This document shows positions 1 through 64,000 of a stretch of 64,000 nt of DNA, in pieces; the stretch's first letter is position 1, and each line of letters opens with the position of its first letter. The stretch covers positions 146,909 to 210,908 of the forward strand of contig JABANP010000046.1 of assembly GCA_013115135.1 (NCBI GenBank), written 5' to 3'. The stretch is from Perkinsus olseni. Lineage: Eukaryota; Perkinsozoa; Perkinsida; Perkinsidae. Position numbers and translations under genes: made by a program. The notes beneath the pieces were generated by a model, which made no database searches, was not told the origin of the DNA, and saw only the letters and a list, made by a program, of their open reading frames with translations.

Positions 1-159
1 CACAACTCAGGCAATCTGCGTTTTAAGCCCTCACCACGCTCGCGGCATATCCCAACCAAGTACGCTGAGAGTGAAGGGGGTCGTGAATGCACAGAGGCAG
101 ATGATCTGGTAGAATTGAACCTTGAGAAAACGAATTACGTTTATCTCATTGAACGAACT

Positions 160-1609
160 CACGAAGTGGGTATATACATATTAGAGCAGCGGCGTTCGTA
201 ATGCTTATTATTACCGCCATGGGCCTCATTGTGCTGAGAGCGACCTTCTGCCCTGTTACTTGAATGGACTTCGTCACGGGTACCTACAGCTTTCAGAATA
301 CAAACTGCAAAAGAACAGCCCGTGATAACGTCCACACGATCAACTACATACACTAGACGGCTCAGAATGCCGTTTTCAACAACTACTATTTCCGTCGGCA
401 AGAGCCTGCAAACCTGAGAGGCTAGCAGGTCGGCTCGATCACCGGAAGACAATCGACAATTGACGAGAATCGAGGCCTACTCCAACCGCCGCAATAGCCA
501 ATTCCCACGATCCCTTTGTCCCAATTGTCAACACTCACCCCGAGAAGGATCAGGAAGCCCAAGTCAACCCCACCAAAGTCGTAGCCCTTAGCTGCAATGA
601 AGACGCCTATGCAGCCGATCAGCATGGACAGGTACCTGGTCGATCGAGGCGAGGTCATGGAAGTAACTCGTATGACATCTTGGAGTGAAGATGACTACTA
701 AGCCGACCTGTTCTGCATCATGCCAGGTCAACCCTCTGATACCGCCCCCTTTTTACTTTATTTTATTTCCTTTCTCCAGGCCGAACGCTACTGCCAACAT
801 GCAAGTGCACACGGGCACGAAAGGCTGTACGACTCCTGCCGATGCCGCTCCTGTGAACATCAACCCATACGGCACGATATTCTGCCGAGCCGCCCTGAAG
901 AAGACGAGTCTCAGAGACGCACTAGAATGCTGTGAAGGGCTCAAGTTCCGCAGTCAGTCATCGTACCCAGCCAGCCCCTGGATCAACACGGGCTTTATAT
1001 TCGCCTTTTTCATCCGCAGTACTCCTTCGTAGTGACGATCGGGACTGAAGAAAGCAGCGTGGGCCGATGAAAAAACTGGGAGTGCGCAAAGCTGATAGCG
1101 ATGACTCATCGCCGATGAGGCCTTGGATGAGCGACACGACCTACCTATCCGATACTACCTGGTATAGAAGATAATCGGCAGGAGGACCAAACTGACAATA
1201 CCTCTCATCAAAGAGAATATAGTAGCCGACGTCTTGCCAAAAATCTAAGACCAACAACAAGGATCTCTCCCCTCCCTCACAACCCTTTTCATTACATCTT
1301 CCGAGTGCCGACTGAAGGCCTTGAAACATACGTAATTCCCCGCAAAGAGAGCTTGCGAGAAGAGCATCATTAAGTGGGCCCTTGCTAGGTCAGCCGAGCC
1401 GGGACCGCTCACGACGTCATGATGCTCTAAACGAATGGGGAAATAAGAAGCACAGTACCGAAGATACACCCTCGATCAGTACCATAAAACGTCGGACTCT
1501 TGGGCTTCTGGTCCTCAGCTATGGGGGTGAGCAGGCGGGTGCGTGGACCCGGTCCTGGTACCCTCAACGACGTCGTGGAGCTCATCGAGGTAATCGGGAA
1601 AGCTGCCAA
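160..1609 (-). CDS. EamA/DMT-like membrane transporter, split gene
   Basis: The minus strand shows consecutive hydrophobic exons typical of the drug/metabolite transporter superfamily. A soluble N-terminus (about 1609-1480) leads across an intron to an exon with LMMLFSQALFAGNYVCFK (about 1390-1320), the usual first helix of plant/protist DMT carriers. Later exons read TGAASAGVVQPFVPV plus LAVAFGLEK (about 900-780), which matches the helix pair ending in a conserved Glu, and LSMLIGCIGVFIAAKG (about 630-570). A GTGAGT donor near 540 and a CTCAG acceptor near 418 join the last two pieces. Substrate cannot be told. The 3' end is unclear and may run past 160; several exon borders are guesses. Family call moderately sure, gene model weak. 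Confidence 0.45.
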
Positions 1610-1827
1610 TACTCAGAGAAAATTCAACAGGGAAACGAAGTTTAGTTGTGGTTTATCGCCCAGCAGGCTTGTGTGAAGCCGCCTCACTGGGGCGGGCTTG
1701 TCTCTTACTAAGGCTGTTCACCGGAGCGATCTCGCTACGTAGTCATACAAGTGGCAGTCCATGGTGATGCCGTAGATCCCTATAGAAGTGCGTTCTGAGA
1801 AGCTAAGACCACTGGGAGCCTCTTGAG

Positions 1828-2299
1828 ATGGACGTAGGGCGGCAAGTCTGTATCGCGGAGTTGAAGCTAGTTGTACGAGTACGGAGCTGTACACGTGCTA
1901 CCCAGGGCGTTCCAACAGGACAACCGGGCGATGTCCCGAGAGTTGATCACCGGAACCGGACCCCGAGATACTATCGGAGAGATGAGTCCGGCCTTCCGAG
2001 ATCGACTCGGAAGTGGGTGGCAAACAAGCTCTGAATACTTCTGCGCATCTTGTGCGGGGATCCGAGCGCGTAGGGGCTTCGAAACGTAGCACATAGCACA
2101 AAAGTTCAGTGTCGTGCAGCAGGAGCAGCAGGGAGGCATGAGAAAGATCATGCCAGTATTGACCTGTGCTGTCCTTGGAATCGCCATATGCTTACTCTTT
2201 TGCCTTACGAGAGGTTCCCATCCATTCGACGGCCACGTACCAAATATTACCGTCGCGCGCCACGAAATAGTTTTTTGCCGGGGATGCGTCGTATCGTAG
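1828..2299 (+). CDS. Possible small gene with C-terminal membrane anchor
   Basis: Not recognised. Two open stretches in one frame, separated by a TAG at about 2087, cover this region. The second carries a clear 20-residue hydrophobic segment (MPVLTCAVLGIAICLLF) that would act as a tail anchor. No family motif is visible and no convincing intron joins the halves. It lies between the start of the minus-strand transporter and the start of the AIFM3-like gene, and overlaps an inverted copy of motif A at 2250-2268. It could equally be spacer DNA. Confidence 0.15.
2250..2268 (-). repeat. Motif A copy 1 (intergenic)
   Basis: On the minus strand this reads ATTTCGTGGCGCGCGACGG, the full motif A core. 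It lies 80 bp upstream of the AIFM3-like start codon and, unlike the other copies, has no proven intron around it. Confidence 0.6.
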
Positions 2300-2348
2300 T
2301 GTTACTGTGTCTTGATGCACCGTAGCCAGTTCCCTTTCTTTGACGTTC

Positions 2349-5300
2349 ATGCTGAGCCATCGTTTTCTACCACAGTGCTCTCGCCTTCTGTCAGCCATCA
2401 ACACTACTGGGCGACATCGGACGACTCCGATTCAGCATGTACCCAAGCCCGGTCGATCTGCCTCTGGCGTGGCATTAGCCTTGAGCACTCTCTCGGTAGC
2501 CGCTGCCACTGTGCACAATCTTGCCCGGAAGGACGTCTACTGTGACGAGAAAGAACGTGAGAAAGAGGATTGTGGATCCGTTGTGCACGTGCTGGCGTCA
2601 AGCTGCTTCCTTAAGGGATGGACAACATAGTACATCCCTTGGTAGTTTCCACTGGGCCTCACCTGGGCTCCAGTAGCGAGCCTAGGGCAGACCTTTTCGC
2701 GTAGAGGACGTTATGAATTGAGAAGAGGTCTATTGAGCTCCCCGCCTGGTGAAACCCCTTCGGCAATGGGTAGCACCTTGGAGGTGTTCAGTGAAGCAAT
2801 TCTTGAATCCAGAGTCGCTTCAGGAGTGAAAATCAATTCCAGAGTCGATGGTAAGTTGCAGAATTACCTTATTGACCCGGGCCCAGTAGTCGCCGATCGT
2901 TCTGGCCGCAGATATGTAGCCCCTGTTTTGAACGAACTTGACGGCTCCGGTTAGGAGCACGGTCCTGTTGGTTTTTAGACGAGTTCACAAAAGGAGGCGA
3001 GTGGGTGAAACTGGGTGGGAATGACGAGTTCGAGAACGGTGAGATGTACGAGATGCAAGTGGGAGAGAACAGGAAAGTGAGGAAAGGCGCGTGGATCATG
3101 CGGAGGGATAGAACCTACGCCCTTTAGATTCTGATAACCAGGACGAAGGATGGCCGGTTGTACTGCACAGGAGCTCTTTGCAGCCACTACGGCTTTCCTC
3201 TGAAAAAAGGCATATTTCTCAACGACACCGTAGTGTGCCCTCTGGTACGTCGGCCGCTTCCGCGGTCTTCCACCGGTCACTCTTCAGCATGATGCAACTT
3301 TCGACATTAAGACAGGCGAGCCATTGCGTGGGCCGGGGTTGGACGCTATTCCCACTTACAAGAGTAAGTAGCGAGTCTCTAGCACTGATCGATCTATGGG
3401 TGGCCGAGCGGGGTATTTTTGCCCCCCCCCGTTTTGGAGTCGGGGCGTATGACAAGGCAGCAGGATGAGAATATCTCTGATTCATTCGCTATGCCCGCCG
3501 CCGCCGTTTGAAACCGATGGGGGGCTGCATCGTCTCAGTTGAGGTTAGAGAGGACGGAGTCTATGCTGACCTGCCCAAGAAATCCGATCTCTGGATCGCC
3601 AAGGAGAATGTGCAGGGCATGGCCAAGCGAGATCCTGAGGACAAGAGGGGTAGTGGTAGCTTGGTAGCTCCTACGTGACCGAATGCCCACGGAGGTGTTT
3701 TCAGTATATGTTATAGTAGGGGGAGGTGCTGCAGCTGCCACCGCCGCTGAGAGCCTCAGACAGAACGGATACACAGGCAGGATCATCATGGTAGGGCGGC
3801 GTGGGTCTTCGACCATCAGCAAACCTTAAGAGGTGCCACGCTTATATGACCATCTTGTTCGCTCCGTCCCCGATGCTGACTTTCCCTCATTCCCCGTTCT
3901 GCTGCACCGACGCCTTGTGGTATTGGAGTCTGCTGTGGCGTCCAGATGACTCGTGAGAGACATCTGCCGTACGATCGACCAGTCCTGTCAAAGAAGTTGG
4001 ACGCTGCTGACGATCCGTCCAAACTCTACCTACGTGACAGAGAGTTCTACGCTAAGTAGGGCGGGGAGGGACTAGGGTGCTGTGATGAGAGGGGTGGTCC
4101 CGTTGACAGGCATGATATAGAGGTGTGGACGGATACTCTGGTCACAAAGGTAGATGCAGAACATCGTATTGTGGAGATCCAACCATCGGAGTCTCACAAG
4201 TGAGAAACTCGGACGAGCAGCAGTCTCTATAGTGGCCGCCTTGTCGACCCCGCCATGGTAGAGCATTGTCTTGTTCCGTTGAAGAGGGGCTGTAGATGGC
4301 ATCGATTTACGTTCTTCCCTTGTTTCAGCCATCCATCGGAGGTTACCTATGATAAGTGCCTGTGGGCTGCAGGCTCCGACGCTAGGAAGGCCTACATTCC
4401 TGGACTTAACGCTAAGTACCGCAGTGCTCGTCCGTGTTGCATTAACGTCATCTCTGCGGGTAGGAACGTCTTTCTGTTTGAGGACTCCTGATGATGCTCA
4501 TGCCATAACCGAATACGCGGAGGCTGGTCAGAGGGTAGGGCTGCGTTGTACGCGACTAAATCAGCGAGGAGTCCTCATAGGTAGTCTTGGTCGGGTCGGG
4601 GTTCATCGGCATGGAGATGGCCAGCGCCCTGGTTAGCATGGGAGTGGACGTCACTGTTGTGGGTAGGGTTCGAAGACCAGGCTTTAGTGGAAGGCCATGC
4701 TCCCGGCTAGGTCGGGAAACTGTGCCGTTCCAAAGAGTATTAGGAAAGAAGGTAGGGGCATACTTCGCCCACATGTTAGCGGAGAGGTGAGCAGAGGGAA
4801 GGGCGGGGCATCCGTCCGGGACGCGTCCGTTGGAGGATGGGATAATCGAAGTCGCATCACTTTCACGGTCTGTGAGTTGACGTTGATGTATCAGGCACAT
4901 ACAGTTCATCGGAGGTACAACGGTGAAGTTGCTCAGATCTGAGGCGATGGAACATGGCTGTAGGTGTTCGTGCGGGGAATCGAACCCGGGACCTTGCCTC
5001 GATGATCTTCCGTGAGAGATGCTAGGCAGTAGTACATCTTCGAAACCGTTAAAGGGTTTTTTTCCGCAAGGAAATCAAGGCTCTTCCCTGCCATTTAATT
5101 TCATCGACCGAGCGAGAGGGTGTCGTACGACCGCCCACGACTGTGACGCCACTGTCCTTCAGCCTACAGCGAGGATAGCCTCGTTAATGGAGTAGAGCTG
5201 GACGACGGCGACCTTCTCTTCGCGGATGCGGTCATCATGGGCACCGGTGCAGTACCCAACACCTCGCAGCTCACCGGCGTCCAGCGGGCAGTAGGTCGTG

Positions 5301-5984
5301 CGTTTGGGGACCTTAGGTGGCCTTAGGGAGGAATTTTCAGGCTGATGGATCGCTGCCGACCGATCCGTTTTTGGGCGTGCAGATGGCTGATGGTTCCTTC
5401 AGTAACACACTCTATGCCGCCGGGGACGTGGCAAGATATCCGGATGTGCGCACAGGCAAGATTCCTTCTGTCAGTAGACTGCCCAGGAAACCGAAATTCA
5501 GGCGAGCCGCTGCGGGTTGAGCATTGGGACGTCGCACTGCAGATGGGCAGAATCGCGGGAGCGAACATGGCCGGGAAGTTCAGACCGTGAGTTTCGTGGC
5601 GCGCGACGTGAGGGAAGTGCATGCGTAGGTATACGACGGTGCCCTACTTCTGGACCATGATATTCGGCAAATCCTTGCGCTACGTGGGCAGCACAGGCGG
5701 CAAGGACGGGTCGAACTTTTTTGACAACGTCATCATTGAGGGCGACTTTAAAGAGAGTCGTTTTGTGGCTTACTATTGTCGGGTAGTGGTATGAGGTGCA
5801 CGATTCCTCCGCGACGGAGCGAAGCAGTTTTTGTTCTTTTTAGGGTGATCATATCCTTGCTGTAGCAACAGTAGGATCGGACCCTGTTGCCGTTGCCTGC
5901 GGAGAGCTGATGAAGCGAGGAATGATGCCCCGTACCAGCGAGCTCATGCTCGGCACCTGCAACGCTCAGGGCATTTTGGAGTAA
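2349..5984 (+). CDS. AIFM3-like Rieske/FAD pyridine nucleotide oxidoreductase
   Basis: A split gene of at least ten exons. The start at 2349 gives a basic, Ser/Arg-rich presequence and a short hydrophobic stretch (SGVALALSTLSVAAATV), as expected for a mitochondrial membrane protein. The Rieske domain follows: ligands CSH (exon 3128-3244) and CPLH, whose His falls on the next exon from 3288. Next come the FAD fold VIVGGGAAAATAAESL (about 3705), ERHLPYDRPVLSKKLD (about 3955), the NAD fold VGSGFIGMEMASALVSMGV (about 4590) and AAGDVARYPD (about 5420). The C-terminal dimer region includes VPYFWTMIFGKSLRYVG and ends GTCNAQGILE before TAA at 5982. In this family NAD(P)H is oxidised by FAD and passed to a 2Fe-2S centre; human AIFM3 is mitochondrial. 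Introns at 5587-5628 and 5783-5843 carry motifs A and B. The second exon (within about 2700-2960) is uncertain. Confidence 0.85.
4964..5035 (-). repeat. tRNA-derived remnant in AIFM3-like intron
   Basis: The minus strand contains a B-box-like T-arm (CCCGGGTTCGATTCCCCG), but no paired acceptor stem and only a poor A box. It sits in the intron between the exons ending near 4940 and starting near 5163, antisense to the host gene. Its T-arm matches the remnant at 41046-41108. Confidence 0.35.
5591..5609 (+). repeat. Motif A copy 2, in AIFM3-like intron 5587-5628
   Basis: GTTTCGTGGCGCGCGACGT lies inside a 42-nt GT-AG intron. Splicing out 5587-5628 restores the conserved KFRPYTTVPYFW reading, so the motif is intronic here. 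Confidence 0.8.
5815..5825 (+). repeat. Motif B copy 1, in AIFM3-like intron 5783-5843
   Basis: CGGAGCGAAGC lies in a 61-nt intron, 18 nt before its 3' splice site. Removing the intron joins AYYCR to GDHILAVATVG in frame. Confidence 0.75.
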
Positions 5985-6640
5985 GGAAGATAATAAGCGC
6001 TGCTGCTTTTGCGGTGTCTTGCAGTAGTTTGATTCGACGCGTCTCGGGAATTAGGCTGACTCCGCACTCTGGAGTATTGCAGCTCATCGGATAGCAAAGC
6101 CCAGCTAGCGTACGGGAGTGGTCTTCACGCTCTCACTCCTGCGGACTTGCTTTTCGCTCGGAAGTTGTGACACGGATTGTTTGGAATTGAGCTACGCCGC
6201 TGTGGCTGCAGGCGGGTGAAGAAGTTGGACGAAGTGACGAAACCGAGGAAGGTAACACCCAAGACGCCCAAGGCGGCATGATGATGTCATCGCAACTACC
6301 TGAACTTACCGCTTTTCAATGCTTTTTAGTGTTCAATTTATGTTGCGTCAGGGGGGTCTGCTCCACGTGAACTCTGCGTATTCTACGGTATCTATTATTC
6401 TATCTTGACGGCAAGGTGCCAGAGCTCATCTCTGCTCTTGGTTGTATCATCAGCGACTATTCTATCAATGCCGTCGAGGTTGAGCTTTTCATTGCAGCGG
6501 CGGGCTGCTGCACAGGCCCTGTATGATACACTACTTAGGCGTGTGGCTCGGCGATAGGTTCGATAGCAACACCCCGAGCCCGTTGTCATGTTGGGCATCT
6601 CCATTTGTCTCGCACTCTACCAAACTTGACAGTGTTGTCT
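5985..6640. other. Spacer after AIFM3-like gene
   Basis: No gene is supported. A short acidic open stretch on the plus strand (about 6210-6330, with MMMSSQLPELTAF) could be an exon of the next gene, but no joining sites were convincing. Confidence 0.4.
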
Positions 6641-8127
6641 CTCCTCTGTAGCGTGCTATGAAGGCGTGTGGTACTGCCTCGGCCCTCATGGTATCCCCTC
6701 TGTTCTCAGCACTATTTACCCTTATATCGTCGAAAGCTCCTTTCGAATGTATCGTGACCAAGTCCTTCGTCTAAGGTCCGGTGAAACATCTTCGTCCCCT
6801 TCTCCTACTACTGCCCCTCCTAAGAAACCAGGCAGTACCTCGTCGGACAACTCTCCTTCCAAAAGGCTCAGCTCATACGTACTGATGCGTGTACTCGCTG
6901 CATCGAGATCGGCGTTCCTTCAGTATCCCTCGGCTCCTCGTAATCACCACTGCCCGGGGAGCTACTGGGGAATGAAGGAAGACGGAGTTCAGGGTGAGTG
7001 CCTTCTGCCCGAGGCTCGTCGGGGCCCAATCCGATATCCGCGCCGTGCTGTAGAGGTGGTTAATGGCGGATCTGAGTTGGTTGTTCTCGTCTTATTTCGG
7101 GCTTTCCTCGTCTCAGGCTCTCAGCCAGCAGCTCCAGTCACCCGTCACAGCAGGGCGATGGTACTCTCTTCCGATTGCATACCCCTTCCCAGAGAGGTCA
7201 AAGGTCCGGGAGTTCCCCCGGATTCCTCGATAATGGTCATCTCTTGTAGGACGCCGAAGCGCGTAACGTCACGACATCTCTAAGAGATATCTTGTCTTAT
7301 ACGTGAGGCTTGAGAGTAGGCGGAGCGAAGTTTTTACGTACCTCCGTATTAGGCACAATCAGCCGGATGGACACGTCTTCATAGTGAGGAGGATCCAACG
7401 GTTGGGATACGACTCACCCGACATTCTCTACAACTACTTCAAGAACGAGCTGGGCATGCAAATCCGTCGGGTCATGGTGAGGGCTTCTCCCACTCCTCGT
7501 TCGTGCTGCTCGGCTGAACGGTCAGACAGGTGGTCGCTAGTACCGCGCCTGAGGCTTCGGATACCACTGCTGTGTGCAAGTCAGGAAGGGAACGGAAGCG
7601 CCCCGCTAATATGGGCTTCGTCATAGCGGAAAGTAGGCAGGGAGAGAGGGCTGGCTTCTGACTAGAGCGATTAGCATCAAAGGGACTCACACCGAACACC
7701 GTCATCGTTGATGAAATTGAAGACGTGCGAGGGCGACCATTCCGGAGCAAATCGGCCGAGTCCGTCCCACCACTGCGAAGTTCTATCGAATGACTTTGTA
7801 TGGACAATATCATGCTAGATTCCTATGAAGTCAATGCCATCATAGCCATCAACAACATGGGAGGTGGGGCAATAGACGTGAAAGGTAATCGATCACTCGG
7901 GCGCGCGCGGAGTGCGCAGGGTCATCCTAGGTGTTCCGATTGTGGTGGCACCATTTGTCAAGGAGCATGCTGGACTGATTGAGTCCAGTCCGGTGTCCTC
8001 TACTGTATCTCGCACCGGCACTAGCACCGGTGTTGGTAGCAGCTGTGAGCACTACACTGACGCTTGTCTGGGTGGTATTGGCTTTGATTTTGATGAGTAT
8101 GTGAGAGAGGCATTGGACTTACCATGA
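6640..8127 (+). CDS. RRM-like RNA-binding protein, split gene
   Basis: Exons joined by eye give a Ser/Pro-rich N-terminal part (about 6770-6989), a 129-nt GTGAGT...CTCAG intron, and then a fold reading like an RNA recognition motif: beta-1 HVFIVRRI, helix SPDILYNYFKNEL, beta-2 QIRRVM (7353-7475), an insert ending RKRPANMGFVIAE (about 7545-7632) and TVIVDEIEDVRGRPF (about 7695). The intron at 7303-7352 is fixed by a clean in-frame join (SYT to HNQPDGHV) and carries motif B. Canonical RNP aromatic residues are not obvious, so the domain call rests on secondary-structure order and the MGFV strand. The start and the 3' exons (7800-8127) are uncertain. Confidence 0.45.
7319..7330 (+). repeat. Motif B copy 2, in intron 7303-7352
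   Basis: GGCGGAGCGAAG lies in a 50-nt intron of the RRM-like gene, 22 nt before the 3' splice site. Confidence 0.7.
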
Positions 8128-8709
8128 TGCTGCTTCTTGCAATAATGAAACTAATTTGATAATAAGGCATCATTCTTAGCTGCTAAAGGAGTAGTAGTGA
8201 TAGACGTTCAGGTCGGGGTTAACCTCCGGTACCTTTACTAGAGGTGAGTGTATCATTTATCATTATCATTGTCATCAAGCATTGTCTCCGATACTCATCG
8301 CGATGTATCTTACGCCCGTTTCTGGTGGCTTTATAGTAGTAGCAGCAGTAGTGATAATGATGATGAAGATGCTAGGTTGGATGCACATGTCAGTAACAAC
8401 AACAGCAGCAGCTTCTTGCATGCGACTAGGCGTCTCTCTTGCGTTCTAGTAAGGGGAGACCAAGGCAAATGGGGACGTGAGTTTATTTATTACGAAGGGA
8501 TAAGTCAAGGAGGGTCAAGTCATGTTGGCGGTCAGTGGTGGTCGAGTAGTATGTGTTGTTCGATCGCCTTGTCGCCAGCGATGACAGGGATCAGTAATTT
8601 GGGATTCCTAGCCGGACTACACCTGTCGCCCTTCCGAACCTGCCCACCTGTGACATCCAGATAACCAGTAATTGCATGCTTCTCGACTAGGGGTTGTCTC
8701 TCTGCTACC
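8128..8709. other. Spacer with AGT/AGC/GATG-rich simple repeats
   Basis: A low-complexity run of AGT, AGC and GATG triplets spans about 8335-8375, with AACAGC repeats at 8395-8412. The plus-strand open frame through it is Ser/Asp-rich because of the repeat and shows no family feature. Confidence 0.5.
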
Positions 8710-11700
8710 ATGGCTCCACCGTCGGCTGCAGTGGTGAGTGGGACCAGTGCCTCTGTGAATCTACAGGACATCACCAAGCTCCTAGCTTCGCTGGATGCTC
8801 GCCCTACTGGTACTAGGAGCGGGAGGGAGGTGTTCGGCGATGCACTGCGCTTGCCCTTTGACCGACTCTGGGCGACGTGTATGTTTCTATCCGCTATGAC
8901 GTACCTCCTTCAATGGCGATTCGCATTCAACGGCGTCGATCGACTCCAAGCTGACGGTCAGCTCATACCGACTACTTCTTGTTTATTCGCGGCCGGCCCA
9001 GCTTATGCGTTATGGTTCCGAATCTCAGTGTCCAAGTTCGAGTCGGCCGTGACGAAGTATCCCTCGGCGGCGGTGTTCTGGATAAAGTATCTGGACTACA
9101 TGTCGGAGACTGTGGGAGCTGATGCTAAGAGGAGAGCCACACTGTCACTGAGGGCCACTGAACATTGCCCTATCGTAATAATAATAGGACATCTTCGTAA
9201 CTGCACTTTGGCCTTTTTCATGGCGTAGCAGCACTATAGTCTAACGTGAGGAAACGGTCTAGAATGGCGTGATTGGGTGTATTGTCGGAGAGTGTGGTTT
9301 GAGGAAGGGTGGACCTTCTGAAGTTGGTTTTGTGGTCAGGTCGCGATATGGGAGAGGCACTTAGCCAATGTGAAAGCAGCGGAGCCGCTCGCTCAGCTGC
9401 TACCAACGTACAGTGACGCCTTGCAGGCAGTTGGACAGGATAGGGACTCTGGTCGGCTGTGGATGGAATACGGGTAGTGGAGGGGCTCAGTCCACGGCTG
9501 TCGGGATCTCCGTCCTGTATCCGTCCGGCCATTGCGTAACGAAGGGGCTCATAAGAGTATGTCCTCACGCGATATAGAAGGCCGAACTGAAGTAGTCGGT
9601 TTTGCGCACTACGAAGTGTGAAGCATGAGTCGGGGAAGATGTGGTATGAGATAAGAATATCGGACAGCATTGTTGAATCCGGAAGGTACCTTCTGAAGAT
9701 GCTCTACAATCACCAACAGAAGAACGTCTTCGCCATGACAAGAGGAGACTCCAGCGAGGACGTCTCTGAAGAAAATGATAGGAAAGGTGATAACGACGCA
9801 CCACTGATAGTCGGACGACGATGCTTATAGGAGATTCCCCGTTGGAGTTGCCTGTCCCTGAGGAGCCACCGTCGGGTATATCATTGGCATTAGTCTCTGA
9901 GGCAAACCTGGAGCAGGTAGTAGTCATGAGGGGCCCTACTCGAGGCCTCATAGTTGGGGAATGTTTGAGAAATGGCCGTTCACTGGCATAGCGTTGAAGG
10001 CACTTGAGTATTGCATGCTTAGTAGTGTTCAAAAATTCACTTGCCATTCTAGGCGTACAGCATTCTCGCCACTTCATGGAGGCCAAACTCATGTTTGCCT
10101 TCGTACGTGGCGAGATTCTCGTGTTACCCGACCGAAGCCTCTGCAGACTACTGTCTTCGTATCAGGTATCGTTCCAGCCGAATGTAGATCTCATCCGGCA
10201 GCACTACCAGGACGCTGTATCTACTCCATCTAATTTTATAGACCAGCTTTGGTAGTAAAGGCCGGGGGACAGTCCAAAACTTTGATATAGCGGGAGACGT
10301 TCCACGGACGTGCGCGTTTCGTCCTTCTAAAAATGGAACTGGAACTTCTCTAACTCGAGCTGTTGGGGTCAAATTGAAGTCTCGAGCGCGTGGGCACTGG
10401 GAAGCTTTTGTTCTGCAGAGTTGGGATACATGTTAGAGGCCTTTTAGGGACGAGTATCAAGAGTTTGAGCAAGCCATCCACAACCATGAGCAAAAAGATG
10501 AAAAGAAGAAGCCCATCGCCACGGGATGGGAGCAAGGTCACTATGGTGACGTAAGCCGAGGCTCGACAGAGGCTTCCTGTACTGGCTACTACTTGACTGT
10601 CAGGGAGTAGGGCCATCGCTGTGCTCGAGGCTGTTGACTGAGTATTCTAATCGCTACATGTCATCCAAGCAAGTTTACAAGGAGCTGACCAGGCTGTATG
10701 GCCAGGTAAGGGTTTCCAGAATGGCTTTGTTGCTTGGGCCTGCTCATCAAAACTCACTTCAGTACGAAGTCCGAGTGAAGACGAGCTCATCTGTAGCCGG
10801 CCTTACGATCAGATCATCCCCCTGGCTGTGCCTGTTCCACTCACATCGGAATCGGCGAGGAAGCTACGACGAAACATCAAAGGCTGGCGTCAAGTCCTCC
10901 TGTATGAGAAGTCCAATCCACTACAGGTTGGCAGTGCCACTGGCGATCTGTCAGAGTTTATCATCTCCCGTCCGTTCCTCAGCTTCCCCAGCCAGAGTGC
11001 GCAGAGGCTCTTCGAGCGAGAGTGGACTTAGTGTTCCGGCAATGCCTGATGGGCAACGCGTACGAGGGATGTGATCATTTAATAGCTAGAGGTGTCAGAA
11101 TATTGTTAGGTACGTGGCCGAGTTCTGGTACGACTACTTCGTGTGGCAATATTCGTATCAGCTGCAGTCGCTGGTGAGACCGACGGAATCAGCTCCAGTC
11201 GAGACACTTCGAACGGCGATCAACGTACGAAGGCATCGTGGGAGAATCCGCTAAGGTTGTTGTCGTCCCTCTGTAGAAGTACCTGCCATATGATGTCTGT
11301 CTTCGTCTTGTCTTGGCCATGGTGCTGGAGGAGGAGCAAAGCAACTACGGCATCCGGAAGACCGGTGAGGCATCTTCGCTGCGGGAGCCGCAAAGAGGTC
11401 TGTGGACTGCTATAAGCTCCTTCCGCTGAGGCTCCTCCTGGCGTCTGGGCTGAGCCGTCCCGGGTGCACCTCATTGCTCCCGAGCGTCTCTTTTTCGTTC
11501 CTCCGATAATCGAGGAGGGAACTACGGTGGAGATCAGTCGCTCGCTTAGATGATGCTGGCCGACCGATCGACGAAGCTGATCAGACCTACGCGGATCTCC
11601 TTTCTGTCTTCGACTCAATACAGCAGAGCTGCCCTACCGGCCTGGTGCACTACCTCAGGTGGGAAGCCCCGGAAGGCAGGCCGCTATTTTCGTGGCGCAG

Positions 11701-12814
11701 TGACGTTTCTCAGGTATAAGTGTCGGACGTATGGCATCGAGAAGTGCCGCGAGCTCTTCACGCAGCAATTGACGAGTAAGTCGCGACACATGAGCGCTGA
11801 CGTCATAGTGGACATGGCGAGACTCGAATATCGAGTAAGTATCCAAGGTTGAAGCATGCTTAACTCGAGTTTGAACTCCTTTCATGGAAATATCGGTCCG
11901 GTGCCTTCCAGCCCAGCCATCGCCGTCTCTCGCAGGTCGTAAAGAACATAGCAGCAGCCGAGTATTTACTGAGGATGGCACTGCAACGGTACCCGGAGAG
12001 ACGGTCGATGCTCATACCACTCCTCGAGGACTTCGTAGCGGATGTACACGGAGTGGAGGCTCGGGATGAGCTGGCTGCCGAGCTCGGCGTATTCGACTCT
12101 AATTATTTCAACTGGTGAGGAAAGGCGTCCGTCAGCGTTAATCGTCGTAGTCGGCTGGTGGTGAGTTGGCGACGTTCGTTGTGAGACGCGTTTTGGGGGT
12201 TGTCGTATCCCTTATGTGTTCTCAGGAGGATACTCCCAGCTCCGGCGCCATTCGACCATCGATCCTACTCAAGTTTCTTATCATCTATTCGCTTCCGAAC
12301 GCTTGTGCCCGATGGCTATCCTCGCGGAGCGGCCGGCCAGAAAGAACTGAAGGAGGTAGCGGATTACGACCATAATCCTTATTCATGCGCAGCGAGATTT
12401 TTCTACCGGAGGGGCTGCGCCCTGGTCTCTGCAGGCGATAGGGTTAGTGGAATACTTGGGCTCTGATTGGCGGTGTGGTTCTCAGCAAACGAAAGATCTG
12501 ACTGCAGAAGATGAGATCATTGACTTGGACGAGGGTGATGACGATGCATCGTTGGACGGTGGTAGGCTTGCACTCGCCCTGCTCGCGCGGATTCAACCGT
12601 AGTGCTTCATGCGTATTGCTGTTGCCTGCAGATGACACCATGGGTGATGGACGCCCCAGCGCCAGCAAGCTCCTATCGCAGGGGATAAAGCGACCCGACA
12701 TGAGGCGTCTGCAGCCGGTCAAAGTATATGACCCAACTGCACACCATGGAGCGCAGCAGAATGGTAACCATCTCGGCGGTGGCCTGCAGGCCCAGGTTCC
12801 CGAGGCGTGCGTAT
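8710..12814 (+). CDS. CstF-77/Rna14-like HAT-repeat protein
   Basis: A long split gene whose exons match cleavage stimulation factor subunit 3 in order. They include FESAVTKYPSAAVFWIKYLD (about 9030-9095), IRQHYQDAVSTPSNFIDQLW (about 10187-10250), DEYQEFEQAIHNHEQKDEKK (about 10448), YSNRYMSSKQVYKELTRLYG (about 10640-10704), RNIKGWRQVLLYEKSNPLQ (about 10870-10925), EFWYDYFVWQYSYQLQSL (about 11120), LVHYL plus RYKCRTYGIEKCRELFTQQL (across intron 11659-11713), and an acidic tail with DEIIDLDEGDDD and GIKRPDMRRLQPVKVYD (about 12690). HAT repeats form the scaffold that holds the polyadenylation complex on pre-mRNA in the nucleus. The start ATG at 8710 is the first in the open frame. Some middle exons (9150-10000, 11170-11560) remain unresolved. 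Confidence 0.72.
11686..11705 (+). repeat. Motif A copy 3, in CstF-77-like intron 11659-11713
   Basis: ATTTTCGTGGCGCAGTGACG is a variant of motif A with one substitution and one inserted base. The 55-nt intron is fixed by the in-frame join LVHYLR to YKCRTYG. Confidence 0.7.
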
Positions 12815-13077
12815 AGGGCTCGCTAAGTGCGCATTTTCCTCTAACGGATTCGAATAATCTCCGTTAGTCGCCTGTCGGGAGGAATCTCAGAATAGCTCTG
12901 AACTGGAACGGCTGAACACAGTATCCATCGAGTAGCTCTTTTCTCGAGCGAATCCGAACTGTGCAAGATCTCCTGTCTTACCGACCTCGCAGCTGTGAGG
13001 TTGCGGCAACTCGCTTCACCAGCCCACGGCGAAGAAAGCTCAGTAAATTTGTGATTCCGATTGTTGCTCATTTTCAG

Positions 13078-14594
13078 AGGACGTGGGGCCGCCGCCAGGC
13101 GTGCCGGATCCGAACGACTTGGATCTCCGGGCGGAGGCTACGAAACCTGACCCTCCGGCGCCTACTATCGAGGACTCGGTTCGGATAGACACGCCGAAGC
13201 CTGTTCTGTAGGCCCGTCACCTCAGCGAAGTTTGGGAACTACTTCACGACGCGGTCCGGTGTTTCTCAGGGGGCTCCTAGATCTGATTCCCGAGAGCGCC
13301 CTGCCGCAGCTAAAGACGGCAGAGGCCGCGGTGCAACAGGCCCAGTTCGACGCGATGCTCCAGCGGACGGGTCAGCAGTTGGCGCAGGTCCCCCAGGTGA
13401 GCCCAACGCGACAATGAAATGGGGGAATTATGGTACTTGTGTGATAATTGCTGCTCCTGCTTCAACAGCGGGAAGAAGTAATTCATACCTCGCAACAGTT
13501 CTTCGCGTAACCAGGGCTTAGTCCTTCGACTTTAGAATCTCGAATGATGACCTAGATTCAACGATGATGCTCTGTCCTCCGTGTGTAGGCTGGCACTGGT
13601 GGTGGCAGCTCCCAGCAAGCTACAGCGCAGCTGTTGGCAGCAGTCCAGGGTGCCGGGGTGAGCTCCGTCATATCTATCCTGGAGCAGCGAGATTGTGTCT
13701 TTGATAGGCCGTCGAGAGGACTATAACGGCATTGTCGTTGCCCGACGTGGAGCAGCAATTGCGGTATCTACAAACACTGGAGTTGCCGAAAATCAACGTG
13801 GATAACTATCGAGAACTGCAGGCTGATAAGTGAGTGGTGTTCCTTCAGTGGATGCGGTGGAACGCAAACTCTGACGGGCTGGACAAGGGACGAGCGAAAT
13901 TACTGTTCATCATCAGGTACATGTACGACAACCGAATGGAGCGGCTGACGAAGGGAACGAGTACGGGGAAGTCGGCAACGGCAACGCTCGCGGGTCTGCT
14001 TGATCTGAAGCGTTTAACTGGCAACGAGAGCGGACAGGACGAGGAGCTGCAAGGATTGACGTTGAAGAGGTAGTAGGATCGGATATTCGGTGACACGCGA
14101 CGAATACCAGCCAAGAGGGAATGGTGCTCTGGTCTGTTTCTTGTGCTCGGTAAGGCAGCAGCATTCGGGCTAACTGAGTAAACCATCGGGGTTATTATAA
14201 TAACCCTGGATAATCCCTCCGCTGGAGCCCATTATTCGGTCCGAGTCCAATCAGCCGGCGGGGGCGTTGGAATTCGAACTAACACACACGGGACGATGGC
14301 AATTGTCAGGTGGGCGTTTGATGGTAAAGAACAGAAAGATGAGGACGACGATGATGTGATTATCAAGGAAGATCAGGAAGCTCTACTAGCGAAGTCCTTC
14401 CTGTCGGCCATGCCGGACAACATACATCGGGAACGATTACAGTAATCCAGACTAAGGGCGGCGGTGCTGCAGTTGGCGTTAACGATATGATCGTAGGTAC
14501 AAACGTAAAAAGATGCTTCAGATGCTCAACCTAGGCATGCTGCAACCCCAACAGGGACAGCAGCAGCAACAACAACAACACACGGTTGAATAGT
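13078..14594 (+). CDS. Unrecognised Pro/Gln-rich protein
   Basis: Not recognised. Exons show a Pro/Asp-rich start (GPPPGVPDPNDLDLRAEA), an Ala/Gln-rich helical part (about 13264-13395), a Gly/Ser/Gln stretch (about 13590-13655), a more conserved-looking block (NVDNYRELQADK, then WMRWNANSDGLDKGRAKLL, 13790-13915), an acidic segment (DEDDDDVIIKEDQEALL, about 14340) and a C-terminus of KKMLQMLNLGM plus a run of seven Gln before the TAG at about 14590. The last intron joins RERLQ to YKRKKML. It could be the distal part of the CstF-77-like gene, since strand and spacing allow it, but family proteins do not usually carry such a tail. Treated here as a separate gene. Confidence 0.4.
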
Positions 14595-14670
14595 TTCATT
14601 CATTCACAGTTTGAGTTGTGATGAGCCTCTAGTATCTAGTTTCCGGATGATTTTGTAGTCTACTACAGCA

Positions 14671-15168
14671 AGAAAGCGGGGCAGATGGGGAAAAGCAGAG
14701 GGCGGTGTTGGAATCTCTAAGCCGCACGAGACACCCGAACACGTTGTTGACGACGATAGTCTTCTGAGGAAACCATGGGTCGATGTCCGAGTTCGGAAGG
14801 CCACACTCAAACGGCCAGGCTTCGTCAGGCAATATGATACATACTGCAAGAGTTATGCTACGTCTATCGGTGTAGCAGTTGTCTTCGATACCTCCGCACC
14901 TCCTGGTGAATCCGAGCAAGTACTGGCACGTTGCCTTCTCACGAGAATGCACACTTTTGGACTCGATAGAGCCTACACTGATTGGCCCCTCCCTGTTCCT
15001 ATTTCCAGGACGGTGTACCATTCTAGAGACCAACCAACTGTGAACACAGCACGCGAGTTTACTTATCCGGAGCAGAATCTTGAATCGAACAATCTAGTAG
15101 TGTCATCAAGGGTGGTGAAGTTGGCAGCTTCAGCGCGGCTTCTCATCGGAGCAACAGAAAGTTGGTGA
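14671..15168 (+). CDS. Unplaced 165-codon open frame
   Basis: Not recognised. An uninterrupted plus-strand frame runs from a possible splice acceptor (CTACAG at about 14664-14669) to a stop at 15166-15168 and looks coding in composition (HETPEHVVDDDSLLRKPW, DTSAPPGESEQVLARCLL). It has no upstream ATG before 14947, so it would be an exon of a split gene or a relic. A 134-codon frame lies on the opposite strand over the same DNA; the plus frame looks more protein-like. Confidence 0.3.
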   Translation, partial: RKRGRWGKAEGGVGISKPHETPEHVVDDDSLLRKPWVDVRVRKATLKRPGFVRQYDTYCKSYATSIGVAVVFDTSAPPGESEQVLARCLLTRMHTFGLDRAYTDWPLPVPISRTVYHSRDQPTVNTAREFTYPEQNLESNNLVVSSRVVKLAASARLLIGATESW

Positions 15169-15210
15169 CATAATCACAACAGAAATCTAATTTAACGTAT
15201 TCCCGAGGGT

Positions 15211-17012
15211 CTACATACCACCACCAGGTGCGGCGGCCTCGGAGGAGGAGGAGGAGCTGTCCGCGATACTCATGCTCTTGCTGGCCATCCTGATGATATC
15301 CTCCATCTCAACGTCCAACCCTCCACCACCTCCATTCAAACGAAGGCCGTTCATTGCACTGTGGCGGATGCCGTACCCGAAGTAGATGACGGAGCCGGCG
15401 GCAAAGTAGGCGAGAACGATGCAAAAAGCTAGCCACCCCAGACTGGCCATGATGAAGATATTAACAGTGACGGCGGCAACTGGTACGATCAGGCTCAATA
15501 CGTTGGAGCCCATGAGCCTCCAGCCACGGTAGAAAAACGCCACCAGCCCGGCAGCATAGACGCACAAAAATACGTAAACTGCGATTTCACTGCTGTGGCC
15601 ACCCTGCAGGCAGAGACCGGCGACAATAAGAACAATGATAAGTGCCGCTAGACAAATGCGAGCCTCCTTGTCAACTCTGTCATAGACAGGCTCGCTAGAA
15701 CGCGGCAGGCCTCTGCGTATACGCCTTAGAACGCATCCGACACATACCAGACCCTGCATGAGGAGGATGCCCGCAGAAATGGCTTGATTGAGGATATCAA
15801 AATCCAATAGTGCAGAGATGATAACAGTGATGACCAAGGTCCAAAAGATGCCGTAGAAAGGTGAACCCTTGCTGTTGACTTTGGTAAACTTGGGTGATAG
15901 CAAACCGTCCTTGCCCATCCTGTAGAAGACACGAGGTTGCCCGGCACTAGTACCATAGGTGGCTGTGATAGAGCATGTAACTGCCGCTACGGCAACAACA
16001 ATAGCAGCCCAGTCCAGGCCTACGTACTGGAATGCCGAGTAGATGGGTGTTAATGGGTTAATCTGGTCCACACCGATGAGACCTATGAGGGAGATAGATA
16101 CTAAAGCGTAGAGTGTAGCAGTACAGGAAATGGTAATACCAATGGCCCGAGGGATGACCACGGTGGGCTTCTCAACTTCCTCGGATAATACACAGACAGC
16201 ATCCCAACCAACGTAAGAGAAGAAGACCGATGAGGCTCCTCCTAGGATGCCAGCGGCACCCCGTGGGGCAAAATTGGAGAAGTGGTCAGAATCGAAGAAA
16301 GGCAGACCAGCGATGATGATGAAAAGAATCATTGATACATTACCAACAGTCATAAGAGATGATACCCAGGCAGACTCCCTCACTCCTAACATACAGAGTG
16401 CGGCTACTGCGATGCACAACAAAGGCGGTAGCAAGTCCAAGACGAGAACGTTAGAGCCGTTCACCGGGTACTCCTGGAGGACTGTTGGTACCACAACACC
16501 GCAGGCCTCGATGAGCTCTCTCAGATAGCCAGCGAAGCCTCTAGCGATGGCCGCACTAGGAGACGCCGTATTCTAGTGTAAGGCAGAGACCAGAGAGGAA
16601 GCCCAAGTACTCTCCCAGGGAAGAGTAGACGTAGGAGTAGGCCCCGCCACTGGCAGGCAGACGACTGGAAAAATCCGCATAGCAAATCCCCGAAAGGCCA
16701 CACGCCAGACCGGCGATCAAGAAGGATATGAACAGAGCTGGCCCAGCATAGTCCTTCGCCGCGGTACCGGGTGTTACGAAGATACCCGACCCGACAGTGT
16801 TTGCTATGCCGAAGAGGAAATACGTGCCAGAAACTGAGTACTTTCTTAAGGCCCGATCCGTCCTTTTGTTCTTCCTTTTGCTCCTCTCTAAGGATAGCCT
16901 CCGTCTTACACCGTGTCATCCTCCGCCATATCTCGGTTATCGGGTTGGACTCGAAGATGGTGCGACGCCGTGACGCGGCCTCTAGTGATGATGCAGACCG
17001 TGTACGGACCAT
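15211..17012 (-). CDS. Cationic amino acid transporter-type APC permease
   Basis: The main exon (16494 to 15211) encodes about ten hydrophobic helices with APC-superfamily landmarks: SYVGWDAVCVLSEEVEKP (helix 6 and loop) and GQPRVFYRMGKDGLLSPKF, a diagnostic CAT loop. Upstream, an intron of about 78 nt (GTAAGA...CTCAG, near 16907-16830) joins the soluble start MVRTRSASSLEAASRRR to SGTYFLFGIANTVGSGIFVT, the first-helix glycine motif that binds the amino-acid backbone. The predicted product is a plasma or internal membrane amino acid carrier with a Ser/Gly-rich C-terminal tail. Between LGFLSGLCLTLEYGV and AAIARGFAGYL the frame breaks at 16556-16567: one base must be skipped, or an immediate TAG is met. 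Confidence 0.85.
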
Positions 17013-18053
17013 AGTGAATAGGAGAAGAAGAAATTCTACCCAACCTCAGCTAACACCCTCGATGCTCACAATGAACAAAGTCCAAAGGAGGTCCATTAAT
17101 CCATGGAGGCCGCTCGGTAGGCCTCATACTTTGGCAGGGTGTCGATTCAATACCAGGGAGTGCCACGTTGAATGGGTTGGGCTACGCACTTCTTCGTGAG
17201 TAGCGCTCGCCATTTCAATCGATCTATCTTAACGTTTCATGCCGAGTGCACAAGTCTCCGGGATATACGAGAAGGTTATCGTACTACATCTTGCGCTTCT
17301 TGTGAAGGTTTATGGCAATCCCTGATATAAGGCAATTGCACTAGTGTTTCTCCCCGAAGCACGAGGCAATGCGAAGCATTACTGTCTTTAGGGCCCTTGC
17401 TGAGGGGTCTGTCACCACCCACTTAGATCGGTTATCCTCAGTACATGATACTTTTATACCGGCTTAGTCCGGGCTACAGAGCGCTGCTGCATGCTTCATG
17501 AGTCATCCTATGGGGCTTGGTCGTCGAGTGCCTCCCTCCCTGGGGAGAACGCTGTGAGAGACGAAACGAAAACGCTGCGAAAAGGAAGCGATACACGTGG
17601 TGAAGACTCCGGCCGTCCCCGAGAGTTTCTTGAGTGTGATATTGATCAAAGTCTTGTGTCTAGTGATGATAACGATTTATACGATGGCATTTGTTCGGTT
17701 TGGCTGTAGAAAGTGGTAATCCCGCAAGCATTATGACCCTTTATGTCACGAGATTTTACTATTATCCCAGATGGGGAGGAATCAGATCATAATGCTAGTC
17801 ATTCACAGCTGCTCGTTCAGCCGACATTCGCTTCTGCAGCATAGCCCGCGATTGTCTTCGCTGGCTCTGTGGGCCTGCTTGTCGCGCCCTTAGCCACAGG
17901 AGTCTCCAAGCTACGAGACTGACCTCTATGGATCATATGCACAACCATTCGGGAATACTGCGAGGGGGGTTGCTGGGTAGTTCTGTGGAGGGTGCGTGGA
18001 CTTAGTGGTATTAGTTTCTTTGTTGGCAATTCAATCACCTGTTATTCTTCTCT
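17013..18053. other. Spacer, no supported gene
   Basis: A 72-codon Asp/Ser-rich frame (17491-17709, +) is the only open stretch and has no supporting features. Several in-frame stops and no splice pattern are seen elsewhere. Confidence 0.5.
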
Positions 18054-18074
18054 GTACTACTTCGAAAGTAGTAC
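18054..18074. repeat. Inverted repeat just upstream of PA28-1
   Basis: GTACTAC, a 7-nt centre TTCGAAA, then GTAGTAC form a 7-bp perfect inverted repeat ending 3 nt before the ATG at 18078. It could be a regulatory site or a 5' leader hairpin. Confidence 0.5.
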
Positions 18075-18077
18075 GTA

Positions 18078-20036
18078 ATGGTAAATAGTCGACACTCTAC
18101 GGAACAACCAACGTCAACAACAACAGCCGGTAGCAGTACAAGCAGCGGTTTTAAAACTAACACTATGCTCAACGGAACCGATTCGGCTACAGTGAAGAGG
18201 GAATTGGATCAGCTGCTTGAGACTTACGATGATGGTAGTACAGGGGAGAGGTCAAAGCTAGAGGTGTCAGAATAGTTTCGATAGTGCTGTGGTGGTTGAC
18301 GAGAGTTTTGAGAATTCTTGGTCCTTGAGAAGTCACGAGACACTCAGGAGTGTCAATGGCTCGTTGTGATAGGGTGGTAGGCTTCTAACTGTCTGCGTGC
18401 CCTTCCATCAGCAGAGGTGAAGAGGTCGTTGTGGTTGATTCAGATGGTGAGCATTTGTTGAAGGAGCTACCCTTGTACATTCTCGAGGTCGAGAAAAAGA
18501 TACCTACAATTTTCACATTGACCGGTGATGTGATTGAGGTGGAAGAGTCCTTTGCAGCTGAGGTAAGATGGACGATCATCTTCGGAGGGGAAGGTCCCGG
18601 GTACGATTCCCGGCGCACGAATGTCTATTCTGTAGGAGTGTTCGGCGTCTGGTATCCGATCGGGCAAGCCCAACTCACGGGTCGTAGACGCCGGCAAGGC
18701 GGTGGCCAGGGAGATTGACATAGCGATTGACAGGTAGTGCAAACACTCATTTAATCGATAGAGCTCCTCTCGGCCACCGTGAGTAGCGTAACTCTCTATC
18801 AAAAAACAAGAATGATGATTCGACTTGGTGGTAGTGGAGTATCTACGCATGGTGATGTGTAACGCTCATGCTATATATCGTTGTGATTTTCTGTACGACC
18901 TCACGTCCGAAAATATAGTACATGATGCAGTAGTACTTGATACCGTTAAAGGTGGCAGTGGTGTCGCAAGTGCTGATCGCATCCTTGCTAGGCTCTCTCG
19001 ACTGCAGCGCTTCGTACTGATGCATGTCCCGAAGGAAGAGGATGGTAACAACTTCGGTGTGGCAGTACAGGGACAGTTCTACTCCAAGTAGGGATGGAAG
19101 GGATACTTCCTATTCTGATGGGGGATGGTGCTTCTCAGGCTTTCCAAATACTTGAAATGGTGCGACGCCATCCAGGATGAAGGAAAGTCCTACCATCATT
19201 CTAGAGCGGACAGTAAGACGAGCGGTTCTCATCGGATAGGTATCTAGTTCAATCCCCGGCCCCTCCATGGAAGCATCTTGATGAGTCTCCTCGGACTATT
19301 TTCAACTCTCTGTCTCCCAAGGATTCTCATTGCCTTACTGGGGTTCTGTAACCCTCAGTCCACGCCTGAGATGGTGGCTCTTGTCGTGCCTAACTCCTTC
19401 CTAGCTAGCCTCGTCATGGAAGGTCGCTGGATCTCGTGGTTGAGAATGATAATTCCGTATGTTAGGATGCCATTGTTCTTCATGATGTTCAGTTTTGCGT
19501 CGGATGGAGTTGGACGAGAAGCTGGAGTACCGCGAGACTGTGTGTGAGAAGGAGGATAAGGTAGACGACGGAGTATCTTTTGTGTATGCGTGCATTTCGC
19601 GCACCTGGCTCCCATGGCTCAGGTCACCAAGTCTAAGGCGACTAAGACTGTGGCGAACGTGCCGCACATCGGAGATTTAACTTGGTCAGTGCTCTCCTGT
19701 ATTTCGTGGCGCGTGACGGTATCCCTTCTACAGTTACCTTGCTCGCCATGATGCTCTTCAGTACTTCACTTTAAAGAACATAATGCAGGGCCTCATCAGC
19801 ATGTAGTCTCTCGCGCATATCCCACCCATACGGCCCGCCTTACGCGAGGCTCAGTCCGGTAGTTTCGATGGCTCCCGACTTGCCATTCGATAGAGCACAC
19901 TGAGTAGATGTAGATGAACTGTTGTTGCTCTGTGTGGTGCAGGTATGTGCATTGCTATGTCTACGTGAAGAACAACTACGAGAAGATACGATGGCCTCGT
20001 GGGAGGTCTGAGGGTCTCAACATGCATATGTACTGA
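18078..20036 (+). CDS. Proteasome activator PA28/REG, copy 1
   Basis: First of three tandem 11S activator genes. PA28 forms a heptameric ring that opens the 20S proteasome gate. Exons: Thr/Ser-rich N-terminus with VKRELDQLLETYDDG (18078 to about 18236); HLLKELPLYILEVEKKIP (about 18450-18560); SGKPNSRVVDAGKAVAREID (about 18640-18735); LQRFVLMHVPKEEDGNNFGV (about 18995-19088), which holds the activation-loop Asn region; YLKWCDAIQDEGKSYHHSRA (about 19150-19207); RRMELDEKLEYRETVCEKED; VTKSKATKTVANVPHIGDL; LARHDALQYFTLKN; and the C-terminal YVHCYVYVKNNYEKIRWPRG ending MHMY before TGA at 20034. The C-terminal helix (NYEKIRWPR) matches PA28-gamma. The intron at 19685-19733 carries motif A. No KEKE insert is seen, which fits the gamma/ancestral type. 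Confidence 0.88.
19701..19720 (+). repeat. Motif A copy 4, in PA28-1 intron 19685-19733
   Basis: ATTTCGTGGCGCGTGACGGT lies in a 49-nt intron whose position is fixed by alignment to PA28-2 and PA28-3. It is identical over 20 nt to copy 6 in the MenD region. Confidence 0.85.
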
Positions 20037-20067
20037 TTCGCTCGTTCCTTCCCCCTCCCTCCTCCCT

Positions 20068-20079
20068 CTTCGCTCCGCC
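20068..20079 (-). repeat. Motif B copy 3 (between PA28-1 and PA28-2)
   Basis: The minus strand reads GGCGGAGCGAAG, 32 nt after the PA28-1 stop codon and inverted relative to both flanking genes. The surrounding 250-bp spacer also has AGT/AGC repeats (20119-20141). Confidence 0.6.
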
Positions 20080-20287
20080 GTCTGCGCCGTCTATAGCAGC
20101 CGCGTAGAACGGTCCGGAGTAGTAGCAGTAGCAGTAGTAGGAGATAGGCTCTCTGAGACTGGCTTCCTTCGAGAGATCTTCTTTTGGTTGACGTCTACGA
20201 TGAGGGAGAGAAGGCGATGGTTTTTCTACTTTTCGTCCGCGTAATTTTTTCCTAGCGGCAGTTTTTTTTCACCCTCCTCTTCCCGAC

Positions 20288-22315
20288 ATGTCCTCTGAAA
20301 ATGATAATCAACTGAGAGTCGAGGAGGCGCAGGCTCAGTTGGAGAGCCTGCTGCAAGCGTATGATGAAGGTAGTAGTAGGTGGTCATTGGGGGGCAGGTT
20401 TGTGCGAGGAGTTATTACAGGGGGAGCAAAGCTTGCTTTAATGCTCACGTGCTTCTTCGAAGAGGGCACCACTCTGGTGTTCTCGTTTCGCGAGATGAAG
20501 GCACTAAATACGTTTTTCGACGCAAAATTTTTTTCTCCGTGAGAAAGCGGAAAACGTGATTTTTCAAGTGCTTCAGTCAGGGTTGGCCAGCACAATCTTG
20601 TGGGAGGTTCATGAGACCCTTCGTCTGTGTTAGTTGGCGAGCGTGTGTTGAAGGAGTTGCCGTTGTACGTGGTGAAGTTGGAAAGGGATCTTCCCCAAGT
20701 TTTCTCTCTGGAGGGCGATATACAGCAGATCGAGGAGGCCTTCGCGGCGAATGTAAGGGGAATAATTTACCCATTTATTCGAAGTCGAAGCCCGATCATC
20801 GGCGAGTCTCTTCATCAACGGATCGCCGGGGTCACGGATCGAGATGGATCTTCTGGACCACGTGGTGAACTATTCACTCGCGTGTTTATCGGTGACGTTT
20901 AACGTCTCTTCGGCCGTCACGTCAATCCCTTGCAAGCGTTTCTCGAGTGATTTTAGAAATGTCCGGACCAATTCTTCTTAGGAATGCTCCGAAAAGTCCA
21001 TAAGATCGGGGGAGGCTCATCCGGTGTTGGTTGAAGTCGGCAAGTACATGTCGAAGGCCGTTGAGGATGCCTTGGAGAGGTATGGCCTTTTCAACGTTTT
21101 CCCGGAGATTTTCGCGCATTTATTGTCTAGGTTGGGCCAAGTGCAACGATATGTAGTGATGCATACACCGAGGGAAGAGGATGGCAACAACTTCGGGGTC
21201 GCCGTTCAGACCCGTTTCTACTCGAAGTAGTAGTTTTCGTAGTAGCACTGGCAGGGCCACTCGCCATTGAGGCATGCTAGTGGAGAAAATTCTGGAAAAC
21301 AGAAATTTTCTCGGATTGTTTTCGGTGGATGCCCGATGGAAGGGACCCTGCTCTCGATAGTGCTATGGCATTCCTGGGTTTCAGGGTGGCGAAGTATGTC
21401 AAGTGGTGTGACACGATCCATGAAGGCTGCAAAGGATACCATGCGATGAGGGCTGACAGTAGGACGGATATGGATTCGGGCGCGCGCTTAGCACTTGTCT
21501 CATCATTGCCGATTTGAAAAAATATGGCGCTGGTTGTTAGTATGGTGGCTAGTACAGGCTGATTGCCTGGCGTTGGATGAGGCATGGCGAGGTTATTCAT
21601 GTTTTGTTGGCAGTTCTACGCAAGATGGGGCTGGACGAAAGATTGGAGGTTCGGGAGAGCTTCTCGGAGAACGACCGCAAAGTGAGTAGGCGCGCCTGCT
21701 GTTTCTTCTCTGTGCCATTGGCCGATATGCATGAAAACGTGCCCGTGTGTGTCCTGTAAATACTTTATGAATTGGGTAACCAGATTTCACAGTGGACACC
21801 GTTGACTTTCTGTTTGCACATCCTACTTTGAGTCTGATTTTGTTTAGATATCATCGTCGAAAGCCGTGAAGACTATGAAGGATCAAGCTCCAATGGGTGA
21901 CTTGCTCTGGTAGTAACAGTTCAGGTTCCTAGCTGACCTATTCTGTATCGTACTATGATCGAGCTCGGATACGCTGGTTCTCAGTTGCCTGGCCAGACAT
22001 GACGCGAATCATTACTTTCAACTTAAGAATGTGATGCAGAGCCTCATCAGCATGTAAGAGCTCCCTTCCGTTCAAATATCTCTACACTTTACTACCTGCG
22101 AATCGCTACAACTTTGAAAGGCTTACTGCGTTCTTGGCAGCGAAAGCAACGCAGTATGTCGAACATAGCGTGTGTATAACATGGGGCTGATAGCAGCAGT
22201 CCACCAGCTGATGCTGAGCAGGTACATCCACTGCTATGTTTACGTGAAGAATAACCATGAGAAGATTCGTTGGCCTAGGGGGCGCTCAGATAGTCGTAAT
22301 ATGCATATGTATTGA
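20288..22315 (+). CDS. Proteasome activator PA28/REG, copy 2
   Basis: Same exon order as copy 1. N-terminus MSSENDNQLRVEEAQAQLES starting at 20288; VLKELPLYVVKLERDLPQVF (20650-20755); SGEAHPVLVEVGKYMSKAVE (about 21009-21078); VQRYVVMHTPREEDGNNFGV (21138-21227), keeping the activation-loop Asn; YVKWCDTIHEGCKGYHAMRA (21390-21450); LRKMGLDERLEVRESF (about 21616-21681); ISSSKAVKTMKDQAPMGDLL (21849-21911); LARHDANHYFQLKNVMQSL (about 21992-22052); and HCYVYVKNNHEKIRWPRG ending MHMY, TGA at 22313. Introns fall at the same codons as in the other copies, so the array arose by duplication of an already split gene. The knobs for proteasome binding (C-terminal Tyr) are present. Confidence 0.88.
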
Positions 22316-22747
22316 CGATGAGGCGAGGAAGTGGTTTCACTATTAATAATCATGACCGTATCACAAGCTATCCCGGTTGTGTTCAGTAGGAGGGAATCGC
22401 GGGTATCATTCAAGATGCAGTTGTGTGGCGGAAATATTTCTCGATCTGTTGCCGCGGAGGGAGACACTCAATAGCTCTTGAAGGGACACTGGCTGCTTTG
22501 AGACTGGCTACTCGGATGGATAACAGGGATGATTACACTGGCTAGGTAACGATGTTCCACCGTGAGAAATGATCATGGCTATGGTGAGAGCATTGAAGCC
22601 CGTGTCGGGAGCTACACCGGTTTCTAGTCTTTTCATGTTTCTCTGCAATATGCGGTTCTTCTAGGGGAGGGCTCCTCCTTGATGTTGCGCTGCCTCGACT
22701 TCTCGACAGGTTTTGTTCTTGTTCTCTTCCTCCTCCTCGTCGTTGTG

Positions 22748-24825
22748 ATGGTAGACCAATCTGTTAGCAAGAAGAGACGCTTGTCGAACGGCACAGCAAC
22801 GACTAAGGAAGCAGCAGCCCATACACAGGAGAAGCTCGATGAGCTCATCAAACGATTTGATTCAGGTGACTTAGTGTTCAAATATTATCAAACCACTCGG
22901 TATCTAGAGTGAAATATTGTGCGATTCCGCCAGGATCTATTCGGACGGATCAGTGAACACGCGTAAGGCGGGCGATCTTGGCCATTTCAGTTGGGGAGAG
23001 CATCGTCAAAGAGTTACCCTCCCTCATCCTTGACCTGGAGGAGCGTCTGCCGAAGATCTTTACTCGAACCGAGGACATCGTAGAGTTGGAAGATGCCTTT
23101 GCTAAGAAGGTCAGTGGGCGATTTGGCCCTTGCCAAGGACTCTCGCATTTTGCAAGGCCCTTTTTGGGACAGAACTATGGAGAAGTTTTTCATGCGTCTG
23201 AGACTCGCTCAGTGAGTCAGTCATCCCCTCATTGATAGTTGCCTCACGAGCTATAGCGAGCGATAGTGGGATGGAGTCGCGTACTACTGTGTGTTGCCAT
23301 TAGGAATGCTCGGCGGAGGGTATCCAATCGGGCAAGCCTAATCCCGTGATCGTTGAAGCTAACAGGATTGTTACTAAGGAGTTTGACAAGGCCAGTGAGA
23401 AGTAAGTTCTATGTTTTTTGGGGGGCTGCTCGAGGAATACCAGTCCGTGACGGCTTTTCGCCTCGTGGAGCACGTCCTGGCTGCCATCCCTCTGCCATCT
23501 CTCCCGCCTGCATTGTTATGTAGCTAAGAAACTTCTTTTTGTCGTTATTCCGTATCACTACGCACACTGAATGCGGGCTCATCGGATGCAGTGCTGCTTG
23601 CCGTGGTGACGGTCTCTCGTCTTCACCATTATGATACACCATTACGAGTAATATCATTGACATCTTCATATCAGAGCTGCTCGCCATCTTCCTATTGATA
23701 GGGAGTCTCATCCAGTATTCTATGTATCATCATTATTGTAGGCTCTCGAAGCTCCAGCGTTTTGTCCTCATGCACGTACCCCGAGAAGAGGATGGTAACA
23801 ACTTCGGAGTGGAGGTGCAGGCACAGTTCAATGGGAAGTAAGACGAGGGCGGACATCGACCGTCGCGGGCAATCGGAGCAGAAAATATACTACCTATTTT
23901 AAGTTGGAATCACTGAGACTGTATCACTTTGGTTGGGTTGAAAGCTGGTCTTTTTATGGTACTCTATCATCACTGCAATTTGAATATATACTCAATCCAT
24001 AGAGGAAAGATTGGGAAGATCTTATGTCGGCTCCTAGGAAGATACGCAACATCTCGTTCTGATGAACGCTATTGCATGATAGCATCTTCCCCTTCAGGCT
24101 AGGTGAGTACCTCAAATGGTGCGACGACACGCAGGACGAGAACAAGGTCTACCACCAGGCTCGTGCCGAGAGTAAGCCATCCACCTTGGTGTTGTGGAAT
24201 ATCGTGGCGCGCGAAATATTCATTTGCTTGTTGTCAGTCATTCGACAGATGGAGTTCGAGAGAGCTGTTGAGGAGAGGGAAACTGTGTGTGAGAAAGAGG
24301 ACAAGGTGAGCTCTTTCTTACCACCACCGTGGGGTACCTAAATAGAATGCGCTCACCGTTACGCGTAGATCGGGCCTGATGACGCTGTCATCATGACAGC
24401 AGATATTCTTGCTCCTGACGAGGCAATCAACTACCGCTCAATTTTCGTCCACTATGGCGTTGAATAGAAGCTGCTTTGGGACGCTTGTTGCTCTTTCATC
24501 AGGTGACTAAATCGAAGGCCACCAAATCCGTTGTGAACGTCCCGCAGCTCGGAGACCTCCTCAGGTGAGCTTGGCCGCGTTCTCAGGTATATAACATATT
24601 TGCGTCAGTTACGTGGCTCGTCACGACGCTCTGCAGTACTTCACATTGAAGAACGAACTGCAGGAGTTGATTAGCATGTGAGCCTAGGAGGGCAGGCTAG
24701 GGTTGGTGGAGTTGTGGAGGATTGACGTCAGGTACCTACACTGTTACATCTACCTCAAGAACAACTACGAGAAGATACGATGGCCTCGAGGGAAGTCCGA
24801 GGGCATGAACATGCATATGTACTGA
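22748..24825 (+). CDS. Proteasome activator PA28/REG, copy 3
   Basis: Third copy. The start at 22748 gives MVDQSVSKKRRLSNGTATTK, with a basic KKRR patch that could be a nuclear signal; an in-frame ATG at 22679 would add a hydrophobic leader but the DNA there looks like a pyrimidine-rich 5' leader. Next: IVKELPSLILDLEERLPKIF (22993-23109); SGKPNPVIVEANRIVTKEFD (about 23330-23402); LQRFVLMHVPREEDGNNFGV (23753-23840); YLKWCDDTQDENKVYHQARA (24106-24171); IIRQMEFERAVEERETVCEK (from 24238); VTKSKATKSVVNVPQLGDLL (24504-24565); VARHDALQYFTLKNELQEL; and HCYIYLKNNYEKIRWPRG ending MHMY, TGA at 24823. The intron at 24172-24237 holds a diverged motif A. Confidence 0.88.
24199..24217 (+). repeat. Motif A copy 5 (diverged), in PA28-3 intron 24172-24237
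   Basis: ATATCGTGGCGCGCGAAAT keeps the TCGTGGCGCGCGA core. The DNA could be read through as protein, but the paralogues have GTAAG or GTAGG donors at the same codon and matching acceptors, so it is intronic. Confidence 0.65.
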
Positions 24826-25041
24826 GTATGGTCGCCATCCCCAGCTGCATTCAAGTGAAGTACGCTGCAGCTCGAGTAGTTGCTTTCTTCTAAGACACCA
24901 AAGTGGTCGTAGCCGACCACTGCTATCACGTAAGATAATAACATCCACTGCCAATAACACAACCACACTGCCTCCGCTATCAGTTGGTGGACGTCACCGC
25001 GTGTTGCGTTGGGCGAAGGGTCTAGAGGAGATTCCTGAGAA

Positions 25042-25053
25042 CTTCGCTCCGCC
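25042..25053 (-). repeat. Motif B copy 4 (upstream of QSOX)
   Basis: The minus strand reads GGCGGAGCGAAG. It ends 9 nt before the QSOX start codon, so it lies in the presumed 5' leader, inverted relative to the gene. Confidence 0.6.
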
Positions 25054-25062
25054 TATTTTGTA

Positions 25063-26649
25063 ATGGTCACAGTTGTTTTGGAGAGTTTTATGAAAGAGCC
25101 TTTATTCCGGTTACTGCCGCTCCTGCTCTTGACTGCACTTCTATGCCCGGTTACCCAAGGCAAGGGTTTCTTCCCGCCGGAGAACGGCAAGGTGATAGAG
25201 ATCGATGGGGATCTGCTAGGGAATCTTACGGCCCGGGGAGAGTCGGACGACACTCGAATTGTCCTCTTCTACGCCTCTTGGTGCGGCCACTGTGCTAACT
25301 TCGCGTCGGAGTACGAGATGGTGGCTGAGGTCTTCTCGAGTGTTCCCTCACTGTCCCTGTTCGCTATCGACTGCAATAAGTATCGCGAGGCATGCAGGTC
25401 GGCGGGCGTGGACAGATACCCGACGTTGGTGGGCTATAGGAAGGGCGAGAAGACCGGTGAGAACTGGGACCGGCAAATTCGGGCTGCTAACTACGTTAAT
25501 GAACAGCTCCCTGTAGAGTTGCAACTGTCCGACGTACCGACGATTGAGCATCTCAGAGGACCGTCCATGAAGATGAAAGGAAGTGAGGGGATCGAAGGGT
25601 CGGATACTGCTAGCGATCGAGTCTACGATGGTGTGCTCGCGTTCGCCAATCTGATGGCTACCGCGGTATTCCCAGCTGGGGTGGATTCCTTGGAGGGGTC
25701 CCGTCTCGATACCCTGAAGTACGTCGTGTTGCCGACGGTAGCCACTTTGCATCCGGACGAAGGGTTTCGGGGGGAAGTAGCTGATCTTCAGGCTAGTTTA
25801 CGGAACGTGTACTCGCTCGACTCGAGAGCAATGGTTGGATCTGCTGGCCGAGAAGCCTTTCCTTGGAGGGGAGATAACTCTAGCAACGGCGTTGTCGCCT
25901 GATGACCACTGGGCACTCTGTGGACAACTCAGTTGTGGCCTTTGGCAGTTTCTCCATCATCTAACTCTAGGCGTAGATCGGCCGTATAATGGTCAACAGG
26001 AGAGTGACCTGCTGGTTGATCATACTGGATTGGCGGCTATGAGCGGAATAAGGACGATACTCTCGCAGTACTTCGCATGCGAGGAATGTACGCGGCATTT
26101 CATCGAGGACTACGATAAGTGCCTTTACGGTCGGTGTGTGGGCGGGGATGCCCCGTCGAGGGAGGAGACTGTGATGTGGTTGTGGAGGTTCCACAACGCG
26201 GTGAATTCTCGAGTGTTTGCTAGTCAGAGGCCGGGGGAGAACTCTAGGGCAACTGAATGGCCGTCAGCCTCTCAATGCTCGGCATGTGTATCGACAGCGA
26301 CAGGCGAGTACTCTGAGAAGGTCGTCTATCATTGGATCGTGCAGACCTATCTCGGGGATATGCTCAAGGATGAGACCCTCTACACAGTGCCGTCACCAGT
26401 AAGTACAGAATCGTCTCACGTGTGCTTTGTACAGTGTCTCGCCCGTTCCGTGAGGACACCGTCTTTTGGATGGTCGGGGAGTCGACTCGTTAGCGATAGT
26501 CTCGATGGGCTCTCTTTTTCCTTCAGCTCCGGTCCATCATGCTGTTGCTGCTATCCTTGATTGGTATTGGTGGGCTGGTCCTCTACCAACTACACCAGAA
26601 GCAGATGACATACAACGATCGCCTCGGTAACAGACACCTCAACGAGTAG
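25063..26649 (+). CDS. QSOX: Quiescin-type sulfhydryl oxidase (thioredoxin + Erv/ALR)
   Basis: Start at 25063 gives a signal peptide (LFRLLPLLLLTALLCPVTQG). The thioredoxin domain follows with active site WCGHC in FYASWCGHCANF, and RYPTLVGYRKG. The second half is an Erv/ALR FAD domain: LCGQLSCGLWQFLHHLTLG, the redox pair CEEC in YFACEECTRHF, and FHNAVNSRVF for FAD binding; a third CSAC pair follows. An intron at 26399-26526 leads to a final exon with a transmembrane anchor (MLLLLSLIGIGGLVLYQ) and stop at 26647. QSOX enzymes insert disulfides into secretory proteins using oxygen. The two domains are in different frames: near 25819-25825 one base must be skipped to pass from SLRNVYSLD to REQWLDLLAEK. 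Confidence 0.88.
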
Positions 26650-26703
26650 CTGCTCGTGATGATCCAGACGATGACTGATTGTGAAAAGTGATATTCATGC
26701 ACC

Positions 26704-26715
26704 GCTTCGCTCCGC
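26704..26715 (-). repeat. Motif B copy 5 (between QSOX and EXO1)
   Basis: The minus strand reads GCGGAGCGAAGC, 55 nt after the QSOX stop and inverted relative to both flanking genes. Confidence 0.6.
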
Positions 26716-26886
26716 TCAGATTGTGATTGTATTCTGTAATGAACCTGCTTGTTCTGTTTCACCACCGTACTACCATTGCTCCTGTGCACCACTCCCGTTG
26801 TGATATTCTATAGACCATCAGTCGAGTGTTGCGTTAGTCAGGCAGTGGTGGTACCTTCCCTCAGCGGCCTAGGTTGGCGATTGTGC

Positions 26887-29800
26887 ATGGGAGTAAAGAA
26901 CCTTCTGCAGTACCTCAAGGGGTGCACGGCGACCAAACAGAATATATCTGATTTCAAGGGCAAGCGTGTTGGGATAGATGCCATGGTAGGTCGAGGCAGA
27001 ACGTCGCCCCTTTCGCTGATCATCATTCGCTGGATGTGGGTATAGCAGAGAAGTCAAGGGTCCGTGATACTATTCATGGCACATCATAAAGTCGTGACCA
27101 CCGCCTTGCTACGCTTGTACAGCCGTCGGGTGGATCAACGGAAAGGTCCCGTCCGTCGTTTCAGTGCTGGATGCATCGCGGGGCAATTGCCTGCTGCTTC
27201 GAGCTCGTGTCCGGCCGTGAGAGCGACAAGTTCCTGACGTTCTTCCTCCGCATGATCGCCTTGCTGCAGGGCTACGAGTGAGATTCATCCAGCAGCTGCG
27301 TACACAACAATCGGCCGCCTCTTGTCTTAGTGTCACCCCGGTCGTAGTCTTCGATGGCTGCCGTATGCCGGGCAAAGCTGAGGAGGAGATAAAGAGAGGT
27401 GAGTACCTCGCCGTCCAGTCCACGTGCTCGAGTTGCTCCTCAGGCGAATCGCGGGCTACTGCGGCGGAGTCGGCTAAGGCTATGATCGATGCCGCTGGTA
27501 TCACACAGGCCACCCAGATGACGGGCGAAGTTCGAACCAAATGCATGCAAGCTATCAGAATAACTAACAAGATGATAAGGAAAGTAATTTCTAGCTGCGG
27601 GTCGCCACCAGGATTTGAACCTGGGACTTTCAGTGGCCGTGTCGAGAGCGTCCTAACCTGTTAGACTATACTGAATGTCAGTCAACGAGGACTCGATTGT
27701 GTGTTATCATCCGCTGTTTTGACTTTCCCGAACGCTTAGGTAATGTGCGCCTTGCAAGCTCTCGGAGTGGAGTTCATAGTCGCAGCCTATGAAGCTGATG
27801 CCCAACTCGGGTACATGTATTCTGCCGGTAGGTAGATCGGACATCGAGCCGCTCTCCCAGCTGCACTTGCAGGTCTGGTCGATGCTGTGATCTCCGAGGA
27901 CAGCGACGTTCTCGCGTAGGTGCCAGCTTTCCTGCACTCCCGGACTCTCCTGATGTGTTCAAGGTACGGGTGTAAGATGATGATTGCAAAACTAGACCAG
28001 GCCGGGGACTGCCAGGTTGTTGACTTATCCTGGGCGCTAGAGGGCGGCAGCAGTAGATCGAAGGTGCGCAGTTGCCTTTCTCGCATTAGCCGCGCGGACA
28101 GTTCGAGGACTCTCAGGAGACACCGCAACGAACCGGGGAGTCGACTGCCTCTAAAGAGCTCCGCGCCAAGTACGGCGCTGACCTGGCTAACCTGAGGGAC
28201 TGGACCAAAGAGATGTTCATCGACGCTTGTGTGAGCTGGGATGGTAGCCTAGCAACTCGCAGATGCATCCGAGCTTGAGGCAGGTTCTTGCCGGATGTGA
28301 CTATTCTCATGCATGCAATCTGAAGGGAATGGGTATTAAGACTGCAATGAAGCTGGTGAATAAATACAAAGACTGGCAGCGAACTTTGAGAGCCCTAAAA
28401 ATAGAGGACAAGTTTAGAAAGCAACTTGCATACGAAAAGTGAACCTCTGGCGCTGCGGGAACGGCGGAACTCTCGGCGGCACGTCCGGCAGGTATGAGAC
28501 ATTTCGTAAGAACTTCGAGCTGGCTCGAGCAGTGTTCTGCCTCCATCGAGTGTTCGATCCAAAAACGAGAACCTGCAGGACAATAACGGATGACCCGAGG
28601 TGTCGTTAATGTGCTACATCAAATGTCCGGCGCCAGGATTCGAACCTGGATCTCTCGCTTCTTTAATGAAGGGTGCGAGTGTTCTGACCTGTTAGACTAC
28701 GCCGGAGTTATTTTTTTGGTGCACTCGAGAAAGTCCCTATGTATCCCGTCTTCATTGAATGTCAAAATGTTACGCATTCATTTCAGCCCGCTGCTAGCCG
28801 ACAGCGGCAGCCTCCAAGTCTCTGGTGCCTCCATCACGGATGTCGTCGGGGGCCTAGTCAGCGCCGATGTGATGAATGCCAAAATCTGTGCTAGGACAGG
28901 CCAGCCCATCGTGAGCAACATAGTAACCCTTCCTCTTCACACAGCCGTACCCCAGGACCTGTCCGCTGCTACGGAGGAGTCCGCCTCCTCCGCCTCTAAG
29001 ATCGCGGAGGTTCATAGCAAGCGAGTTGCGTTCAATAAGATGGAGTTCGCGGCTTTGACACGGTTTGTCATTTACCGGTCACAATTATACAGCAGTCCCA
29101 CCACCGGGCAGGTTTCAACAGGAATACGAGCAACTCCGACAACGCCGTGAGGAGCAGCGGAAGCTCGAGAAGCAAACACTGGCGGGGGCTGAGAAAGCCA
29201 GAGAGAAGAAGGGAGAGGCGCTGCATGGCCGGGATAATCAAGTGACTGCGGCGCTGATGTTGAAAGTCCCGAGTATCCTGCTCTTGCTAGTTCCTTGCTG
29301 GTCTGACTCGAGCACTTGGAGAGCCTTTGGGTCGAGGATCAGAGGGCAAGGCTGTTAGGATGGGCTTGGAAGAGATACCACCTTCCACCTCTCAATCGTC
29401 GAGTAGAATCGAGCAATTAGTGGGGATGATGAAGTCCGCCCTCAGGGGCCACGGCCGAGACGACCGTAGAGGATGAGTTCGAGTCTGAGATGCTCGGTGG
29501 CCTGTCGGGTATTTCTCCAGCCGAGCCCGATCAGTTGGATGCGGAGGAAGAGGAGTTCGATATGGCAGACTTGCTCAACGAACTGACTGCCAATGACGCC
29601 TCCGGTACCGTAGAGTGGTCTGTGCTGCTGCCCTCCGCACGAGCCGGGATCCTTTTTTGAACCCCTTGCAGCGCTGCCGTTCTCAGTTACTAGAGTTGAG
29701 GAGAGTGTCAGCTCTAGAGTGAGTGAGCAACCGACTCGCCTGTATTGAATTCCTCGTTATTTTTCGTAGCCTTCCACGTCACACCGAAAGGCGCCGACAC

Positions 29801-30299
29801 GCCGTAAAATATCAGCTAATCCTTTCGCCGCAGCACGTCAAGAAAGTACGACTACGAGCTTGGACGATGGAAAGTGGGGAGAATCAGACACACATGCATC
29901 AACCCGTTCGACGATAGGTGTTTGCCTTCCTTGCCGAAGCCCGGTGCGGCGAGGCGAAGTACAGAGGTCCCGGTGGTGAAAAGGAATCGCGAGGCGCTCG
30001 GTATACAACTCACGGTCGGCCCAGTCCCTGCTTGACTGGAATTGACCTCAGAAGAAGAATCTTCGGCGAAGAAACCTCGAGCAAGCTTTGCTGTATTCGA
30101 CCGAGCCACTTGGAGGAAGCAAGCTGCGAAGGGGCCTACTCAAGTCGAGTTGGTAGGGACCGTCACCCTACAATCCTCTGCGCAGTCGCCGACTTTCAGA
30201 TCACCACTCTCCATACGAAGCTTCCTCCCCCATCTGCCATGCGACGGGCTAGTTGATTGCTCCCTTGTTGATGATGAAGCTGAGCCGACTCTGTACTGA
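26887..30299 (+). CDS. EXO1: Exonuclease 1 (XPG/FEN1 family), split gene
   Basis: Start MGVKNLLQYLKGCTATKQN at 26887 is the family N-terminus. Exons then give CWMHRGAIACCFELVSG (about 27161-27270), VVVFDGCRMPGKAEEEI (27335-27400), a linker helix ending RITNKMIRK (to 27592), LGVEFIVAAYEADAQLGYM (about 27752), VDAVISEDSDVLA (about 27870-27917), YGCKMMIAKLDQAGDCQVV (27964-28060), VLAGCDYSHACNLKGMGIKT (28270-28438; helix-hairpin-helix) and LARAVFCLHRVFDP (28491-28600). These hold the acidic metal-binding residues of a 5'-3' double-strand exonuclease used in mismatch repair. Later exons are charged or coiled (REEQRKLEKQTLAGAEKARE) and end with KKPRASFAVFDRATWRKQAA (about 30065). The C-terminal exon joins and the end at 30299 are uncertain; a one-base frame break is seen near 29441-29450. 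Two introns carry antisense tRNA-like elements. Confidence 0.85.
27594..27671 (-). repeat. Degenerate tRNA-like element in EXO1 intron
   Basis: The minus strand has an A box (TAGTCTAACAGG) and B box (GGTTCAAATCC) at tRNA spacing and a paired T stem (CCAGG/CCTGG), but its acceptor strands do not pair. It lies in the intron joining MIRK to VMCALQALG, antisense to EXO1. Confidence 0.55.
28626..28706 (-). repeat. 81-nt tRNA-like element (copy 1), EXO1 intron
   Basis: The minus strand folds as a tRNA with a perfect 7-bp acceptor stem (TCCGGCG with CGCCGGA), a 3-bp D stem, A box TAGTCTAACAGG, a T arm with CCAGG/CCTGG and B box GGTTCGAATCC. The anticodon arm is odd: stem CTCGC/GCGAG encloses 16 nt with an inner CTT/AAG helix, and no U is found at the usual position 33. 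It may be a tRNA with a tiny intron or a tRNA-derived repeat. It sits antisense in an EXO1 intron. Confidence 0.6.
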
Positions 30300-30673
30300 G
30301 AGACTTCTGGTGTCACTCAGGACGAGTAGAGAATGAAGAATTCATACTGTACACTACACTGTTTCTGTGCACGGATGCTTTTCAACGGACTTCATTCCAG
30401 CCTTGCGTTCATAAACCGGGAAAGCGGAGCTACTCAGCTCATTGAAAATTTTCCGTCGACAATACAACAGTAGGCATGCTCCTGCAAACCTTCAATGGTC
30501 AAGTTACTCGCACCCAATTTTCACGTGAGGCGAAATATGAGCGAATAAAACCAAGCTATTGCAGGAACGTCTGAGCGTCGACCCTCACCACATCGAGCCC
30601 CGTTGCATCGAAGAGGGTGATAAAAAAACCACCGTTGGAGTCGAAATCACTGAACTACGGCGAGTGAATATAA

Positions 30674-30754
30674 TCCAGCGCCAGGATTCGAACCTGGATC
30701 TCTCGCTTGTTTAATGAACGGTGCGAGTGTTCTGACCTGTTAGACTACGCCGGA
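30674..30754 (-). repeat. 81-nt tRNA-like element (copy 2)
   Basis: Near-identical to the copy at 28626-28706. The inner helix of the anticodon arm is GTT/AAC instead of CTT/AAG, a compensatory change. The acceptor stem has one G-U pair. It lies after the recognised part of EXO1. Confidence 0.6.
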
Positions 30755-30901
30755 GTTGCTTATTTGTTTCGATCGCGGGGGTCCTCTGGTAACCCCAGCC
30801 TTGTGTGTGTCGGTGTAAAGTCCAACGCCGTCGCCGGCTTGATTAGACTTGATGCCGATGTGCTAGCAACTTAACGATGAGCTCTCTGTTGCGTTATCTA
30901 G

Positions 30902-31072
30902 TTAGCCCGAACCCAGCCTTATCGTGTTAGAAAAAGCGGACAAAGCTAGATGGTTCATTTCGGTTCGTGGGTAGAGGTCCGAGGACAGGATCTTGACGAC
31001 TGCTTGCGAGTCGGTAAAGTCCCATTCCTCGTCGGCAGCCGTGGCAAGAATCCACTGCACAGCTTTGTAGTA
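30902..31072 (-). CDS. Unplaced exon-like open frame
   Basis: Not recognised. The minus strand reads a protein-like stretch (YYKAVQWILATAADEEWDF, then AVVKILSSDLYPRTEMN) ending at a TAA at 30904-30902. No upstream partner exon was convincingly joined. It lies downstream of the MenH region on the same strand, but shows no enolase-type MenC motif. Confidence 0.25.
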   Translation of the reverse strand, partial: YYKAVQWILATAADEEWDFTDSQAVVKILSSDLYPRTEMNHLALSAFSNTIRLGSG

Positions 31073-31782
31073 CCGCGCACTCCGTGATGGGTGCGTAGGG
31101 GGCCAACCTCCAACACCGCGAGTGAACCTACACTCCTTTCCGTGAGATCGCCGTACAGGCGTCTGCCCTCCGATCCAGTATCAGCGGACCGCACCCTGAG
31201 GGCGTGTTGTGGGATGGGAGCGCTTCCGTGGCCATTTGTACAAACCGCTTTACTCTGCGCAATCGTCGTTCTCATCCTGGCCTCCCACCGAGATACAGAG
31301 AAGGCCTCTCCATCGCCGCACTGTATCAGTGCGGTCTGGTCCGCTGTGGGGTTCCATCCCTTCGACCCGAAGGATGCGGTGCAGGGCAGCCGTGTCCCCG
31401 AGTACCATTGTGTAGCTTGAAATGAGCTGGCATGTCTTGGCAGAGAATGAAACACCCGACGATGCTTGCGAGGGTTTTCACGACATCTATATGGACGCAC
31501 GAAATGAATGAAGACAGCCGTCGTCGGAAAGTAAAAGATGAAAGAAGGCCAGCCAGACGGTTATGTCCCCAACGGATGTCAGCGACGCCGTCAGGTTGCA
31601 CTGTGGTGCCGGGGCCAATGGAAGGGCTGACCATCTGGCGGCGCTTAGGCGAAGTTCTCCCGAAGATCAACGCCGAAGCATGTCTTGGTGGCTGAACTCT
31701 TCCGCCGGTATCAACAGTAGCCAGCTGAGCTGGCCCAGCTCGCTCTGCCCTCCGCTGATGGTTATCCAAGGATCGCGACCTA

Positions 31783-32221
31783 TTGGGAACTGTAATTAAG
31801 GATCTCCTTTCTGCGCCTCGCACGATATGCTGTGGGGTCAACGAAATTCACTCCGGCGACAGCGCCATAATATATGACCATGCGCCCACACCGGCGCGTC
31901 TTTTCTGCCGCGGACCAGCACGGCTGAGGAGAGCCATGTCCGTCACTGCTTCCAGACAAACCCACGACTCCACCCAGCACGAGGGAAAGGTGACAGGCGG
32001 AGTGTCATTTGATGTATACAAGGCGCTCACAGACTTGAACAGACCTGAACTTTGATGCTCTCAGGAAGGCCAGCATGGAGTCCTTGACCAGGGGTCCTTC
32101 AGTTAAGCATTCTCGCTCTGGCCTGGATATCGGCACTCCTGTGAGGAGACTTCAAGCAGCAGCGAGGACGGCAGCGGGGATTCACAACAGTGCGGAAACA
32201 CCATCGTTTGTAGGCGTGTAA
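31783..32221 (+). CDS. Unplaced C-terminal exon(s)
   Basis: Not recognised. A plus-strand frame reading LRKASMESLTRGPSVKHSRS and then RLQAAARTAAGIHNSAETPS ends at TAA (32219-32221). An upstream frame (31940-32053, KVTGGVSFDVYKALTDLN) probably precedes it across a short intron or a frame break. It could be the distal end of EXO1, whose tail is Ser/Lys-rich, or a separate small gene. Confidence 0.3.
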
Positions 32222-32316
32222 CGCGGCGCCCTTGAGCAGAAGACGTAGCTAACTGTACCATGAACTGGTCAGTGTATGAAGGACACTTCCAAAGGATTAA
32301 CGGCGGATAGACACGA

Positions 32317-32397
32317 TCCAGCGCCGGGATTCGAACCTGGATCTCTCGCTTGTTTATTGAACGGTGCGAGTATTCTGACCTGTTAGACTACGCCGGA
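32317..32397 (-). repeat. 81-nt tRNA-like element (copy 3)
   Basis: Third member of the family; the inner helix is GTT/AAC with loop CAATA. The T stem has one mismatch. About 38 bp upstream of it (minus sense) also resemble the flank of copy 2 (shared AGGAC, CCC and CGATCG blocks), so copies 2 and 3 were duplicated with flank. Confidence 0.55.
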
Positions 32398-32938
32398 GTT
32401 AGCTTCTAATACCGATCGTGGGAGTCCTTTCGTAAGACGCTTCTTCGAGCTAGCGCCAAAGTAACTCTTGTTGGGTCTTTTTCTTCTCGACTTATCACCA
32501 GAATCTTCGACTTCTTCCAAGCTCATCCTTGGCGCGCTGTTGAAGTGGACAAGATTCACTTCGGTCATTTACTTTCCGACCACAGAATTTTTGATTTTCC
32601 CATGCGCCCATCATAATGTCATTTGGGACCTCGCGAGCGTCAATGGGCGTTTGCGTCCCTACCAAGACAGGCCATTGTAAGCAGCTCAGTTTTTCGAAGA
32701 ATGTTCTCCCCTCTTGCCTTTTCGCGCTTCATTTGCGGTCATCTGGATAGGACTTTTTGTTCTCCTCTCATCTCACTCAGAGAAGCAACCCAACAGTCAA
32801 ATCGTCCAGAAAACAAGGGAGTCACCAATCAATCCTGCGGCTAGGCGCAGACGCTAAAATGACGCTTATCGCCACGTGATTATTCTGCGATAATAAAACG
32901 TGAGAGAAAAGGTGATGAGCAGTACAACAAAGGAATAC
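32398..32938. other. Spacer downstream of MenH
   Basis: A Lys/Arg-rich minus frame (32568-32383, with KSRRKRPNKSYFGASSKKR) may be an exon of an unidentified gene; nothing else is supported. Confidence 0.3.
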
Positions 32939-35900
32939 TCAAAGCTTCGCAGCGTGGATGAGCGTCTCACAGTCAACTTCCCATAGCAAGCTATGGCCAA
33001 CATCAGGCAGAATGACCCGATCGCTTTCACTCGCCAGGGACACTTTCATGTTGGAATATTTACTATCCAGAGCACCCGCGATGAATCGGTCCACCGGAAC
33101 TTCCGAACAATCAACACTCCAAGCCTGGCTCATCGCCAACATCGACTTGGCCCAGCCAGACGGGTTGGCGTCGCCAACTCGCGACGGTAACCACTGGCCG
33201 AAGAACTCCTCAGGTCTTCGGGTTGGCAAGTCGGCAAATACCGAGCCGGAGCCGTACCACTTAGTGAGAAAGAGGCCGAGATCCAAGTTAGGGGACTCTA
33301 ATTTCTCCGCCCATGCGCAGTCACTCCGCCAGCGCCTCTCCCTTATGGCCGGGCCTCCAACGGCTGTGCTGGCAGCGATGACGATAAGCCGAGTGATGTC
33401 ACCGGGGGCGCGCCTCGCCCATTCTAGAGCTACTCGGCCACCTTGGGAATAGCCACATACTGTCACTGGTTTATTGTTAAACAGGTCTTTGACCAGACCA
33501 CGCAGGTTGGCGATGGTCGCCGACATGCCGTAGTCGAAGAGAGTGCTGCCCTCGGACGCTTGCGAGCTGCCGTGGCCCGGAAGGCTGATCGAGACAATGT
33601 CGTACTTGGCGGTGAGCTCCTCACAGGCCAGCCAGTCGGAGTAAGATTTGGCGCTTCCCATCCACCCATGCAACAGAACAAGGGGGGCCTTACCAGGACT
33701 ACCGCCTCGGATGAAACTGACGAGAAAAAGAGACCTTTCGAGCGGCTGAGGCATACTGTAGCCGCTTGCCTTAGCTTGACGCCTGGGTGAAGGCGGAGGC
33801 TCTCTTCGACCACCTCGCCGACTGCCGCTGTGATCCGACGCCGAAGGGCAACGTCTTCATCCTGGCTCGTCTTGGGCATCTGAGCACCAGCACAGTTGAG
33901 CCATCGTTGACGACTGCTGGAGATCCAGAAATCAAGACTATGGTGGACAGGGGAGGAATCTTCTCTCCACAACCGATATGAAGGTGGAATGCCCGTATCA
34001 GCTCCTTCACTCACAATCTCAGTCAATCCACTGTGATGGAGGCTTTCAACCATCCCCGCCAAATCATCGACCTTCTTGCTTCCCCCTAGGCCCAGCATCT
34101 TAGCCGCTCCCGCAAAGGCCACTTGGGCGTTGGGAGTCCGGAAATTCTCGTTGTAGGCGACCTCGTCCGAATACTTCCCGATGGGCACAAACTTGAACAT
34201 GCTGCCACCGTTGTTGTTGCACACCACGATCTTAACGGGAGGAATCTTCACATCACCGACGAAGCCACCACCGTTTAGGTAGTTGGCCAACCTGAGGGAG
34301 CGATAGACTCAGTGCGAGGGCTTCGTCCGGGGGACCGTCTACTGGACGAGCGAGTTGAGGTCGTGGATAGCGGCTACGTCTCCGATGAGAAGGTTTGTCG
34401 CACGACCCAGGCCCACTGCGTATCCAACTGCCGTGCCTGCAAAGAACGAATGAGGTCGACCCGGCTCACACTGAAGGATATGCGAGGGTGTCTACAGACG
34501 ACCCATAAGCTGTCAAATTACTCCTCATCAGGGGAAGCTATGACAACAGTGAAGTTCCGGAAAAGTGGTATTGTAAATAAGATATCATGCCAGTAGTATT
34601 GGGAGACCTCTCTGCTGTTGGCAGAGTCCGAACGTCTACGCCGGTCAGCGTGGCGGCGGAAGCTGGGTTTCCACGACTGAACAGTCCATGTGTGAGCACG
34701 CTAACTAATCTTCATTTTCGTTATGAATCTCCGACAGCCGGCTTCCCCCCGCTCACTTATCGTCCCATCGATTCCACTGACACCTCGACTACAAGACACT
34801 CGCGGGAGGTGAACTCCAAGGGGGCACTGAGGATGATCATCATCATCAAGCGAGGCTTATCGTGGAGCAAACTGTCGTGCCGTTCGGGTGTATCAGGTGG
34901 TGACACAAGACCCAACACACAAGAGCCCAAGTGTGCCAATCCATGTACCCGAGCACAGCGTAGCGAAGCGCATCAAGAACAAGCCCGTTGCAAGCCACGG
35001 CTCCATCCAGAATACAGGATGTGCGTCGTTCACTTACGAAATTGTCGAAGTTGCGGCAGCTCATGCTGCTACTTATGACCATACCCTCCCTCCTATTCGA
35101 TGCAAAGTTGGCCAAAGACCGAGTGATGTTCGGCTCAGTACCTACGCCCAACCAGTGAGAATAGCGATGATCGTTCTAGTGCAACTGGATGGCTTCTTAG
35201 GAGACACTCCGTGACCCATGCAGCAGGCGAGGTACGGTATCAATAAACGACGCACCGACTGCTCCCTCGGGACCTACACTCCTCCCCAAGCTCAGCCTGT
35301 ACTCTCTTCTCCGCCCTACTGCTGATAGCATAGATACGATCCCTCAGCGAGCGATTGGTCCTCAGTACCTGCGCAGACTACACGGTGACGGGCGTGAATA
35401 GAGGAGGCACTGCGGCTCGTACAGCTGGCTCCAGAGTGAGGTCATCGACCATGCGGGCGAACTCAGCGCAGGTCGCATCGACTACAATAGTGCCTGACAA
35501 CGTCACCCATCCAGTGCGGAAGCAGGGGACTCGGCCCCACTCCCCATCAGCGAGCTCCCGGGAGTGAACGACCAAGCATAGTAGTAGCCGTGAAATGGAA
35601 TTTAAGTTACCGATACCAACTTTTTCGGAATTTCCAGCTCATGAAGGGCGACCTAGACCGCTGCCTACCGTTCCAGTCAACATCATGTCTCCGAGGCACG
35701 TCCATGACTCTGATGTGCTCCTTGACCTGCCACAGGTGGACAACTCTCCTGCAGCCTCAAGGTACCCCACTCGACTACCGGTCCCATCTTAGACGACATC
35801 CAAGCCTGCACTTGTTTCGAGATCAGAGCCCCTCCTAGCCGTATGACTGTGGGGCGACTGAGCTGCAGCATGTCCAACACGGCTTGGGAGGACAGACAGA

Positions 35901-38900
35901 GGCTTGGCAGACACTCCCGACGGCAGCCTGAAGGAAAATGCTACTGTACATTGCCACACCAAGAGTCATGGCTAACTAATGTCGAAACCACATGTTTGAT
36001 GATCCTTACGGAGGACCTCTACTGACTATAGGGCTACGCCATCACTTCTCCGATCTATTCCGCTTGGACCGGTATTAGTGGACAATTAGAACGTCACTCT
36101 TTGATACGATACATAACATAACAATATACTTATGATAAGCATGCGTAAAACATACGAGGGCCCGCATGTACACTAGACCTAGGTCATCGATGATACTACT
36201 ATTATACACCTAATCCAAGTATACAGGCTCGACAGCCATAACGCGATCCCACCCTCCTCCACCAGTGACTGATCATCCCAAGACATCCTCGAGACTCACC
36301 ACTAACGGCATCAGCCAAGACAAGGCACTGGAGCTCCTCGGCCATAGCATCAACAGCAGCAGCATCCATAGGGGAGGACAGTGCGCCCACTACCAACACC
36401 ACTGTACCCGAACCTGACCAGTCACAGTGCCATGCTGCCCGAGGGCGGGGACACTCACTGATCAACTCCCTCACACTATCGTCTTCAATGGCCCTCCTAG
36501 CCGGCCTAGCAACCCTGGTCAGAGGCTCCGCTGAGCGGAGTTGCCAGCGGGTGAATCGGGAATCTTCCGGTACACGGAAGGCGCTGACCTCGCCATACTG
36601 CCCTCCTCGAACCTGCACCCAAACTCAGCCCACACCTTCCAATCGATCTACCTACCGCCCCTCCTTCCGGTGCAAGATTCTCTCGGAACTGCATGTTCAA
36701 GTGGACCTAAGCCCGGTACGTTCCACGACGGATCCCTGGTCAGCAGCCAGACTCACCACGCCGCTCTGCTGCAGACACTCGCCCACTGCGTAGTCGACGT
36801 CACTCAGGAGCGATCGTATTGGGGCCGACTCGCAAGGGGGAGCTACATCACGGGTCCACAACGCGTAGGGCTTGAAGATATCTGTCTGATTCATCGTCTG
36901 ATTGCTCCTAGAAGATAACAGAACCGTCACGCGCCACGAAATTCCTCTCCACGCATACCCTGTATCTCGCAGTTCTGACGGTCTGTCAGCCGTCAGCAGC
37001 AGCATTGGCACTCGGGACTCGTGAGCTTCCGTCACCGCCGGTAGGAGATTCGCCACAGCCGACCCTGAAGGAAGTCAACTCCATCGTGGATGCAATAGCG
37101 CGCGCCCTACCGCTGGTCACGATGACCGGTGCTGGCAGCCCAGTCGCCTTAGCGTAACCCAAAGCATAGAAGGCTGCGCCACGTTCATCCGTATGGACCT
37201 GCAAAAGGTGAAACAGAAAATGCTTCGCTCCGCTAAGGCCCCGTAGAGAGCCTAACGTACAACGTGCGTGGCCTGAGGGTGTTGTGTAACGGCTATGGTG
37301 AGCGGCGTCGATCGGCTCCCCGGACACACGACCTGTGGATCGAGGCCAACCTCGTGGATGCGTGAAGATTCCCGGAGAGAACTCACAAAGTGCTTTATAC
37401 CGAGGCGGACTAGCTCGTCGACGAAAACGGCACACCAGAAGGTGTTGAAATTAGGGAACTCCATTGGCTCCTTCAGAGCAGGCCTTACACCTATCACAAA
37501 ATACCAAATCACTTAACGCTTCGCTCCGCTATAAGCCGCCAGCCTACCATCGGACAGAGTGCCAACAAACTGGCGCATTTTGAGACGTATTTCGTTCCAC
37601 TCATCCTTGGGGACTGAGCCGTCGATAAGGCCAGCACCGGCCATCACGTGCACCTGAGTTCACCGGATAACACCACCATCGAAGCCTGGGACGATATGGT
37701 CGTCCACCATTCATAGTACTGACTAGCAGAGTGAGGACTACGAGCAGGATATCCTCTATTCAAGGAGCAGGAGCTCATTACCTTGGACCCGTGACGACGC
37801 TCGACCAGAGCACTTCTTAGAGACACCGCCAGCTCCCCTCCTCCAGATGACACCACCCCACACGGTGCGGCAAAGAATCCTGCACGCATGCACACATGAT
37901 ACTACCGCGCCCCCAACCCGAGCTGCTGACCTCGATCGAAAGGCTCTCTCGCCCTTATGAAAGTCATGCCGTCCTTTAGAGGCTTGCCACCCACTGCGGG
38001 CGTCGGGTGCAGATCTCGTACCAACCATTCCGACAACATCGTGACCATTGTGCAAGGGCATCTCGTCATCTGATCACAACCATACCATACATCCACCGCA
38101 TGTAGGAAAGGGTCCTCAAAGACAGCCTTTTCCCACGATAGGCGTCGACGTGCAATATGATGACCCTCACGATCTTCAGACTCCCACGGTCCATCTCACC
38201 TCGACAAAAGCGTAACACTGCCGAAAGCTCACCAATGCCGCGCGGAAAATTCATCGACGCGCTGTGAGTTAGCCTAGGCAATAAGGAAGCGCAGCTCTTC
38301 CCCAGCTGCTCACCATCCGTTGTGCTGAGGGTTTCCTGCTGGTCAGACAGGTCCACCGTCGCCTCCAGCATCTGCTTGCAGTGGACCAACTCCTTCAATC
38401 TCAGAAGGTTCACCCCACTCACATGCACCTGCCGGAACCAATATCCCCGATGAGGTTCCACTGTATGCGTTGAGAAATCGCAAGTGAGCAAGAGTTGATC
38501 AAGTATCCCCTATCGTTCACAGAGGACGCCCTCGTCCACCTCCTACATCGTGCGCTCTTCGAGTTAGGATTTCCCGGATATATTTAGTGACCGTACTGTG
38601 CTCAGTGGTCCGCTTGAGGTCAGCCTGAGAAGAAGATCCCAAGCATACGCACAGGAAAGATTCAAAACAGAGGAGGCAAGCCCGATGGTCCACTGCCACC
38701 AAGCCGTCAGAAAGGATACAGCCACTCACCCACCCTTACCTCATCATTGGTAGTGATCTCCGAGGGCTTCCACGTGCCAGCCACAGCCTCCGTCTCGATG
38801 TGACCGCCTCTTACACGGCACAGCCTCTCAGGAGTGATGCACACGAACGCACTCTCGCCACGAGGCGGCTCGATGTAGATAGTCTGTCAAGAGTAATGAA

Positions 38901-40692
38901 AGTTTAATATTAAGGAATTGCAAGATTGCAAGATTCCCCTCAAACGTGGAGCATCATAAGGCCCAGCGAGACCCCCTCCCCATTCGAACTCAGTGGAGAC
39001 GAGTAGTCCCGAAGAGCACCCCAAGTGCACACATGATAGAAAACTCGAAAATCAAAAAAGTCGAAAAATTTCCGACAAAATTTCTGATGGAGACATGATG
39101 ATGCTGCGGATAACGCAGTGACAGGCGTTACTATAATACCTTCGTCGTTGCGAAAAAAACCAGAAGATTGTGAAAAAGTGAAAAGATTCACGAGTTTCAG
39201 AGATTCCCGAGACGCCTTATTACATAGCGTTTGGTGTCTGGTACCGCCTCCACGACTGTGATGAGCCAATCAATGGGGTCCATCGGGCAGCCACTGTCTT
39301 TAAAACTCAGTGTGGAACGGAGGGAAATGACCTAGGGAGAAGCCGCTGAACAGGAGGTGGCGCGATAGGATAGATCAACCTACAACTTTGTCTAGAGAGC
39401 CATTGCGGAATTTAGAAATTGCAGTATTAACTGTATCAGTGTACCTGAGACCGGCAGATTGGCGTAGTGGAGTGAGCTGACGGCAGCGGCCCCGAGATTG
39501 CTAAATCATCCAGCCCGGGTTCAATACGCAGTCAAGACACCCTAGCACTACTACTCTTCAAGTGTGTTAGCCGGTATTATATCAGACGCTAGTGGAGGGC
39601 AGAGGGGCGGGGCCGATAGTGAGATCGCTGAGCCTGCATGGCCACTTGAAGGAGGCTATCGTGGAGAGAGCTGAAGGTGAAGGACCATGAGCATCCAGTA
39701 CATCCTCACACACCCGAATCAACGTGTATTGAGCTAGGCCAAAACAAGCTTTCAAAAAGGGCATTCGTAGAGCATTACCAGCGGCCCATAAAATCACTGG
39801 CAACCGGATAGTTAATCAAGCCATCGAGTACCGAGTACCACCAATCCCTCCTCTCCCTAATACTACCATCGTCAGCTTCCCCCATAACCAGCTTTCCCGT
39901 GCAACTGTCATATAGCAGATTCACCGAGACTGTGTAAGTGGTATCGGGGAATACACCCGATGATGCCACTTCGAGCCGAGGCAGTACCCAATACCTAGTC
40001 GATTACAATAGCCTTACCACGGACTCCCAAAGGCTAGATATTACTCTTGGGAGGGGTCGCGGAAGAAGTCTCGCCATTCTGCCCCGACTGCCCTGTCCTC
40101 ATCAAAACGACGCCCTGACGAAGGGGGACAGCGGTACAGATACTGTTAATTTCACCAAGTCCGATGAGATCAATACACGCCGCGTGACTGCGTTTGGATC
40201 GGACAACTGAGAGGCTCTGTGGAACGGACTGCTGCTTCTCACTTTACAGTCCTTCACTACAACTTTGGCGATAGAAAATCTGCATTTTATCGGGGGTTTT
40301 CGTCTCGAAGATTATCATGATACCCGTGGAAATTTCAGTTCGTCAGATGGTGGTCAGAAATGAAGGGAAAAGATACGCAGCCCACCAACCAACCTCCAAT
40401 GTAGTGAACTCTATCATCAGTGCCACTCAGTAGCATAGCGTCCAGAGAAGAGGCTACATGGGCCTGGCCCCACCCGCCTAGGGCAAACGAGCCGTCGCGC
40501 GCCACGAAAAGGGAACCTGGAGGGAAGGGAGAGTGGAGTAAGGGAAGGAGATGGACGCTTACGTGACTCCCTGCCGAAGCCTTGGAATCTTAGGAGCCTC
40601 AGGAGAAGCTTGGGCAGATGGTCGGCACTTTCCACAGGCAAAACAGTGGGGCACTCGATTCGAAGCACTCCTGAGAGGTATCTTACTATCAT
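32939..40692 (-). CDS. PHYLLO-like fused MenF-MenD-MenH (naphthoquinone synthesis)
   Basis: One minus-strand split gene carries three enzymes of menaquinone/phylloquinone synthesis in order. MenF, isochorismate synthase (40692 to about 37548): [37 protein letters not shown] with [30 protein letters not shown], and [16 protein letters not shown]. MenD, SEPHCHC synthase (37490 to about 33790): [49 protein letters not shown] with the conserved Glu, [54 protein letters not shown] and [17 protein letters not shown] for thiamine diphosphate. MenH (about 33754-32939): alpha/beta hydrolase with [10 protein letters not shown], nucleophile [10 protein letters not shown] and [10 protein letters not shown]. 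MenF and MenD join in frame across a 57-nt intron (37547-37491). The MenD to MenH step changes frame. MenC is not seen. Confidence 0.85.
36923..36942 (-). repeat. Motif A copy 6, in MenD intron 36958-36908
   Basis: The minus strand reads ATTTCGTGGCGCGTGACGGT inside a 51-nt intron. Removing it joins ELRDTG to [11 protein letters not shown], the conserved MenD reading. Confidence 0.85.
37222..37233 (-). repeat. Motif B copy 6, in MenD intron 37260-37199
   Basis: GCGGAGCGAAGC on the minus strand in a 62-nt intron; splicing joins ATHV to [10 protein letters not shown]. Confidence 0.8.
37518..37529 (-). repeat. Motif B copy 7, in MenF-MenD junction intron 37547-37491
   Basis: GCGGAGCGAAGC on the minus strand in the 57-nt intron that fuses the MenF and MenD reading frames (TLSDG to VRPALKEP). 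If unspliced, a TAA follows the motif. Confidence 0.8.
39453..39535 (+). repeat. tRNA-Ser-like remnant in MenF intron
   Basis: The plus strand has an A box (TGGCGTAGTGG), an anticodon-loop-like TTGCTAA (Ser GCT) and a weak B box (GGTTCAATACG) at the spacing of a long-variable-arm tRNA. Stems are mostly lost. It lies between MenF exons, antisense to the host gene. Confidence 0.4.
40491..40510 (-). repeat. Motif A copy 7, at a MenF intron/exon edge
   Basis: The minus strand reads TTTTCGTGGCGCGCGACGGC. Two 3' splice sites keep frame after the donor at 40562: one leaves the motif in the exon as FVARDG, the other (ending 40478, an 85-nt intron) puts it 14 nt before the splice site, as in the other copies. 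Confidence 0.6.
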
Positions 40693-41662
40693 GCTGGCAT
40701 CATACGGGTTAACCTACGACTTACTAGCATGAGTTTCGGATACTTTCGGTGACGAGGACTGGCCATAGTGCGATATCGCATCCATGACGTGGAGGCAGGC
40801 GACCTAAAGACACCCCATAGGGCAACAGAGCGACTACCCGGTTGAGAGAAGTACCTCCGGAGAAGGGCAGAAGGGGAGGGTCAGGTGGGGGTCTACAACG
40901 TCCGAGCCCCCAAGGGCGGGAGGCGATGTGCTGCAGTCCGACTGACAGTAGGGCATGCCTAGGAACTGGAAACTGCTGCTCAGTAAGGCGGAAAATTCTC
41001 TGCGGGTCACTCTGGGGATGTTTCGTCTGTCATGATAGAATTTCGAGAACACCCTGACCGCGGATCGAACCCGGGACCTTTTGAATGACAGCCTGAAAGG
41101 TACGCCGGCGCAGAAAAGTCGCGCGCGCCCGAATCATGACAGGTCAATCGCGTAGTGGTTCACTGCGTTGCTTCAGGCCGTACTCTTCTCTGCTCCAGCC
41201 CTTTATCTAACGCCAGGATTCTCTCGAGGAACCCTTCATCTTGCCTTGTGGACCTCGACACCTGATTATTGTTATTGTGGCGTGGACTGGACTTCTCTTC
41301 TTAGTAGGGTCTCCCCAGTCCAAGTGTAATGGAAGGCTTATTTCCATCACGATGAATCTTCGGACCCGTCCGTTGGGACCGCACCCAATTGGCTTTACTC
41401 CTCCGCTTCGAGATCAGTAGGGAAGAGGGTGAGCGCCGCGTGCCGAGTAGTGGGCCGAGTCGCTTCGCTGGTCTGGCTGATTCATACTGGCGGCATTCGA
41501 TGATGATCACCGCCTTGCCGTACAGTGCCGTGGCCCTCAGCGATCTTTTTGGGCTGCCTTTCAATGATCGGAGAGCTCGTCAAAGGCCTGGACTACTTCA
41601 CTTGGGCTGTTCCAGCAGCTGGACCGGTCCGCTCGGCATTCAGACCGGCCGACCCGTCAACA
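40693..41662. promoter_or_regulatory. Shared divergent region between MenF-D-H and LACS genes
   Basis: About 970 bp separate the two divergent start codons. No core promoter element could be recognised. It holds a tRNA remnant (41046-41108) and may hide a first exon of either gene. Its role as a bidirectional promoter is inferred from layout only. Confidence 0.35.
41046..41108 (-). repeat. tRNA-derived remnant
   Basis: The minus strand shares AGGTCCCGGGTTCGAT with the remnant at 4964-5035 (a T arm with B box), but no A box or acceptor stem can be made out. Confidence 0.3.
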
Positions 41663-44600
41663 ATGATGAACTCAGAGCCGAGTCCATATCCCGATCCGGA
41701 TAATACGGTAGGCCTTTAATCATCAGGTCCTTAGTTCGACCCTAGCATGTTGTATTTTTCATTCAGGAAGCTGCTGCGAAATGTCGTACTGGACAGTCGG
41801 CCCGCGGCGAGGGCCTGCCCTGGGCCCCCTCCGTTCGAACCCTCCACGATGTCTTCACTCACGCCGTCAAGAGGTAACTTATCGTTCCTATCAATAAGTC
41901 CATCACCGTCTCCAACCTCAGCCATCCGAACTCTAAATGCCAAGGGACCAGAGACCTTCTTCGTTTTGTGGACATGGGCCAGCCCTTGCCCGGCAAAGAG
42001 TTTGGCAAGACCACATGGCGTAGGTTCATCTCAACCCTTCTGATGAAACCTTTATTGGTAAGCTCAGGTACCTATCGTCAGGTCAACAGGCGGGTGTTGG
42101 CTATTGGAGCGGGCCTGCGTTCACTTGGCAACTGTCCGCAGCCTGATCATGTAACTGACGTGGACTCCTTGGTAAGTTGCGTGCTTACCCCATAGCAATC
42201 GCCATTGGCTTCTCCTCAGATTGGACCTATATCTCTCGTTATCTTTGAGGACACTTGTGCAGAGTGGATCACTGCCGCCCTCGGGGCGTGGTCACAGAGC
42301 ATGATCGTGACAACGATCTACGGTAGGCTTCCACGGTGGCATCTTCATGTGTGATGGGTATGGCGGAGTCCAACCTCAGGGACCCTGGGCCCGGACGCTG
42401 TCGCCCAAGCCTTCGTAGAGGGCCAAGGGACTACTCTTCTATGCAACAGGAAAAACGTAAGTTTTTCTCCCGCTTGTCGGCGCTTCTGTTGACGTCCATG
42501 GCTGTCCAGGTGGCTGGGGTCATCGCAGCTCGGGATACGATGCCATCTTTAAGGCATATCATCTACACTGACGAGGGTGTCGATAAGAAGGAAAGGATGA
42601 AGCCTTTGCAGTTGGCAGGTGGGCCTAGAAGTTCAAGGAAGTCATTCTGGAAGGGTAGCCTTAGATACTCACGGCATCGAGGTGATCAGATTTGAAGATC
42701 TCCTCCGTCGGGGTCAGAGCCTTGTGAAGGAGTATCCACCGGTGCCGCCTAAGAAGGACAGCATCGCCACCATCATGTACACGTCAGGTAGGCGACGGGC
42801 AGGTGATGGGTCGGCATGCTGCCACCACCATCACCTTCCCACAGGTACCACTGGCCACCCTAAAGGTGTTGTCATAAGACATCGCCACGCTGTCTTCGCC
42901 ATCCGATCGATACTGCCTCTCGTCCTGGATCGTCTCCCGTCTAACTTCACTCACGTCGCGTAAGGCATCAGCTTCCTTTCAGCCGCCGCATTTAGGGCAT
43001 CTCCTCCTAGGTACCTGCCGCTGGCCCATATCTTTGAGTTGGCAGTCCAGCTTGGCTGCCTTAGTACTGGTGCCAGTATCGGCTTCGCAGACCCCAGTAG
43101 GTGTCCTTGCTCCTGCCGCTCCTGTTGTCGACGTCCCCCACTTTCAGAGAGCCTCACAGCCACTCTCAGCAAGCCCCATGGCGCGTTGGAGGAGTTCAAA
43201 CCGCACATGTTCATCGGTGTCCCCAAGATTTATGATGTCATCATGAAGGGAGCTCTCGCCAAAATCGCAGCGGAGCCACGTAAGAATACTCCCCTGCTGG
43301 CGTTTTGCATCAGCTGTTGGTTCTTCAGCGACCAAGAGAGGCCTCATCAATGCCGCGTTTGAGTCCAAGGCCAAGGCGATCGAAAGTAATACCCGATGCA
43401 AGCGATGTGTCCCCCACGAGTTGTCCATCAGGTGGTAGATTCACTCCGATCTTTCGACCGTTTGGTATTCTCCAAGTTCAAGGCCCTCCTCGGCGGCCGC
43501 ATCAGGTGAGCTCTTCCAACCCATTTATGTGACTATAAGCTTAATCCACAGGATCTGCATATCTGGTGGAGGTCCGCTGTCGGGGGATGTCCAAAGATGG
43601 GTCAGAACAGCGTTCGGCTGCGACGTTATCCAAGGCTATGGTCTCACGGAGACCAACGCTGGTGCCACCGTTCAACTGTGAGACATTCCCGCGAGACGAC
43701 GGCGTGAGGTATTGCATCTCTTCAGGATTGGCGATCTCCGAACGGGTGTAGTGGGCCCGCCGATCCCCGGCGTCGAGATCAAACTTCGGTCGTGCCTCGA
43801 CGCCAAGGGGGAACCAGAGATCCTGGACCGTCATGGGAAGCCCTACCTTTCGAAGGACACTCGAGCAGCCAACGGCAAGCGCGTTCTCGGTAGCCGACGT
43901 ACTCGGCTGTTGCTGCTAGTACGTATTGGTTCGGGAGTGTAGGTCGTGGAGAGGTACTCATTCGTGGACCATGTGTAACCAGTGGATACTATAAGTTGCC
44001 CGAAAAGACTGAGGAAGCGTGAGCCATGCTGAAAAATGCCAAGCGGAGCGAAGCTCACTTCACACAGATTTAAGTCGAATGGGTGGTTCTACTCTGGTGA
44101 TGTGGGCCAGTTCCTGGCGGACGGCAGTCTACAGCTGATCGATCGGGTTAAGAACTTGGTCAAGTTGCGAGGGAGGCGAGTAAGTACCTTCTGCGGCTGC
44201 CCTGGGTACCCCGGTACGTTAAGCACAATGGCTTACTCTCGCGAGATAAATCGGTCGATTGGCCTTTTTAGCACAGCAAGTTATGGTGTAGTGTGCTATG
44301 GGCAGATACATCGCCCTCGAAAATATGGAACTAGTGTACGGCAGTTCGGCCTTTGTGGACGCCGTCAATGGTGGCATCATGTGCTACGGTGATGGTGAGT
44401 GATCGTGCTGATGATGAGGGCCCCGCCGTGCTTCCCATCGCAAGAGACGGTGTGGTCAGGTACTCTAGATAGACCGGTGGCGATGGTGCAAGTGAACAAG
44501 GACAACCTCGTGAACTGGGCTAAGTCCAACAACGTCCAATACAGTAGCTACGAAGAGCTGCTGAGGAAGCCTGAAGCCAACAAAGCGGTAAGGTCTCCGG

Positions 44601-44946
44601 TGAATCGCGTCCCTTGTTCCTTGATATCAAGTACCCTAGCTGACTGTATTATTATCATCAGTTATGTACTGTATGCCCGTGTAAACTGCCCCTTCTTGCA
44701 GGTTCTGGATTCCCTGCGGAAGTGCTGGAAAGTTGGTAAGCTGTCGCCTCTCGAGCAACTGTGTGCTATAGTATTGCTCAACGACCCATGGACGCCGGAG
44801 AACAAGTAGGACGCATGCTGCCTCCCTGCTCACTCCAACCCTCATTTCACAGGTGTTTGACCGCCACCAACAAGCTGTCACGTCACGGTATCATCGCAAA
44901 GCACGAGGAACTGTTAGAAAATCTGAAGGCGTTCGGACGAGAGTAG
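41663..44946 (+). CDS. Long-chain acyl-CoA synthetase, split gene
   Basis: Start MMNSEPSPYPDPDNT at 41663 joins by a short intron to SVRTLHDVFTHAVKR. Later exons follow the eukaryotic LACS order: VNRRVLAIGAGLRSLG (about 42079), VIFEDTCAEWITAALGAWS (about 42237), YTSG joined to TTGHPKGVVIRH (P-loop, across an intron at about 42788-42843), LPLAHIFELAVQLGCL (about 43020), KPHMFIGVPKIYDVIMKGAL (43199-43258), ISGGGPLSGDVQ and GYGLTETNAGATVQL (about 43565-43680), FKSNGWFYSGDVGQFLADGS (from 44068), IDRVKNLVKLRGG, and the C-terminal LTATNKLSRHGIIAKHEELL. It activates long-chain fatty acids to acyl-CoA with ATP. Length and the GYGLTE context fit LACS rather than the shorter bacterial MenE ligase, despite its place beside the Men gene. 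The intron at 44019-44067 carries motif B. Confidence 0.9.
44043..44054 (+). repeat. Motif B copy 8, in LACS intron 44019-44067
   Basis: GCGGAGCGAAGC in a 49-nt intron; splicing joins KTEEA to FKSNGWFYSGD in frame. Confidence 0.8.
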
Positions 44947-45151
44947 GTCGCAGTGAGCGACTCCCTCCCATCACCGGTCTTGGTCTTCCTTCAGTCCATC
45001 GATGCCAATGTCGATCCCGACGACTTCGACCTCTTTCTCGAGAGCCAAGCTGTGAGGCTCGCGAGAGGATCGTGGAGGTGTCTTTTTACGTCGAGCTGGG
45101 ATTTGTTTCAAGTAGCGGTGATTTCTTAAAGAAGCAGTATTTTTATGAATC

Positions 45152-46843
45152 CCAAGATTGCTGTTGTGTTCTCCTACCTGGAGTTCCCTGACGAGAGTGC
45201 GGTCGAAAGGAAGCGTATGCAAGTGGGACAGCTCGGCGGTCACATTTCTCTTGATCGTTTGCATCGTCGCACTCTAGACACAGAATGACGTTCAAGAGAG
45301 GTATGCGAAGCACGACCGGCGAGAAAATGGCACATACTGGTTGTATAGTTGCAACTGTCGAGGTTCTGATATCCGAGGCGAGTCGAATCACGGGGAAGGG
45401 AGAGTTGGTGCGACAGAGGCGATGCCGTAGATGCCATTGTGATGAACAAACTCGAAGTAAAGCAGGTCTGCCGTGCGCATTGAGCACTCTCACATTCAAG
45501 CATACGACAAAGGTGCACGTGAGGTCGTGGAGGGGTAGGGTATAGCTGTCGTCCCTCGTCACGGTCTTAGTGTTTCTCGTGTTGTTCCATTCGAAGGCTT
45601 CACATCGTATGGTTGTGTTATCACCGTCGCGGCGCCTCGAGGACGGGCAAGTTCATCGTACTGCTGCATCACCACAGAAGGGGAGGCCAAAGACGGACAG
45701 ACTTGTGAGACCTTTGTCACAGTCCTCTCATCGAACGTGAAGATACCAAGTACATCTGTCGGAACGCTTGGCCCCTAGCTGGCTCATCAAACCACTCGGA
45801 CGTTTCACCCGCGATGCACCATGGTTCAGAACTATGGAGCACTCAGCTACTTCCGTCGGTATGAACTCCACAATACAGTAACGCGTATTGGCCATCGAAC
45901 TGGAGCCGTATAGAGCGATATACGGGCTCCGAGCACCCAGGACGATCTCTTCATAGCTGCATCAGGCCTACTGGCGATCACCAAGGAAGCGAGTCACCGC
46001 GCTCTAGGAGTGCCCGTGTGGCCTCCCCTCTCGATCTGGACTTTGGCAGGGAGTGGTTGTTGAGACGTACTCACTGACAAAGTCGGTTGCATGCGCCTCA
46101 TCTCTCTACCAGGTGATGCTGAGATCTCCCGGAAGATGATCGACGCGGAGCGGCGGGCCATGGCCGAATGCGTAGGAGGCGGTCACAGCACTGACCAAGA
46201 TGACCGCGAGTTGGGCCGCGATCCTAGCACTTTCAAGGCGTCGAAGCCGCAGTGCTCTCGGACTTTTTGGAACCCCTTCTGGCGTCAAAAGCGTCGTTGA
46301 CTGATCGGACTCGCTAGAACGAGAGGAGCTCGATTTCCGCTTCGAGGATCGCGCCGATTGAGGGTTGATGAAATGTTCGGTAGGACCCAGCTAGTGTCCT
46401 TCAAGGTCTTCTCGCCTGTTGACCGACCTGGCCTAAGGCGAAGTGAGAATATCCTGCAGAAGGCGGGGCTGCAGTATGTTGGCCCTGTAAGATGCCACTC
46501 ACATGCCTCTACAACACAACGCGCAATTGAGTACTACGCCTATCGTCAGCAGTGCTTCCGGGAACCAATACCGGACATCCCCGCGACACTCCCCGCAATT
46601 CTGTTGGCTTGCAACCGGTTTTACCAGATTCGAGGCTGGAAGGAGCAGGCTGATAAGTACGCTAGAAAGCGCCGAGATGCTGACGTACACCACGAGTACG
46701 CTAGCAGCATACGACTCCCGACGGCTTCACCTCGACACATCTATCGCAGACCTCTGCTTGTCAGTTGTGGCTTCTCCCCGGCTATAATACGCTTTGGGGA
46801 CGATATTGCTGGTGATGCCTCGGACGCTAGTCAACGATTGTGA
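45152..46843 (+). CDS. Unrecognised split gene
   Basis: Not recognised. Protein-like plus-strand pieces follow one another: MNPKIAVVFSYLEFPDESAV (45152-45235), a Thr/Arg/Cys-rich part (45285-45500), CVITVAAPRGRASSSYCCIT (about 45615), WLIKPLGRFTRDAPWF (about 45780), DDLFIAASGLLAITKEA (about 45941), EAAVLSDFLEPLLASKASL (about 46240) and VSFKVFSPVDRPGLRRSENI (about 46398). Several introns are implied, but joins could not be fixed, and the set may represent more than one gene. No domain could be named. Confidence 0.35.
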
Positions 46844-46938
46844 GCACCTAACGGGTCGTTCTAGTGCTGGAATCCCTTGTGGCTCAACCGTGATTCCGCG
46901 GATATGTTTCTGATCGCCAACTCCCTGCCCGGTCGAGT

Positions 46939-48533
46939 GTGCAGGACACCAATACCTGGGTGTCCCGCACAGTCTGTATTCCCTCTACCGGTCCCGCAAC
47001 TGTGCTCGGGGAGATCGTAGTACATGGCATTTACGTAGTGAGGAAGGTGTGCGAGGAGGATTTATCGGTCCCCGATGGTAAAGCGGTTGAGTCTTGGCGA
47101 GGTACGAGGATGCTCTCGTTAAACAAGCCTTGGGCCGTCAGCAGGACGAGGAGCGCAATCGACGCCGACGTGCGTCCCCGCGAGCTATCTCAGAAAGATC
47201 CTTGGAGAGACTCGAGAGACTGTGAGTCGCAAGAGGGTCCGGTTGCTATACTATAAGCTGACTTCCTCCAGTGGCTTTCCAGTGACAGATAAGCGCTGTT
47301 GAAGTGGCCATTTACGCACACGACTAGCAGTGGCCTCTCTTAGCTTTCTCCTCAACTGTGAGTTCTAGGTACGAAGATGCTAGACTCCGTAAAGTGAAGC
47401 ATGAGAAAACGAAAGCATCCAGGGAGCTGCAGGCCAGGTCGTTGTCAGAAATGGGCAAGCTCTCCTCGAAGTCGAGGGATTTGGCAGAACAGCGAAGGGC
47501 TAGGGTGTCTGTCAGGGAATGGCTCACACGGCCGAGGTGGGGACCGCCAACCCTTGTTGGGTTTCACTCAATAATAATCTACGATCTCCTTGGTCGGCCC
47601 TCGGGACGTAATGACTCGAGGCCTCGAGCGACGGACTGATCCACGATTCTAGAGGGACTCCGACCTCGATTGTTGATGGCTTTGCCGCAGTGCCTCGCCG
47701 CCGTCGACGAGTCGAACAGAGGAGACCGGAAATACCGTGCGAGAGAGCCAACAGGCAGCAGGTCGGAAGATAAATAACTTCCTCAAGCGCAGTGAGGAGG
47801 CATTGGTGGCCCGGGAGGAGCGCACGCGGGCGAAGAAGAAAATGCAAGAGTAGGCCACAGCCAGGCGTGCAAAGTCTGGACATGCCTGAGAGCAATGACC
47901 AGGTTGATTGAACTCGCTGAGTGCACCTTCCAGCCGAGAACCGCGCCCGACCAAGGCTCCGATGATCAGGCGGGAATTCTGTTCATTCCCTGTGTTTGTG
48001 TTCCTGTATCTCCGGCAGGCTGACGAGATGTGGCGGCGAGGTCTGAGCTCACGACGATCGATGTTGAGGGGGCAGAGTGTGCACGAGAGGCTCTACGCGA
48101 AGTGGGTCGTGAGAGGCTGCTGTATGCCGGACTGCTGCTGCCAGGGGACTTCTCGATAAGGAGAAGAGAGAAGAAATCCACAAGAATGCGCAGCTTACTC
48201 GAGAACGAGAGGAGCTGGCTCGCTGTAAGGGCGACATTCATCAGGCCATTGTTATCGCACGCCATTCATCATTCCTCTGCCGTTGTCGCTGTGTATCTCC
48301 GTAAGAGCACCCGGCTATAAATTGAAAGGCCTCTGCCGGTGAAGAGCCAACATGCTGCCAGGCACGTTCAAGCCACAGATCTCAACACATCACCGTACGG
48401 AAAGTTTCGATTTGAGCTCAGAGAGCGACGCAGCCTCCATCGTCAGCCACTACTCTTCCTCGTCGATAGATTCCCTGATAGTAAGGAGCGTGTCTGGAAG
48501 CCTCGGCTAGGTCGCTCTTCGCCAGGCACTTGA
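46939..48533 (+). CDS. Coiled-coil-rich protein with KSR-LAEQR motif
   Basis: Charged helical exons dominate: ALVKQALGRQQDEERNRRRR (about 47120), VKHEKTKASRELQARSLSEM then SSKSRDLAEQRRARVS (47390-47515), FLKRSEEALVAREERTRAKK (about 47780-47850), RRSMLRGQSVHERLYAKW (about 48055) and LLDKEKREEIHKNAQLTRER (about 48152). The pairing of an SKSRxLAExR motif with an ERLY motif is common in large protist cytoskeletal or flagellar coiled-coil proteins; this is a resemblance, not an identification. Exon joins and both ends are uncertain. Confidence 0.4.
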
Positions 48534-48655
48534 GTGCGACGTTAGGAGAATGGTGAACGAGTATGTTGCGTCGCGTGAGTGAGTAGTCAAGGACGCACTC
48601 AGCATCGTCCTCACTTATGGATCTATCAGGACAGCGGCAGTCTAGCAGTCCTTCG

Positions 48656-48815
48656 GATCACGCATGCATCGGAGGAACTGTAGGAGATGCATCATGCATG
48701 TCCTCCGTTGTTGCCGCTCTAGCTATATAGTGTGGTTTTTGGAGCTTTTCACGATTGTAACGATGAGTTATTGAGTTACCAGTCGTCTTGCAATCGCCAC
48801 TTTAAACTCGGAACA
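48656..48815. repeat. Dispersed ~155-bp repeat, copy 1
   Basis: Matches 53372-53525 over most of its length, with small indels (for example GATCACGCATGCATCGGAGG at the start of both). It contains an inverted repeat CGGAGGA...TCCTCCG enclosing ATGCATCATGCAT. It lies about 320 bp downstream of the stop of the secreted-protein gene 49958-49134. Confidence 0.8.
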
Positions 48816-49133
48816 AGCGAGAAGAAAACATATCCGCATAACGACCAATAAGTTAATAATATTTCCTCAATAAGTAGCGTCAGCGACACCAGCCGCCGAA
48901 CTCGAATCAGAACTTCTGATTCGAAGGTCGTTATTGCTTTCTGGCAAAGAGAGAGATTCTGCGCTGCAGAAGTTGAAAATACTAGGCTCTAAGAAGAGAA
49001 CCTCGGACCACCGTAAGTGAAGAGGATGCTGGGAGATTGATGAGTTCACCGTGACCACACGGCAAGGCTCAATTCCACAGGAGGCAGCAGCCTTCTGAGA
49101 ACGACGAGTTGAGACGTTGAGAGGGCTCAATCG

Positions 49134-49958
49134 TCAGGTAGAACGTTGCAAGTATCGCCTCTCGTTACCGATGTCGGTGTAGACGCCGTCGTCGGAGAAC
49201 CCCAAGGTTTTGAGATCAGTGCCTCTGATATTGAAACAGATTCCACATGTCTGATTGGCCACGTCGAGGAAGGCGTCGCGACTTCCACCAAAGTCGATCT
49301 GATAGGGTTCACCAGGCTCCTCCCTCGAGAGCTTGTAAGGCCCTAGGAAAGCTGTCCCGTCGCCAGTCCTTCCATTGGAGCAACTGATATTAAGTGATGC
49401 ATCCTGAGTGACGTCAAGTAGGAAAAAAGCTCTGAAGCACTCGAATGAGCCGAATGAGCCGAAAAAGGAGGTGCGGTAAGAGCCCTCCCTGAGAGGCAGG
49501 GCATACCGAGTGAGCTCCACCTTCTCTCCCTGGAACTGGATCGTACCAGAGTCAGGGGAGTTGACCGTAAAGTGTCCAAGGTCACCCTCAACGAAGTTCA
49601 GGGAGGGGCAGGCAGCCTTGGAGCCATCGTAAAGGCGGTCTAATCCCGGAGGCGGGTCGGTACTGCTGAGATACCCGGTAATATCGATATAAAAGTTGAT
49701 GAAGGTCGGTGGAAACTTACTGACAGAAGGGAACTTGAAGGGGCCATCCTCGAATGCCTTCTGAGGACACTCTATGCCGTAGGTCATCTTCCCGTCTCTG
49801 GTTATGTTGTAAGTCAACTGCAGACCAGAGCCTGGGTCCACATAGACATAGGAGCCAGGGTTGGGCATGTAGCCATAGAAAGGGTAATCTCTATCCAACG
49901 GGTCCACCTGGGCACTGCAGACCGATAGAACCGTAGCCGAAAAGAGAAGGGCGATCAT
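49134..49958 (-). CDS. Secreted protein, paralogue of 54577-53789
   Basis: A single exon. The start at 49958 was chosen because it gives a clean signal peptide (MIALLFSATVLSVCSAQ) aligned with that of the paralogue; the open frame runs 57 codons further upstream. The mature protein is about 255 residues with conserved blocks shared with the paralogue: YPFYGYMPNPGSYVYVDPGS, GLQLTYNIT, SGTIQFQGEKVELTRYALPL, SCSNGRTGDGTAFLGPYKLS and paired cysteines. It is probably an extracellular or surface protein of a lineage-specific family; no known domain was recognised and its function is unknown. Confidence 0.75.
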   Translation of the reverse strand: MIALLFSATVLSVCSAQVDPLDRDYPFYGYMPNPGSYVYVDPGSGLQLTYNITRDGKMTYGIECPQKAFEDGPFKFPSVSKFPPTFINFYIDITGYLSSTDPPPGLDRLYDGSKAACPSLNFVEGDLGHFTVNSPDSGTIQFQGEKVELTRYALPLREGSYRTSFFGSFGSFECFRAFFLLDVTQDASLNISCSNGRTGDGTAFLGPYKLSREEPGEPYQIDFGGSRDAFLDVANQTCGICFNIRGTDLKTLGFSDDGVYTDIGNERRYLQRST

Positions 49959-50129
49959 GGCACAGTCGGTAGAGGTAACGCTGAGCCGAGAGGTAATGTA
50001 GAGCGTGTTGATGTCCCGCCTGCACGCAAGCACATCGGAGATGGAGCTGCTGCTGCTGCCTCCACGAATTCCGCAGAGTTGAGTTTGAAAGGCTGCCTCG
50101 AGAAGGGCAGGGCTCATCCGGGTATCCAA

Positions 50130-51132
50130 TAGAGCAGGTTACCGCGGTTCATTGGATGCCCAACAGCCTTTCTTTCGTCTCTCATCATGAGAGTCTCATG
50201 TACTGATGACAAGCTATCCCCAATGATTCGCTCTCCTGCGTTTTGTCCCCGGTACGCCGTAGTAGTAACTACGGTGACAATATTGTGGCAACTAAACGCT
50301 ACGCAGGACCTTCTTGCCAGTACTACACGGTAATCACAGAGTGATAACCAGTCACACCATCATCATCATTGCGATTTACTTTACTGTATGTTCCAGATTG
50401 GCATCTGTTACATTTCTGCGCTCTGCACACGCGTGCATGAGTATGCGTTCTAAACCGCACTTTCCGGCCAACTCCACGAGCTTGGCTATTCAACCCTTTG
50501 CGTTGACCTGCCTCAAAGGCCTACACGGTACTGAGTTACAGTGCAGGCGAGCACATAGTTTGCCGAATGCAAATGCCAGATCCATTAAGATCGAGGATTC
50601 TCGGCTTCATAGAGCTTTTAAATCAAGAGCGAAGCATCAAAACTCTAGTGTATCAAGCATTTACTAGCCCTTGCCGGCTCTCCCCTACCGACGTCGAATT
50701 CCCGGGACTATAACGTCCGACTTAGTGTGCCGCCGACGGTGGACTACCGTGGCACTGGCGCGTGGGTCTGAGGGATATTCCAAACAAGTCACGATTAGAC
50801 GCAATGCTTATTCCGAACAGAGCTTTGGTCTCAGTCGGACGCAGCGCGACCGCTTTTCGTGTGCTGGGGCTCCCAGCCTGGGAGCTTCCGCATCAAGCGA
50901 CGGTTCTCCGAATGGCTTTAATGCAGCGGCTTCTCAGAGCCGAGGAGTACCCAAAACGAGTAGCATTAGCATTGATGGCAGCGTAAATAATACCTGGCAC
51001 TTCAAGGCCAGTGGCAGGCGGGGGCAACCCACCTGGGCGTGCGCTTTTTTGTCGGTATAAGATTCGCTCATACTTTCTCGACTCTCACGGCGCATTTCCT
51101 CTTTCATCCGAGTTGACGGTGTAAGTTTTTTC
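50130..51132. other. Spacer between secreted-protein gene and glucosidase II beta
   Basis: Two plus-strand frames (50314-50667 and 50671-51060) are open but have biased, motif-free composition and no splice or signal features. A CATCATCATCATTG microsatellite lies at about 50357. No gene is called. Confidence 0.4.
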
Positions 51133-53431
51133 ATGGCTGCACTTTCTTCTTTCCTGTTCGTCGCCAGCCTCGCCGTCCCGAGCGAGGGGCTGGACACCGT
51201 CGAGGGCAAGCATAAGATCATGGGCGTCAATCCCAAGCTTCACAAGTGATGCTTCCGTCCTCCGTTACCGCAGGAAGTCCGTTCTCTCTCTCAGCTACTA
51301 CGAGCCCGTTGCCCCGCCTCAGTATGGAGGCCATCAGTTCTTCCAGTGTGACCCTCTGGCACGCAGCGGCACTGAGCTCGTCCCATACGAAAGCCTCAAC
51401 GATGATTTCTGTGACTGTAAGGCAACTGCAGCTGTTCTTCACCTCCTCGGCACGGCCTTTCACCGAGTCATTGTTTTCTTTTGGTTCGGCTAGTTTTTAG
51501 TTCAACCCTGCAGGTAGTAATGGTGCTGACGAGCCTGGCACAGCAGCCTGTTCGCACTTCCCTGGAGCAGCGTAGGTCGCTCGACCCCTCATCAGTTCTG
51601 ACCTAACGCGTATTCTTGGCAGATTCTACTGCGAGAACAAGGGCTCCGTTCCGAAGTTAGTCTGGGCTTCTCACGTCGGCGATGGTGTATGCGACTGTTG
51701 TGATGGCTCTGACGAGTGGCAACTGGGCGGGTGCGAGAACTTCTGTGCGGCGGAGGGCTCGAAGATACGCCAACAGCGGGAGGTCAGCCTTCTGGGTACA
51801 GCGGAAAAGTTAAATCCTCTAGCCCTTCTGGTTCTGCATTTGAGTGGTTCTTCGAGCTTCCCCAGTAGGGCTACAGGCGTTGACCGAGTATATTCAGGCT
51901 GATCTTGAGAGGATCGAAGCGGGGTTGAGGCAAAAGGAAGAAGAACGTTCTCATACAGATGAGAAACTCGCCCAGTGGAAAGCGGAGTTGGAGGAGCTCA
52001 AGGCTAAGCTTCCTGTAGGTCGCTCAGTCTTCGGCCTCTCCGCACAGAAGACGCTGCAGCGTTCTGCTGCTCTCGTCTGGTATTGTTACTTCAGCATATT
52101 ATTCCCATTGCACTGGTTACTAATCAGGAACTCGAGGCTGCTAGCAACGCCGCGCAAGTGGAGCTTGGAGAGCTCGAACATGAAGAGCATAAAAGACGGG
52201 AAGCTGAAGCCGCGGAGAGGTCGGGAGAGAAATGCCGAGGAAAGCGACGTCCTTAGTGGAGAGGTGAAGGTCAGTTTTCATCGTTTCTGACGACCCGTGA
52301 AATTTTCGACTCTATTTTGTGTATTACCAATGCACCTTCGCTAAGCGTGTTTTCTGTTGGTACTGAAGAGTCGGCATGTCAGGAAGCAGACGATGAGAGT
52401 GAGTATGCTCAGTGGATGGAGCATGAGGAGGAGAAGGATACCGGCGAGGAGCCGAAGGAAAAGACTCCACTTCAAATTGCTCGTGAAAAGTATCCTGTGT
52501 TGGGTTCGAACCTGCGCCGGAAGTTGCTTTGCCCTAGGGCTGATACACTTCGCGACGAGGCCGACGATATCAAGAAGCAGGTGGAACAGCATGAGAAGAA
52601 CTTGCAAACCGACTTTGGGCCCGGACTACGCGTATTACGATGGCATTGTTGCCGGGGGCGTCATCCGTTGTGTCAGGTACTTCAGCCTCGCCAATGAGTG
52701 CGTCGAGGCCTTGTTCGAGCACTACAACTACAAGATATGCTTCTTTGGGAAGGTGACTCAGAAGGTAGGAGTCCCGGCTTCGGCTGGAGGAGTCCTCGTC
52801 ACGCCAGGAAGAAGGCAGGGCGTTCTCGGAGATGCGCCTGGGAGAGTTTTCTAGCTACTACACCGACCCGGCCAAGCAGGATTCGCCAACTGACTATTCA
52901 ATACACGTGTAGGTCTGAGACTTCTGCGCAGTTCACAGCAGCGAAGGTACTGCCATCGCCGGAGGCTGTTGTCTTTTCAAGGTTCACTAACGGTGACTGG
53001 TGCCCTGGGGGCCCTGCGCGGGAAACTAAGGTCAAGATGCGGTGCGGCGCAACACTGCAGCTGATATCTGTGAAGGAACCGTCTCGTTGCAAGTGAGTTT
53101 TAAACGTCCTCTGGAGGCCTGCTCTGACGAGTTGTTTTGAGGTGGCTGAGCAATTTCGTAGCAATTTCTGCAGCGGCAGCCGCTCCCCAGGTACGAAGCT
53201 GAAGTAACTCACCCTGGATCATGTTCAGCCGCGGACGTAGAGGCCCTGAGAAAGAGTATCGATGAGCACGAAACTCTCTCTCAAGAGCAGTACCTCCGCC
53301 CGGATCAATACGTGAGAATGCGCCTATCGACTGAGCAGTCGGAAGCGGAGGGCCAATGTGGCGTCCCCTCAGATCACGCATGCATCGGAGGAACTGTAGG
53401 AGATGCATGTCCGCCGTTGTTGCCGCTCTAG
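51133..53431 (+). CDS. PRKCSH: Glucosidase II beta subunit (PRKCSH-like)
   Basis: Start MAALSSFLFVASLAVPSEG at 51133 is a signal peptide. LDL-receptor-A-like modules follow: SLNDDFCDC (about 51390), SNGADEPGTAACSHFPGA (about 51517) and VGDGVCDCCDGSDEWQLGGC (about 51680), then a coiled Glu-rich middle (51880-52600), and the mannose-6-phosphate receptor homology domain from DYAYYDGI (52624) to SRFTNGDWCPGGP, VKMRCGATLQLISVKEPSRC (about 53030-53090) and YEAEVTHPGSCSAADVEALR. The subunit retains glucosidase II in the ER and presents N-glycans to the catalytic subunit. One base must be skipped at 52617-52626 to keep frame between LQTDFGP and DYAYYDG. The last ~20 codons lie in repeat copy 2, so the tail is acquired. 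No classical C-terminal KDEL-type signal is seen. Confidence 0.85.
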
Positions 53432-53525
53432 CTATATAGTGTGATTTTTGGAGCTTTTCAAAATCGTGAGGAGAGGTTATTGAGTTACCAGTCATCTTGC
53501 TGAAGCCACTTGAGAACTCAAAACT
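53372..53525. repeat. Dispersed ~155-bp repeat, copy 2
   Basis: Counterpart of 48656-48815. It supplies the last codons and TAG stop (53429-53431) of the glucosidase II beta frame and lies about 260 bp downstream of the stop of the second secreted-protein gene. Confidence 0.8.
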
Positions 53526-53788
53526 TGCAGAGAAGGGATGTAATGAAATATTGATGAATGACTACCTAGTGACCGCCCTGAAGGAGTTCCGTAGACTTGA
53601 CGAGCATTCCGACAAAGAGCGGCCTACAAATGAAATAAGATGATATGAGCGAAAGCGATGACGAGGATATCCCAAGCGAGAGTGATGCTGAGTCGGCTTT
53701 GTAATGGGACTAGCGAGACTTAACAGAAAGGCTCGCTAAAAATACGCCTATGCTTCCATTGGAGTTGCAATAACGCCAAGGTAGATGA

Positions 53789-54577
53789 TCAGGTTAACCT
53801 GTCCAAGTAAGACCTCTTCTTCGCAATCTCTGTGTAGATCCCACCGTCGTAGAAACTCAAGGTTTCGACGTCTGTGTCGCCCATCTTGAAGCAGAGCCCA
53901 CATGTCTCACTCGCCCCCGCAAGGAAGGCGAGGCGACCTCCTCCGAAGTCGATATCGTAGAGCTTTCCGGGCCTCTCCTGGGACACCTTGTACGGGCCAA
54001 AGACAGCTGTCTTGTCACCAGTTCTCCCATTAGTGCAACTGATTTCCAGTGACCCTGCTCGAGTGACGTAGAAAAGGAAGTGGGATCCGCTGCACTCTCC
54101 CAACCCGCGTGGGCCGCTGCGGTAAGTACCCTCCCTGAGAGGTAACGCATACCGAGTGAGGTTCACCCTCTCTCCCTGGAACTGGATCGTACCAGAGTCA
54201 CGATCCGGGGAGTTGAAGCTGAATTCTTCAAGATCGCCCTCAGCGAAATCCAGGGAGGGGCAGGCAGTCCTCGAGCCATTATAGAGCACATCGATCGAGT
54301 CTATGTCGATAACAAAGTTGATGAAGTCTGGCGGCACCTTACTGATACAAGGGAAGCGGAAGGGGCCGGCCTTGAAGCTCTGTTGGCACTTTATGCCGTA
54401 CATCATGTTTCCATTCTCCGTGAGATTATAGGTCAACTGCAACCCAGAATCGACATCTTCATACACAAAGGAGCCAGGGTTGGGGTTGTGGCCGTAGAAG
54501 GGGAAGACTCTGTCCTTGGGGTCTACTTGGGCGTTGCAGAAGGCTAAAACCGTAGCCGTGAGGAGAGTCGCCAGCAT
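53789..54577 (-). CDS. Secreted protein, paralogue of 49958-49134
   Basis: A single exon of 262 codons starting with a signal peptide (MLATLLTATVLAFCNAQ). It shares blocks with its paralogue: FPFYGHNPNPGSFVYEDVDS, GLQLTYNLT, SGTIQFQGERVNLTRYALPL, SCTNGRTGDKTAVFGPYKVS and the cysteines CGLCFKMGDTD. It lacks the proline-rich insert of the 49-kb copy. Together with the copied 3' flank this points to duplication of a gene-plus-flank unit on both sides of glucosidase II beta. Function unknown. Confidence 0.75.
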   Translation of the reverse strand: MLATLLTATVLAFCNAQVDPKDRVFPFYGHNPNPGSFVYEDVDSGLQLTYNLTENGNMMYGIKCQQSFKAGPFRFPCISKVPPDFINFVIDIDSIDVLYNGSRTACPSLDFAEGDLEEFSFNSPDRDSGTIQFQGERVNLTRYALPLREGTYRSGPRGLGECSGSHFLFYVTRAGSLEISCTNGRTGDKTAVFGPYKVSQERPGKLYDIDFGGGRLAFLAGASETCGLCFKMGDTDVETLSFYDGGIYTEIAKKRSYLDRLT

Positions 54578-55182
54578 GATCTAGTCTGCGTCTGCGGTTG
54601 TTGAGCAGCCAAGTTGCGCATGCGTTGATGCCCCGCTTGCACGCGAACACCTCGTGTGGGCGGATATCTTCAACGTCGTGATCGAGTCGTCGATTGATAC
54701 TATAGGTAGTCGATGCCAGTGACTCTGGTAACACAATCCCAAAGGCAATACAGATATCAGATAATAGTTGAGCTGCTGCTGACGAGTTGGCGGACGGGCC
54801 AACTGTAATCCACAAAAGAATCCACGAAAGACTCTTGATGCAATCGATCCTTTGACGCATACACATACAAGCTGCGCTTAACACTCTCGCGCCCGCCAAA
54901 TACTGTCTATCTGTCTACCTTGCACGCACGGGCCGCACAGTCAAAAAGTTAAAGCAGCAAGTAAGGCCGAACGGAGTCGATTTACATATAGCGAACAATC
55001 GATATCTCGCAGCTAGAACACTGGCCAACAGGAGCGGGCAGATCCTCCTGCCACATCTCGTCCCCTGTAAATCTGGCGCAGTGAGGAAATAACTTCAACA
55101 ATAAAAAGGCAGCTAAGGAGACAATACGCATCTAGCGAAGTGAAATAGCGAATTGGGACAGGCTGCACGCAGAACGTGACAG
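54578..55182. other. Spacer, nothing recognised
   Basis: Minus frames here (54899-54459) overlap the secreted-protein start in another frame and are not supported. The stretch could include the end of the neighbouring retroelement, but no terminal repeat could be tested. Confidence 0.4.
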
Positions 55183-57660
55183 CTAATGTCCGATCGACTT
55201 ATAGCGATCCAAAACCCAGTTAGACACATCCTTGAGCTCAACCTTAGGATCCCATCTCCACCACGAGTTCAACGAATACGGGCCAGACAGTTGTTCACGA
55301 CGTTGTTGGCGACGGGCCTCATCAGTCTCAGGCGCATAGAACCACTCGTCAGGCCGAACGTCAGAGTAAACCTCAGGCCAAGGGAAGGCCTCCTCGTTGG
55401 GGAAAGGCTGCACTCCTTCTCTCGCACGCACCGCCTCGTACTTGTAGATGTGCTGGACCAAAGCTTCAGGCTTACGCAGGCCACTATCACGACCAAGTTC
55501 ATCCTTCATCACAGGCAGGAAGGCACGGAGAGAACGAGCCACGAAGACCATACCATCAGGCCGAAGAGGCGTTACTCTGGCCAAACGTTGAACTTGATGT
55601 AGAGCACGCTCGCAGTGACGCTGACAACAACACACCACCGAGCAGTCGTTCCTTACCGGGCCATCAATATGTCCTCCTTCACAATGGTAGAAGACTGCTA
55701 GGGCAGGAACCGAGGCTGATCTTAACCATCTCAAAATACCGCTGGCCGAAACCAAATAAGGCTCAGGCCAAACATCACCATCCCTCTTCCACACCTTCGG
55801 GCCAGCAAGTAGCTCGTTGAGGAAGAGCATCTTACCAGAGACATCCCAGTCCCAAGCAGGGATCTGGCCGGCACACAAGCGATGGTTGATCACCAACTCA
55901 GCGTCGTCGGCTAAAGCTCTACAGGCAGACGGGAACCCCTTCCAGAAACCCTTGAGATCTCTGAGCTCAGCGGAGTCCTTGACCTTGATATCGTCGTCAT
56001 ATAACCACCACACGTCTCCACGACCCGCGCGGGCCGATGAACGCGGAACCACATCATTGAATCGCACGTCGGGCCGAGGTCGCAAGGCATCACCCCAGCC
56101 AGGATGAGGAACACCAGCTCGTTGAAGAACTTGATCAGTGCTCCAGTCAAAATCATTGGAAGGGCGCCTCCTAGACGGAGCGGCCGAAGCCACAAGCCGA
56201 TCTTCGGAAGAACGCACTTCCAGCGAACGCTTCTCCAGGCCATCATTTTCCTTCTCGAGGAACTGGTCGTTGACCACCGATCTCACCGTAGGGGTTGTCG
56301 AACTCATACAGGCCAGTAATCCTTCCACAGGAAACATACGAGCTTGCTCCCAAGCTCCAATATCCTCCAACAGGCTGGAGACAGCGGTCGCAACTTCAGG
56401 CGGGACCACGAACACGAAGGCAGAGGGACTCACCTCCTCCTCTAGAACCTGACGGAAACTCTCGACCGTATCCTTCCATACGTCCCCAGAGGCAGCAGTA
56501 TCCTCTGGCGAAGAAGCCGATGTCGGACCATCTTTGGAACAGGCCGAACCACCCGTAGTCCTCGGAGGAGTCGAAACATTACAAGATCCCTGAGCCAAAC
56601 CAGCATTCACAGTCCTTGGCAGTGGCAGATCACGTCTCGGAGGAGGCTTCGCCGAACGATACAGCTCACCCAACAGACCATCCAGCAAGCTGCTTGACGG
56701 ACAGGTAGCCTCCACGAAGACGAACGGCGGGTCGCCTTTCACGACGGCAGACGGCCAACGCTTATCACGACTGCGCTCAAAGACCATCAGGCTGCCACGA
56801 CCAGCATGGATGTACACCGAGTGAACGTCGACGGTAAGCTCCGACTGCATGGCATGCGCCAAGGGCCAAAGAGCAGGGTGCAGACGGGACGAACGCATAC
56901 CATCCATTAACATGCGGGCAGTAACGCCGGTCTTGAACACGGGATGAGAGATCCAGAAGTAGGGATAGATACGCCAGGCAGAACTCTTCTTGTGAACCAC
57001 CTCGTTGAACTGGCCGTCCTTATGACCCAACTTGTCAATGTGCCTCAACGCCGGTTGCAGGCGATTCTCGGTCGGGCCGTAGGGGCGCAGCTTCACAGGT
57101 GCCTGGCAGCAGTGACAGTAATACGTGTCGTCGTGGGCATAGACGGTACCACAGGCCACCAGGATCACGAAGGAGTCCATGGCCACCGGGCTCAACCGAG
57201 CTTCATCTTCGGCGTTGTAAGAAGCGGGCGGCACATCGATGACATAACGAGCACCAGCTGTCACTGAGTTCACCATGACGGTCTCATCCACGGGCTGCCA
57301 ACGAACACCCCATTGGGCAGCTCTAACCTCCTCTAACTCCCATGGCGAACCACGGGCTAGGAGGCTTCTCATTGCCTCCTGCTGGGAGAGAGCCAAGGGC
57401 CAAGGCGGACAGTACTCAGGTTGGAGGCCAACACCGAGATCCGTCCAAACCTCGTTAGTAGCGGTGTCCGTGCCGGTCACAGCGTTGTCGTCAGTAACAC
57501 GGTCCCTCCAACCACGTTCTTGAAGAGGTGCAGGCCGGCCACTCTGGCCAACCAGGGCGCCGAACTCCTCCCAGCAGTCGCCAACATCCCTCACTTCGAT
57601 CTCACGTCGCAAGGGGCTGGTCTCCACGGCCGACATAACCAAGTCGCGGAGACGGAACAT
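55183..57660 (-). CDS. Large intronless frame of unknown function (retroelement-associated?)
   Basis: Not recognised. The frame is open for 848 codons from 57729; the first ATG is at 57660, leaving about 825 residues. It is Trp-rich (WWLYDDDIKVKD, WKRDGDVWPEPY), with a Cys/His cluster near the N-terminal third (YYCHCCQAPVKLRPYG) and another toward the C-terminus (HCEGGHIDGPV, VVCCCQRHCERALHQVQRL) that could bind zinc. No signal peptide or membrane helix is seen, so an envelope role is unlikely. It is on the same strand as, and shortly 3' of, the Ty3/gypsy pol frames, is intronless unlike the host genes, and shares their GGCCGA-rich DNA. Most likely an extra ORF of that element or of a neighbouring mobile element. 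Confidence 0.55.
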   Translation of the reverse strand: MFRLRDLVMSAVETSPLRREIEVRDVGDCWEEFGALVGQSGRPAPLQERGWRDRVTDDNAVTGTDTATNEVWTDLGVGLQPEYCPPWPLALSQQEAMRSLLARGSPWELEEVRAAQWGVRWQPVDETVMVNSVTAGARYVIDVPPASYNAEDEARLSPVAMDSFVILVACGTVYAHDDTYYCHCCQAPVKLRPYGPTENRLQPALRHIDKLGHKDGQFNEVVHKKSSAWRIYPYFWISHPVFKTGVTARMLMDGMRSSRLHPALWPLAHAMQSELTVDVHSVYIHAGRGSLMVFERSRDKRWPSAVVKGDPPFVFVEATCPSSSLLDGLLGELYRSAKPPPRRDLPLPRTVNAGLAQGSCNVSTPPRTTGGSACSKDGPTSASSPEDTAASGDVWKDTVESFRQVLEEEVSPSAFVFVVPPEVATAVSSLLEDIGAWEQARMFPVEGLLACMSSTTPTVRSVVNDQFLEKENDGLEKRSLEVRSSEDRLVASAAPSRRRPSNDFDWSTDQVLQRAGVPHPGWGDALRPRPDVRFNDVVPRSSARAGRGDVWWLYDDDIKVKDSAELRDLKGFWKGFPSACRALADDAELVINHRLCAGQIPAWDWDVSGKMLFLNELLAGPKVWKRDGDVWPEPYLVSASGILRWLRSASVPALAVFYHCEGGHIDGPVRNDCSVVCCCQRHCERALHQVQRLARVTPLRPDGMVFVARSLRAFLPVMKDELGRDSGLRKPEALVQHIYKYEAVRAREGVQPFPNEEAFPWPEVYSDVRPDEWFYAPETDEARRQQRREQLSGPYSLNSWWRWDPKVELKDVSNWVLDRYKSIGH

Positions 57661-57732
57661 GGAACAGGCTGACGGACAGGCGGATAAAAACTGCAACCCA
57701 GGCACAACGCTATAACAACAATCCTTCACAAC

Positions 57733-58146
57733 TCAGCCGTAACCGCTGCTGAGCCGTTTCGCCCTCGGCACACCGCCGAGGAAACGGTCAAGGAACAACG
57801 CGCACGCATGCGCGTGACGCGCCGCGAAGCTAGGCCGCACAACCGCACCGTCCGAGCCCACCACACAGGGAAAGATTCCCTTGACAACCGTCTTCAACCG
57901 AATTCCAACCTCGCCGATGTCGTGGTCCACCAAAACCTCGTCGGAGTTATCGTTCACGACTAGCGTCGAAATCATAGTTGAACTGACGTCACAAAAATCC
58001 GTGACACAAATCCCGGGACAAGTCTGTTCCCGAAGGAACTCGTCGGAAGGCCGAAACCGTGGCCTTTTATCGAGCATCTCACTCATCGGAAGGCCGAAAC
58101 CGTGGCCTTTAATCGAGCATCCCAAACGACGAAGGACGCAACACAC
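57733..58146 (-). other. Open frame joined in phase to the 848-codon frame by one TGA
   Basis: 137 codons end at a TGA at 57735-57733, and the large frame continues in the same phase directly after it. The frame runs over the tandem hairpin repeat 58043-58121, which makes coding use doubtful. Confidence 0.3.
58043..58121. repeat. Tandem duplicated hairpin, 43-bp spacing
   Basis: Two copies of a ~36-bp unit starting TCGGAAGGCCGAAACCGTGG lie 43 bp apart and differ by one or two bases. Each can form AAGGCC...GGCCTT hairpins. They sit between pol and the large unknown frame. Confidence 0.75.
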
Positions 58147-58392
58147 TCAACCTTCGCTCCCATCCGGGTCTCACGTTCCCCGAACAGCGCTCCGGCTGAA
58201 CACAGGCACCACCAACTGGCAGCCAACAAATCACATCGGTTGATCAGGCCGACATAATCCGTGACCAGAACCCAGCGGTAGCAACGAATCGAAATAATCA
58301 AGAGCAAAACGGGGGCCCCATAGTCCAACACACGCGCGCCAAAAACAACAACAACTACTACACAACGTCAACTCAGCCGGCTCTACACTACA

Positions 58393-59216
58393 CTACGCTA
58401 CATTCTCTCCTCTCTTCCCCCACTCAGAGCCACGCGGAGGCATCTGAGTAGTAGAGGAAGAATAGGAGCCGCCCTGGCCATAATGGTCAGGACTAAAGAA
58501 GGTGGTCTGATGCCTGGTTCGTGCTGAACGTCGAGAACCAACTGGGCCAACCTGGCCACTCTGTTGAGCGTTGGCATCGTCGGTGACCACCGTCGCGGCC
58601 GGAACCGATCCGACCGGGGGGTTGCCTCCGTCTTGAGGCACGGCCGCAGGGGCTTGTGCAGGGGGTGCAGGGGAATGCACAGGCTGACTCTGCGGCGAAT
58701 CATGATCCTCCACGGGCTGCTCGGGGCTGTCTAAGTGGAGGCTTGGCGAGCTCGGGGGTGAGCGTCGTCGTACTCAGGCGCGGTAACTACTGAAATGTCG
58801 TCCAGGGCAGTGTAAGTCGATCCACGCGGACTTCCCAAAACACTCGTCACGGAGTGTTCGTCCTCACTCCCCTTGAACCTGAGCACAAGGAACGGAATTC
58901 TCAGCAACATTCTCACCCTCCTGAGTAAGCGGCTGGAGAGGCACTCTCCAGCGGAGGCTCCAAGGCCGGAGACCTCACAGCCTCAGGCTGCACCTCTGGC
59001 AGGTCAGCCTCTTCACTAGGAGAAGGGGGCCTCGGGACCTCCCTCCCCAGTATCATGTTGTTCGACTAACGGGGCGGCGTCGTACTCATCAAAAGCCTCG
59101 GGAGCGAACCCATAGCCACGGTTAACGTCAGCCACCGGGGCTTCCTGCCCGGGTGCTGGCGGTATCTCAGGCGCCGAAGACGGTGGCGGCAACGTCTCTC
59201 TCCCGGTCGTCCCCAA
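58393..59216 (-). CDS. Retroelement pol C-terminal tail, Pro-rich
   Basis: Pro/Ala/Glu-rich frames (59216-59016 and 58713-58393) follow the integrase. They include RRSARTRHQTTFFSPDHYG, like the basic tails that end many gypsy polyproteins. Stops and frame changes separate the pieces. No catalytic feature. Confidence 0.4.
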
Positions 59217-60300
59217 ACGGAAATTCGGGGATGTTCGGGGCCTCTCGCACAGGGGTTGGTCGTTGACGGGCGATACCGAGCTCGGCCGGGACGCACTCAG
59301 GCTGTAGTGAGTCGTTGATCACGTGGTCGACAGAAATGACTTTCTCCACCATGTCTGGCCAACGGCGTAACACCACAGTCTTCTCATTGGTGCCCGGGAC
59401 GAACTTCAGCACATACCAGTTCGGCTGCCAACGAGGCAGGAGTTTGTGGCCGGGGGTCGCTGTTCGGAAAATCCTTAGAAGTACTCGCTGGCCGATGTAG
59501 AATACTCGGCGTTGTTGATGGCCAGCTTCCGCTTGCTGCCGGTGGGCTGACGATCGGCTGACGACCCATTGGTCGACTATATCCGCCAGCCTGGCCTTGA
59601 CGAAGGATGCATGTTCGGCGTAACCTGTGGGGTCGAATAAAAACTCTGTGTACTGATCGAAAGAAGGCAGGAAGGAGCACCGCGATTCCCGATTGAACAT
59701 CAAGTAGAACGGGCTGTACCCCGTGCTGCTATGCACAGAGGTATTGTACGACCACAACAAAGGCCGCAACCACTGCTTCCAGCTTCCCGAAGACACATGA
59801 GTTCTTAACAGGCCTAAAATGGTAGCGTTGAACCTCTCCACGGCCCCATTGGCGCATGGATGATACACACTGGTTCTCGCTTTCGTTACACCTAACAATT
59901 GTAGTACTTCTAAAAATAACTGACTTTCAAAGGCCGGACCCTGATCCGAGAGCAGACGCTGCGGCGGACCAAAAATGGAGAACAAGTGCAGCAGACATCG
60001 GTTGCCTCCTCGGCCGACTCTCCCCGTACCGGGAAAGCATCGGCCCACTTCGTGAAATGGTCCACCACCACCAGCAGTTTGAGATGCCATCGGGCGCCGG
60101 GGCCACCGTGAGAAAGTCGACAGCCACTGTTCTCCATGGCGTGCCAATCGGCAAGGGCATCGCCGGGCCGACAGGAGGCCGATGACCCTTAGCAATCTGG
60201 CACTGCTGACAAGCCGCCACGTGCTCGGCAACGTCCTCTCGCCATCGTAGGCCAGTAACACAACCGCCGCAACTTCTCCAAATTCCGATCCCGTCCGAAG
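59167..60300 (-). pseudogene. Retroelement integrase region, frame-broken
   Basis: The zinc-binding HHCC region spans the end of the RT frame (FHEHDGHFGRDRNLEKLRRL) and the next frame (HVAACQQCQIAKGH), needing one base skipped near 60240. Core acids are present: VAVDFLTV, LLSDQGPAFES and NGAVERFNATI for the DDE triad. Two further frame changes are needed near 60100 (to LLVVVDHFTKWADAFPV) and near 60005 (to RCLLHLFSIFGPPQR). After that the frame is open to 59167. Integrase would insert the cDNA into the genome; this copy is unlikely to be active as read. Confidence 0.75.
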
Positions 60301-62411
60301 TGGCCGTCGTGCTCATGGAAGTGCTGCATGACTTCTTGCCGAACAGATGACGCTACGACCGGCACCCATCTCGCTTCATCCTCAGGCAGGAAGTGAGCCA
60401 GACGAACCAACACGTTATCGGCAATGTCCAGAACATTCCACAGCTTCTTATAAGGCCGCAACGGGGGAATCTTGAACTCTGTCCTGGCCAGCGGTTGGGG
60501 ATCTTGGCGTCGCTCCCTCACCTCCGCGATGATGGGATCATCATTCTGCTGCCGCACGATATCCTCCCTCGACCAATGCTCCGCAATGGACAACACGCAG
60601 GCCGGCCGGCAGCTCGCTGGCAGTCGAGGGAACGGCCATGGCACATCGTCATCGTCCCCAGAAACAGCGGCCGCAGCCGGGGCTGATGGCAAGTGCTCTA
60701 GGAACTCATCCGTCGGGGCCGTCCTTAACCTCGAGAGCGCGTCGGCAGCCTTGTTCACCTTTCCTTCCACGTATCGTACAGTGAAGGAATACTGGCTCAT
60801 AGCCAGCAACCAACGCTGTACCTTGGCCGAATTGGAGGTCGTGATCCATTGCAAGGGGCGGTGATCAGACAAAACAACTAGATCTAGCGGGTAACCTAAA
60901 AAGAACGTGCGGAAGTGATCCAACGCTTTGAAGATGGCGTAAGCCTCCTTCTCGTAGACAGGCCACCTCAGCTGGGCTCCGGAGAGGGCCTGGCTGTAGA
61001 AAGCCAGAGGCCTCCCTTGTTGCTCCAACACCGCACCTATGGCGTAGTCCGAGGCGTCCGTGACCAGTTGGAAGGGCTGCTCGAAGTCCGGGTAGGCCAA
61101 GGCCGGCAAGGCCGCAAGGCTAGACTTGAGATATAAGAAGGCCGCGTCGTGCTCCTCTCCCCACTCTATCCACGAGGCTGTTGTTCTTCTCCTTTTACAG
61201 GCGGACTCCAAGGCATACAAGGGCCGCACAACCGAAGAGAAGTGACTGACAAAATGCCGATAGTAACCAGCCAGGCCGATGAATGACCTAAGCTCGCTAG
61301 CAGTAGTGGGAACAGGCCATCGGAGCACCGCTTCAACCTTGGCAGCATCCGGGGTCATACCCTTCTCATTGAACACGTGTCCGAGGTAACCCACCTCCGA
61401 CCGAGCAATCTCGCACTTGTCACCCGCGATGGTCAAGTTGGCCTCCTCCAACAGGCGGAACACCTCTTCCAAATGCCGAAGGTGCTCCTCGTGACTACGA
61501 CTGAACACCAGGACGTCGTCGAGGTATACCCGCACGAAGGGGAGGTGTCCCAACACCATGTCCATCAACCTCTGAAAGGTGGCCGGGGCCGAAGCCAGGC
61601 CGAACGGCATACGGCACCACTCGTACAACGGGAACCCTGGGCCTGGGCAGAAGGCCGTCTTGTGCTGGTCCTCAGGCCGTACCGGCAGTTGCCAATAACC
61701 ACTCCTCAGATCCAGAGTCGAAAACACCTTGGCGTGACTGAGATGTTCCTGGACGTCGTCAGGCCGGGGGACAGGGTAGGCCTCAGTGTGACAGGCCTGG
61801 TTCAACTTACGATAATCGACACACATGCGCACCTTTCCGTTCTTTTTGGGAACATATACGCACGGGAACCGCCAGGCCGAGGTGGACCTCCTTATGACGC
61901 CAAGCTCCTCCATCTCATGGAGCTGGGCCTCGATGTCCTCCCGCCATTTATGGGGCACGGGACGGACTCGTTCCACCACCGGGGTGTCGTCGTGGGTGTT
62001 CACGCGATGTTGCACCTTATCACATTGTCCGGGCCGAAGAGAAAATAGCTGACCGAACTTCTCGCAAAGCGATTGGAAAGGCCGTAGCTCCGGCCTTCCC
62101 TTGTCGATATCAGGCAACTGCTTCTCCTCGGCGCGGAAGTCGGGGATGGCGAAACGAAGCGCACCCGCGATGTCGTCATCGTCTAGCTCGTTCATGTCAC
62201 ACCCCGGGGGAGGCCACTTCTCTGGCGCGGTCAGGACAACGCCCTTCGGCAACTGAGTCGGCGCAAACGACCGAATCTGCCCCTTACCAGGGACCTTCAG
62301 CCCTTGCCGGGCCAACTCTTCGTCGGTGAGGGGCTGCACGTGTGGCTGGGCTGCCATGGCATAGACGGAACGGACGGGATCATTCAGAACCATCTGGAAA
62401 TCATCAAGCAA
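60189..62411 (-). CDS. Retroelement reverse transcriptase-RNase H
   Basis: A 740-codon frame. RT motifs: FPCVYVPKKNGKVRMCVDYR, FSTLDLRSGYWQLPV, GLASAPATFQRLMD and the catalytic VRVYLDDVLVFS. The connection has LRSFIGLAGYYRHFV. RNase H has LVTDASDYAIGAVLEQQG, RPLAFYSQALSG, YEKEAYAIFKALDHF and LSDHRPLQW, with the expected D, E and D residues. It copies element RNA into DNA and degrades the template. The uninterrupted length suggests recent insertion or selection, at odds with the broken integrase part. Confidence 0.92.
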   Translation of the reverse strand: MLDDFQMVLNDPVRSVYAMAAQPHVQPLTDEELARQGLKVPGKGQIRSFAPTQLPKGVVLTAPEKWPPPGCDMNELDDDDIAGALRFAIPDFRAEEKQLPDIDKGRPELRPFQSLCEKFGQLFSLRPGQCDKVQHRVNTHDDTPVVERVRPVPHKWREDIEAQLHEMEELGVIRRSTSAWRFPCVYVPKKNGKVRMCVDYRKLNQACHTEAYPVPRPDDVQEHLSHAKVFSTLDLRSGYWQLPVRPEDQHKTAFCPGPGFPLYEWCRMPFGLASAPATFQRLMDMVLGHLPFVRVYLDDVLVFSRSHEEHLRHLEEVFRLLEEANLTIAGDKCEIARSEVGYLGHVFNEKGMTPDAAKVEAVLRWPVPTTASELRSFIGLAGYYRHFVSHFSSVVRPLYALESACKRRRTTASWIEWGEEHDAAFLYLKSSLAALPALAYPDFEQPFQLVTDASDYAIGAVLEQQGRPLAFYSQALSGAQLRWPVYEKEAYAIFKALDHFRTFFLGYPLDLVVLSDHRPLQWITTSNSAKVQRWLLAMSQYSFTVRYVEGKVNKAADALSRLRTAPTDEFLEHLPSAPAAAAVSGDDDDVPWPFPRLPASCRPACVLSIAEHWSREDIVRQQNDDPIIAEVRERRQDPQPLARTEFKIPPLRPYKKLWNVLDIADNVLVRLAHFLPEDEARWVPVVASSVRQEVMQHFHEHDGHFGRDRNLEKLRRLCYWPTMARGRCRARGGLSAVPDC

Positions 62412-62577
62412 CTTATCCCACTCGTCCCGAGTGGGCCGCCCTTCTAAAATGTCGGGCGATCCTTAAAATCTGGCTGCCCCTCCTCATGAGGTGCGCAAGC
62501 CGAATCGCCGTCTACTTCCAGTTTGACAAGCCACTTCACATTTCTCAACGCTGGCAGTCACCCAGGCTGCCGAACTA

Positions 62578-63228
62578 TCAAGCCGTCCCCCACCAGTTGC
62601 CTTCCGGGGGCCCCTGGCCCTCATTAATTAATTGCCGACACTCCTCAGTTTGAGTAGAAGCGGCCGCCCTTTGCTTCGGCATCAGGCTACTCGGGCCGGA
62701 GGCAATGCTCGGGCCACGAGACACCTTCCCCGTCGGACTCCTCCCCTGCAGGGACGTCGTCTGGGTCTCGCCATACGGCAAAGTTAAACCATCCCCCACT
62801 CGCACTGTATCCATCTCCCATCTCAGCGCATTAGCTGAGCCCAAGTCGAACGCATATGGAGCAGCCGGTCCCGCACTTCGGGCCGTACTACTCCTCAACT
62901 CGATCGGGTTCTGCTCATAGAGCACGTTGAACCCGAAATGTCTTAAGAAATCATGACCTAGAATAATCGGGAAGGCCAACGAATCGCAAACGTACACAGA
63001 CATGGTACAACGAAGTCCCTTGGAGACACCCTGACGACGGGCCAAGTAAGAGGCCGTCGCCGCCTCCGCAGACTCATACACGAAGAAGTCAAGATTAACG
63101 GTGCCAACAATGGCAAATTCAGACTTATCCACAGTCAGTAGTTGACATCCATCCACGGGCTGCACAGTGAGACCTTCAGGCAGCTGAGACTGAGATACCA
63201 AGGTAGCACAGCAGCCAGTGTCTACCAA
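62578..63228 (-). CDS. Retroelement aspartic protease region
   Basis: The frame contains the retropepsin active site LVDTGCCATLVS (63228 side), a strand pattern IVGTVNLDFFV, and IILGHDFLRHFGFNVLYEQ, the second conserved part of retropepsins. A Ser/Pro-rich linker follows. It would cleave the gag-pol polyprotein. It is in a different frame from both gag and RT. Confidence 0.75.
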   Translation of the reverse strand: MVDTGCCATLVSQSQLPEGLTVQPVDGCQLLTVDKSEFAIVGTVNLDFFVYESAEAATASYLARRQGVSKGLRCTMSVYVCDSLAFPIILGHDFLRHFGFNVLYEQNPIELRSSTARSAGPAAPYAFDLGSANALRWEMDTVRVGDGLTLPYGETQTTSLQGRSPTGKVSRGPSIASGPSSLMPKQRAAASTQTEECRQLINEGQGPPEGNWWGTA

Positions 63229-63347
63229 GGCACGAAATAAACCTCGCCACTGACCATGGGGAGAAATAAAATCGGTGAGCAGGAAGAGTCCTCTATCCCC
63301 ACCGATAGGATAGAGAACCGTATCTTCCCTAGGCGACCGCGGGCTGC

Positions 63348-63839
63348 TTAGCGGCCGCCCTCCTCGTTTCCCGCCGGGGCCTTGTCCTTCAGCTTAGGGC
63401 AGTTGCGGGCCCGGTGCTCAGCCTGGCCGCAGACGAAACATCCCTTGTCAAACTTCTTCTCCGGGCAGTGAAAGACGTAGTGACCACCTTGACAGATAGG
63501 ACACTTCTTCACCGGGGGGAACCTTCTCGCACCCTTCCCTTTACCCTGCACATCACCCGGAGGAGCAGACTTCAACCCCTTAACCTCTTGGATAACCGCC
63601 TGCATAGTCTCAGTGAACGCCCTTATGGTATCCGGGAGGATCGCCTCAGCGGCCACCGCGGCCTGACGAGGCTGCCTGTTCTTCTCTGGGGGCTCTTCGA
63701 AGGAGGTGTGGTCCTCGACAATGCGGCACATCTCTGCTACCGTAGAGGGCTTCTTGTTCCTCAAGGCCGTCTTCGCTCCCCCAGAAACGTTGGCGATGAG
63801 GCGGTCCAATACCATACGCCCTCTTGTCTTCTCAGGCAA
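63348..63839 (-). CDS. Retroelement gag, nucleocapsid end
   Basis: The frame runs to a stop at 63348 and holds two cysteine-histidine zinc knuckles: CPICQGGHYVFHCPEKK and CFVCGQAEHRARNCP, preceded by a helical matrix/capsid-like part. It is probably open at its 5' side, since more coding DNA lies toward the window edge (63840-64000). Gag packages the element RNA. Confidence 0.75.
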   Translation of the reverse strand: MPEKTRGRMVLDRLIANVSGGAKTALRNKKPSTVAEMCRIVEDHTSFEEPPEKNRQPRQAAVAAEAILPDTIRAFTETMQAVIQEVKGLKSAPPGDVQGKGKGARRFPPVKKCPICQGGHYVFHCPEKKFDKGCFVCGQAEHRARNCPKLKDKAPAGNEEGGR

Positions 63840-64000
63840 CCGGTCGGCCTCAGGCAGCGTGGCGTTGTACTCATCAATGGCCGTAAAGAGCTTCGTGACG
63901 AACAGGCCGATCTTAGACTTGCGGTCCCACTTTGCCGCGTTGGAACCGCTCTAACGATAGATCGGCCACACTCCGGTCGAAGAGGTCGAGCAACAATGCC

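What the first reader, a model, noticed from the sequence alone, without database searches (positions are those of the whole stretch)
32939..40692. PHYLLO-like MenF-MenD-MenH fusion in a presumed non-photosynthetic alveolate
Seen directly: isochorismate synthase, SEPHCHC synthase and SHCHC-synthase-type hydrolase signatures follow each other on one strand, and MenF is joined to MenD in frame by a 57-nt intron (37547-37491) whose removal eliminates the only intervening TAA. Known: plants and some algae carry PHYLLO fusions of men genes for phylloquinone synthesis, usually with MenC between MenD and MenH. Inference: this lineage makes or made a naphthoquinone, perhaps inherited with a relict plastid, using a three-domain arrangement without MenC.
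Basis: partly seen in the sequence, partly recalled or inferred. Interest (0 to 1): 0.92.

Follow-up and report, generated by a model that had tools for sequence, protein, structure and literature searches.

The report
Vitamin K-type fused enzyme in Perkinsus
A single-celled shellfish parasite that does not photosynthesise carries a fused three-part enzyme for the first steps of vitamin K-type quinone synthesis, inherited from its algal ancestors, plus the missing fourth part as a separate gene, which makes it testable what such a quinone does in a cell without photosynthesis.

Summary
On the minus strand at 40692-32939 lies one gene, about 31 exons in the model, for MenF-MenD-MenH; the 57-nt intron at 37547-37491 is as described. 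The organism is Perkinsus olseni or a near-identical relative: an NCBI P. olseni protein aligns at 97% over 858 positions and is fused likewise. The gene is a PHYLLO. In a MenF-D-H tree it falls with dinoflagellate-type, Hematodinium and Euglena rows (100/100); union with green or diatom-type PHYLLO is rejected. Its order is that of dinoflagellates and diatoms (F-D-H-C), not of plants (F-D-C-H). MenC is not lost: it is a separate gene (two loci; ortholog in P. marinus) that falls among PHYLLO MenC domains, so it probably split off. All four enzymes to o-succinylbenzoate are thus encoded. MenE, MenB and a clear MenA were not found (soft absences), as reported for the middle steps in Euglena. 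A MenG/UbiE-type methyltransferase exists; COQ7 and COQ4 were not found, but UbiG/COQ3-type genes were. PHYLLO here and in Hematodinium (reported plastid-less) shows no obvious plastid leader. Best reading: an extraplastidial o-succinylbenzoate synthase feeding a non-photosynthetic naphthoquinone. Expression, activity and quinone are untested.

The parts
32939..40692 (-). whole PHYLLO-type gene (MenF-MenD-MenH), about 31 exons, 30 GT-AG introns of 35-372 nt (median 55.5) in the curated model
   Evidence: protein-to-genome dynamic programming, curated model, P. olseni proteins P0001/P0002
37548..40692 (-). MenF (isochorismate synthase) part, 14 exons; begins [16 protein letters not shown] with no N-terminal leader evident; exons between 39.86 and 39.44 kb are weakly supported
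   Evidence: PF00425 9.1e-36; best solved relatives are isochorismate synthases, best E 5.9e-24; model
38025..38035 (-). one-base frame offset inside MenF relative to the protein records of two other isolates; allele or assembly error not decided
37491..37547 (-). 57-nt phase-1 intron joining MenF to MenD in frame
   Evidence: junction identical in P0001 and P0002
33781..37490 (-). MenD (SEPHCHC synthase) part; TPP-binding and GDV-NNNGG region
   Evidence: PF02776 2.8e-26; PDB MenD 2x7j 1.5e-45 and 2jlc 4.3e-43 with P0001
33860..33920 (-). likely MenD C-terminal strand (..[12 protein letters not shown]) out of frame with the following helix ([13 protein letters not shown]); unexplained
   Evidence: three-frame translation; P0001 reads on in the helix frame here
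33746..33780 (-). probable 35-nt intron joining MenD to MenH in frame (least certain joint)
32939..33745 (-). MenH (SHCHC synthase, alpha/beta hydrolase) part, ends ..HAAKL-stop; AKL fits the PTS1 tripeptide pattern
   Evidence: PF00561 6.3e-16; PDB SHCHC synthase 4myd/4mxd about 1.3e-10, GYSQGG, Asp and GH positions aligned; AKL:

Best explanation
The gene encodes a PHYLLO of the myzozoan lineage whose MenC domain has moved to a separate gene. MenF makes isochorismate from chorismate, MenD adds the succinyl unit from 2-oxoglutarate, MenH removes pyruvate, and the stand-alone MenC dehydrates the product to o-succinylbenzoate. No plastid leader is evident on either protein, so this module probably works in the cytosol or, given the AKL end of MenH, in peroxisomes. 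o-Succinylbenzoate is then turned into a prenylated naphthoquinone by enzymes not recognised by homology (the MenE/MenB/MenA steps), and a MenG-type methyltransferase with a hydrophobic leader finishes it in the plastid or endomembranes, much as described for Euglena longa. Shown here: domain identity, conserved motifs, fusion in the gene model, MenC elsewhere, ancestry. Inferred: expression, activity, location, and that a quinone is the end product.
For: Domain matches; same fusion in the P. olseni record P0002, and MenF, MenD and MenH in one model in P0001. FDH tree of 35 rows x 992 columns: Perkinsus in a clade with Euglena, Hematodinium-type and dinoflagellate-type rows, 100/100. AU test rejects union with green rows (p 3.7e-17) and with diatom-type rows (p 3.5e-5). 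Separate MenC at two loci, best NCBIfam family menC 2.2e-23 (83 bits, under its cut-off of 130.55) and best PDB hit o-succinylbenzoate synthase 1.2e-13 with conserved motifs aligned; P. marinus ortholog 58% identical. MenC falls inside the PHYLLO MenC clade: 100/99 for all PHYLLO rows plus one unnamed ENA row, 93/89 for the part with dinoflagellates, Hematodinium and Euglena. dN/dS of the two MenC copies 0.30. UbiE/MenG gene over the TIGR01934 and NF001244 cut-offs, hydrophobic leader. E. longa lacks the same middle enzymes, yet OH-phylloquinone was detected there (passages).
Against: No MenE, MenB or clear MenA recognised: the route beyond o-succinylbenzoate is not shown. Two frame problems in the model. 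No RNA evidence for this gene was available. The MenC node is only 93/89, and the Perkinsus pair joins one long-branch unnamed row, P0127, at 97/95. No protein named P. marinus was among the 120 listed of 158 hits, though its MenC was.
Confidence: 0.72

Rival explanations
1. The module is a remnant: PHYLLO is decaying after loss of photosynthesis, and nothing is made downstream.
For: Frame offset near 38.03 kb and the out-of-frame MenD strand; MenE, MenB and MenA not recognised.
Against: Exons otherwise open over 30 GT-AG introns, with closely matching proteins in two other isolates; the 38.03-kb offset is absent from those; conserved motifs kept in all four enzymes; MenC copies differ with dN/dS 0.30, and MenC is kept in P. 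marinus.
Confidence: 0.15
2. The module works, but its product is not a quinone: isochorismate or o-succinylbenzoate goes to another end, for example a salicylate-like or secreted metabolite.
For: No recognisable MenE/MenB/MenA.
Against: All four steps to o-succinylbenzoate are kept, which an isochorismate-only use would not need; a MenG/UbiE-type methyltransferase is present; E. longa shows the same gap with a detected OH-phylloquinone.
Confidence: 0.1
3. The contig is algal contamination.
For: None found.
Against: P. olseni protein records from two other isolates match at 84% and 97%; short introns (17 of 30 are 35-62 nt) run through the gene; the 210.9-kb contig also carries other genes; the tree places the gene on its own branch.
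Confidence: 0.02
4. MenH is a separate gene starting at ATG 33754, and only MenF-MenD are fused.
For: An ATG opens the MenH frame at 33754 and the MenD-MenH joint is the least certain splice.
Against: No stop closes the MenD frame before MenH; under 60 nt lie between the domains; P0002 is fused there, as are the 77 F-D-H-C proteins.
Confidence: 0.1

Closest known systems
Dinoflagellate PHYLLO (Durusdinium trenchii P0003; Symbiodinium record named PHYLLO P0184)
   Same: F-D-H order, close clade in the tree, no obvious N-terminal leader in the dinoflagellate-type rows that were looked at
   Different: MenC is fused after MenH there; separate gene in Perkinsus
Hematodinium-type PHYLLO (P0176, TSA project GEMP01)
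   Same: non-photosynthetic parasitic relative, F-D-H order, protein starts directly at MenF
   Different: MenC still fused (F-D-H-C); the organism is reported to lack a plastid
Euglena PHYLLO (P0186, named by recall; E. longa, PMC7580956)
   Same: same clade; apparently cytosolic by report; middle enzymes of the pathway missing; photosynthesis lost in E. longa
   Different: MenC fused; MenA and MenG reported, MenA placed in the plastid; OH-phylloquinone measured
Diatom PHYLLO (menFDHC-duf, PMC2412073)
   Same: F-D-H order
   Different: carries MenC and a further domain; rows P0264 and, by eye, P0271 begin with a signal-peptide-like stretch; separate clade
Green plant and algal PHYLLO (menFDCH)
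   Same: same enzymes
   Different: MenC between MenD and MenH; described as plastid protein in plants (PMC6189191 passages); union with Perkinsus rejected

Membership tests
PHYLLO | MenF, MenD and MenH domains present in this order | tested here: met
PHYLLO | domains fused in one open protein | tested here: inconclusive
   fused in the gene model and in P0002, but two frame problems and no cDNA
PHYLLO | MenC domain in the same protein | tested here: not met
   MenH ends at a stop at 32939; MenC lies on other contigs; P0001 also ends in AKL
PHYLLO | branches inside the PHYLLO clade | tested here: met
   MenC
PHYLLO | plastid-targeted (plants, diatoms) | tested here: inconclusive
   no leader evident in the model or in 11 dinoflagellate-type rows, by a crude hydrophobicity scan that does not cleanly separate known cases
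PHYLLO | converts chorismate to o-succinylbenzoate | not testable with these tools
   conserved motifs aligned with solved enzymes
complete menaquinone/phylloquinone pathway | MenE, MenB, MenA, MenG present | tested here: inconclusive
   MenG-type found. MenB: 6 of 7 crotonase-family contigs tested score best as other hydratases or hydrolases. MenE: best hit is an amino-acid adenylation domain; 11 of 21 candidates were scored. UbiA-family genes not clearly MenA. Exon-wise six-frame search can miss divergent genes

The most novel reading that the evidence does not exclude
In the dinoflagellate-Perkinsus lineage, which is reported to have lost the canonical ubiquinone pathway (PMC7789003), an extraplastidial PHYLLO supplies a naphthoquinone that has taken over ubiquinone's place as respiratory or redox quinone. 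This would explain why PHYLLO survives the loss of photosynthesis (Perkinsus) and of the whole plastid (Hematodinium). Against it: this genome has UbiG/COQ3-type methyltransferase genes over their cut-off, and the MenG-type gene has a leader that does not look mitochondrial.
Probability: 0.18. Interest if true: 0.93.

Novelty: new variant of a known kind. Interest (0 to 1): 0.7.

Why it matters
Phylloquinone synthesis is normally explained by photosystem I. A PHYLLO kept in a non-photosynthetic parasite, with its fourth domain split off yet conserved, and another kept in a lineage reported to lack a plastid, suggests that the product has a use outside photosynthesis. Together with the reported loss of canonical ubiquinone synthesis in the same lineage, this raises a direct question that lipid mass spectrometry can answer: which quinone do these mitochondria and relict plastids use? 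Animals lack these enzymes (PMC6189191 passage), so the set is also absent from the hosts.

Tried and rejected
Rejected: contamination; MenC lost; green or diatom-type origin (these groups were named after the tree was seen, which weakens an AU p-value somewhat). The MenB hit at C945 first looked like MenB but scores best as enoyl-CoA hydratase (171.8 bits, against 90.4 for menB). Of the other crotonase contigs, C156, C899, C66, C244 and C49 also score best as other hydratases or, for C49, 3-hydroxyisobutyryl-CoA hydrolase; C2 was not run but is near-identical to C899 by eye. The MenE hit at C296 scores best as an amino-acid adenylation domain. UbiA fragments at C19 and C903 matched MenA models only weakly, 5e-5 and 1.8e-4; the longer piece from C903 matches other prenyltransferase models better; a search with the plant-type MenA model gave only E 0.028-0.0995. 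PF01209 matched 9 places: C218 is UbiE/MenG; two tested of the C10/C903 set score best as UbiG, over its cut-off; C445 matches UbiE models under their cut-offs; C46 was not tested. The peroxin search PF04757 had no working control and says nothing. COQ7 rang in 3 and COQ4 in 1 of 14 prokaryotic control genomes; there is no eukaryotic control. PF16582 found nothing in the genome although it scores in the spliced proteins: exon-wise search is insensitive for intron-rich genes, so absences are soft. The first DP model had a 260-nt intron limit and wrong joints; replaced. The translation goes out of frame after the 38.03-kb offset. A clade of Perkinsus + dinoflagellates + Hematodinium without Euglena is not rejected (p 0.079), so the sister relation to Euglena (96/91) is not firm. 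Paper searches for prior reports: Perkinsus + phylloquinone, 2 papers (passages read of one, the other listing only); Perkinsus + menaquinone, 3 (listing only); Perkinsus + isochorismate, none; dinoflagellate + ubiquinone biosynthesis + Perkinsus, 1 (listing only). The library holds open-licence PMC papers only; no supplements were read. No structure prediction was run.
Full report
What is there. The window is G000:C401:146909-210908 of a 61.5-Mb, 968-contig assembly. Minus-strand reading frames at 40.7-32.9 kb hold conserved pieces of isochorismate synthase, SEPHCHC synthase and an alpha/beta hydrolase. A protein-to-genome alignment and a curated model give 31 exons and 30 GT-AG introns (35-372 nt, median 55.5), starting at the ATG at 40692 and ending at the stop at 32939.

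Whose gene. The best database hits are two NCBI 'hypothetical' proteins of Perkinsus olseni. P0002 aligns over 858 positions at 97.1% with 9 mismatches and 16 gaps; P0001 aligns over 1157 positions at 84.0% with 88 mismatches and 97 gaps, partly because its model differs in places. P0001 contains all three parts and P0002 reaches into MenH. The automatic model P0001 has a retroelement-like stretch in place of the MenF N-terminus and skips the MenH start (by eye). A search of the own genome with P0002 finds this copy only, apart from weak hits on C46 and C349 at 29% identity.

Enzyme identity. MenD part: best solved relatives are MenD enzymes (1.5e-45). MenF part: best are isochorismate synthases (5.9e-24); the LDKVV and ETEAVAGT stretches align with them. 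MenH part: solved SHCHC synthases align at about 1.3e-10, including GYSQGG, the Asp and the GH positions; the very best hit, 2xmz, is named only as an alpha/beta hydrolase. Which residues are catalytic is recalled, not from a call.

Where MenC went. TIGR01927 rings at two loci, C135 and C478 (7e-22 and 8.7e-22), in stop-to-stop frames of 359 and 374 codons. With an upstream exon read by eye the C135 protein starts MPLRAGPS, with no leader. NCBIfam's four best families are o-succinylbenzoate synthases, all below their cut-offs. The solved enzyme aligns at 1.2e-13, with the KxK, DAN, EEP, DES and KP positions kept. P. marinus has an ortholog (58% identity). Between the two P. olseni copies dN/dS is 0.30, from 15 synonymous and 15 non-synonymous differences over 942 nt.

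Domain order. Among 126 proteins of 1000 aa or more in hand, including the window's own, 77 are F-D-H-C, 32 F-D-C-H, 5 F-D, 5 D-H-C, 4 F-D-H and 3 D-C-H. The four F-D-H are this gene, P0001, P0005 and P0185; the last two may be cut short, and P0185 sits inside an F-D-H-C clade. The set comes, each of which listed its best 120 hits (of 158 and 419), so it is not a random sample. Perkinsus is thus F-D-H-C minus C, and the arrangement without MenC is a fission, not a loss.

Ancestry. MenD tree of 56 rows and MenF-D-H tree of 35 of these rows x 992 columns (I dropped 10 bacterial-type MenD rows and 11 near-duplicate, partial or gappy rows): Perkinsus, the Euglena row, the two Hematodinium-type rows and the dinoflagellate-type rows form one clade, 100/100. 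In the MenD-only quick tree the same clade has 94. Perkinsus pairs with Euglena at 96/91, but both are long branches, and a clade of Perkinsus with dinoflagellates and Hematodinium alone is not rejected (p 0.079). Union with green rows (p 3.7e-17) or diatom-type rows (p 3.5e-5) is. 'Dinoflagellate' is my label for rows that cluster with Durusdinium P0003; most of them are unnamed. P0186 is called Euglena from its EG_transcript name, by recall. P0176 belongs to project GEMP01, which PMC6642578 gives for Hematodinium (passage); P0177, its neighbour in the tree, is unnamed. In the MenC tree (46 rows; 15 of the 38 hits other than P. marinus used as outgroup, L004 left out) the Perkinsus pair lies inside the PHYLLO MenC group (100/99), in the part with dinoflagellates, Hematodinium and Euglena (93/89), next to one long unnamed row, P0127 (97/95).

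Location. I printed the N-termini of 26 proteins. None of 11 dinoflagellate-type rows, nor P0176, exceeds a 12-residue hydrophobicity mean of 1.9 in the first 60 residues; two of the 11 may be N-terminally cut. Diatom P0264 reaches 2.7, P0181 and moss P0187 2.2, but diatom P0271 only 1.8 and P0208 1.1, so the scan does not cleanly separate leaders. On a 15-residue scale this gene gives 1.19, MenC 1.07, P0176 0.62, P0264 2.51 and the UbiE gene 2.88. PMC7580956 calls Euglena PHYLLO apparently cytosolic (passages). MenH here ends in AKL, in P0001 too. In PMC9244630 (table passage) the last 12 residues of an AKL protein of Guillardia went to peroxisomes while the full-length fusion stayed cytosolic. 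Whether Perkinsus has peroxisomes was not shown (one search had no working control).

Downstream. MenB: of seven contigs with crotonase-family exons, six were tested and score best as other hydratases or hydrolases. MenE: 11 of 21 candidates were scored; the best is an adenylation domain of NRPS type, the rest look like long-chain acyl-CoA ligases by eye. UbiA family: 9 places; those tested resemble bacterial 'prenyltransferase' models or weakly MenA, and a homogentisate-phytyltransferase-like pair lies on C190 and C333; none is clearly MenA or COQ2. UbiE/MenG: one gene on C218, hand-spliced, over the cut-offs of TIGR01934 (217 vs 158.35) and NF001244 (217.7 vs 216), with junctions that fit GT-AG and a hydrophobic start. 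Its best solved relative is mitochondrial COQ5, so MenG versus COQ5 is open. COQ7 and COQ4 gave no hit (controls rang in 3 and 1 of 14), which with the leader leans to MenG; but UbiG/COQ3-type methyltransferases do exist (two tested, 111.8 and 104.2 bits against a cut-off of 102.95), which is against a complete loss of ubiquinone-type enzymes. Exon-wise searches are insensitive (one search missed a domain that is present), so these absences are soft. [quoted passage not shown]

Mechanism. Chorismate to o-succinylbenzoate by MenF-D-H plus MenC is well supported by family knowledge. PMC7789003 says phenylalanine and tyrosine synthesis persists in Perkinsus, which implies chorismate. The rest to a quinone is inferred from the MenG-type gene and from the parallel with E. 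longa, where the same middle enzymes are missing and OH-phylloquinone was nevertheless measured.

Known or new. PHYLLO, its two domain orders, and its survival in a non-photosynthetic euglenid are known. Menaquinone and phylloquinone have been reported from Plasmodium falciparum; a 2019 review says no putative enzymes had been identified for its menaquinone, and the phylloquinone paper leaves synthesis versus uptake open (passages). I found no held paper on PHYLLO, menaquinone or isochorismate in Perkinsus, some of whose hits I saw as listing only; most subscription papers are not held. New here, as far as those searches go: PHYLLO in Perkinsus with MenC split off; the same family in Hematodinium, which PMC6733595 and PMC10624901 describe as lacking a plastid (passages); and the link to lost ubiquinone synthesis as a testable idea.

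Noticed in passing
window 37222-37233, 37518-37529, 26704-26715, 44043-44054 and five more: Motif GCGGAGCGAAGC occurs 9 times at up to 1 mismatch where 0.45 are expected; two copies lie inside introns of this gene. It may mark a repeated intron-borne element.
   Followed up: partly
window 33860-33920: The likely MenD last strand and the C-terminal helix are in different frames here and, judging from protein P0001, in another isolate too; I found no GT-AG intron that joins them.
   Followed up: partly
window 25063-26560, + strand: Thioredoxin (4.8e-15) followed by Erv1/Alr (9e-14) domains: a QSOX-like gene.
   Followed up: no
window 59167-62411, - strand: Reverse transcriptase, RNase H and integrase pieces of a Ty3/gypsy-type retroelement; a protease-like frame (by eye) lies at 62578-63228.
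   Followed up: no
window 49134-50129 and 53789-54577, - strand: Two related proteins, secreted-looking by eye and without Pfam match, probably a local paralog family.
   Followed up: no
L046 and L047 (C190, C333): Homogentisate-phytyltransferase-like UbiA genes (7.9e-10 for the C190 piece), hinting at tocopherol- or plastoquinone-type synthesis in this parasite.
   Followed up: partly
L021, L023, L024, L025 (C10) and L022 (C903): Four methyltransferase frames within 5.2 kb on C10 and one on C903; the two tested (L021, L022) score as UbiG over the cut-off and start hydrophobic by eye.
   Followed up: partly
L005 (C296): A 627-codon frame with an amino-acid adenylation (NRPS-type) domain.
   Followed up: no
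L003 and L004: MenC is present at two loci with 30 differences over 942 nt, either alleles or a duplication.
   Followed up: partly
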